Positions 1 to 37,020 of a DNA stretch of 37,020 bases are shown in pieces (within the stretch, counting starts at the first letter, position 1; each line of letters begins with the position of its first letter). The position numbers and the translations under genes were made by a program. The notes under the pieces were generated by a model, which was not told the origin of the DNA, did no database searches, and saw only the letters and a program-made list of their open reading frames with translations. This DNA is from Bacteroidia bacterium (GTDB lineage: Bacteria > Bacteroidota > Bacteroidia > Flavobacteriales_E > Vicingaceae). The stretch lies in NCBI GenBank assembly GCA_030426475.1, contig JAUHYR010000021.1:1-37020 (forward strand), in the 5' to 3' direction.

Positions 1-274
1 AACCTGCTGTATCCAACTGGTTTTTCGCCACTGAACCCATCATAAAGTTTCCTCTCACGCTAAGTGCATTGCCAAAACGCTTTTCAAGATAAGCACCATA
101 GCCTACTTTCATGTTACTAAGTAAGCTTCCGGAGTTTTTACCCACATCACCAATGTAGTTTAGCGAGCCACCGTGAACACCTATGGAAGGTAGGTACTTA
201 CCGACCTGAGCAGTTGCAAAAGTGCTGATTGCAACAAATAAAACTGACGCAAATAATAATTTAAATTGCTTCAT
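1..274 (-). CDS. Outer-membrane protein, N-terminal part (runs off the window edge)
   Basis: The first 91 codons are visible; the rest lies beyond position 1. The start is the ATG at 274-272. Residues 1-22 (MKQFKLLFASVLFVAISTFA, then TA) form a clear Sec signal peptide with cleavage expected after TAQ. The mature start contains GVHGGSLNYIGDVG and alternating polar and aromatic residues (VGYGAYLEKRF, LSVRGNFMMGS), as in Bacteroidota outer-membrane beta-barrels, some of which carry a C-terminal OmpA domain. That domain cannot be checked here. A possible -7 box (TATATTTC) lies about 32 bases upstream on the minus strand. Coding sense and secretion are well supported; the exact family is an inference. 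Confidence 0.75.
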   Translation of the reverse strand, partial: MKQFKLLFASVLFVAISTFATAQVGKYLPSIGVHGGSLNYIGDVGKNSGSLLSNMKVGYGAYLEKRFGNALSVRGNFMMGSVAKNQLDTAG

Positions 275-678
275 AACTTGAGAATTATAGATTAAACAAG
301 TCGGAAATATACAACATTTGTTGGTAATTTACGGCAAGCTCCATCTATAACAGAAACAAATCTAATGGAAATAGCTACGGAAGTTAAGCCACTAAAATTC
401 AATTATTAACGGAAAAATGTTGAAAAGAGGGAATAATAATGCAAAATGATGAATGCAGAATTAAGAATTGAGAGTGTTGAATAAAACTTCTACTTTGTAG
501 GTGAGAATGCAAGTTGAATAGCCAAAAGGCAATAGATACTAGTTAGCTAAACCATAGCGTTATTCTGAACGTAGTGAAGAATCTGTATTGTTAGCTCACA
601 AGCGGACGCTTGCGAGAGAATGGTAGTTCTGATTTCATTTGTTATAACTACTGATGAGATGAAATGTTACCATGTTGC
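275..678. other. Gene-free spacer with intergenic repeat-like sequence
   Basis: No open reading frame with coding character is seen here. The stretch at about 560-585 (TTCTGAACGTAGTGAAGAATCT-like) resembles a scattered intergenic repeat that I recall from many Bacteroidota genomes; this is recall, not a search. Next to it at 600-613 is a small hairpin, CAAGC-GGAC-GCTTG. The sequence around 445-475 (GCAGAATTAAGAATTGAG) also looks like common spacer repeat material. Confidence 0.45.
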
Positions 679-1179
679 CTAATGTGGAAGAGTATGCCAA
701 AGACTATCAGGCTTACCAAGATATATGTTCAAGTCTTTATTTTCAGATTTATTAATCACCCTACAATTAAACTTTAAATAAGAGACCAGTGAAGATAACT
801 CATCTCCATTGTTTTTCACAATAACATATATACTAGAATCATTCTCATTTTGTAATCAAAGACTATATGATTTAAACAAATTTCTCATACTATAAAATGA
901 GAACTCAATAGTATCAGAAACTACTGAGTAGTATAATACTCTGTTTGAGTTGCTTGTGAAGTTTATCTCTGGGTCTTTAGGTATATACTCAACTACAGTA
1001 TATGAGTATTTTTCTAAAAATATTTTATTACTATCACTATTAGACATTCTAACCTCTGAATTATTGTACAATGTATCAATGTTAATTGGGATAGGCTCTT
1101 CCATTTTTGTAGTATTTTCTTCAGAAGTACATCCAATAAATAAAAGTAGAATCAAATAAATAAAGTTTACGGATTTCAT
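679..1179 (-). pseudogene. Small lipoprotein gene interrupted by one in-frame TGA
   Basis: The ORF starts at ATG 1179 with a lipoprotein signal (MKSVNFIYLILLLFIGC, lipobox FIGC, cysteine at residue 17) and stops at TGA 858-856 after 107 residues. Reading on in the same frame gives 58 more sense codons to TAG at 681-679. The downstream part has ordinary protein character (NENDSSIYVIVKNNGDELSS, later NKDLNIYLGKPDSLWHTLPH). The full product would be about 166 residues. One base change at the TGA (for example from CGA, GGA or TGG) would restore the whole frame. This looks like a recent nonsense mutation, although readthrough or a base-call error is possible. No function is recognised. Array A lies upstream of it. 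Confidence 0.6.
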
Positions 1180-1247
1180 AATATATTACTCTTTTCCAGT
1201 TTTAACAAAATACTACCCCACCATCTAACGCAAGTTTTAGTAAAAAT

Positions 1248-1541
1248 AACAATAAATGGGTTTGGTTTTCACTAAATATGTTCAAGCTCCTACTTATTTT
1301 GTTGGAAGCGCTACTTATTTGCTAGCCTTTTTAACTTATTTTCTAGCCTCTTTTACTTCTGAGCTAGCCTTGGCAAGAAATTAACTAGCCTTTTTAACCT
1401 CAGAACTAGGAAATCCAACTTATTTTCTTGCTCTTTCAACTTATTAACTAGCTTTTCTTACTTATTTGCTAGCCTTGCCAAGAAATTAAGTTCGCTTGCG
1501 AAGTAAATAGCTCGGACAACGAGCTTCATAAGTGAAAATGA
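1248..1541 (-). repeat. Array A: 14 degenerate tandem units of exactly 21 bp
   Basis: Cutting the plus strand every 21 bases from 1248 gives 14 units in strict register with no indel. Each fits roughly (C/T)(A/T)ACTTATTTnCTAGCCTTTT. Column 3 is A in 12 of 14 units and column 13 is T in 13 of 14. A CTAGC core is present in six units. All plus-strand frames across it contain stops or lack starts, so it is not coding. On the minus strand some units read GCAAATAAGT, the core shared with array B (exact at 1313-1322 and 1460-1469). The array ends at the base next to the stop codon of the LOG gene, so it would form the 3' untranslated end of that operon. The last units also hold two hairpins (1491-1502 and 1509-1525). 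Confidence 0.85.
1509..1525. terminator. Hairpin just after the LOG gene stop; possible 3' end structure
   Basis: AGCTCG-GACAA-CGAGCT is a perfect 6-bp stem with a 5-base loop, about 17 bases after the stop of the minus-strand operon. A second small stem (TTCGC-TT-GCGAA, 1491-1502) follows. No strong T run follows on the minus strand, so intrinsic terminator function is doubtful; it may only be an RNA-stabilising structure. Confidence 0.35.
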
Positions 1542-2261
1542 CTAGAAGTTTGGCTTGAGTGTGTACTTTTTGTAGAACTCGTCAATGATTTGTACGGCTT
1601 CATCGGCTGTTTCTACAAGCCTAAACAAGTTTAAATCTTCAGGTGAAATGTTATTTTCTGCTTCTAACAACTGTTTTTTTACCCAGTCAAACAATCCTTC
1701 CCAGTAAGCTTTCCCCATAAGTATAATAGGAAACTTACCTATCTTTTTGGTTTGGATAAGGGTAATGGCTTCAAACAATTCATCTAAGGTTCCAAAGCCT
1801 CCGGGCAAAATGATAAAGCCCTGTGAGTACTTCATAAACATTACCTTTCTTACAAAGAAATAATCTAGTGAAAGTAGCTTATCAGAATCGATATACTCAT
1901 TGGCTCGTTGCTCAAAAGGCAGGTCAATGTTAATTCCTACCGATTTTCCTTTTCCTTCGTACGCACCTTTGTTCCCTGCTTCCATAATACCGGGCCCACC
2001 ACCGGTAATTACTCCATAGCCGTGCTGAGTAAGTTTATGACCTATCTCCACTGCTAGTTGGTAGTATTTATTGTCGGGCTTAGTACGTGCCGAACCAAAA
2101 ATAGAAACGCATGGTCCGATTCTGGAAAGCTTTTCAAAGCCTTCTACCATCTCACTCATCATTTTAAAAACCGCCCAGGAATCATTGGCTTTTATCTCGT
2201 TCCATTCTTTGTTTTCAAACTTGTCTCTAATTCTGTCTTCTTCGTTATCCATTGAGCTCAT
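1542..2261 (-). CDS. LOG-family protein (TIGR00730, Rossmann nucleotide hydrolase)
   Basis: This 239-residue protein carries the defining PGGFGTLDE motif (residues 153-161) and the GGGPGIMEAGNKGA nucleotide-binding stretch (88-101). LOG proteins release a free base from nucleoside 5'-monophosphates (cytokinin riboside monophosphate in plants). The bacterial substrate is usually unknown, so a precise reaction should not be assumed. It is soluble and has a 50-residue charged N-terminal lead, as in longer TIGR00730 members. The ATG at 2261 overlaps the uvrA stop by 17 bases; an in-frame ATG three codons later (2252) is an alternative. It is the last gene of the long minus-strand run and ends directly against array A. 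Confidence 0.9.
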   Translation of the reverse strand: MSSMDNEEDRIRDKFENKEWNEIKANDSWAVFKMMSEMVEGFEKLSRIGPCVSIFGSARTKPDNKYYQLAVEIGHKLTQHGYGVITGGGPGIMEAGNKGAYEGKGKSVGINIDLPFEQRANEYIDSDKLLSLDYFFVRKVMFMKYSQGFIILPGGFGTLDELFEAITLIQTKKIGKFPIILMGKAYWEGLFDWVKKQLLEAENNISPEDLNLFRLVETADEAVQIIDEFYKKYTLKPNF

Positions 2262-5082
2262 CTTTTAAAAATTTTGCAGTATAACTTTTTTTCGATTTTA
2301 TAATTTCTTCCGGAGCTCCAACTGCAACAATCTCACCGCCTCCTTCTCCTCCTTCGGGACCAATGTCAATAATATAGTCAGCAGACTTAATCACATCCAT
2401 GTTGTGTTCTATCACAATTACAGTATTGCCCAAATCTACTAAATCATTCAACACCTTCAACAACATTTTTATATCATCAAAATGCAAGCCCGTAGTAGGC
2501 TCGTCTAAAATATATACCGTTTTACCGGTTTGCTTTTTAGATAATTCTGTGGCTAGTTTTATACGCTGCGCCTCTCCTCCGCTTAACGTTGGAGCAGGCT
2601 GTCCAAGCTTTACGTAACCCAAGCCCACATCGTTTAACGTTTGAATGCGTTGTTTTATTTGAGGTTGGTTTTCAAAAAACTCTAATGCATCTGCTATAGG
2701 CATTGCCAACACATCTGAAATAGATTTTCCTTTGAATCTCACTTCCAATGTCTCTCTGTTATAACGCTTACCGTTACACTCAGAACATTCTACCATTACA
2801 TCGGGTAAAAAGTTCATTTCAATGGTTTTTACACCTGCTCCCTGGCAAGTTTCGCATCTTCCGCCTTTTACATTAAACGAAAAACGTCCCGGCTTGTAGC
2901 CCCTTATCTTAGCTTCGGTTAACATGGAATACAGCAGACGGATATCATTAAACACATTGGTATAAGTAGCCGGATTAGACCTTGGTGTACGGCCAATAGG
3001 CGCCTGGTCAATTACTACTACTTTGTCTATTTCTTTTAGTCCTTCTATTTTTTTGTAAGGCAAAGGAACTTTTACTCCGTTATAGACAAATTGGTTAAGA
3101 ATAGGATAAAGTGTATGATTTATCAATGAAGATTTTCCGCTTCCTGATACACCTGTTACACAAATGAACTTACCCAGAGGAAACTCTACATCAACATCTT
3201 TTAAGTTATTACCACTCGCTCCTTTAATTTTTAAAGACTTACCACTTCCCTTTCTTCTTTCGGCAGGTATTTCAATTTTTTTAGAGCCGTTTAAGTAACC
3301 TATGGTAGGCGTTTGTAAGTCCATAAACTCTTTAGGAGCTCCTTCGGCCACTATCTTTCCGCCATGCAAACCTGCACCGGGACCAATATCTATTAAATAA
3401 TCGGATTGAAGCATAATGTCCTTATCATGCTCTACCACCAAAACTGAATTACCAATATCTCTGAGGTTTTGTAATGAACTGATGAGTTTCATATTGTCTC
3501 GCTGATGAAGCCCGATACTAGGTTCATCTAAAATATACATCACCCCTACTAATTGTGAACCTACTTGGGTAGCTAACCTTATTCGCTGAGCTTCTCCTCC
3601 ACTAAGTGTTGCCGATGAACGGTTTAGCGTAAGATAATCTAAGCCCACTTCCAATAAAAACTGAATTCTTGCAGTAATTTCTTTGAGTATCTCATTGGCT
3701 ATGATCAATTCCTTTTCAGAAAACTGGCTCGATAATGTGCTAACCCATTCGGCTAATTCGGTTAAGCTCATTTTAGCTATTTCAGCAATGTTTTTACCGG
3801 CTATTTTAAAGTATAAAGCTTCTTTCTTGAGCCTTGCTCCGTTACATTCGGGACACTCAATTTTATTCATAAAACTGTTTGCCCAACGTAAAATGGTTTT
3901 AGATGGATTTTCTTCTGACTGACGTTGAATAAAATTAACTATTCCTTCAAAGCGAATTTCATAATTCTGTAAGCCACTGTTACTTTTTACGGTTATCGGC
4001 TCTGAAGAACCATACAATAAAGAGCTAATGGCTTCTTCTGAAAGTTCATTAAACTTTGTTTTTAAGGTAAAATCAAAATGAGAACCTAGCGCTTCTATCT
4101 GCTGATATATCCAGTTGTTTTTGTAAGCGCCAAGTGGTGCAATGGCTCCTTGTAAAATACTTTTTGGTTTATCGGGTACGATTTTGTCTAAATCAATTTC
4201 TGAGATAACACCTAATCCGCTACACTTTCTACATGCACCGTAATTAGAATTAAAAGAAAATAGATTTGGCGCAGGGTCGTCATAAGCAATACCGGAATCT
4301 AGACACATTAAGTTGCGTGAGAAAAAAGACACTTCTTTCTCGTCTTTCTTCATTACCATAAAAGTTCCTTTCCCTAACTTTAAAGCTAATCGTAAGGATT
4401 CTTTTATTCTTTTTTCGGAAGATTCTTCTACACTCAGTCTGTCAATTACTAATTCAATATCATGTATTTTGTATCTATCTACTTTGGTTTTGTCAGCTAA
4501 GTCATACAGTTTACCATCTACTCTTATTTTGGTAAAACCTTTTTTTCTACTGGCTTCAAACAACTCTTTGTAATGCCCTTTTCTACCTTTTACCAAAGGG
4601 CTAAGCATATATATTTTTTCTCCCTTAAACTTCTCAAAAATCAACTCATAAATTTGATTCTCCGTAAGCTTAATCATTGGTTTTCCCGTAACATAAGAGT
4701 GTGCCGTTCCCAATCGTGCATACATTAATCGGAAAAAGTCATAGATTTCAGTAATAGTTCCTACAGTTGACCTTGGGTTTCTGTTAATCGTTTTTTGTTC
4801 AATGGAAATAACAGGACTCAAACCTGAAATTTTATCTACATCAGGTCTTTCTAATGTTCCTAAAAACTGGCGAGCATAAGAGCCAAAGCTTTCTATATAC
4901 CTTCTTTGCCCTTCCGCATAAATAGTATCAAAAGCAAGAGAAGATTTACCGCTACCGCTTAAGCCGGTAATTACTACTAATTTGTTTCTCGGAATTTTAA
5001 GACTGACGTTTTTTAAATTATGAACTCTAGCTCCCTCAACCTCAAGATATTCTTCTTCGTTTAATTCATTGGATACGTTCAT
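2245..5082 (-). CDS. uvrA: Excinuclease ABC subunit A
   Basis: UvrA (945 residues, normal family length) is the DNA-damage sensor of nucleotide excision repair and loads UvrB. Both ATPase modules are complete. Walker A motifs are GLSGSGKSS near residue 40 and GVSGSGKSS in the second half. Two LSGGEAQRI signature motifs are each followed by an ILDEP Walker B. Zinc-binding cysteines are present in CPECNGARL and in the pair CETCQGAG / CSECNGKRYN. The RNPRSTVGTITEIYDFFRLMYARLG insertion region is also intact (positions given only in part here). The ATG at 5082 overlaps the stop of the upstream transferase gene as ATGA, which suggests translational coupling. Placement of a repair gene at the end of a polysaccharide operon is notable. 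Confidence 0.97.
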   Translation of the reverse strand: MNVSNELNEEEYLEVEGARVHNLKNVSLKIPRNKLVVITGLSGSGKSSLAFDTIYAEGQRRYIESFGSYARQFLGTLERPDVDKISGLSPVISIEQKTINRNPRSTVGTITEIYDFFRLMYARLGTAHSYVTGKPMIKLTENQIYELIFEKFKGEKIYMLSPLVKGRKGHYKELFEASRKKGFTKIRVDGKLYDLADKTKVDRYKIHDIELVIDRLSVEESSEKRIKESLRLALKLGKGTFMVMKKDEKEVSFFSRNLMCLDSGIAYDDPAPNLFSFNSNYGACRKCSGLGVISEIDLDKIVPDKPKSILQGAIAPLGAYKNNWIYQQIEALGSHFDFTLKTKFNELSEEAISSLLYGSSEPITVKSNSGLQNYEIRFEGIVNFIQRQSEENPSKTILRWANSFMNKIECPECNGARLKKEALYFKIAGKNIAEIAKMSLTELAEWVSTLSSQFSEKELIIANEILKEITARIQFLLEVGLDYLTLNRSSATLSGGEAQRIRLATQVGSQLVGVMYILDEPSIGLHQRDNMKLISSLQNLRDIGNSVLVVEHDKDIMLQSDYLIDIGPGAGLHGGKIVAEGAPKEFMDLQTPTIGYLNGSKKIEIPAERRKGSGKSLKIKGASGNNLKDVDVEFPLGKFICVTGVSGSGKSSLINHTLYPILNQFVYNGVKVPLPYKKIEGLKEIDKVVVIDQAPIGRTPRSNPATYTNVFNDIRLLYSMLTEAKIRGYKPGRFSFNVKGGRCETCQGAGVKTIEMNFLPDVMVECSECNGKRYNRETLEVRFKGKSISDVLAMPIADALEFFENQPQIKQRIQTLNDVGLGYVKLGQPAPTLSGGEAQRIKLATELSKKQTGKTVYILDEPTTGLHFDDIKMLLKVLNDLVDLGNTVIVIEHNMDVIKSADYIIDIGPEGGEGGGEIVAVGAPEEIIKSKKSYTAKFLKDELNG

Positions 5083-6164
5083 TTTCTCAGTCTATTCAGG
5101 TACTTTTTGTTTGTTGATTTAAGCTTCGTAATTGAAAATAACGCCACAAAAATAACAATAGCATAGAATAAATAAATGCAAGTATGAATAAGCTTCCATT
5201 CTTGAATATAAAAATAGCCTAATGCTACCAGTGCTGATGAAATTAATGAAAGAATTAAAAACAATGAAGCGACTTTAGTATCTGACAAACCAAGGTAGGA
5301 TAGGAAATGTGTGGTATGGTCTTTTCCTCCCACAAAAGGCGAACGTTTTCTTGCAAGTCTATTGATGGTAACTGTTGTTGTGTCTACTAATGTTGGTAAG
5401 AATGCTACTACTACCAATACAAAATGTTTTATACTAAAAGAATTTTCTTCAATAGGAGCATTCCATAAAAACTTTATTCCAAGCGCAGCCAATAAGATGC
5501 CTAAGAATTGACTGCCGGTATCACCCATATACATTTTAGAAGGATGCCAGTTGAATATTAAAAAGCCTCCTAATGAAGCTACAACACCTAATGACATAGC
5601 AAAATAAACTCCTTCAACAAGTTTAAAGAAAAATAACACTGAAAGAATAGAAAGCATAACACCTAATGAAACTACAGTTGTAACTGCATCCATATTATCT
5701 AGCATATTAAGTGAATTCATAATACCAACTACCCAAAATATGGTAACAATATAATTTAAAATGGTATTTTCAAAAAGATGAATGTAGGTGCCTGATACAA
5801 TGAGTATAACCCCACAAAGTACTTGAGTAAAAAACTTCAGAAATGGTTTGGTGTTATAGGCGTCATCTGCCAATCCCATTAAAAAGCCAATAGAAGTAGC
5901 GCTGATTATACCGATAAAAGACATATCGATGAAAGTAAAATCATTTTTCACAATCATTGGATAAGCAATAACAGAGAGTAGAAAAAGTATATAAAATGAA
6001 ATTCCACCTAGAGAGGGTTTTTGAAAGGAGTCCCAACGTATTAAACCCAACTGTTTATTTCTGACTCCTAAATTCGTAGAAAAAGTAAGAAGTATTTTAT
6101 TTATTAGTACCGAAAAAACAAAAGAAGCAGAAAAAAAGATAATGTATTTTATATATGTATCCAT
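5079..6164 (-). CDS. WecA/MraY-like undecaprenyl-phosphate phosphosugar transferase
   Basis: This polytopic membrane protein (361 residues from the chosen start, about 10-11 hydrophobic segments) belongs to glycosyltransferase family 4 of the WecA/TagO/MraY type. These enzymes start polysaccharide assembly by moving a sugar-1-phosphate onto undecaprenyl phosphate. Seen motifs: MGLADDAYNTKP (the DD pair), NSLNMLDNMD, GDTGSQFLG, and a cytosolic loop with RKRSPFVGGKDHTTH. The frame opens 13 codons earlier (6203), but the ATG at 6164 begins a typical first membrane helix (MDTYIKYIIFFSASFVF) and avoids a long overlap with rfbC, so I prefer it. The sugar substrate cannot be read from sequence. Confidence 0.88.
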   Translation of the reverse strand: MDTYIKYIIFFSASFVFSVLINKILLTFSTNLGVRNKQLGLIRWDSFQKPSLGGISFYILFLLSVIAYPMIVKNDFTFIDMSFIGIISATSIGFLMGLADDAYNTKPFLKFFTQVLCGVILIVSGTYIHLFENTILNYIVTIFWVVGIMNSLNMLDNMDAVTTVVSLGVMLSILSVLFFFKLVEGVYFAMSLGVVASLGGFLIFNWHPSKMYMGDTGSQFLGILLAALGIKFLWNAPIEENSFSIKHFVLVVVAFLPTLVDTTTVTINRLARKRSPFVGGKDHTTHFLSYLGLSDTKVASLFLILSLISSALVALGYFYIQEWKLIHTCIYLFYAIVIFVALFSITKLKSTNKKYLNRLRK

Positions 6165-6177
6165 TCCGTATAAATAC

Positions 6178-6723
6178 CTAGAACATACTGCTAAGTTCGC
6201 CAAAATGTTTCAATAATTTATCCTTGTCAGATAAAATAGGTTGATTATCAGGCCAATTAATTTTCAAGGTAGGGTCATTCCATAAAATACCATCTTCCGA
6301 TTCCTTATTATAGTAGTTTGTACACTTATAGGAAAACACCGAATTGTCTTCAAGAGCATAGAAACCATGAGCAAAACCCGGAGGAATATAAAACATCAGG
6401 TTGTTTTTATCATTCAGTTCCAGAGCATAATGCTGCCCATAAGTTGAAGAGTTCTTTCGTATATCTACCGCTATATCCCAAACACTTCCACTTAACACTC
6501 TCACCAATTTACCTTGAGCGTAAGGAGGGTTCTGAAAATGTAATCCTCTCAACACTCCTTTTTTAGAACTAGACTGATTATCTTGAACAAATTCAACATC
6601 CAATCCTGCTTCTTTTAGTATTTTTTTACTGTAAGTTTCAAAGAAAACACCTCTTTCATCTGCAAAAATTTTAGGTTCTATTACCAATAAACCTTCTATC
6701 TCATTCGGTTGATAGACTTTCAT
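6178..6723 (-). CDS. rfbC: dTDP-4-dehydrorhamnose 3,5-epimerase
   Basis: This 181-residue cupin enzyme matches RfbC/RmlC in length and motifs. It has GVLRGLHFQ with catalytic His62, GSVWDIAVDIRKNS, YIPPGFAHGFYALED, YKCTNYYNKESEDGI and LKINWP near the end. It epimerises C3 and C5 of dTDP-4-keto-6-deoxyglucose on the way to dTDP-L-rhamnose. The other rhamnose genes (rfbA, rfbB, rfbD) are not in the window. The start overlaps the stop of the upstream kinase gene by 4 bases (ATGA-type), so it is likely co-translated with the export genes. Confidence 0.94.
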   Translation of the reverse strand: MKVYQPNEIEGLLVIEPKIFADERGVFFETYSKKILKEAGLDVEFVQDNQSSSKKGVLRGLHFQNPPYAQGKLVRVLSGSVWDIAVDIRKNSSTYGQHYALELNDKNNLMFYIPPGFAHGFYALEDNSVFSYKCTNYYNKESEDGILWNDPTLKINWPDNQPILSDKDKLLKHFGELSSMF

Positions 6724-9140
6724 TTCTTAAATAATCTTTTGAAAATATTTTTTTCCTTTTTTACATCTTCGTAATAACCACCTCCATAACTATAGCCGTA
6801 TCCATATCCATAGCCGTATCCATAACCTGAATTATATAAATGCGCATGGTAGTCAAAGTTATTTAATACAATAGACAAATTATCGAATTTATACTCTTCA
6901 AAAACTCTGTTAACATTCTCTATGAAATCTCTCTGAGAGTAATTAGACCTGAAAACATATACCGGATAATCTACCATTTTAAATAACTGAATACCGTCAG
7001 TAACCAGCCCCACAGGAGGCGTATCTAAAATAACTAAATCATAATGCTCCTTGAGTTCACCAAGAAACTGCTGAAAAGAAGGTTTCATAATTAACTCAGA
7101 AGGGTTGGGAGGAATAGGTCCCGCAGTAATATAATCCAAACCTTCTATTTCCGAATGATTAATACAATCTTTCCAGTTTGATTTACCAATTAATATAGTA
7201 CTTGTTCCCTGGGTATTGTCAACATCAAAACCTACATGGATTTTAGGCTTTCTCATATCTACATCAATAATGATTACCTTTTTACCCGTCATGGCAAAAA
7301 CACCTGCTGTATTAAGAGAGAAAAAAGTTTTTCCTTCACCTGATACAGTTGAAGAAATAGCTATTATTTTAGTTTCATTACTAGGTAAAATAAACTGAAG
7401 ATTAGTACGAATAGTTCTAAATGCCTCCGATATTATTGATTTAGGTTTCTTATGAACTACTAACTGAGACACAGGTATATTTTCTTTGTATCTTGGTATA
7501 ATACCAAGTACAGATATCTTAGGATTAATTCTAGATGTAATTTCCGATAAACCAATAATTTTATTATTTCTGATATAGAAAATAGCTACAAGAAAAATTA
7601 TAATTACTATCGCCCCTGTAAAGAAAGAAAACAAGACCATTTTTTTATTTGGCGAAAAAGGAACTGAAGGAACTAATGCATTTTCTAGAATAGTATTTTC
7701 AGGAACAAATCCTGCTTCCGAAATAGAATATTCTGTTCTTTTCTCTAAAAGAAGGGTAAAAAACTTCTCATCAATTGAAAACATTCTCTGCAGTCTTGCA
7801 TATTCTATTTCCTTTGAAGGCATATTGAGAAATTTATTTTCAATTTCATTGATTTTATCCTCTATATCACCTCTCCTAAGAGTAATTTTTGTTTTCTGAG
7901 AAACTAGATTATCCAATAAAACTTTCTTTTGTATTTCTATTTCATAATCTAACGACTTAATGGCATCGTTATCGGGTTTAACTTCATAAAGTAACTTTTG
8001 CTTTTTTAGTAATAATTGATTTAAAGAAGATAATAATGAGCTAAATGCACTTTCATATTCTGTTCCCGCAAGAAGAGAAAGAATGGCTGAATTATCGTTT
8101 GTAATTTTATTTTCCGCAATTGTTTTCTCAAGTCTTTTCAAAACTGACAACTGCATATCAATCTCTATTAATTCATTTTCAAGCTTATTTAATCTCTCAA
8201 AGTAAATTGAAGAGTATCCTTCTAAGTTAGTTAACTTATTGTCTTGTTTAAAGTCTTCTATTTGTTCCTCTGAAACCTTTAATTTATTATACACAATATC
8301 TAACTGCTCATCGATAAATGACAATACATTTCTAGCTGATTTACTACGTTGTTCCAAGTCATATTTTAAATACTCACTCGCAATTGCAGTTGACATATCT
8401 GCACACAACTGCTGATTCATGTCTTCAAAAGAAACTTTAACAGTTTTGGCTTGTTGATTTAAAAGAACAACATCCAATTGGTTCATATAACTAACCACTA
8501 ATGAATTTTTGTTGTTTAGGATAAAAGCCAACTGATTTTGCTTTATTTGGTTAATTATTTCATCTATTCTGGCTTCATTAACTGCAAAAACTCTCAACTT
8601 AATTCCTTCAAATAAAATAGTATCTCCGACTTCAAAAGTTTCAGAAACATCATTTTTAATTTTTGAATTAATGAGTTGGTATTCCTTAGGTGATATAAAA
8701 TTGATATAAAACTTTTGTCCTAAATATGTTGAATCCAACAATGAAAAATCTATTTTAAAAGGCGGATTACCATAAAGATTTGTAGATAAAAATTGTCCTT
8801 CATTAATATAACTAACGTCTAAATCAAGAGAGTTAATAGCTCGCTCGACCATATATTTGGAACGAATCAACTCTATTTCTGCCGATATATCATTACTCTC
8901 ATATATATTATCTACTTGTAAAACTTGGTTTGCAGTATTTTTACTTCTTATCTGAAGAATAGTGGAAGCCTCATAAACTGGCGGAGTATAACGTAAGTAA
9001 AGAAAAGCCAACAAAAAAGAAAAGAAGAATACAGCAATAAACAAATACTTGTATTGACGTAAAATTGAAATCAATCTAGGAAGTTCAATTTTTTCAAGAC
9101 CGGAAAAGGAAAAATCAGTATTACTATTATTCTTTTGCAT
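6720..9140 (-). CDS. Wzc-type chain-length regulator and tyrosine autokinase
   Basis: The protein has 806 residues. The order is: a Wzz domain with first membrane helix at about residues 33-50, a long periplasmic coiled-coil part, a second membrane helix at about 490-520, and a cytosolic BY-kinase domain. Kinase motifs are VSGEGKT (Walker A, about residue 600), IIIDVDMRKP (Walker A') and VILDTPP (Walker B). The C-terminal tail (about 767-790) is a run of Gly-Tyr pairs, the autophosphorylation cluster of such kinases. It controls capsule or exopolysaccharide polymer length and export with the Wza-like lipoprotein encoded just upstream (1-base overlap). The GY run is encoded by short near-identical 6-base repeats, so its length may vary between strains. 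Confidence 0.93.
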   Translation of the reverse strand: MQKNNSNTDFSFSGLEKIELPRLISILRQYKYLFIAVFFFSFLLAFLYLRYTPPVYEASTILQIRSKNTANQVLQVDNIYESNDISAEIELIRSKYMVERAINSLDLDVSYINEGQFLSTNLYGNPPFKIDFSLLDSTYLGQKFYINFISPKEYQLINSKIKNDVSETFEVGDTILFEGIKLRVFAVNEARIDEIINQIKQNQLAFILNNKNSLVVSYMNQLDVVLLNQQAKTVKVSFEDMNQQLCADMSTAIASEYLKYDLEQRSKSARNVLSFIDEQLDIVYNKLKVSEEQIEDFKQDNKLTNLEGYSSIYFERLNKLENELIEIDMQLSVLKRLEKTIAENKITNDNSAILSLLAGTEYESAFSSLLSSLNQLLLKKQKLLYEVKPDNDAIKSLDYEIEIQKKVLLDNLVSQKTKITLRRGDIEDKINEIENKFLNMPSKEIEYARLQRMFSIDEKFFTLLLEKRTEYSISEAGFVPENTILENALVPSVPFSPNKKMVLFSFFTGAIVIIIFLVAIFYIRNNKIIGLSEITSRINPKISVLGIIPRYKENIPVSQLVVHKKPKSIISEAFRTIRTNLQFILPSNETKIIAISSTVSGEGKTFFSLNTAGVFAMTGKKVIIIDVDMRKPKIHVGFDVDNTQGTSTILIGKSNWKDCINHSEIEGLDYITAGPIPPNPSELIMKPSFQQFLGELKEHYDLVILDTPPVGLVTDGIQLFKMVDYPVYVFRSNYSQRDFIENVNRVFEEYKFDNLSIVLNNFDYHAHLYNSGYGYGYGYGYGYSYGGGYYEDVKKEKNIFKRLFKK

Positions 9141-9913
9141 TAAAGCCTAGTAATCAAAAAATATAGGGTTAAAGTACCTGATAATATAGAAACTATTGGA
9201 ATTATTTCACTTATTGTTTCTCTAACTACATTTGGAATAGCTTCAACGTAAACTATATCATTTCCCTGCAAAGTTATATCTGCACTTTTATACCCTTCTA
9301 TAGTAGATAAATCAAATAAAAATACTTGAGGATTTTTTGGGTCTCCCCTAATTAACTTAACTCTAAAAGCTTTTCCATTTGGTGAAACGCCTCCAGCAAG
9401 AGCAAGTCCTTCGATTAAAGAAATATTATCATTAGTTAAAGTTACCACCCTAGCCTGTCCATACTGACCTGGAAAAACAGTAACTCTCTTATTTAATATT
9501 GAAATAATAGCATATGGTTTTACATAAAACTTCTCATACATATCTTCTAACTTTTGCTCAGCTTCTCTAATAGTTAAACCATTTAGGTTAACTAATCCAA
9601 CTACAGGCAATTCACAAGTTCCATCTGAATTAACTCTATACTGAACAAAATCCTGAGAACCAGAAGAAGAAGGGTTTGAAGAAGTTAAATCAATCAACTT
9701 AAAACCCTCATTAGCAAATAACTTAATACTTAACCTGTCATTTGGAAGAATTCTATAATCTCCCGATGCAGTGCTATCAGGCGTATCGTAATTATACTTC
9801 TTACCCGTTTTAAACATTACGCTTGGATTGATAGGATTACAAGCATAAAGAGAAATGATTAAACTAAAAAGTAGTAGTTGTTTAACAGTAGATTTCCAGT
9901 CTTTACAAATCAT
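9140..9913 (-). CDS. Wza-type polysaccharide export lipoprotein
   Basis: This 257-residue protein has a lipoprotein signal with lipobox LYAC (Cys25). A Poly_export domain follows (YRILPNDRLSIKLFANEG and YRVNSDGTCELPVVGLVNLNGLTIREAEQ in order), then an SLBB-like domain (VTVFPGQYGQARVVTLTN). A C-terminal hydrophobic segment (about residues 236-254) matches the membrane-spanning end of Wza-like outer-membrane channels. It would form the outer-membrane exit pore that works with the adjacent Wzc-like kinase. It is shorter than E. coli Wza, which is usual for Bacteroidota members. The ATG at 9913 sits 33 bases after the glycosyltransferase stop. Confidence 0.92.
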   Translation of the reverse strand: MICKDWKSTVKQLLLFSLIISLYACNPINPSVMFKTGKKYNYDTPDSTASGDYRILPNDRLSIKLFANEGFKLIDLTSSNPSSSGSQDFVQYRVNSDGTCELPVVGLVNLNGLTIREAEQKLEDMYEKFYVKPYAIISILNKRVTVFPGQYGQARVVTLTNDNISLIEGLALAGGVSPNGKAFRVKLIRGDPKNPQVFLFDLSTIEGYKSADITLQGNDIVYVEAIPNVVRETISEIIPIVSILSGTLTLYFLITRL

Positions 9914-9946
9914 AGTTTGAATTGATTTTAGGCAAATGTATTGATT

Positions 9947-11134
9947 TTATCTCTTATTATTCCCCAATAAACTATAATAAAGCTCCCTAACATCAGAGGC
10001 AAGTCTATTTACAGAAAAACGATTTTGTACAAATTGTTGCCCATCCTGGCCCATTTTATGACGCAATTCTTCTGATTTAATAAGACTTTCCATTGAGTTC
10101 ACAAAATCTTCCTTATCAGATATATTGTGAACAAATGCAGTCTTATTTGACACAACCACATCAGCCACACCGCCAACATTTGTGGTTACAATAGGCTTTC
10201 CGGCTGCTTGAGCTTCAATTAAACTAACCGGAGTACCTTCATTTAAAGAAGTTAAGGCAATAATATCTGAACCAGCTAGTACATATTCCACATTTTTAAT
10301 CCATGAGGTAAAACAAATTGCAGCTTTAGTATTTTTGTTTGTTGAAAATGAAAGGTTATTAGATTGGCAATAATTTATTAATTCACCTTTAGATTCTCCG
10401 TCACCAACTATAAAAAATCTAAGATTACTATATTTTGAAATAAGCTCTTTAGCAATCTCCAGAAAAAATTGATGGTTTTTTATGGGGACAAGCCTACCTA
10501 TAATGGAAATAGCTATTTCATGCTCTTTTATATTATACGTTTCTCTAAACTGATTTCTTAATTCTTCTCGCCTTTGAGAGAATCGCTCTAATTCAAATCC
10601 GAGATTAATTACAGAGAATTTTTCTTTTGGAGCAATTTTAAATTTATCAACTAATTCTTGCTTTTGAAGTTCACTAATTGCAATTATTTTGGACGTTCTT
10701 TTAGCCAAATATCGTTCAAGATTTAAATAAAAGTTAGTCTTTACTTTATTGAAATAGGAGTGAAAAACATGTCCGTGAAATGTATGTACGGTAACAGGCA
10801 CTTTAGAAGAAAACGCAGCATATCTTCCCAGAGCTCCAGCCTTTGATGCGTGTGTATGAACGATGTCCGGCTTAAATTCTTTAATTATCTTTTTTATTTC
10901 TCGGTAAGCGTCCCAATCACTACTGATACTTACTTCACGTTTCATAGCATCTAAAACCCTGGCTTCAATGCCAAGATTATCTAATATGAATGTAGAGTCA
11001 GCTTCACTTTCTTGATGAATCCCTCCAACTAAAAGAGTTTCAAAATCAGGTTTTAGATATTTGGTGAGATAGGCCGCATTGTAAGTAGGACCACCAAGAT
11101 TAAATCGGTTTATGATACGTAATACTTTCGGCAT
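9947..11134 (-). CDS. Family 4 glycosyltransferase (GT-B fold)
   Basis: This 395-residue protein has the two-domain pattern of GT4 enzymes. The N-terminal acceptor half has RFNLGGPTYNAAYLTKYL and HTHASKAGALGRYAA. The C-terminal nucleotide-sugar half has ISIIGRLVPIKNH, FFIVGDGES and the EX7E motif in NEGTPVSLIEAQAAGKP. It transfers a sugar from a nucleotide donor, probably onto a lipid-linked intermediate of the polysaccharide made by this locus. Donor and linkage are not predictable. The start codon directly follows the stop of the phosphoesterase gene (TAAATG), consistent with an operon. Confidence 0.92.
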   Translation of the reverse strand: MPKVLRIINRFNLGGPTYNAAYLTKYLKPDFETLLVGGIHQESEADSTFILDNLGIEARVLDAMKREVSISSDWDAYREIKKIIKEFKPDIVHTHASKAGALGRYAAFSSKVPVTVHTFHGHVFHSYFNKVKTNFYLNLERYLAKRTSKIIAISELQKQELVDKFKIAPKEKFSVINLGFELERFSQRREELRNQFRETYNIKEHEIAISIIGRLVPIKNHQFFLEIAKELISKYSNLRFFIVGDGESKGELINYCQSNNLSFSTNKNTKAAICFTSWIKNVEYVLAGSDIIALTSLNEGTPVSLIEAQAAGKPIVTTNVGGVADVVVSNKTAFVHNISDKEDFVNSMESLIKSEELRHKMGQDGQQFVQNRFSVNRLASDVRELYYSLLGNNKR

Positions 11135-11629
11135 TTATTTTTTTCCTAATTCAACTACTTCTAAATCTTTTATTTCTTCACCATCAATGGTAAATTTAAC
11201 CATTGTTCTTACTTTATGAAAGCCATGTTTTCCGGCTGCTCCCGGATTAATGTGTAAAAGGTTTAGACGTTTATCAAACATGACTTTTAAAATATGAGAA
11301 TGACCGCAAATAAATAATTTTGGAGGATTCTTATAAATTAATTCTCTGATATTTGGTGAATATCTACCGGGATATCCGCCAATATGAGTTATCCAAACAT
11401 CTACCTTTTCGCAAAAAAACCGTTCGTTTAACTTAAATTGCTTTCTAACTTCTCCCCCATCAATATTTCCGTAAACAGCTCTAAGAAGTTGAGTTTCTAC
11501 TATTTTATCTGTTACATCAACATCTCCAATATCTCCGGCATGCCATACCTCATCACAGTCTCTCAGATAATGTAGAATTCTATCATCAATATAACCATGA
11601 GTATCTGACAACAATCCTATTCTGGTCAT
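11135..11629 (-). CDS. YfcE/MJ0936-family metallophosphoesterase
   Basis: This 164-residue protein shows every metal-binding block of the calcineurin-like phosphoesterase fold: SDTHG (residues 8-12), AGDIGD, YGNIDG, THIGG, and CGHSH followed by HINPGAAG. The YfcE subgroup hydrolyses phosphodiesters in a Mn2+-dependent way in vitro; the natural substrate is not known. It is soluble with no signal peptide. The ATG at 11629 overlaps the rhomboid stop by 4 bases (ATGA). Confidence 0.93.
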   Translation of the reverse strand: MTRIGLLSDTHGYIDDRILHYLRDCDEVWHAGDIGDVDVTDKIVETQLLRAVYGNIDGGEVRKQFKLNERFFCEKVDVWITHIGGYPGRYSPNIRELIYKNPPKLFICGHSHILKVMFDKRLNLLHINPGAAGKHGFHKVRTMVKFTIDGEEIKDLEVVELGKK

Positions 11630-12312
11630 TTATCTTCTTCTTTATCTTTTGGAATGAAAGTGTAATTTATGGTTTGTTCATGTTCTTGCCATTCTCTATT
11701 ATCATCAATTTCATCTTCACTCTCCTCTTGCCAATCAAATTTCTTTTGTTGCGGACCTTTTTTTCGGTATATCAAAGCCATTGCCATCCCTGCTAAAAAA
11801 CCGCCCATGTGCCCTTCCCATGAAATTTCTCGCTTCTCTGGAAAAATTCCCCAAACCATACTTCCATAGACAAAAATCACCATAAATGAAATTGCTAATA
11901 GCTGATTTTGTTTTTTTAAAAAACCTGTCAATAATAAAAACCCAAACAATCCGTAAATAACACCACTTAGCCCGATATGATAAGAAGTTCCGCCAAAAAC
12001 CCAAACAAACAAACCAGAAAACAACCAGATAAACAACAAAATTCTAAAACTGATATTTCGATAGAAGTAATAAATAATGGAGAACAATACTAAAAAAGGA
12101 ATGGTATTATTGATTAAGTGATAAAAATCACCGTGAATTAAAGGAGAGGTAATTAAACCTATAAGACCATCTGCCTTTCTTGGGTAAACACCCAAATAAG
12201 CAAAGGAAGTATCATCAAAATATTCAAACAACTTTACACCCCATATCACCAGTAAAATAAGGCCTGGAAATAAAAGACTGTAAAATATTTTTTTCTGTTC
12301 GGTAATTCTCAA
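11626..12312 (-). CDS. Rhomboid-family intramembrane serine protease
   Basis: The 228-residue protein has about six hydrophobic segments and the rhomboid catalytic signature. The serine is in GLSGVIYGL (Ser116), the histidine in WEGHMGGFLAG (His168), and the upstream HLINN block is at about 65-69. It would cleave membrane-embedded substrates, which are unknown here. The C-terminus is a charged cytosolic tail rich in Glu and Asp. The only in-frame start is TTG at 12312; the frame is closed 24 bases further upstream. It is the first gene of the long minus-strand run. Confidence 0.9.
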   Translation of the reverse strand: MRITEQKKIFYSLLFPGLILLVIWGVKLFEYFDDTSFAYLGVYPRKADGLIGLITSPLIHGDFYHLINNTIPFLVLFSIIYYFYRNISFRILLFIWLFSGLFVWVFGGTSYHIGLSGVIYGLFGFLLLTGFLKKQNQLLAISFMVIFVYGSMVWGIFPEKREISWEGHMGGFLAGMAMALIYRKKGPQQKKFDWQEESEDEIDDNREWQEHEQTINYTFIPKDKEEDK

Positions 12313-12356
12313 GTTTAAAAAAGTGTTAATTTGCTTTTAGGATATAAATTTTGCTT

Positions 12357-12364
12357 TATATTTG
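12357..12364 (+). promoter_or_regulatory. Bacteroidota -7 box TATATTTG for the 12370 gene (leaderless)
   Basis: TATATTTG matches the TAnnTTTG consensus. A TTTG lies at 12330-12333, 23 bases upstream, which is slightly long. The start codon A is six bases after the final G, where transcription should begin, so the mRNA is predicted to have no leader. Confidence 0.55.
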
Positions 12365-12369
12365 TGATT

Positions 12370-12579
12370 ATGAAAAAGTTAATAGCTATACCCCTTTTTG
12401 GATTTTGTTTTTTATGCTTAAATGTAAGCATCTCTGCAAATATAGTGAACATTATCCCTTTTACCCCTTCAACAATTATACAGAATGATACCACTAAAAG
12501 GGTAAATTATAGTTTAATTAACTTTCAATTACAACTTCAGACTCCAAGAGACACTACAAGAGGAAGTCAAAAACGCTAA
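12370..12579 (+). CDS. Small secreted protein of unknown function
   Basis: This 69-residue product starts at ATG 12370 with a Sec signal ([20 protein letters not shown], cleavage likely near SISA). The mature part is about 45 residues, polar, and rich in Thr, Asn and Gln ([23 protein letters not shown]). No family is recognised. An open frame begins at 12331, but that codon lies upstream of the promoter box at 12357-12364 and cannot be in the transcript. It ends just before the convergent TerB/DnaJ gene (overlap of 4 bases at the stops). Confidence 0.55.
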
Positions 12580-13304
12580 CTAAAACCTCTCTTTTTCTTA
12601 ATGTTTTCATAAGCTTGTTGCAAAGATTGAAATTTTTCTTTTGCAGCTTTTTGTATCGCCTCTCCGGCATCAGCCACCCTATCAGGATGATATTTCATTG
12701 CCATTTTCTTATAGGCTTTCTTTATTTCTTCATCTGTAGCATTTTCATCTACTTCTAAAATTTTATAATCCGCTGCTCCACCTTTAACAAACATCGCTTT
12801 TATCGACTCATAATCATATTGATTAATTCCCAAATAATTGGAAATAATATGTATTTGGTCTTCTTCAGACTGATCCACTCTTCCGTCAGCTTGAGCCAAG
12901 CCAAATAGCAAATGAAGCATCTCCAATCTTGAAGCATGAGGTAAAAAATGTTTTATCTGAAGACAAACATCTCTAACAGGAATATCCTTTTTTAGTATGT
13001 CTCTAAAAGCTAATAATTGTTCTTTGGCTTCCCTTTCTCCATATTGCCGAACTAAAAAGCGTTTCACATAATCCAACTCCGAATTTAAAAGCTTTTTATC
13101 TGCTTTCATTACAACAGCCATCAGTACTAGTAAACTTATTTTAAAATCTGATGGAGTTGAACGAATGGATTGAGGCCCCTTTTGATAAACCACATCATAA
13201 CTTGCCCCATCAATTAATGAGCCAATACCAAAACCTATTAATGCACCTATAGGTCCGCCAAAAGCCCAACCAAGTCCACCTCCAATCCATTTTCCAAACT
13301 TCAT
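12576..13304 (-). CDS. TerB-like and DnaJ-domain protein (DjlA-like)
   Basis: The 242-residue product starts at ATG 13304. It has an N-terminal glycine-rich hydrophobic segment ([20 protein letters not shown]) that may enter the membrane, and a central TerB-type helical domain ([34 protein letters not shown]). A C-terminal J domain carries the HPD tripeptide ([11 protein letters not shown]). This order matches DjlA, a membrane-tethered co-chaperone that stimulates DnaK. The open frame extends 10 codons further (13334), but the first codons overlap the CAAAATTA box (TAATTTTG on the minus strand), so 13304 is preferred. Confidence 0.88.
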
Positions 13305-13322
13305 GTAATTATTTTTTTTTTG

Positions 13323-13330
13323 CAAAATTA
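13323..13330 (-). promoter_or_regulatory. -7 box TAATTTTG for the TerB/DnaJ gene
   Basis: On the minus strand TAATTTTG matches TAnnTTTG, with transcription expected near 13317 and a 13-base leader. The palindrome GCATTAATGC directly upstream (13331-13340) could be an operator; that is only a suggestion. Confidence 0.45.
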
Positions 13331-13431
13331 GCATTAATGCACTCTACTAAAAGCCCTTTGTGTTAAAGAATGTGAAAACAACATCATGAAAGTTATTTAG
13401 TTAATTTATAAATAACTAATTTTTAAAAATT

Positions 13432-13465
13432 GGATTTGAACTTTAGTTAAATTAATTCATATTTG
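13432..13465 (+). promoter_or_regulatory. Promoter TTTG-N19-CATATTTG for the 13471 gene (leaderless)
   Basis: A TTTG is followed after about 19 bases by CATATTTG (13458-13465), one mismatch from TAnnTTTG. The GTG start at 13471 is six bases after the last G, the same spacing as at 12370 and 26678, so the transcript should start at or next to the start codon. Confidence 0.55.
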
Positions 13466-13470
13466 CATTG

Positions 13471-13896
13471 GTGTCTGAATTTAAAACATATGATATTGTT
13501 CCCCCTAGAATAAAAAGTGGAAATACCTACCACTTTACTACCAGTAGTGGTATTCTTTATGAAGTTAGGTTTGGAAGAAAGCAAGATGACATTCTTTCCG
13601 TAAACATTGTTTTTGGTGTACTAAATGAAGAATTTGACGGTGAAGAATATTCCATGACCAATAAAGGGGAAGTTTTTAGAGTAATGACCACTATTGTCAA
13701 AATCATTAGAACTTTTATTGCCGAACACCCTAACACTCACCAGTATGAGTTTACCGGTGAATTCAGAGAAAACGAAAACCCAAGTGATATTTCTCTCCGC
13801 TCTAAAATATACTTGCGCTACATCAAAGACATTTTTGATGATACCTGGACTACCAAAGTAAAAGGAAATACCGTTACCATTAATAAGAAAAAGTAA
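13471..13896 (+). CDS. Conserved-looking hypothetical protein, 141 residues
   Basis: The product is soluble, has no signal peptide, and mixes beta-strand-like segments (YHFTTSSGILYEVRFG, ILSVNIVFGVL) with a helix (VFRVMTTIVKIIRTFI) and a basic tail. It recalls small Bacteroidota proteins with a TNKGEVFRVM-like block, but I cannot name the family with confidence. GTG at 13471 is chosen over TTG at 13468 because the promoter spacing puts transcription start at 13471. It lies just upstream of the sigma factor gene in the same direction, about 125 bases apart. Confidence 0.72.
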   Translation: MSEFKTYDIVPPRIKSGNTYHFTTSSGILYEVRFGRKQDDILSVNIVFGVLNEEFDGEEYSMTNKGEVFRVMTTIVKIIRTFIAEHPNTHQYEFTGEFRENENPSDISLRSKIYLRYIKDIFDDTWTTKVKGNTVTINKKK

Positions 13897-14021
13897 CCTT
13901 TCCTTGTTCGAAACAATCCGTTTCTTGAACAAATACGTATATTTTCTAACAATGTGAAACTTTTAAGGCAAAATTTACGTCTAGTAGTTGAACATTGATT
14001 TATAAAAATAATTCAATCATT

Positions 14022-14885
14022 ATGAGACAGTTAAAAATAACACAACAGATTACTAAAAGAGAAAGTAAATCTCTTGAAAAATACTTACAAGAGGTTTCGA
14101 AGCAGGAGATGATTGATGCTCAAGAAGAAGTTAGGCTAGCTGAAAGGATTAAACAAGGTGATGAAGAAGCGCTTAACAAATTAGTTAGAGCAAACTTAAG
14201 ATTTGTGATTAGTGTGGCTAAACAATACCAAAACACAGGTTTAACACTTGAGGATCTAATTAATGAAGGAAATTTAGGCTTAATTGAAGCTGCTAAACGT
14301 TACGACCACACCAAAGGTTTTAAATTTATCTCCTATGCCGTATGGTGGATTAGACAATCTATTCTTAAAGCAGCTGCTGACAATTCAAGAACCATTCGTT
14401 TACCTCACAACAGGTTGGGTGAAATTCAAAAGCTGAACAAAATGACGCTTGAATTCACACAAAAGAACGAAAGAGAGCCAACGACTGAAGAGCTAAGCAA
14501 AATTGCTGAAATGGATCAGAAAAAAGTAGAAACATTGCTTAAAATATCAAAAAAACATGTGTCTATTGATGCTCCGGTAAGCACCGATGACGAATCAAGC
14601 AGCTTAGTATCTATATTAGAAAATAAAGACATCGACTCTCCTACAGACAATTTAATTAAAGAATCACTTAAAAGCGAATTAGAAAATAGCCTTGGAAAGT
14701 TAAAAGGAATTGAAGGAGAAGTGATTAAGTTATTCTACGGAATTGGCAGAAAAACTGAGATGAGCCTTGAAGAAATAGGCAATAACTTTGGCTTAACAAG
14801 AGAACGAATAAGACAAATTAAAGAAAGAGGTCTCAGAAAGCTGAGAAGAATTTCCACTTCTAAAGAATTACAGGCATACTTATAA
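14022..14885 (+). CDS. rpoD: Primary sigma factor RpoD (sigma-70 family)
   Basis: The 287-residue product is the short form of the housekeeping sigma factor typical of Bacteroidota, without the long region 1.1 of E. coli RpoD. It starts MRQLKITQQITKRESKSL. Region 2 is complete (LVRANLRFVISVAKQYQ, LIDLINEGNLG-like LTLEDLINEGNLG, FKFISYAVWWIRQSI, NSRTIRLPHNR), followed by region 3 and region 4 with LEEIGNNFGLTRERIRQIKERGLRKLR. It directs transcription from the TAnnTTTG promoters seen in this window. ATG 14022 is the family start; the open frame reaches a TTG at 13995 that adds nine atypical residues. Confidence 0.96.
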   Translation: MRQLKITQQITKRESKSLEKYLQEVSKQEMIDAQEEVRLAERIKQGDEEALNKLVRANLRFVISVAKQYQNTGLTLEDLINEGNLGLIEAAKRYDHTKGFKFISYAVWWIRQSILKAAADNSRTIRLPHNRLGEIQKLNKMTLEFTQKNEREPTTEELSKIAEMDQKKVETLLKISKKHVSIDAPVSTDDESSSLVSILENKDIDSPTDNLIKESLKSELENSLGKLKGIEGEVIKLFYGIGRKTEMSLEEIGNNFGLTRERIRQIKERGLRKLRRISTSKELQAYL

Positions 14886-14913
14886 TACCCTTTTCATATT
14901 TTAGTGTTAGTTT

Positions 14914-14933
14914 ATGGGAGCTCGAGAGGGCTC
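14914..14933 (+). terminator. Hairpin after rpoD, weak terminator candidate
   Basis: GGAGC and GCTCC form a short GC-rich stem around an 8-base loop about 30 bases after the rpoD stop. Only a short mixed T/C run follows, so it may be a weak or factor-assisted terminator. Confidence 0.35.
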
Positions 14934-14975
14934 CTTCTCACTTTATAGAACTTCTATTTTAAACAATAGCAAAGC

Positions 14976-15005
14976 TTTGTAGTTTAACGGAAGGTAGTAC
15001 TTTTG
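14976..15005 (+). promoter_or_regulatory. Promoter TTTG-N18-TACTTTTG for the DUF5916 gene
   Basis: TTTG at 14976-14979 and TACTTTTG at 14998-15005 fit the Bacteroidota promoter pattern closely. The ATG at 15015 is ten bases after the final G, giving a leader of only a few bases. The box overlaps the TTG at 15003, which rules that codon out as the start. Confidence 0.65.
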
Positions 15006-15014
15006 CAAACCTAC

Positions 15015-17249
15015 ATGAAAACCAAATTATTCATAGTTCTATTTATACTTTGTTTTTGGAATGGTTTTACCCAAGAAAACGATACTTACTACATTAATAA
15101 AACTGACTCAAAAATAGAATTAGACGGTATTTTGGATGAAGAAGCATGGAAAAACTGCCAAGTACTTTCCAATTTCGTTCAACAACTGCCTTATGATACT
15201 TCACTTGCACAAACAAAAACGGAAGTATTACTTACCTACTCTGATGCGGGACTTTACGTTGCTGTTATTTGCTATGATAATCATCCTGATAAAAGCTATA
15301 CTATACAATCTTTAAAAAGAGATTTCTCTTTTCCTGCCTCCGATGCCTTTCAGTTTAGTATAGACCCTTATGGCGATTTAACCAACGGCTTTGCATTTGG
15401 CATAAACCCTTATGGCGTTCAACGAGAAGGAATGTTAAGTGGTGGTGGTAGCTTTGGAGTAAGCACCGATTGGGATTGCAAATGGTATTCAAAAGCTAAA
15501 ATATTAGAAGGTAAGTGGCAAGCAGAAATGTTTATTCCATTTAAGTCCATTCGTTTTAAAGAAGGAGTATGCGGCTGGAAAATGAACTTTGCAAGGAACA
15601 ACTACAAAATCAACGAAACATCCGTCTGGAGTCCTGTACCCAGAAACTTTAACGTTGCCGCATTAGCCTTTTGTGGCGATTTAAAATGGGATGAAGAAGT
15701 AAATAAATCAGGAACAAATATTTCTATCATTCCTTACGTAAGTGGCAGAGTTACGGAAGACTTCTCAGACCCGGAAGGCACACAATACAAAGCAAACGGT
15801 GGTTTTGATGCCAAAATAGGCATTACTTCATCTCTTAATTTAGATTTAACCGTAAACCCTGACTTTAGCCAGGTAGAAGTGGATAATCAGGTAACCAACA
15901 TAAGCCGGTTTAGTTTATTCTTTCCTGAAAAGAGGCAATTCTTTATTGAAAACTCTGACCTTTTTGGAAACATGGGATTTCGTAAAATACGTCCCTTTTT
16001 CTCAAGGCGAATTGGTATTGCATTTAATCCCACAACAGGAATTTACGAGCAACAACCCATACTAGGTGGTGCCAGACTGAGTGGCAAGCTTAATAAAGAT
16101 TGGCGATTAGGAGCTTTAAATATGACTACGCCTTTTAACAGAAGTATTTCACAACCTACCCAAAACTATTCGGTACTGGTATTGCAAAGGCAAGTACTTA
16201 CTAATTCAAACATTACTGCTTTTGTAGTTAATCGACAAGCTTTGAGTACTGACAGCACAGGTGATTTTTACTATCACCCCAGTAATTTTAACAGAGTAGT
16301 TGGTGCTGACTTTAACTACGCCAGTAAAGACAATAAATTTATCGGTAAAGCATTTATTCATCAATCTATTGATGCTAAAAACCCGGGAAGACAAGGTACC
16401 AACGCTACTTTTTTCTTGTATAATAGTCAAAAATGGCGGTTAATGTGGAATCATGAGTACATTGGCAGAAACTACAATGCCGAAGTAGGATTTGTTCCCA
16501 GACTGGGAGTTTACCGACTTGAACCTGAGATTGTATACCGCATCTATCCTACTTCTAAAAAGATAATATCACACATTTTTAGTTTATATGAAGATGCTTA
16601 TTTCAGTGATACTTTTAACTTAATTGATGCTTATACACAGCTTAGCTACAATATTAATTTCTTCAATACCTCTTCTATTGAAGTACAAGCAAAAAACATT
16701 TACACACTTTTACGATTTGACTTTGACCCATCCGGAAAAGACAGCGTTAGGCTAATGACAGGTACCGATTACAATAACTACCAATTCTCATTTTGGTATG
16801 GCTCTGACCAGAGGAAGAAATTTACTTACAGTCTGTATGCTGAAGGAGGGAGCTATTTCAATGGAGAAATATATAGGGTAAATCCGGCACTTTCATACCG
16901 ATTTCAACCCTATGGCTCTTTTGGGTTAGCACTTGACCAAACAGAAATACGACTGCCCGACCCTTATTTGGATGCCAGTTGGACGGTTTTCGGACCAAAA
17001 ATGGAGTTAACCGTTACCAGCAAGCTATTTTTCAATCTCTTTTTACAGTACAACTCTCAGGCAAACAATCTCAACCTAAACAGTCGCCTGCAATGGCGAT
17101 TTGCTCCTTTAAGTGATTTATTTATTGTGTACACCGATAACTACTATGCTCAATCTGACTTTCAATCCTTAAGTAATCCTGACTTTATGATTAACGGAAA
17201 GAAAAACAGAGCGCTTGTTTTAAAACTGGTGTATTGGTTTAGCGTTTAA
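15015..17249 (+). CDS. DUF5916 outer-membrane protein with CBM9-like domain
   Basis: The 744-residue product has a signal peptide (MKTKLFIVLFILCFWNGFTQ). An N-terminal carbohydrate-binding family 9-like domain (about residues 25-210) follows, with IELDGILDEEAWKNC, EVLLTYSDAGLYVAVICYDN and WQAEMFIPFKSIRF. The remaining 500 residues form the DUF5916 part: LDLTVNPDFSQVEVDNQVTN, SLFFPEKRQFFIENSDLF, and alternating strands ending in LKLVYWFSV with a terminal aromatic pattern of outer-membrane barrels. Members are common in Bacteroidota and are often linked to glycan or peptide handling, but no reaction is established. The length is normal for the family. Confidence 0.9.
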   Translation: MKTKLFIVLFILCFWNGFTQENDTYYINKTDSKIELDGILDEEAWKNCQVLSNFVQQLPYDTSLAQTKTEVLLTYSDAGLYVAVICYDNHPDKSYTIQSLKRDFSFPASDAFQFSIDPYGDLTNGFAFGINPYGVQREGMLSGGGSFGVSTDWDCKWYSKAKILEGKWQAEMFIPFKSIRFKEGVCGWKMNFARNNYKINETSVWSPVPRNFNVAALAFCGDLKWDEEVNKSGTNISIIPYVSGRVTEDFSDPEGTQYKANGGFDAKIGITSSLNLDLTVNPDFSQVEVDNQVTNISRFSLFFPEKRQFFIENSDLFGNMGFRKIRPFFSRRIGIAFNPTTGIYEQQPILGGARLSGKLNKDWRLGALNMTTPFNRSISQPTQNYSVLVLQRQVLTNSNITAFVVNRQALSTDSTGDFYYHPSNFNRVVGADFNYASKDNKFIGKAFIHQSIDAKNPGRQGTNATFFLYNSQKWRLMWNHEYIGRNYNAEVGFVPRLGVYRLEPEIVYRIYPTSKKIISHIFSLYEDAYFSDTFNLIDAYTQLSYNINFFNTSSIEVQAKNIYTLLRFDFDPSGKDSVRLMTGTDYNNYQFSFWYGSDQRKKFTYSLYAEGGSYFNGEIYRVNPALSYRFQPYGSFGLALDQTEIRLPDPYLDASWTVFGPKMELTVTSKLFFNLFLQYNSQANNLNLNSRLQWRFAPLSDLFIVYTDNYYAQSDFQSLSNPDFMINGKKNRALVLKLVYWFSV

Positions 17250-17334
17250 GGTAAACGAAGTTTTTAATGTTGTGTTTAAAATTTATCTTTAGCTATTCTA
17301 TTCAATGATTAATATATAAAACTGATAGTTTCCG

Positions 17335-18093
17335 GTGATAAAAATTGGCATCATAGGTTCGGGTAATGTGGCTTCACACTTGGCAAATAGCTTAAACAAA
17401 AAAGCCAATGTGGTGGGCATTTATAGTAAAACCAAAGCAAACGCTACTACTCTCGCTAAAAAAGTAAAAAGCAAGTCGGTTTCATTAAGTGAGCTAGAGG
17501 CAAATGCTGAACTCATTATCATTGCCGTTAATGACGACCAGATAGAAAAAGTAGCCAAGCAACTGAAATCAAGTAAAAAGTTAATCGTTCATACATCCGG
17601 TAGCGTAAGCAGTGAAGTATTAAAGAAATCAGGAATAAGCAACTACGGAGTATTTTATCCATTGCAAACCTTTTCAAAGAACAAAAAGGTAGATTTTAGC
17701 AATATTCCCATTTGTGTGTATAGTCCTAATAAAAAATCGTTGAGTGTGTTAAAAAAAATAGCTTCTACCCTATCCGGCAATGTAAATGTAATTGATGACG
17801 AGCAGCGCAAGATTATTCACTTAGCCGCTGTGTTTGCCTGCAACTTTAGCAACCACATGTATGCTATTGCCGATGACATTCTCAAAGAAAACAAGCTCTC
17901 GCTTGACCTTTTAAAACCCCTGATTGCAGAAACTGCCAATAAAATACAACGTATAACACCCAAAGAAGCACAAACCGGGCCTGCTAAACGAAAAGACAAC
18001 AATACCCTAAAAAAACAACTGAAAATGCTGGAAGACAATGCCGATTGGCAAAAAATATATAAACTTGTCACCCAAAATATACAGAAGCAATAA
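17335..18093 (+). CDS. Rossmann-like / DUF2520 domain protein
   Basis: The 252-residue product starts at GTG 17335 with a dinucleotide-binding motif (IKIGIIGSGNVASHLANSL). It continues as a two-domain protein like the ProC/F420-dependent NADP reductase fold. The later part (VDFSNIPICVYSPNKKSL, HLAAVFACNFSNHMYAIADDIL, GPAKRKDNN) matches the DUF2520 family. The reaction is unknown; an NAD(P)-dependent oxidoreductase is a fair guess. The stop TAA is followed at once by the TTG start of the kdsC-like gene, so the two are probably co-transcribed and coupled. Confidence 0.88.
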   Translation: MIKIGIIGSGNVASHLANSLNKKANVVGIYSKTKANATTLAKKVKSKSVSLSELEANAELIIIAVNDDQIEKVAKQLKSSKKLIVHTSGSVSSEVLKKSGISNYGVFYPLQTFSKNKKVDFSNIPICVYSPNKKSLSVLKKIASTLSGNVNVIDDEQRKIIHLAAVFACNFSNHMYAIADDILKENKLSLDLLKPLIAETANKIQRITPKEAQTGPAKRKDNNTLKKQLKMLEDNADWQKIYKLVTQNIQKQ

Positions 18094-18615
18094 TTGGAAA
18101 ATTACCTTTCAAAATATAAACAAATAAAAGCCGTGCTGCTGGATGTAGATGGCGTATTGACTGACGGCACCGTAGCCCTTCTTCCCAACTCTGAATTGGT
18201 AAGAACCCTGCACAACAAAGACAGCTACATTATACAATTAGCCGTAAAGAAAGGCTTGAAAGTTGGCATTATTACAGGCGGAAGCTCTGTAACCGTAAAA
18301 GAAAGACTGGAGGGATTGGGAATACAGGATATCTTTTTAAAATCACAGAATAAGATAAAGGTGTACGAAGATTACCTAAAGAAATACAAATTTACCGACA
18401 ATGACATACTTTATGTTGGTGACGACTTACCTGATTACGAAGTAATGAAAAGAGTAGCATTGGCCTGTTGCCCTGCCGATGCCGTTCACGAAATAAAAGA
18501 AATATGCCACTACATCTCTTACAACAATGGCGGCAAAGGAGCCGTAAGAGATATTCTTGAGCAACTGCTTAAAGCCCAAGGATTATGGATGGATAACGAT
18601 TGTTTCTCATGGTAA
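18094..18615 (+). CDS. kdsC: KdsC-type HAD phosphatase (KDO 8-phosphate phosphatase)
   Basis: This 173-residue HAD enzyme has the class C0 pattern: nucleophile block LLDVDGVLTDG (Asp17, Asp19), VGIITGGSS, the conserved lysine region KIKVYEDYLKK, and GDDLPDYEVMKRVALACCPADA. KdsC removes phosphate from 3-deoxy-D-manno-octulosonate 8-phosphate for lipopolysaccharide core synthesis. Small C0 HADs can act on related nonulosonates, so substrate choice is by family. The start is TTG at 18094, directly after the previous stop; no ATG or GTG lies near. Its 3' end overlaps the UbiA start (ATGGTAA). Confidence 0.9.
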   Translation: MENYLSKYKQIKAVLLDVDGVLTDGTVALLPNSELVRTLHNKDSYIIQLAVKKGLKVGIITGGSSVTVKERLEGLGIQDIFLKSQNKIKVYEDYLKKYKFTDNDILYVGDDLPDYEVMKRVALACCPADAVHEIKEICHYISYNNGGKGAVRDILEQLLKAQGLWMDNDCFSW

Positions 18616-19589
18616 AACACTGGTTAAATTTAGTTAGATGGGGTAATTTACTAATCATTGCCGTGTGCATGTATGCCATTCGGTTTGGAGTAATTTATCC
18701 GTTCTTGCATCAGGTAAAAATTCCGTTTCAGTTAAACGAGCTTGCCTTTCTTTCTTTGGTCATATCTACCATATTAATTGCAGCGGGAGGCTATATTATA
18801 AACGATTACATTGACCAAGATTCCGATGAGTACAATCGTCCTGATAAACTCATCATTAACAAACACATTAACGAAGAAGTAGCACTTAATCGCTATTACA
18901 TTATTTCATTTATCGGCTTGTTACTAAGTGTTTATCCCGCCTTTGAAGCCAATAACTTTAACCTAATACTTATACAAGCCGGAGCAGTAGGTGCATTGTA
19001 CTTTTACGCTACCGCATTTAAAGCCATTCCGTTTTTAGGAAATGCCGTAGTCGCTTTAATGGGTGCATTAGTTCCGCTAACAGCCGGACTTTACGACCTT
19101 TTACTCCTTAGCTTCAACCAAGAAGCCATTGTGATGCAACAAGGCGTGATGATTACGCTGGAAGATTTTCCCATTGTGCTAAGCGTATTGTTCAGATACA
19201 TCATTGGCTTTTCCGTGTTGGCATTTTTACTGCACTTGATACGAGAAATGGTAAAAGACATGGAAGATGAATATGGCGACAACCTAAGCGAAACCACCAC
19301 CACAGCCGTAGTGTGGGGCGCCAAAACAGTAGGCATTGTAAGCATTGGCTTTACCATGGTGCTAGTAGGATTAATAAGTGGTGTCATCTATTTTCAATAC
19401 AAAATGGAAGACGTGCTTTCGGGTATTTACTTAGGAATTACTATCTTATTACCAAGCATTTTTGTAATTATGAAACTACTCACTGCTGAGGACAAAAAAG
19501 ATTATCATAAAATTGGCAACTTGTTAAAATTGATGATGCTCTTCGGAATTTTGTATGCCGCAGTAGTTTTTTATCGACTGTATATATGA
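18609..19589 (+). CDS. UbiA-family prenyltransferase
   Basis: The 326-residue product is a polytopic membrane protein with about eight hydrophobic segments and the UbiA aspartate-rich signature NDYIDQDSDEYNRPDK. A second acidic block, MVKDMEDEYGDNLSE, replaces the usual DxxxD. Related Bacteroidota proteins are often named geranylgeranylglycerol-phosphate geranylgeranyltransferase, but the acceptor is not certain and a quinone route is also possible. The frame opens at TTG 18600, but ATG 18609 is the better start and overlaps the kdsC stop by 7 bases. Confidence 0.88.
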   Translation: MVKHWLNLVRWGNLLIIAVCMYAIRFGVIYPFLHQVKIPFQLNELAFLSLVISTILIAAGGYIINDYIDQDSDEYNRPDKLIINKHINEEVALNRYYIISFIGLLLSVYPAFEANNFNLILIQAGAVGALYFYATAFKAIPFLGNAVVALMGALVPLTAGLYDLLLLSFNQEAIVMQQGVMITLEDFPIVLSVLFRYIIGFSVLAFLLHLIREMVKDMEDEYGDNLSETTTTAVVWGAKTVGIVSIGFTMVLVGLISGVIYFQYKMEDVLSGIYLGITILLPSIFVIMKLLTAEDKKDYHKIGNLLKLMMLFGILYAAVVFYRLYI

Positions 19590-19669
19590 AACAGCCAAAA
19601 CGATAAGCTTAATGCTAACTATTTATGGCGTATTCCATCTGACAAATAAAGAGCAATAAAACTAAACAG

Positions 19670-20257
19670 ATGAAACCACTAAACGAAAAATTACGAGACA
19701 CAACTTTAATACTGGGAAGCAAATCTCCCAGAAGACATCAGCTGTTAGAAGCACTTGATATTCCTTTTACCGTTATTACCAAAGAAGTGGAAGAAACCTA
19801 TCCCGATGATTTAGAAAAAGAAGAAATACCCGTTTATTTATCAGAACTAAAAGCAGCCGCATTTGCAGACAGTCTTGCCGACAATCAACTGCTTATTACC
19901 TGCGACACCGTAGTATTTTTGCACGGAGAGCTGATAGGTAAACCCAAAGATGAAGAAGACGCCAAAGCCATGCTTACCAAGCTTTCTAACGAAACCCATG
20001 AAGTAATAAGCGGTGTATGCCTTAAAAGCAACAGCAAGCAGCATAGCTTTTACGAAAAAACCAGGGTACACTTTAATCCACTTTTTCCGCACGAAATTGA
20101 TTATTACGTCAACCAATACCATCCGTTAGACAAAGCCGGCAGTTACGGCATACAAGAATGGATTGGCTACATAGGCGTAAACAAAATAGAAGGCTGTTAT
20201 TACAATGTAATGGGCTTGCCCCTACAACGCCTCTATAAAGAATTGTTTAAGTTTTAA
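19670..20257 (+). CDS. maf: Maf-family nucleotide pyrophosphatase
   Basis: The 195-residue protein has the Maf signature: ILGSKSPRRHQLLEAL near the start, ITCDTVVFLHGELIGKPKDEEDA in the middle, HEVISGVCL, and DKAGSYGIQEWIG. Maf proteins hydrolyse nucleoside triphosphates such as dTTP and UTP or modified forms to monophosphates plus pyrophosphate, as house-cleaning enzymes. The DUF2520, KdsC, UbiA, Maf order is, from recall, seen in other Bacteroidota. It starts at ATG 19670, 80 bases after the UbiA stop. Array B begins about 50 bases downstream, on the same transcript if no terminator intervenes. Confidence 0.95.
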   Translation: MKPLNEKLRDTTLILGSKSPRRHQLLEALDIPFTVITKEVEETYPDDLEKEEIPVYLSELKAAAFADSLADNQLLITCDTVVFLHGELIGKPKDEEDAKAMLTKLSNETHEVISGVCLKSNSKQHSFYEKTRVHFNPLFPHEIDYYVNQYHPLDKAGSYGIQEWIGYIGVNKIEGCYYNVMGLPLQRLYKELFKF

Positions 20258-20306
20258 AGCATTTCCTTTTATCGTTTCTTCTCATACTTCTATTATCCTA
20301 AGTATG

Positions 20307-20621
20307 ACGAACTATAATTAAAGATTCACCAACTTGTTACAAAGATTTACGAACCTCTATCTAAGATTTGGGTTCATCAATCTAAGTTTTACGTTCCTGA
20401 ATTCGAGATTTACGTTCATGAATTCGAGATTCAGGTTCATGAGAAGAACAAATACGTTCCTATTTCTTAAATTCAAGTACCTGAGAAGAGCAAATAAGTT
20501 CCTGTTTGTTACAAATAGGTTCCTTTTTGTTGCAATTAAGTACCTAAAACCTTTGCCGAAGTACTTGTTTGTTGCAAATAGGTACGTAATTATGTCAGAA
20601 AACCACCTATTTGGGCTAAAT
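20307..20621 (+). repeat. Array B: 15 degenerate tandem units of exactly 21 bp
   Basis: Cutting every 21 bases from 20307 to 20621 gives 15 in-register units with no indel. Typical units begin A(C/A/G)GTTC and end (G)AGATTT or ACAAAT. Column 6 is C in all 15 units and column 3 is G in 13. Units at 20391-20411 and 20412-20432 differ at only two positions. The segment 20490-20499 reads GCAAATAAGT, shared with the minus strand of array A. Because 21 is a multiple of three, the array leaves long open frames on both strands (about 20334-20657 plus, 20357-20644 minus); I do not consider these real genes. A weaker unit may precede at 20286. Confidence 0.9.
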
Positions 20622-20775
20622 GCTGTAAAAAAAACCTTAAACACACTGCCAAAATGACAAAATTGGCTAATTATAAGGAGTTGTAGCAGTAATTTGATTT
20701 ATTCGTATTTTTACTTCAATAAATCGCTAATAAAAGTTTATTTATGAAATAGTTAGCATAATTAAAACACATTAA
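20622..20775. other. Leader of the RelA/SpoT-type gene; no clear element
   Basis: This AT-rich spacer has a possible TATTTTTA box near 20708, with TTG about 22 bases upstream, but the match is poor. No hairpin or second gene is seen. Confidence 0.3.
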
Positions 20776-21855
20776 ATGGATCATGTTGAGCAGTATAAAG
20801 AATTAAAACCTATTTATCAGAACTTTTCTCAAAGCCTTATAGTGCTACTTAAATCTATACTTGAAGCTAATAACATAAAATATCACTTAATTGAAGGAAG
20901 GGCTAAAGAAATTGAAAGCTTTAAGCATAAGATTCAAATAAAGAAAGGTAAATATAGAAATCCACTAAAGGAAATAATGGACTTATGTGGAACAAGAATA
21001 ATAGTATATTATCAAACAGACATAGATAAAATTGATTCACTTATTAGAGAAAATTTTGATGTTGACTTGAAAAATTCAGTAGACAAAAGCACCATTTTGA
21101 AAAGCAATGAATTTGGTTATTTATCAAATCATTATATAGTTAAGATTAATTCTGCTCGTTCACATCTACCAGAGTGGTCAAAGTTTAAAGATTTAAATGC
21201 AGAGATTCAATTAAGAACCGTACTTCAACATTCTTGGGCTGCCATTTCACACGAACTAGAATACAAAAGTAAGTTTGATATTCCCGACATTCTAAAGAGA
21301 AAATTATTTAGGCTTGCTGGATTATTTGAATTAGCTGATGAACAATTTGTTCAGGTAAAAAAGAAGCAATTTGAGCTATCACAAGCAATAGAAAATAAAA
21401 CAGATATTGAAAACATTTCTGTCTATAATGAAATAAACCTTGATACTATTAAGCATTATTTCAGCGAAAATAAATCAATTGTTAATGAATATTGGAATTT
21501 AGCTAAAAGTGCTGGCTTTGCTCAAAGTGGTACGTCAGACTCTTATTATTCACATATTGTGAGTATATCGAAACTACTAGGCATAAAATCTATTGAAAAT
21601 CTTGCAAAGTTGATAGAAGATTTGAAAAATATCAGTGGTGAGTATCTCAAACTTCAATTCTCAGAACAAGTACCTAATAACGAAGGAGAAAGAATTTGGT
21701 TAGCAGATGGTATATTTATAATTTACCTTGTACTTATGAGCCAACTTAGCGAAAATGAGTTAAATGATTACAAACCTAAAGACTGGTCAAATGATATTCT
21801 AGAACAAGTAAAAGGAACAATAATAAAATGGAAAACAAAAAATAATAACCTTTAG
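20776..21855 (+). CDS. Stand-alone RelA/SpoT synthetase-domain protein
   Basis: The 359-residue soluble protein has a (p)ppGpp-synthetase-type nucleotidyltransferase domain at about residues 30-165. Seen motifs: EGRAKEIESFKHK (Arg42, Lys44, Ser48), IMDLCGTRIIVYY (Asp69, Gly72, Arg74), FGYLSNHY (Gly114, Tyr115, His119) and AEIQLRTVLQHSWAAISHELEYK (Glu143, Gln145). There is no HD hydrolase domain and no TGS or ACT domain, so it is not RelA or Rel proper. The 190-residue C-terminal part is helical and unassigned. Known relatives include small alarmone synthetases and toxic synthetases that pyrophosphorylate tRNA or defend against phage. Which applies here is open. It stands alone beside array B. 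Confidence 0.85.
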   Translation: MDHVEQYKELKPIYQNFSQSLIVLLKSILEANNIKYHLIEGRAKEIESFKHKIQIKKGKYRNPLKEIMDLCGTRIIVYYQTDIDKIDSLIRENFDVDLKNSVDKSTILKSNEFGYLSNHYIVKINSARSHLPEWSKFKDLNAEIQLRTVLQHSWAAISHELEYKSKFDIPDILKRKLFRLAGLFELADEQFVQVKKKQFELSQAIENKTDIENISVYNEINLDTIKHYFSENKSIVNEYWNLAKSAGFAQSGTSDSYYSHIVSISKLLGIKSIENLAKLIEDLKNISGEYLKLQFSEQVPNNEGERIWLADGIFIIYLVLMSQLSENELNDYKPKDWSNDILEQVKGTIIKWKTKNNNL

Positions 21856-21900
21856 CAATAGTCATAAAATCATAATATAGAAAGAATAAACATTAAACTC

Positions 21901-21908
21901 TATCTTTA
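21901..21908 (+). promoter_or_regulatory. Possible -7 box TATCTTTA before the 21913 gene
   Basis: TATCTTTA is one base from TAnnTTTG and lies five bases before the ATG at 21913, in line with the near-leaderless genes in this window. No clear -33 TTG is seen. Confidence 0.35.
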
Positions 21909-21912
21909 GCTT

Positions 21913-22614
21913 ATGAAAACCACTAGCTTCTTATTACTTTATTTATTAGTGTTTAGTGTTTTTGCGCAGGAGCAAGAAGTAAGCTATTGGCAATTAAATA
22001 AGCCCGAAGTAGAAGATTATTTTACCAAAGAACTTCGGCAAGAATTACACATTACCTATCCTATCTTTAGGGTGTATGGTTTTAAAGATAAACTTGGCAC
22101 ACATTATTTGGTGTTATCGGAACATACTTATTCTAACAACGAACCTGAACCGCAAATGGACAGCATTAAAGCCTTTTGCATTAGTGTAAGTAATGAAAAG
22201 CATGTATTAGAGTGGAGCATCAGTGATTTTATTTTACGAAAAGGAAATCAGGTATCGGAAGAATATTCCATTTGGTTTTGGACTAAGTTTTTAAAACTGG
22301 AAGACATTGATAAAGACAGCATCATAGAGCCTATAGTAATTTACGGAACTTCCGGCATGAATGGCACTTATGACGGAAGAATAAAACTCCTTACATTTTA
22401 TCATGGTGAAAAGAAAGCCATCCGTCACCAAAACGGAGTGCTAGACCATGAACGCAATACACAGGTAGATAAAAGCTTTTACGAACTACCTGAAGCGATT
22501 CAGGAACGGGTAAAAAGATTAATGTTGGAACTCGTTAAAAGCGATTCAGCTATATTTCCTTCAGGCTGGCAAGATGCCATGAAAAACCACACGCTAAAGT
22601 TTGATGAGAATTAA
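21913..22614 (+). CDS. Secreted protein of unknown function, 233 residues
   Basis: A Sec signal (MKTTSFLLLYLLVFSVFAQ) precedes a mature part with no recognised domain. Visible points: an aspartate-rich turn DIDKDSIIEPIVIYG that resembles calcium-binding or FG-GAP-like loops, TSGMNGTYDGRIKLLTFYHGEKKAIRHQNG, and a helical C-terminus. It faintly recalls a group of Riemerella surface-polysaccharide-related proteins (M949_RS01915 family), but I would not assign it. The convergent TonB-like gene ends 35 bases away. Confidence 0.75.
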   Translation: MKTTSFLLLYLLVFSVFAQEQEVSYWQLNKPEVEDYFTKELRQELHITYPIFRVYGFKDKLGTHYLVLSEHTYSNNEPEPQMDSIKAFCISVSNEKHVLEWSISDFILRKGNQVSEEYSIWFWTKFLKLEDIDKDSIIEPIVIYGTSGMNGTYDGRIKLLTFYHGEKKAIRHQNGVLDHERNTQVDKSFYELPEAIQERVKRLMLELVKSDSAIFPSGWQDAMKNHTLKFDEN

Positions 22615-22648
22615 TGTTTCCTCAAACTATATTATCAAAGTCATAATT

Positions 22649-23434
22649 TCAAAGACTAAATTTTATTGGAAGATTGAGTCTCATAGAAGTAATCTCACCA
22701 TCAGTTGTTCCCGGAATCCAATTGGGTAATAAACGAGTTACTCTAAGCGCTTCTTCATCTAATAGAGGATGTGCGCCTTTAATTATTTTAACGTGCTGCA
22801 CTTTGCCGTTTTCATTTACAGTAAAGGAAACATAAACAGTTCCGGTAATTCCTTTACTTTTTGCTTTTGATGGGTATTTAAAGTTATCCTCTAAGAATTT
22901 ATTTAAACCGCCAGGAAGTTCAGGCTGTTTTATATATGGAAAGTATTCTATTTCTTCTCCCGATTCATTGTAACATTTACCTTCAACGAAATCACCTAAA
23001 TTGTAACTGTCTTCTCTTCTGAGTGTGCCATTATCCCAGTATGTTAACATCTTCCCATGCATTTTTCCCATTAAATACTCAGCAGAGAGTTTTTTCATAC
23101 CGTTCTCATGATAACCTATTTCTTTCTTACGTCTACCATCTAAATAGGTAATGATTGATTCTATCTTACCACTTTTATAATAATACTTATAAGCACCGTT
23201 TTTCAAGTCATTAGAAGAAAAGACCCCTTCTTTCTTTAGTTCTCCTGTTAAATAATAGTCTTTTACATACCATTTATTATCAGCTCCTTTGTAAAGCTTC
23301 CTACGATATTCAAAATTAGTTGTATCTGAAACTTTCTCTTCATAATAATCTAAATATTGAATCGTAGTATCCTGTGCCAAAAGAAGAGACGAAGAAAAGA
23401 CCAGAGTTAATAAGATGATAAACTTATTCACCAT
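22649..23434 (-). CDS. TonB C-terminal domain protein with MORN-like repeats
   Basis: The 261-residue protein has a signal peptide (MVNKFIILLTLVFSSSLLLAQ). Several MORN-variant repeats follow at about residues 55-155 (YYLTGELKKEGVF, YYKSGKIESIITYLDGRRK, YHENGMKKLSAEYLMGKMHG, YWDNGTLRREDSY). A C-terminal TonB_C-like domain at about 170-261 has QPELPGGLNKFLEDNFKYP, GTVYVSFTVNENGKV and SMRLNLPIKFSL. Such proteins are usually named energy transducer TonB, although with no N-terminal ExbB-contacting helix beyond the signal peptide this one is more likely periplasmic or an outer-surface component. Confidence 0.85.
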   Translation of the reverse strand: MVNKFIILLTLVFSSSLLLAQDTTIQYLDYYEEKVSDTTNFEYRRKLYKGADNKWYVKDYYLTGELKKEGVFSSNDLKNGAYKYYYKSGKIESIITYLDGRRKKEIGYHENGMKKLSAEYLMGKMHGKMLTYWDNGTLRREDSYNLGDFVEGKCYNESGEEIEYFPYIKQPELPGGLNKFLEDNFKYPSKAKSKGITGTVYVSFTVNENGKVQHVKIIKGAHPLLDEEALRVTRLLPNWIPGTTDGEITSMRLNLPIKFSL

Positions 23435-23437
23435 AAA

Positions 23438-23647
23438 TTAGCCTTTCTTTAAAAAGCAAGTTTTAAGCACCAGTTGGCTTTTACCTATACGGCACTCTAT
23501 TTCCTCAGGGCTATCGGTTAATCTTATATTCTTAATAGGCGTTCCTCTTTTTAAGGTCATGTTGGCACCTTTTACTTTAAGGTCTTTTATTACTAATACG
23601 GTATCGCCTTCGTTTAAAATATTACCGTTGCTGTCTTTTACTTCCAT
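23438..23647 (-). CDS. PhnA/YjdM C-terminal-domain protein
   Basis: This 69-residue protein is the C-terminal half of the PhnA/YjdM family alone: VKDSNGNILNEGDTVLVIKDLKVKG, TLKRGTPIKNIRL, ECRIGKSQLVLKT and the end FLKKG. The N-terminal zinc-ribbon part of E. coli YjdM is missing. The link to phosphonate use is historical and not a known function. It starts at ATG 23647, ten bases after the stop of the KtrA-like gene, so the two are probably co-expressed. Confidence 0.88.
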   Translation of the reverse strand: MEVKDSNGNILNEGDTVLVIKDLKVKGANMTLKRGTPIKNIRLTDSPEEIECRIGKSQLVLKTCFLKKG

Positions 23648-23657
23648 GTTGTTGAGT

Positions 23658-24062
23658 TTAATTTTCTGTTGCTAATTTATTTGCCCACCTTTCTGCCGCT
23701 TCTTCTTCGGGATGAACAATTTCAGTAATGCCCATGGCATGAAGTACTGTTTCATGTAATGGTCTAACCGCTCTACTGATAATTCGTTTTACATTATGCT
23801 CTTTCATTAAAGCAGTTGCCATTAGGTTGGGGCCTTCGTTTTCGCCAATGGCTACAATCACCACATCTACATCGTTTAATGGCAAATTGTTTACGGCAGT
23901 TCCATCGGTACAATCCATACAAATGGTATGCGTAATACGCTCTTTATACTCTTCCACCTTTTTCATATCCTTATCCACACCTATTACTTCGTGTCCCATT
24001 TGCGTGAGCTTTTCAGCAAGAGAAGTTCCAAAGTGTCCAAGTCCCAATATGATGTATTTCAT
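23658..24062 (-). CDS. KtrA/TrkA-type K+ regulator, RCK_N domain only
   Basis: The 134-residue product is a complete RCK_N (TrkA_N) domain: IILGLGHFGTSLAEKL, VIGVDKDMKKVEEY, VDVVIVAIGENEGPN and ITEIVHPEEEAAERWANKL. KtrA proteins gate the KtrB/TrkH channel on ATP, ADP or NAD(H) binding and are normally about 220-230 residues, with an RCK_C domain after this point. Here the frame stops at TAA right after ERWANKLATEN and the next gene starts 10 bases later, so no RCK_C remains. It lies 10 bases after the TrkH gene, its expected partner. The shortened form may be functional or a decayed subunit. Confidence 0.88.
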   Translation of the reverse strand: MKYIILGLGHFGTSLAEKLTQMGHEVIGVDKDMKKVEEYKERITHTICMDCTDGTAVNNLPLNDVDVVIVAIGENEGPNLMATALMKEHNVKRIISRAVRPLHETVLHAMGITEIVHPEEEAAERWANKLATEN

Positions 24063-24072
24063 AATTTTTGTT

Positions 24073-25779
24073 TTAATTAATTAATATTTCTTCCGTAGGA
24101 TAACGATAGTTTAAATAAGATATCTTTCTAAAGATAGCAATAAGTATGGTAAGCATACTTACCCTACCCACAATCATAATTACAATAAGTACGCCTTTGC
24201 TTGCTGCCGAAAGCTTTGCCGTTATTCCCAGGCTAAGCCCAACGGTACTGTAAGCCGAAAAGCACTCAAAAGCAAGGCTCAGCAAATCTTTATCCGGGTC
24301 AAATGATGCCAGCAGAAAGATGCCCAACCCTATTACCACCAGTGATAATGAAATAATAGCAAATGCTCTGTTAACCGAAGATTTAGATATTTCTCTTTTA
24401 AATACTTCTATCCTGTCTTTACCTTTTGCAATGCTGATAAAGTTCAGCCATGCAATGGCTAATGTGCTTGTTTTAATTCCTCCACCGGTTGATGCGGGAG
24501 AGGCTCCTATCCACATCAGTAAAAATAAAATCATTAAGGTAGAAAAATTGAGTGCCGACATATCTACAGAATTAAAACCTGCTGTTCTGGGAGTAGTTGC
24601 GCCAAAAAAGGAAGTAACAATCTTTCCAAACAAGTCATGCTCTGCCAGCGTATTATCATACTCAAAAGCAAAAAATAATACCGTACCTACCGCTACCAAA
24701 ATAGAAGTTGTAATAAATACAATTCTGGTATTTAAGTTAATTACCCAGGGTTTATGAATTACGCGTTTTCTAAACAGAAAACGGAATAGTTTATTTACCA
24801 ATAAGTGCTGTACATACTTTACAATGTTAAATGCAATGGGAAAACCTAATCCTCCTAAAACAAAAAGTAATGAAATAACAATATGTAGCGGGTAGTTAAA
24901 ACGGAAATCAATATCATACAAGCTATCGGAAAGTGTGGAAAATCCTGCATTACAAAAAGCAGAAATAGAGTGAAAAACAGAAAAGAAAATTTGGTCGGAT
25001 AAGAGAGGTATTATGGTATCATCAATACTGCTGTATATTACTGCCGCACCAACCAGCTCTATAATTAGTGTAATAAATATAATCTTTTTTAATGTTCCGA
25101 ATACCTCAGAAATTTTTTCGGCATTGGTCATGTCGCTTAGCATTAGCTGATTTTCAAAAGTAGTTCCACCTCTAAAGAAATAACTAAAATAACTGGTAAA
25201 GGTCATAATGCCTATACCGCCCACTTGTATTAACAAAAGTATAATCCCTTGTCCCAGTTCGGTAAAGTAACTTCCTGTATCTACTACTATAAGTCCCGTA
25301 ACACAAACCGCACTGGTAGAAGTAAACAGTGCATTAAGCAAAGAAATACCTGAATTTGTGGCATTCGGCAACAGCAGTAATCCTGTACCTATTATAATGA
25401 GTAATATAAAGCTAATTACAAATAGCTGGGCGGGTGTAATGGTTTTCCGCTTAAAGTTTAAATCAAGTGCCGAAAATTCCCGGATAAAAATGAAAAGAAT
25501 AGCCACATAAATCCATCCTTCCATACTAAATATAGTATGAAGCAAATCCAACTCTTTGAAAAAATTTAACCGTACTGTAGCAACAGAAAGGAGAAAAAGA
25601 AGAAATAGGGTATCGATTAATATTGCTTTAAACTTTGGCCTGAGGTGCTTAATAATCCAGCGAAAAGGAATTAATAAAATGCCTATTATTAAAATAGAGG
25701 TATAAAAGACTTCTATGGCTTTTGTTATAAATGAAGACTGATTGAATCCAAAATCAAAAATTTCAACCAATACCGCCAA
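24073..25779 (-). CDS. TrkH/KtrB-family potassium transporter
   Basis: This large membrane protein has the four pore loops of the TrkH/Ktr superfamily, each with its filter glycine: SAVCVTGLIV, SAFCNAGFST, TTPRTAGFNS and SAYSTVGLSL. It imports K+ with a cytosolic RCK partner, encoded next. The coordinates use TTG 25779, the only ATG/GTG/TTG start near, but this falls inside a membrane helix. The open frame runs back to 25848 and encodes a plausible cytosolic lead plus helix start (IKPLKQIRRVTFFIVLL). A TACCTTTG box at 25842-25835 predicts transcription from about 25829, so translation may begin at ATT 25827 or GTT 25830, an unusual start. Confidence 0.9.
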   Translation of the reverse strand: MAVLVEIFDFGFNQSSFITKAIEVFYTSILIIGILLIPFRWIIKHLRPKFKAILIDTLFLLFLLSVATVRLNFFKELDLLHTIFSMEGWIYVAILFIFIREFSALDLNFKRKTITPAQLFVISFILLIIIGTGLLLLPNATNSGISLLNALFTSTSAVCVTGLIVVDTGSYFTELGQGIILLLIQVGGIGIMTFTSYFSYFFRGGTTFENQLMLSDMTNAEKISEVFGTLKKIIFITLIIELVGAAVIYSSIDDTIIPLLSDQIFFSVFHSISAFCNAGFSTLSDSLYDIDFRFNYPLHIVISLLFVLGGLGFPIAFNIVKYVQHLLVNKLFRFLFRKRVIHKPWVINLNTRIVFITTSILVAVGTVLFFAFEYDNTLAEHDLFGKIVTSFFGATTPRTAGFNSVDMSALNFSTLMILFLLMWIGASPASTGGGIKTSTLAIAWLNFISIAKGKDRIEVFKREISKSSVNRAFAIISLSLVVIGLGIFLLASFDPDKDLLSLAFECFSAYSTVGLSLGITAKLSAASKGVLIVIMIVGRVSMLTILIAIFRKISYLNYRYPTEEILIN

Positions 25780-25834
25780 AAGAACGATAAAAAAAGTAAC
25801 TCGCCTTATTTGTTTTAATGGTTTAATAACCTCC

Positions 25835-25842
25835 CAAAGGTA
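25835..25842 (-). promoter_or_regulatory. -7 box TACCTTTG for the trkH-ktrA-phnA run
   Basis: TACCTTTG on the minus strand is a full match to TAnnTTTG. Six bases downstream of its G is 25829, between a GTT and an ATT codon in the trkH frame. Confidence 0.45.
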
Positions 25843-25860
25843 TAATTTTTACATCTCCGA

Positions 25861-25883
25861 AAAACAAATCACCTTTTTGATTT
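25861..25883 (-). terminator. Weak hairpin after the 25889 lipoprotein gene
   Basis: On the minus strand AAATCA-6-base loop-TGATTT is followed by GTTTT, just after the lipoprotein stop. The stem is AT-rich, so termination would be weak. Confidence 0.3.
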
Positions 25884-25888
25884 ATATT

Positions 25889-26368
25889 TTACTCCACCTC
25901 AAGAATAATATCTCCGTTTGCCTTGTAAAACTGCTTATCAAAGTTTTGTGGAGTAACATCTATTAATTCATCCGCTGTTTTTATGGTAAGATGCTTTAGG
26001 TTAAAGTGCCTGTCGTTAAAAAAATCCTGGTCGTAACTTTCATATTTTTGGTTATGTAAACTACCGATTATTAAAACATGGTTGGGAGGTAACTTTACAT
26101 TTACCCTATAATAAGAGGTATCGGCATCTTCCACTTCTTTTTTCTTTTCCCAATCAATTCCTTTTCGAGAAGTCATTTCATATAATGTGGGCATACTATG
26201 AAAAAGTGAAAAGCCTTTCTCGGGAGAGTTTAACTCATAAGTAACTACAATGGTTTCGGTAGTGCTATTTTTAATCATAAACTGCTCTATCCAGGAACAG
26301 CCATTTAACAGCAAACTACTGATAAGTACCAGTAAAAAACTTAATTTAATATTGTATGCCTTTAACAT
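25889..26368 (-). CDS. Putative lipoprotein, 159 residues
   Basis: The protein begins with a lipoprotein signal (lipobox LNGC at residues 21-24). The mature part has short strand-like segments such as TETIVVTYELNSPEKG and LPPNHVLIIGSLHN, suggesting a small beta-sandwich, but no family is recognised. Its start overlaps the end of the upstream DUF3291-like gene by 23 bases, so the two probably share a transcript. Confidence 0.72.
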   Translation of the reverse strand: MLKAYNIKLSFLLVLISSLLLNGCSWIEQFMIKNSTTETIVVTYELNSPEKGFSLFHSMPTLYEMTSRKGIDWEKKKEVEDADTSYYRVNVKLPPNHVLIIGSLHNQKYESYDQDFFNDRHFNLKHLTIKTADELIDVTPQNFDKQFYKANGDIILEVE

Positions 26369-26678
26369 TTTTAAGAATTTCTTTAGCTTCTTTCCAATCA
26401 GGAAGCTTATTTGTAGGATAAGTATGTGTTTTAATTTCTTTGGCTATAGAAGTCGAAACTTTCATCGCTTGGAGGTGTGCCCCACTTCGGGCAAAGTTTT
26501 TCATATCCTCTTCACTACCCCATAAAGTCATGGTATAATGTTTTGTCCAAAATCCGGTATTTTTGTACTGAAGGCAATTGGTAGTCTTTAACTGCCTAAT
26601 AATATGTAGTGCATTTTTGCTTAAAGCAAAAAACTTAAATGGAGTTTTTAGTTCGATAAAAGTTATTGTAGTTAACAT
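26346..26678 (-). CDS. DUF3291-like small protein
   Basis: The 110-residue product shows the pattern LSKNALHIIRQLKTTNCLQY, FWTKHYTMTLWGSEEDMKNF and ARSGAHLQAM. This fits small ferredoxin-like-fold DUF3291 proteins related to spheroidene monooxygenase and dimeric alpha-beta barrel proteins. No reaction is known for this group. The ATG at 26678 is six bases after a perfect TATATTTG box, so the mRNA is predicted to be leaderless. Confidence 0.78.
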   Translation of the reverse strand: MLTTITFIELKTPFKFFALSKNALHIIRQLKTTNCLQYKNTGFWTKHYTMTLWGSEEDMKNFARSGAHLQAMKVSTSIAKEIKTHTYPTNKLPDWKEAKEILKNVKGIQY

Positions 26679-26683
26679 GAAGA

Positions 26684-26691
26684 CAAATATA
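26684..26691 (-). promoter_or_regulatory. -7 box TATATTTG for the DUF3291-like gene (leaderless)
   Basis: A full TAnnTTTG match on the minus strand, with the start codon six bases after the final G, the same geometry as at 12357-12370. Confidence 0.6.
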
Positions 26692-26723
26692 AATTATCTA
26701 GATATATCCATTAAAAAAATCTG

Positions 26724-26753
26724 TTGTATAATAAAAACATTCTATTAACTTTG
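26724..26753 (+). promoter_or_regulatory. tRNA operon promoter TTG-N19-TAACTTTG
   Basis: TTG at 26724-26726, a 19-base spacer and TAACTTTG at 26746-26753 match the strong Bacteroidota consensus. The tRNA-Pro gene begins 35 bases further on. Confidence 0.8.
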
Positions 26754-26787
26754 CAGCCGCTTAAAAAAGCTCTTTTAACTATTGAAG

Positions 26788-26862
26788 CGGGGTGTAGCGT
26801 AGTCCGGTCATCGCGCCTGGTTTGGGACCAGGAGGTCGCAGGTTCGAATCCTGCCACCCCGA
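26788..26862 (+). tRNA. tRNA-Pro (anticodon UGG)
   Basis: The acceptor arms CGGGGTG and CACCCCG pair fully, with discriminator A at 26862. The anticodon arm CCTGG-TTTGGGA-CCAGG gives anticodon TGG. The T arm has the standard GGTTCGAATCC. CCA is not encoded. It shares a transcript with tRNA-Arg 35 bases downstream. Confidence 0.97.
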
Positions 26863-26897
26863 CTAATCTCCTTAGGAGGTTAACATTATAGAGCGTT

Positions 26898-26971
26898 GGT
26901 CGCGTAGCTCAGCTGGATAGAGCAACAGCCTTCTAAGCTGTGGGTCAAAGGTTCGAATCCTTTCGCGATCA
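26898..26971 (+). tRNA. tRNA-Arg (anticodon UCU)
   Basis: The acceptor arms GGTCGCG and CGCGATC pair with one G-U. The D arm has the usual GCTCAGCTGGATAGAGC. The anticodon arm ACAGC-CTTCTAA-GCTGT gives TCT, which reads AGA and AGG. The T arm has GGTTCGAATCC. CCA is not encoded. Confidence 0.97.
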
Positions 26972-26983
26972 CAATAAACATTT

Positions 26984-27013
26984 AAAGCCTGCCAAATTTG
27001 GTGGGCTTTTTTT
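26984..27013 (+). terminator. Intrinsic terminator of the tRNA operon
   Basis: AAAGCCTGCC and GGTGGGCTTT pair around an AAATTT loop and run into a block of seven or more T, starting 13 bases after tRNA-Arg. Confidence 0.85.
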
Positions 27014-27197
27014 ATTACTATGTTAAATCTTCTGTGGAAGATAGGGTTTATTATGAGGATAAAATTCTACGAAAAGCCAAGTCCGAAAAATCAAATAACA
27101 AAATAAACAACTGAAAAACAACAGATTAAAGTAAATTAGTTTTAGGGAATAGTAGTTGAATTAATTAGAGTAATACTAACCCTTAAAATATAGAATC

Positions 27198-27392
27198 ATG
27201 AAAAAGTTATTTTCAATAGTTGCAGCAGGTTTATTAATCATTGGTGCAACCTCATGTAAAAAATGTTACGAATGTAAAAAAGACACGATTACCGGAACAA
27301 CTGATGAAACAGTTTGTGATTATCCGGGAGAAGCTTCTGACAGAGCGGAAGCACTAGAAGCACAAGGTTACTCTTGCACGGCTAAAAACTAA
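27198..27392 (+). CDS. Small cysteine-rich lipoprotein, 64 residues
   Basis: The lipoprotein signal ends in the lipobox ATSC (Cys20). The mature part has five cysteines in about 45 residues, starting CKKCYECKK, with more at VCDYPGE and YSCTAKN. The even spacing suggests disulfides or metal binding. Similar tiny lipoproteins are frequent in Bacteroidota, with unknown role. It is monocistronic, followed by a strong terminator. Confidence 0.78.
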   Translation: MKKLFSIVAAGLLIIGATSCKKCYECKKDTITGTTDETVCDYPGEASDRAEALEAQGYSCTAKN

Positions 27393-27416
27393 TTTATAAA
27401 CAAATAATAACACCCT

Positions 27417-27446
27417 AATACAGGCTCAATTGATTGAGCCTGTATT
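27417..27446. terminator. Strong hairpin terminator after the 27198 gene
   Basis: A perfect 13-bp stem, AATACAGGCTCAA and its complement, around a TTGA loop. It ends in TT followed by TTCT, 24 bases after the stop. Confidence 0.85.
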
Positions 27447-27476
27447 TTCTATGTACTTTTCTTAAATTATATCCAT

Positions 27477-27505
27477 ACAAAAAGAGCGGACAAAAAGCCC
27501 GCTCT
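27477..27505 (-). terminator. Terminator of the lmo0937-ytxH-holin operon
   Basis: On the minus strand AGAGCGG and CCGCTCT pair around a 9-base loop, followed by TTTTTG. It lies about 40 bases after the last gene of the operon (stop at 27544). Confidence 0.8.
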
Positions 27506-27543
27506 CTCGTATTGCAACAGAAAAAAACCAACTATTGTACTCT

Positions 27544-27795
27544 TTACCTTTTAAAGGAGTGGTAAAAGTTTTTTACCAGAGATGCTGTTGCAATAAAATT
27601 GTTGATTTTCCGAAAAAAATTGGATTCAGAAATTTTATCAGCTAATAAAGATGCGACTTTTACCACAGTAAAATTTGCAATGCCGTTTTTCACTCCCTCT
27701 TTTATTTTCATTTCTTCCAGCTTAACTTTTAAGTGTAAGTTTTCTTTAGCCTGAAGAAAGGTTTCGTAGTTTTTTATTTCTATTGCTTGATCCAT
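27544..27795 (-). CDS. Hypothetical small protein, last gene of the YtxH operon
   Basis: The 83-residue product is mostly helical and lysine-rich (FLQAKENLHLKVKLEEMKIKEGV). A weakly hydrophobic middle (VVKVASLLADKI) and a C-terminal half (FFRKINNFIATASLVKNFYH) may associate with membranes. No family is recognised. It starts 8 bases after the holin-like gene, so it belongs to the same operon and probably works with those envelope proteins. Confidence 0.7.
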   Translation of the reverse strand: MDQAIEIKNYETFLQAKENLHLKVKLEEMKIKEGVKNGIANFTVVKVASLLADKISESNFFRKINNFIATASLVKNFYHSFKR

Positions 27796-27803
27796 TGTTT
27801 CAA

Positions 27804-28145
27804 TTATTTTTCAAAAAATTTCTTAATGAAAAAGTCAAGAAATTGCTTTTTCACTGATTTTTTGGTTAGCCTAACTACAAAAAATATAATTAGTAGAAGT
27901 AGTGCTATGAATAAAAAACCATAGTAAAAATAACCGGTAAGTTCTGCAATAAGAAAAGCCAAACCAGTTAAAAAAAATAAGAATGAAAGACCTAATACTA
28001 AATAAGATAATATTGAGGCAGCTATAGAAGAGGAAAACTTAGATGTTTTTTCTATGGCCTCATATTTATAAAGCTCATAAGCAGATGACACATAGTTTTC
28101 CAAACCTTCTTTTGCTAATTCCCAGTTATCTTTTTTTGATTCCAT
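27804..28145 (-). CDS. Holin-superfamily-like (DUF/Phage_holin_3_6 type) membrane protein
   Basis: The 113-residue product has a short amphipathic N-terminus (LENYVSSAYELYKYEAIEKT), two adjacent membrane helices at about residues 42-65 and 70-92, and a basic tail. This layout matches the Phage_holin_3_6 family, which is widespread in genomes outside phages. It is usually next to YtxH genes and has no proven lytic role. No other phage gene is near, so this is taken as an envelope stress protein. Confidence 0.8.
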   Translation of the reverse strand: MESKKDNWELAKEGLENYVSSAYELYKYEAIEKTSKFSSSIAASILSYLVLGLSFLFFLTGLAFLIAELTGYFYYGFLFIALLLLIIFFVVRLTKKSVKKQFLDFFIKKFFEK

Positions 28146-28176
28146 TTTTCTTTTTTTGTTTTACTATGGTTTAAAT

Positions 28177-28437
28177 TTATGCTGCTACTTGTTCTTTAGC
28201 CTTTTCTACTTTTTCTTTGGCTTTTTCTACTTCTCGTTTTGCTTGATCTACTTTATTTTCAGCCATTTTTTTTCCTTTTTCTACTAGGTCTCCCAAAGTA
28301 TCTTTGGCTGAATCGTATTTCTCTTTAATTTTTTCTCTAGTTTCTTTCCCTGAAGCGGGAGCAAATAATAGAGCTGTGACCGCACCTACAGTGGCACCTG
28401 CTAGCGCAGCGACCATAATTTTTGTTGAATTTTCCAT
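28177..28437 (-). CDS. YtxH-family stress protein
   Basis: The 86-residue product has the YtxH pattern: an N-terminal glycine/alanine-rich membrane helix (MVAALAGATVGAVTALLFAP), then ASGKETREKIKEK and a long charged coiled coil of Lys/Glu repeats. YtxH proteins are general stress proteins in Bacillus and many other phyla; the mechanism is unknown. It is the second gene of an operon with a sigma-54-type promoter. Confidence 0.9.
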   Translation of the reverse strand: MENSTKIMVAALAGATVGAVTALLFAPASGKETREKIKEKYDSAKDTLGDLVEKGKKMAENKVDQAKREVEKAKEKVEKAKEQVAA

Positions 28438-28484
28438 GATAGTTTAATTTTTAAAAAGTTAATAATTAATTGTTTGCTCAGAAA

Positions 28485-28643
28485 TCATTTGAATATTTTC
28501 TCTCCTTTAATAATTCTTAATAAGATTGAAATGGCTGCTATTGCTAAAAGTATATGAATAAAGCCTGATAGACTATATGCAAAAACTCCTATCGCCCATC
28601 CTATTAAAAGAACTATTGCTATAAAGTAAAGAAGAGAGTTCAT
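28485..28643 (-). CDS. lmo0937/DUF5670-type tiny membrane protein
   Basis: This 52-residue protein is easy to miss because it is so short. It begins MNSLLYFIAIVLLIGWAIGV and has two membrane helices with a short turn (FAYSLSGFIH), ending in a basic tail RIIKGEKIFK. This matches the lmo0937 family (DUF5670), about 50 residues, often near YtxH and CsbD genes. It lies 20 bases downstream of the predicted start from the sigma-54-type promoter and is the first gene of the operon. Confidence 0.85.
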   Translation of the reverse strand: MNSLLYFIAIVLLIGWAIGVFAYSLSGFIHILLAIAAISILLRIIKGEKIFK

Positions 28644-28673
28644 TATTTCTGTTTTTATATTCTACTCTTTAAA

Positions 28674-28690
28674 GAGCGAATACAATGCCA
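28674..28690 (-). promoter_or_regulatory. Sigma-54-type promoter (TGGCA ... CGC, GG-N10-GC)
   Basis: On the minus strand TGGCATTGTATTCGCT keeps the invariant GG and GC with exactly ten bases between (GG at 28689-28688, GC at 28677-28676). The -24 part TGGCA is perfect; the -12 part is TCGCT against the usual TTGC. Transcription should begin near 28664, 20 bases before the first gene. Confidence 0.7.
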
Positions 28691-28762
28691 GCGACAGAAT
28701 ACATTTTTATATTACTGAAAATCAGAAAATTAACAAACACAAAATGAGGTATTAAAATGATA

Positions 28763-28792
28763 TGTGTAGAGTATTACACACAACTCTGTGTA
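28763..28792. promoter_or_regulatory. Activator site: alternating TGTGTA / TACACA half-sites
   Basis: TGTGTA-6-TACACA-6-TGTGTA: three half-sites at 28763, 28775 and 28787, each pair a perfect inverted repeat with a 6-base spacer. The centre is about 110 bases upstream of the predicted sigma-54 start, the usual place for an NtrC-type enhancer, next to the activator gene. Confidence 0.65.
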
Positions 28793-28815
28793 GATGAAAC
28801 AACAAGCTAAATATT

Positions 28816-30207
28816 TTAAAACTGGATATTTAAACTATTCATTTTGTTGTAAAGTGTTTTCCTATCAACATTTAATAGTTCGGCTGTTTTACTTTTGTTA
28901 TAGTTAGTTTTAATAAGAGCATTTAGAATGGCTTTTTTCTCCGCTCTTTCACTTGCGGTTTTAAGGTCTATAATTTCATCTTCACCCGCTTCGTTTACAA
29001 AATCTGCCTGACTGGCTTGTGGGTGAACAATCTCCATAGGCAACTCTCCCACTCTAATTGTTCCATCTTTACTAAATAAAACACAACGCTTTATAATGTT
29101 TTTAAGCTCTCTAAGATTTCCCGGCCAATAATAGTTTTTAAACTTTTCCAGCACTTTATCTTCAAAACCTTTTACTTCTTTATCTAGCTCATCATTTGCA
29201 ATTTGTAAAAAATGATTAGCAAAAATGGGAATATCATTTTTCCGCTCTCTTAATGGCAGCATTTTTATTGAAAACTCATTTAATCGATAATATATATCCT
29301 CTCTGAATCTTCCTTCATCTACGGCTATTTTAAGATTTTCATTAGTAGCCACTATTATTCTAATATCTACATCAATATCTTTTACATCACCCAGCATACG
29401 TATTTTTCTTTCCTGAAGGGTACGAAGTAGTTTAATCTGATTTTCATAAGAGAGGTTTCCTATTTCATCTAAAAATAAAGTACCTCCATTAGCCAGTTCA
29501 AAATGCCCTTTTTTGTCTGAAACGGCTCCGGTAAATGCCCCCTTTTTATGTCCAAACAACTCACTTCCTGCTAATTCAGGAGGAAGTGCACCACAGTCAA
29601 CTGCTACAAATGGTTTGTCTTTTCTTTTACTTGCTCTATGGATTGCATTGGCCGCAATTTCTTTTCCTGTTCCACTTTCTCCTAAAAGAATCACCGTCAT
29701 GTCTGTAGGGGCAACTAATTCAATTAATTTTTGAATATGTTTAGATTGAGAAGTTTCTCCTACTACATAATTATAATCATCCGATGATTTTTGCTTTTTC
29801 TCTTTTTTGGTTTTAGTTGATTTACCAAAATCTTTCGCAGCTTCTGAAGTTTTGCTTAATGCCCTTTTTACATTTAAAAGGATTTCATCCGGATGAATGG
29901 GTTTAGAAACATACTCAAAAGCCCCCATTTGAATAGCCTTTACGGCTGTTTTAACATCTGAATAAGCAGTTATAAGAATAATGGGGGTATATGGCGACTG
30001 ACTCTTTATTTCCTTTATCATTTCAATTCCGTCTTTATCGGGTAATCGAAAGTCACACAATACCAAATCAAACTTTTTTTCAGAAAATAGCTTAAGCCCA
30101 CTTGCACCATTATATGCCGTTTCTACTTTATAATCGTTTTTTGTTAAAAATCGTTTTAACAAAGAACATAAGTCTAAATCATCGTCAATGCAAAGTATGT
30201 CTGCCAT
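28816..30207 (-). CDS. NtrC-type sigma-54-dependent response regulator
   Basis: The 463-residue product has three domains in order. A receiver (1-120) has phospho-acceptor Asp52 in LVLCDFRLPDKDG. An AAA+ domain has GESGTGKE (Walker A), the sigma-54-contacting loop GAFTGA and GGTLFLDEIG (Walker B). A Fis-type HTH lies at the C-terminus (KTNYNKSKTAELLNVDRKTLYNKM). It activates sigma-54 promoters when phosphorylated. ATG 30207 is chosen; the frame extends to TTG 30231, but that codon sits inside an AATATTTG promoter box. The partner kinase is probably the one at 30885, and the CheY-like gene upstream (66 bases) may be in the same operon. Confidence 0.95.
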   Translation of the reverse strand: MADILCIDDDLDLCSLLKRFLTKNDYKVETAYNGASGLKLFSEKKFDLVLCDFRLPDKDGIEMIKEIKSQSPYTPIILITAYSDVKTAVKAIQMGAFEYVSKPIHPDEILLNVKRALSKTSEAAKDFGKSTKTKKEKKQKSSDDYNYVVGETSQSKHIQKLIELVAPTDMTVILLGESGTGKEIAANAIHRASKRKDKPFVAVDCGALPPELAGSELFGHKKGAFTGAVSDKKGHFELANGGTLFLDEIGNLSYENQIKLLRTLQERKIRMLGDVKDIDVDIRIIVATNENLKIAVDEGRFREDIYYRLNEFSIKMLPLRERKNDIPIFANHFLQIANDELDKEVKGFEDKVLEKFKNYYWPGNLRELKNIIKRCVLFSKDGTIRVGELPMEIVHPQASQADFVNEAGEDEIIDLKTASERAEKKAILNALIKTNYNKSKTAELLNVDRKTLYNKMNSLNIQF

Positions 30208-30273
30208 AAAGAGGTTTTCTTGTTCGTACAAATATTAAATATTTTATTATATCTACTGTTAAATTTACGTTTA

Positions 30274-30660
30274 TTATTTAGAGTCAGATATAATATCTTT
30301 TATGATATTAATAACAGTAGGTCGGCCAAATGGTTTTGACATAAAAAAATCAGCCCCCTTTTCCAAAGAATCCTTTTGCTCCTGTTCCTTTTCATAAGCG
30401 CTCATCATAACTACATAAGGTGCAGGCTTTTCTTTTTCTTTAATTTCTCTAAGTAAGTCATATCCATTGCCATCTCCTAAATTAACGTCTAAAAAAATAA
30501 TATCCGGATGGAGATTGTTTATTCTTGTTTTTGCTTCTGTAAAACTATTTGCAATACTTACGTCATAATCAAACTCCTTACTTAATATCGACCCAATAAT
30601 TTTTGTAATAAAGAGTTCGTCATCAATAACTAAAATTGACTTTCCGCTTATTTCACTCAT
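30274..30660 (-). CDS. CheY-like single-domain response regulator
   Basis: The 128-residue product is a receiver domain alone: ILVIDDELFITK (acidic pocket), DIIFLDVNLGDGNGYD with phospho-acceptor Asp58, VVMMSAYEKE (the Ser/Thr switch position) and FFMSKPFG with the conserved Lys. With no output domain it may relay phosphate or bind a target directly. It is divergent from the histidine kinase gene and upstream of the NtrC-type regulator, in the same direction as it. Confidence 0.93.
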   Translation of the reverse strand: MSEISGKSILVIDDELFITKIIGSILSKEFDYDVSIANSFTEAKTRINNLHPDIIFLDVNLGDGNGYDLLREIKEKEKPAPYVVMMSAYEKEQEQKDSLEKGADFFMSKPFGRPTVINIIKDIISDSK

Positions 30661-30792
30661 TTAAACTATTTTTTCATTATCCAAATTAGTGTTTATAAAA
30701 AACACTGTACTAACTAAAAATCATTCCAAAAACAACAACTCACTATATATTAAACGATTAGAAGGAAAATAGTAATATGAAAGTGAGAATAA

Positions 30793-30808
30793 TATTACAC
30801 ACTTGTAG
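30793..30808 (+). promoter_or_regulatory. TATTACACAC-TTGTAG site upstream of the histidine kinase
   Basis: The TATTACACAC part is identical to that of the activator site at 28763-28792. An AGTGAG lies 11 bases before it, as it does before the site at 34421. It sits about 50 bases upstream of the kinase's -7 box, so it could control the kinase and perhaps the divergent regulator. Confidence 0.5.
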
Positions 30809-30854
30809 GTATTTTTACTTACTAAACAAAAATACAAATTTCAGCCAGCCTTGC

Positions 30855-30862
30855 TATTTTTG
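30855..30862 (+). promoter_or_regulatory. -7 box TATTTTTG for the histidine kinase gene
   Basis: Full TAnnTTTG match with no TTTG at the -33 position, which would suit an activated promoter. Transcription is expected near 30868, immediately before a 9-codon ATG reading frame (30869-30898) that overlaps the kinase start. Confidence 0.5.
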
Positions 30863-30884
30863 TTAATTATGATTACCTTTTCTC

Positions 30885-32333
30885 ATGCCATTTTTTAAAA
30901 AACACTATAAACTCTTACTGGTTGATGAAGATGAAAAAGACTTCATAAACATGAAGGAATACCTAAACCAGTTGCCGTTTAACCATGACATTGATTGGGT
31001 TTCAAGTTATGAATGTGGGCTGGAAGAAATAAACAAAGATGTTCATGATATTTATTTAGTTGATTATGAAATTGAATCAGAGAGGGGTATTGAATTGATA
31101 AAAGCAGCTTGTGAATACGGTTGTAAAAAACCTATAATACTTTTAACTGAAGAGACCAATAAAGATATTGACATTAAGGCATTAAAAGTTGGTGCGGCAG
31201 ATTATTTTTCCAAGAAAAACTTGACGCTGGAAAATATTGAAGGGACTCTAAGGCGTGCAATTCAACGATATGAGTACAATTTAATATATAAAGATCAACT
31301 AGCAATTTTTAAAAGTTACTTTAATCAAAGTTTTGCTCCTTTATTTATAGTTGATGAAAATTTTGAGTTAGTAGATGTTAATCAGGCTTTTCGCGACCAT
31401 TTTACTGAAAAGAAAGCAACTGCCAATCTCCATAAGATATTTTTAAAAAAAGATGATTTTATAAAACTTAAAGAAAAGGCTTTATCTGAAAAATACATTG
31501 AAAACAGTTTGGAGACATTGGTTGATATTAATGGAAAAGAAAGAATTGTTTTAATTTCGATTTCTCCCGTTTATAATAAAAGAAACTTGTTGCATAGCTA
31601 TCAAGGAATTATTAACGATATTACTCAAGTGCATAAAGCGGAAAAGAAACTTGCTCTTGCAGAACAAGTGAATATGACAAATAGAATGGCCAGGATTATG
31701 GCACATGAGGTTAGAAATCCTTTAACCAATATTAGTTTAGCGGCAGATCAATTAATGGATGAATTACCTTCCGATTCGGAAGAAATAGAATATGTACAAA
31801 TCATAAAAAGAAATAGTGAACGTATAAATAAACTAATTGGCGATTTATTAAATACGACCAGAAAGAGTGAAATAAAATTAGAACCCACTTACATTGAAGA
31901 AACTATTGAGTATGCTTTAAGCTTGATTGAAGACAGAATTGTTCTTAAAGATATTGATTTATCTATAGATATGGATAAAAAGAATAAAACTAAACTGGAA
32001 ATTGACGCAGAAAAAATAACCATAGTATTAATAAATATTTTCACTAATGCTATTGAAGCCATGGATACTGTTGACAATAAAAAATTAAGTGTAGAATGTT
32101 ACAGCAATAAAGATTTCTTTTCTATAAAGATATCAGATAGCGGAGTAGGGATGGATGAGGAAACAAAGAAAAACTTATTTGAACCGTTTTTTACCAAACG
32201 ATCGGGAGGAATGGGCTTAGGAATGACAGCCGTAAAAAACATTATTACCATGCATAATGCTAAAATTTTTGTGGAAAGCGAATTAAATCAAGGAAGCTCA
32301 TTTAATATACAATTCAACAAATCTTCTTCTTAA
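30885..32333 (+). CDS. Cytosolic sensor histidine kinase (REC-PAS-HisKA-HATPase)
   Basis: The 482-residue protein has no membrane helix or signal. The order is: receiver domain (1-125, VDEDE and Asp60 in IYLVDYEIES), PAS domain (about 140-250), HisKA with His274 in RIMAHEVRNPL, and an ATPase domain with INIFTNAIEAM (N box), ISDSGVGMDEE (G1), FEPFFTKRSGGMGLGM (F and G2). A receiver in front of a kinase suggests it takes phosphate from an upstream kinase or is tuned by the CheY-like partner. It is divergent from the two response regulators; I infer one phosphorelay. The stop codon lies at the base of a perfect terminator hairpin. Confidence 0.93.
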   Translation: MPFFKKHYKLLLVDEDEKDFINMKEYLNQLPFNHDIDWVSSYECGLEEINKDVHDIYLVDYEIESERGIELIKAACEYGCKKPIILLTEETNKDIDIKALKVGAADYFSKKNLTLENIEGTLRRAIQRYEYNLIYKDQLAIFKSYFNQSFAPLFIVDENFELVDVNQAFRDHFTEKKATANLHKIFLKKDDFIKLKEKALSEKYIENSLETLVDINGKERIVLISISPVYNKRNLLHSYQGIINDITQVHKAEKKLALAEQVNMTNRMARIMAHEVRNPLTNISLAADQLMDELPSDSEEIEYVQIIKRNSERINKLIGDLLNTTRKSEIKLEPTYIEETIEYALSLIEDRIVLKDIDLSIDMDKKNKTKLEIDAEKITIVLINIFTNAIEAMDTVDNKKLSVECYSNKDFFSIKISDSGVGMDEETKKNLFEPFFTKRSGGMGLGMTAVKNIITMHNAKIFVESELNQGSSFNIQFNKSSS

Positions 32334-32374
32334 CTAAAAAGTACCCTAAGAAATCTTAGGGTACTTTTTAGTTA
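32333..32374. terminator. Perfect 20-bp hairpin, bidirectional terminator
   Basis: AACTAAAAAGTACCCTAAGA pairs without mismatch with its complement across a 2-base AA loop. The A- and T-rich outer parts give a T run on either strand, serving both the histidine kinase and the convergent lipoprotein operon. The left arm begins on the last base of the kinase stop codon. Confidence 0.92.
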
Positions 32375-32394
32375 GGTTGGTACATAAAAGAGCT

Positions 32395-32826
32395 TTATTT
32401 ATTGTCTTCACCAAAATCTTGTATAGCATCCCTCAAAGACTTCATATCATGTTTAAACTCTTCTTTAAAACTATCCCAATTCTCTTTGGTATCGTACTTA
32501 AAATCTTTCCATCTAGATTTTAGATTATCATTTCTCTCTTCCAATTTAGCCACTTGCTCCTTATACTCTTCCTTCACATCTTCGGCCTTATCTTCAGTTT
32601 TGGCTTTCATTTCTTCCAGCCATTTTCTATTCTCTTCCATTTGTTCTTCCACTTCATCCTCAAGTTGAGCATATTCTTCATTAAATTCTTCTTTCATGTC
32701 ATCTGTAGTTTGCTCCATTTTTTCTTTAGCGGTTTTATCATCACATTCTTCATTACATGCTGTAAAACCCATAAACATTGACATAAGTAAAAACAAATTG
32801 ATAATATTTATTTTAATCGTTTTCAT
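32395..32826 (-). CDS. Coiled-coil lipoprotein, 143 residues
   Basis: A lipoprotein signal (MKTIKINIINLFLLMSMFMG, lipobox FTAC) is followed by about 115 residues of almost unbroken charged helix (EEFNEEYAQLEDEVEEQMEE, KAKTEDKAEDVKEEYKEQ), predicted as a coiled coil. It resembles envelope stress or periplasmic spacer lipoproteins, but no family can be named. It is the third gene of the csbD run and ends at the bidirectional terminator. Confidence 0.78.
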   Translation of the reverse strand: MKTIKINIINLFLLMSMFMGFTACNEECDDKTAKEKMEQTTDDMKEEFNEEYAQLEDEVEEQMEENRKWLEEMKAKTEDKAEDVKEEYKEQVAKLEERNDNLKSRWKDFKYDTKENWDSFKEEFKHDMKSLRDAIQDFGEDNK

Positions 32827-32838
32827 AACTATCTATTT

Positions 32839-32979
32839 TTAAAGTTTCTTTTTTTCCCTTTTGGGTTTTCTTTTATCCTTCCCGGTAGGCAGGTCACTTT
32901 CGTTTTCTTGTCTTTTCTTACGAGAAATATCATGTTCCTTTTTTACACTGGGAGGTATTTGTCCTTTTTGTTTAGCCAT
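32839..32979 (-). CDS. Tiny basic protein, 46 residues
   Basis: The frame from ATG 32979 to TAA 32839 encodes a very hydrophilic, lysine- and arginine-rich peptide (MAKQKGQIPPSVKKEHDISR, then KKRQENESDLPTGKDKRKPK). It lies 11 bases after the csbD stop and 12 bases before the lipoprotein start, exactly filling the gap, which supports it as a real operon member. It could bind nucleic acid or be disordered. No family is recognised. Confidence 0.65.
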   Translation of the reverse strand: MAKQKGQIPPSVKKEHDISRKKRQENESDLPTGKDKRKPKREKKKL

Positions 32980-32990
32980 TAAACCAAAGT

Positions 32991-33188
32991 TTAAAGTTTA
33001 CAACTATCTATAAATTCATTAATTTCTTCCTTTGCTTTTCCGGTTTTTTTCTGAATTCTACCAATAAGCTCTTCTTCTTGACCCTCAGCATATTGTAAAT
33101 CGTCATCGGTTAATTCACCGTATTCAGCTTTTAATTTTCCTTTCAGGATATTCCATTTTCCTTTAATTTTATCAGTTGTTGCGCTCAT
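32991..33188 (-). CDS. CsbD-family stress protein
   Basis: The 65-residue product starts at ATG 33188 (MSATTDKIKGKWNILKGKLK) and has the CsbD pattern: an N-terminal KIKGKWN repeat-like helix, then ELTDDDLQYAEGQEEELIGRIQKKTGKAKEEI. CsbD proteins are abundant general stress proteins (sigma-B regulon in Bacillus, YjbJ in E. coli) of unknown mechanism. The frame extends eight codons further to 33212, but the family start is at 33188. It is the first gene of a three-gene operon. Confidence 0.92.
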   Translation of the reverse strand: MSATTDKIKGKWNILKGKLKAEYGELTDDDLQYAEGQEEELIGRIQKKTGKAKEEINEFIDSCKL

Positions 33189-33233
33189 TTTATTATAATT
33201 TAAATTAAACATTTATTAATTATAGTGTGTTAT

Positions 33234-33248
33234 TCTAAGATAATGCCA
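33234..33248 (-). promoter_or_regulatory. Candidate sigma-54-like promoter before csbD (imperfect)
   Basis: On the minus strand TGGCATTATCTTAGAA repeats the -24 part of the lmo0937 promoter (TGGCATT), but the -12 GC is GA. A TAACACAC sequence lies just downstream (33225-33232). Suggestive only. Confidence 0.3.
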
Positions 33249-33361
33249 TTATATCAAATAATTGATTACCAATAATATAAATACAAATTGAGATTGCAAA
33301 CTAAACACTATTGCGAAACATTTTACTCAAACTTGTGAAGTTATTACCACATATTTACTAC

Positions 33362-34294
33362 TTACGATTTTTTAATCTTTTCGATATCAGAGTTAATCTT
33401 AAAGTTTTCAGCCATTAAAGTTCTTATAGGGAAAGGAATGTTTATTCCTTCCTTATTGAAGGCGCTTTTAATTGCTTTTACACCTTTACTTAAGCTATTC
33501 ATGTAAGTCCCGTTGTTGGGGTATTCCACCCAAAACTTTATATCTAAATTGATAGAACTATCGCCAAACTCTAAAAAGTGAACACTAACTCCTTTATCTT
33601 GTATAGTATCTTCAAGTGAATTAATTGTTTTTTTAGCACAGTTTTCTACTTGCTCTAAATCACTTTCGTATCCAACTCCCACAGAAATAACAATTCTTCT
33701 TTTCCCCATAGTAGAATAGTTCACAATTGCACTTTGAAATACTTGTTTATTGGGTATAATAACATAGTCTCCATCAAAATCTAAAAGCTCAGTTGTTCTT
33801 AGATTTATTTTTTTTACTACTCCTTTAACGTTTTCAACTTCTATCACATCTCCAATATTGAATGGTTTTTTTGAAGCCATAAAAAATCCGGAAATAAAGT
33901 TTGCCGCTATATCCTGAAAAGCAAAACCCAACGCTAATCCAACTATACCGGCACCAGCAAGAAGAGAAGTCACAGTTTTATCTAAATTAAGAATGCTTAA
34001 ACAAAACATTACGCCTATTGACAAAACAGTGATGTAAAGAATTTTATTAAATATTCTAAATAGTTCTTGGTTAATATTTCTTTTAACGAAAATCCCCTTT
34101 AACAATTTAGTCAACCCCTTTGCAAGTAGTATAAAAAGGAAGAAAACCAATAATGCTAAAAGCATATTCGGCAACATTTTAATTATTGTTTCTGTCCAAT
34201 TAACTAGTTTGTCTAAAATAAGGTTTGACGACTTTTCAACTGAGGATATAACAGCATCGGTTGAAAGGGTATCTTGTAATATTTTTATTGACAT
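33362..34294 (-). CDS. mscS: MscS-family small-conductance mechanosensitive channel
   Basis: The 310-residue protein has three membrane helices in the first 130 residues. The pore helix has the MscS glycine/alanine pattern (SLLAGAGIVGLALGFAFQDIAANFISG). The beta domain follows (FNIGDVIEVENVKGVVKKI, TTELLDFDGDYVIIPNKQV) and then the C-terminal vestibule. Such channels release solutes on membrane tension during hypo-osmotic shock. It is divergent from the AI-2E gene, across a spacer that holds a TACACAC site like those of the neighbouring two-component genes. Confidence 0.95.
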   Translation of the reverse strand: MSIKILQDTLSTDAVISSVEKSSNLILDKLVNWTETIIKMLPNMLLALLVFFLFILLAKGLTKLLKGIFVKRNINQELFRIFNKILYITVLSIGVMFCLSILNLDKTVTSLLAGAGIVGLALGFAFQDIAANFISGFFMASKKPFNIGDVIEVENVKGVVKKINLRTTELLDFDGDYVIIPNKQVFQSAIVNYSTMGKRRIVISVGVGYESDLEQVENCAKKTINSLEDTIQDKGVSVHFLEFGDSSINLDIKFWVEYPNNGTYMNSLSKGVKAIKSAFNKEGINIPFPIRTLMAENFKINSDIEKIKKS

Positions 34295-34420
34295 GGTGGA
34301 ACTTGTTTATTACTTACTATAAAACTTCATGCAAAAAATTTAAATACCTCTTTTACCCCTTTCAATTACGATAAATAAGATTTTCGATTACCAAAATTAT
34401 TTTTCAAGTGAGTATTTTAA

Positions 34421-34444
34421 TACACACTTTGTATGAAATACACC
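34421..34444. promoter_or_regulatory. TACACAC...ATACACC site between mscS and the AI-2E gene
   Basis: TACACACTTTGTAT-3-ATACACC resembles the sites at 28763 and 30793. It and the 30793 site both have AGTGAG, then eight bases, then TACACACTT. It may be a shared operator for the divergent pair. Confidence 0.45.
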
Positions 34445-34528
34445 ACTCGGATAGTAATATAAGTTAACAAAGCTATTTACATATTAACTGTATTGAATAG
34501 CGATATAAAAGTTAGGCATGGTATTCTA

Positions 34529-34545
34529 TTTATACAAAGTATAAA
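34529..34545. promoter_or_regulatory. Inverted repeat TTTATAC-AAA-GTATAAA before the AI-2E gene
   Basis: A perfect 7-bp palindrome with a 3-base centre, 17 bases upstream of the ATG at 34562. It may be a repressor site or part of the promoter. Confidence 0.4.
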
Positions 34546-34561
34546 CGAAAACAAAATAAAC

Positions 34562-35623
34562 ATGAAAAACCAACTAGAGTATAACTCCAGAATTTTAAGT
34601 ATACTTATTACACTAATGACATTGGGAATAATTGGTGTTGTAATATATATGGGGAAAAAAATTTTAATGCCTTTATCTGTTTCTTTTTTTTTCGCGCTCC
34701 TTTTACTTCCAATCGTTAACTTTTTAGAAAACAAACTAAAGTTTCATAAAATATTGAGTGTTACATCTTCAGTCATAGTATTTGTTTTATTAATTGCATC
34801 AGTTTTTACTTTTCTGGGAAGTGAAGTAGGTTCGTTTTATAAAGACATGCCAAAGGTTGAGCGAAACATTGATAAGCACATAAACACCATGAAAAGATGG
34901 GTGAAAAATGAATTGGAAATAAATTATTATAAACAGAAAGAATATATAGAAGAAGTTAAACAAGTTCAAGAAGGAGATCAGCGATTAATCGAAATTGACT
35001 TTGGCTCATTCAGTCAAACACTGTTAAATACATTACTAATCCCAATCTATATTTTTTTAATACTTATTTACCGGCATAGAATTTCAAGGTTTTTAAAAAT
35101 GAAGGTCGCTGATAAGCATCATACTAAACTAGATAAAATTTTGCATGAAATTAAAACTGTTGTCAGAAATTATATTGCAGGTTTAGGGCTTCAAGTAATT
35201 ATTGTTTCTATTCTTACCGCTGCCGGGTTTTACTTTATAGGGCTCAAATATTTTATTTTTTTAGGAGTATTAACCGGTCTATTAAACTTAATACCTTATA
35301 TAGGAATTTGGATTGCATCTATAATAAGCTTACTTGTAGCCCTATCAGAATCAAATGAATTTGGAGTATTATTGGGTGTAGTAATCGTAATTTCTGTTAC
35401 ACAAGTACTTGACAATAATATTTTAGTACCAAAAGTTGTTGGCTCTCAGGTAAGTATAAATGCACTAGCTAGTATATTGGTAGTAATAATTGGAGGAACA
35501 CTAGCGGGTGTCGGAGGAATGTTTATCGCAATACCTTCACTTGCAATTTTAAAAATAGTTTTTGACAATATACCGGAATTAAAGCCATGGGGACATCTAA
35601 TAGGAAATGATAAACTTAGTTAA
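34562..35623 (+). CDS. AI-2E/PerM-family transporter
   Basis: The 353-residue protein starts at ATG 34562 and has about eight membrane helices in the family layout. Two or three come first (LSILITLMTLGIIGVVIYMG, PLSVSFFFALLLLPIVNFLE). A soluble middle (about 95-165) and further helices follow, with the conserved blocks LTGLLNLIPYIGIW and VTQVLDNNILVPKVVG. Members include the AI-2 exporter TqsA and Na+/H+ antiporters, so the substrate is open. The frame could start at 34493 (TTG), which adds an atypical 23-residue lead. It ends in a 4-base overlap with the convergent anti-sigma gene. Confidence 0.9.
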   Translation: MKNQLEYNSRILSILITLMTLGIIGVVIYMGKKILMPLSVSFFFALLLLPIVNFLENKLKFHKILSVTSSVIVFVLLIASVFTFLGSEVGSFYKDMPKVERNIDKHINTMKRWVKNELEINYYKQKEYIEEVKQVQEGDQRLIEIDFGSFSQTLLNTLLIPIYIFLILIYRHRISRFLKMKVADKHHTKLDKILHEIKTVVRNYIAGLGLQVIIVSILTAAGFYFIGLKYFIFLGVLTGLLNLIPYIGIWIASIISLLVALSESNEFGVLLGVVIVISVTQVLDNNILVPKVVGSQVSINALASILVVIIGGTLAGVGGMFIAIPSLAILKIVFDNIPELKPWGHLIGNDKLS

Positions 35624-36453
35624 ACATTACCAATAACCACCAATCTGTTTAATGAAGGAACTTTACTTCCTCCACTCTTTTCTATGGTAACCGCAAAAGC
35701 TTGTGCATTAGACACATTGGGCATCGGACATAAATCTTCACAAGGTTCTTCATGAGTAAGCATACCCATATCTACAGGCTTTCCGTCTACTATCGCCCAT
35801 AGTTGATATTCTTCATCTTCAGAAAGTTCAGGCATTTCAGCAGAAGGATCCATATAAACCTTAGAATTAATGTCATTCCAATAAACAATAGCAGAAGAAT
35901 TAGGCTGTAAATCTGTTCCTTTTAGCATGATTTTTTTAGTAGCTGAGTGCTGTAAAAAAGCGATTAACTCTTTTTTCTCTTTTATTTTATCTGAGTACTC
36001 AGCCAACTGACTTTCATAAACAAGCTTATTTTCATCTAATTCATTAGTTATATCAGCCAATTCAGAATTAGTTGACTTTAAATCATTATTCGTAATGTAA
36101 AACAAGTAAGCTAAACCAATTGTAACAATAATGGAAGCTGCAGTCATATACTTCCACAAGTTTGAGTTATTAGTTGAACTAATGGTCACCACTTTTGCAA
36201 CTTTTTCCTTTCTTACAACTTCTTGTTTTTCGTTTTTAATAGCATCTAAAATTTTTGACTTTAAGTGAGCCGGAGGATTTTTTTCCAGCGTAAAAGCAAT
36301 ATTCTCAATAGTTGTTTGCAGTTGCTCTAATTCTGCTTTTATCTCAGGATAAATATGTGACATGCATTCCACTTCTTGCTTCTCTTGCGGAGAGACATAT
36401 CCAAGAACATAGTTCTCAATAATTCCGGATGATATGTATTCCTTTATATCCAA
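35620..36453 (-). CDS. Anti-sigma factor (RskA-like)
   Basis: The 277-residue protein has an N-terminal anti-sigma domain (MDIKEYISSGIIENYVLGYV, SPQEKQEVECMSHIYPEI), one membrane helix at about residues 101-118 (MTAASIIVTIGLAYLFYI), a coiled-coil segment, and a C-terminal RskA-type extracytoplasmic domain (SAIVYWNDINSKVYM, YQLWAIVDGKPVDMG). It holds the ECF sigma factor encoded just before it (10-base overlap) at the membrane until a signal frees it. It lacks the HXXXCXXC zinc motif of ZAS anti-sigmas, as is usual for Bacteroidota RskA-like proteins. Confidence 0.9.
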   Translation of the reverse strand: MDIKEYISSGIIENYVLGYVSPQEKQEVECMSHIYPEIKAELEQLQTTIENIAFTLEKNPPAHLKSKILDAIKNEKQEVVRKEKVAKVVTISSTNNSNLWKYMTAASIIVTIGLAYLFYITNNDLKSTNSELADITNELDENKLVYESQLAEYSDKIKEKKELIAFLQHSATKKIMLKGTDLQPNSSAIVYWNDINSKVYMDPSAEMPELSEDEEYQLWAIVDGKPVDMGMLTHEEPCEDLCPMPNVSNAQAFAVTIEKSGGSKVPSLNRLVVIGNV

Positions 36454-37001
36454 AATAAAAACAGGTTAAATATTTTTCTTAACTCTTTCAGCGCTGCTCT
36501 TGAACGAGTTTTTACAGTTCCCAAAGGAATATTTAATTCATCTGAAACTTCTTGTTGAGTATAACCATTAAAATATAAATATTCTATCATTTCTTGTTGT
36601 TCGGGAGGAAGTTTCGTCAACAACTCTTTCACTCCAATATGGTTTGTATTTATTTTCGAATTCTTAACACCCAAATCTACGTTTGGTTTAAGTTCTTGGA
36701 TTTCATACTTACCTTGCGATTTTAATTTTCTTAGTTTATCTATAGAAGTATTTCTAACAATGTTTAGCATCCAGGTAAATAACCTTCCTTTTGAATCATC
36801 ATAAGAATGAATCTTTTTCCAAATCTTAATAAATGCTTCTTGTAAGACGTCTTCAGCAATTTCATCAGACCTAACAATTTTAGAGCTCACACCAAATAGT
36901 GCTTTTGAATAATTGTCATACAATCTTTCAAAAGCTTCGGAATTACCACTTTTAATTTGGTTTACTAATTCTAATTCAATATGTATTTCCGGTTTGCTCA
37001 C
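36444..37001 (-). CDS. ECF-type RNA polymerase sigma factor
   Basis: The 185-residue protein has sigma region 2 (YDNYSKALFGVSSKIV, AEDVLQEAFIKIWKKI, GRLFTWMLNIVRNTSIDKLR) and region 4 (LPPEQQEMIEYLYFNGYTQ, QEVSDELNIPLGTVKTRS), with a short linker between. This is the layout of ECF sigmas related to the SigK/RpoE group. The start is GTG at 37001, nine bases after a CATCTTTG -7 box at 37010-37017, so the leader is only a few bases. It is paired with the anti-sigma gene; the signal and regulon are unknown. Confidence 0.93.
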   Translation of the reverse strand: MSKPEIHIELELVNQIKSGNSEAFERLYDNYSKALFGVSSKIVRSDEIAEDVLQEAFIKIWKKIHSYDDSKGRLFTWMLNIVRNTSIDKLRKLKSQGKYEIQELKPNVDLGVKNSKINTNHIGVKELLTKLPPEQQEMIEYLYFNGYTQQEVSDELNIPLGTVKTRSRAALKELRKIFNLFLFWI

Positions 37002-37009
37002 TACTTATA

Positions 37010-37017
37010 CAAAGATG
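37010..37017 (-). promoter_or_regulatory. -7 box CATCTTTG for the ECF sigma gene
   Basis: One mismatch from TAnnTTTG on the minus strand, at the edge of the window, so the -33 element cannot be seen. Confidence 0.35.
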
Positions 37018-37020
37018 AAA

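Follow-up and report, generated by a model that had tools for sequence, protein, structure and literature searches.

In a bacterium of the phylum Bacteroidota, a noncoding tract beside a LOG-family gene repeats every 21 bp, and the question it raises is how the length of its units could have been kept so strictly while their sequence drifted. The first-pass annotation of this DNA had favored selection on spacing, with every unit presenting the same face of the helix to a protein, and had also considered a transcribed 3′ element. Here, the window is the whole stretch of DNA analyzed, 37,020 nucleotides, which is contig C26 of a 2.87-Mb genome in 139 contigs (assembly 97.7% complete). Our scan began with 1.03 Mb of this genome and went on to another 0.33 Mb, some of it in targeted stretches; L101, L245, L250 and L256-L259 were chosen for holding matches, and array density is best taken from the remainder.

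The array beside the LOG gene and its second copy

The array, hereafter A, sits between the minus-strand LOG-family gene and a 107-aa ORF (Table 1). Its self-identity at a lag of 21 reaches 0.53, whereas across lags 15-30 none of 1000 dinucleotide shuffles exceeded 0.39, and Tandem Repeats Finder (TRF) called it at 1313-1476 with a period of 21 and 0% indels, which bears out the periodicity first read from the letters. Of the original description of fourteen 21-base units without an indel, the period and the lack of indels hold, as does the T found at column 13 in 13 of the 14 listed units, but the clear units are only about ten. Those from 1290 to 1499 match the consensus at 10-19 of 21 positions, whereas the outer four (1248, 1269, 1500 and 1521) match at 5, 8, 8 and 8, which is about chance, and for this reason the clear core is placed at about 1290-1499; a smoothed score stretches it to 1513. 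Further internal similarities occur at lags of 105 and 126. The array had also been said to start at the base after the LOG stop codon: the block as a whole does lie near that stop (1542-1544), but the clear units start about 40 nt beyond it.

Table 1. Features in the window, and contigs carrying each array family.
Feature	Position in window, or contigs	Strand	Basis or remark
Array A block, 299 bp, noncoding	1239..1537	(-), relative to the preceding LOG gene	comparison with second copy
Array A clear core, ten 21-bp units, consensus CAACTTATTnnCTAGCCTTTn	1290..1499	(.)	
Array A "leader" side, non-periodic, common to second copy	1239..1289	(.)	
Array A "tail" adjoining the LOG stop, weakly periodic or non-periodic	1500..1537	(.)	
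LOG / TIGR00730-family Rossmann-fold gene, directly upstream of block	1542..2261	(-)	PF03641 1.1e-33, TIGR00730 2.1e-44
107 aa ORF, opposite side of array A block	856..1179	(-)	no family match
Array B (C26 copy), noncoding, 21-bp period	20300..20590	(+)	differs in sequence from A, around GATTTACGTTCATGAATTCGA
Array family A	C26, C47		
Array family B	C26, C36, C100, C117		
Array family C	C5, C41, C46, C122		
Array family D	C16, C89		
Array family E	C15, C32		
Array family F	C15		

Copies elsewhere in the genome had been looked to as support, and one was found: the block of array A recurs once, at G000:C47:13507-13805, where it begins 10 nt past the stop of a formiminotransferase-cyclodeaminase gene. 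The two copies are 89% identical over 299 columns, with 33 substitutions and no gap, and their similarity ends abruptly on both sides, in flanks that are unrelated. They have the same orientation relative to the upstream gene, and both start within ~10 nt of its stop codon; an array of about 300 bp can be present in full a second time, at a different intergenic location. A 42-bp profile of the A units matches only these two copies, the best other match having E=0.007 on C2.

A 21-bp register common to unrelated arrays

The noncoding arrays found in this genome number at least 15 and fall into five clusters of unrelated sequence (A, B, C, D and E/F), and in essentially all of them the period is 21, 42 or 63. 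With TRF left free to pick any period of at least 9, and noncoding calls of at least 56 bp counted, 13 of the 14 calls in 1.36 Mb had one of these three periods, or 12 of 13 once a probable coding array at 28185-28253 is set aside; some true arrays were scored as coding, since periodicity makes it easy for a reading frame to stay open. The sole noncoding array of this sample with another period (L100:11964-12033) was called at 10/30 bp and repeats about 10 bp (CCGCATCnnn). Within the window, A is accompanied by a second noncoding 21-bp array, B, flanked by a Maf gene and a RelA/SpoT-domain gene, and by the coding-type array just mentioned, whose 21-bp periodicity lies within a probable short coding gene, heptad and coiled-coil-like, that the ORF filter scored as noncoding.

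When unit profiles were compared in all rotations and on both strands, relatedness showed up among the three unit types of B, among the C units and between E and F, and nowhere else; a weak match of E with D (p=0.013 among 45 pairs) was not counted, and descent of all clusters from a common consensus ancestor was not detectable by this comparison. Unrelated families have one exact 21-bp register in common, and single arrays bear multi-unit similarities at multiples of 21. The higher-order periods of 42 and 63 bp called by TRF, together with the lags of 105 and 126 in A, indicate block duplication of whole units. In the C36 array of family B, two different unit types succeed one another in one register, so that sequence can shift along an array while the register is kept, and one type can grade into another.

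Some observations concern the surroundings of particular arrays. Three arrays of cluster C lie at contig ends (L066:7642-7872, L121:1-168 and L259:1-420), which suggests that they break the assembly and are undercounted, and the one on C46 (L250:13880-14425) has direct repeats, TAGGAGGAGTACCAAACG, on either side of it, at a distance of about 525 bp from each other. Near three B arrays (window 20640-20662, L245:10395-10412 and L111:11938-11953) there is a similar word, CACTGCCAAAATGACAAA, or its complement, a candidate that could be a conserved regulatory site. Two paralogous 168-aa ORFs on one contig (L087:473-979 and L076:7772-8278), with ~76% DNA identity and no Pfam match, are each followed by an array, E in one case and F in the other, with related unit types; the duplication may have taken in gene and array at once.

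Outside this genome, TRF found no noncoding 21-bp arrays in the 0.75 Mb drawn from 22 further genomes of this family. The array sequence families are likely absent from relatives of the order, as scored on 7 candidates per genome. Relatives do carry intergenic AT-rich arrays, of period 7-8 and not 21 (L266:10204, L280:10903 and 14860). At the LOG loci of about 110 Bacteroidota genomes, array periods are mixed (15, 18, 24, 28, 32 and others); one genome of another family (L052) has a 21-bp array beside LOG, on the side opposite to that of array A, with near-identical units of which one is shortened. Searches of Rfam and of phage, plasmid and viral-contig sequences with array A gave nothing usable, and no description of such arrays was found in the open-access literature searched.

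The claim that sequence drifts while length does not is upheld, both by the same period in unrelated families and by copy pairs that differ in length only by whole 21-bp units. The pairs of A, E, D and the B copies on C117 and C26 add up to 33+35+25+19 = 112 substitutions with no gap, and between the B copies on C100 and C117 there are 39 substitutions and a single gap, exactly 21 long. The small gaps between the B copies on C117 and C36 and on C100 and C26 either reflect how the alignment was chosen or fall outside the array (in BLAST the latter pair aligned without a length difference), and the cluster-C pair on C122 and C41 is so short and divergent that its substitutions and gaps could not be counted cleanly. 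Between the A copies, substitutions favor variable columns beyond uniform mutation (P=0.025), and novel column states number 3 versus 9.3 expected (P=0.005), most changes being swaps of states already in the column. Substitutions avoid conserved columns in A, D and B (P mostly 0.015-0.05, and 0.18 in one comparison), with no such avoidance in E. Exchange between units and purifying selection would both fit the column pattern of A, D and B.

A proposed inherited register and its alternatives

We give about an even chance to the reading in which these are lineage-specific, dispersed, satellite-like noncoding intergenic arrays with an inherited 21-bp register, whole-unit turnover, exchange between units and occasional block copying. 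In-register slippage or unequal exchange would make arrays grow and shrink by whole units only, conversion may swap short stretches between units, and recombination may occasionally copy blocks into new intergenic places, the period being presumably inherited while the sequence drifts past recognition. The arrays would probably lack a specific function, and non-unit indels would be kept out by the rapid turnover of broken units or by a bound factor, either of which would suffice. On this view, array A would lie behind the LOG stop because landing there is tolerated, and would not be an element specific to LOG. Three considerations weigh against this satellite-like inheritance: under pure neutrality, ~150 substitutions should be accompanied by some non-unit indels, purifying selection also explains the avoided conserved columns (in A, D and B; not in E), and independent seeds would not be expected to have one period in common.

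Its main rival, which we hold to be unlikely, is a phased binding array in which a nucleoid or regulatory protein occupies each 21-bp unit from the same side of the helix, with selection acting on the spacing. Since 21 bp is two turns of B-DNA, unit length agrees with this proposal, as do the absence of non-unit indels in four copy pairs and the sparing of conserved columns in A, D and B; the dyad-symmetric consensus of E, F, D and B would suit a dimeric binder. However, the clusters are unrelated, so that one sequence-specific protein cannot read them all, dyad symmetry is not significant in A and C, and the neighboring genes are of no common type. The 10.5-bp harmonic of A+T dominates only in E and F, on which account we rejected a common curvature or shared A+T phasing, and the helix-face claim of the first-pass annotation is not borne out for the set. 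Nor do the data single out selection on spacing, given that whole-unit turnover from an inherited register would produce an equal pattern. Rather doubtful, too, is the idea of a 21-bp ruler in this lineage, whether a protein or a duplication machine, that would make or keep two-helical-turn noncoding units of any sequence.

We consider it improbable that the arrays are transposon-like elements with an internal minisatellite and a transposase encoded elsewhere, after the manner of BrickBuilt, a dispersed intergenic 23-nt tandem array of Bacteroidota (PMC4596501). The A block is indeed discrete, has a non-periodic leader and tail, and occupies two intergenic sites unrelated to each other, oriented alike with respect to the gene upstream. 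Against such an origin, there are just two A copies in the genome, the other clusters differ in sequence, so that one transposase would not recognize common ends, and the ends of A and E have neither terminal inverted repeats (the longest shared word is 3-6 nt, the same as at random places) nor a convincing target duplication, the flank words being short and different between copies. No match to the Y1 (RAYT) transposase PF01797 was found in this genome, at 97.7% completeness, while 20 of the 26 genomes searched were positive, and none was found to Cas1 (PF01867); both were rejected as movers of the arrays. A CRISPR or casposon array was likewise rejected, as there is no Cas1 match in the genome and the units abut without spacers.

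An RNA element, forming the transcribed 3′ end of the LOG message and stopping or stabilizing the transcript through serial hairpins, appears very unlikely. Each A copy comes after a stop codon, the orientation being the same in both, and several of the other arrays are close to a 3′ end, but the suggested 3′ element is unlikely as a general role, because the flanking genes share no function that we could find across the arrays and two B arrays lie between divergent ORFs. Folding energy in A is below that of column-shuffled controls (z about -3), but the energies, mildly low in A, B, D, E and F, are about equal on both strands, and cluster C has no excess stability. Covariation is absent in the window copy of A, where the best stem is paired at 0.56 versus 0.60 expected from permuted columns, and no Rfam match exceeds the gathering cutoff. 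A terminator-like hairpin in the tail of A (1525-1509, minus strand) is altered in the C47 copy. Compensatory pairing in the units of D, E and F, striking by eye, failed permutation tests.

That the arrays are decayed protein-coding heptad repeats (7 codons being 21 bp) can practically be dismissed: the genome does hold coding 21-bp arrays, such as the probable coiled-coil one in the window, but array A, as its first description held, is noncoding, with 3 to 12 stops in each of the six frames, and its consensus includes CTAG, which reads as a stop on either strand and persists in most units of the two copies.

Comparison with known systems

The usual assumption is that a bacterial tandem array takes its period from its seed, and in bacterial VNTR or minisatellite loci, which are made of noncoding tandem units and change by whole units, the period normally varies by locus. 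The arrays described here are likewise noncoding, and two of the B copies differ by one whole unit, but practically all of the arrays have one period. A single two-helical-turn period across unrelated noncoding arrays, with whole-unit differences between copies, suggests either a length ruler or a register inherited as in satellite DNA, something seldom sought in bacteria. Eukaryotic satellite DNA that has higher-order repeats shows unit-level turnover of the kind proposed here, multi-unit periods (42 and 63 here) and sequence drift under a kept period, although our arrays are tiny, of about 10-20 units, and lie in a bacterial chromosome. REP/BIME elements with RAYT transposases are also short intergenic repeats (20-40 bp), partly palindromic and often near 3′ ends, as are the present ones; these differ in their strict tandem register, in having no single conserved palindrome, and in that no Y1/RAYT gene was found here.

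The closest described element to the 21-bp arrays is BrickBuilt, a minisatellite-MITE of Porphyromonas gingivalis that consists of one sequence family with inverted-repeat ends (PMC4596501). Unlike BrickBuilt, the present set comprises several unrelated families with only the period of 21 in common, and no inverted ends were found. In both cases the elements belong to Bacteroidota and are dispersed and intergenic, with short units (23 nt in BrickBuilt) arranged head to tail without spacers between a leader and a tail (PMC4596501). The 21-bp units of array A, arranged head to tail beyond chance, fall within the 10-60 bp that define a minisatellite, and the arrays occur as the dispersed intergenic copies that characterize a MITE.
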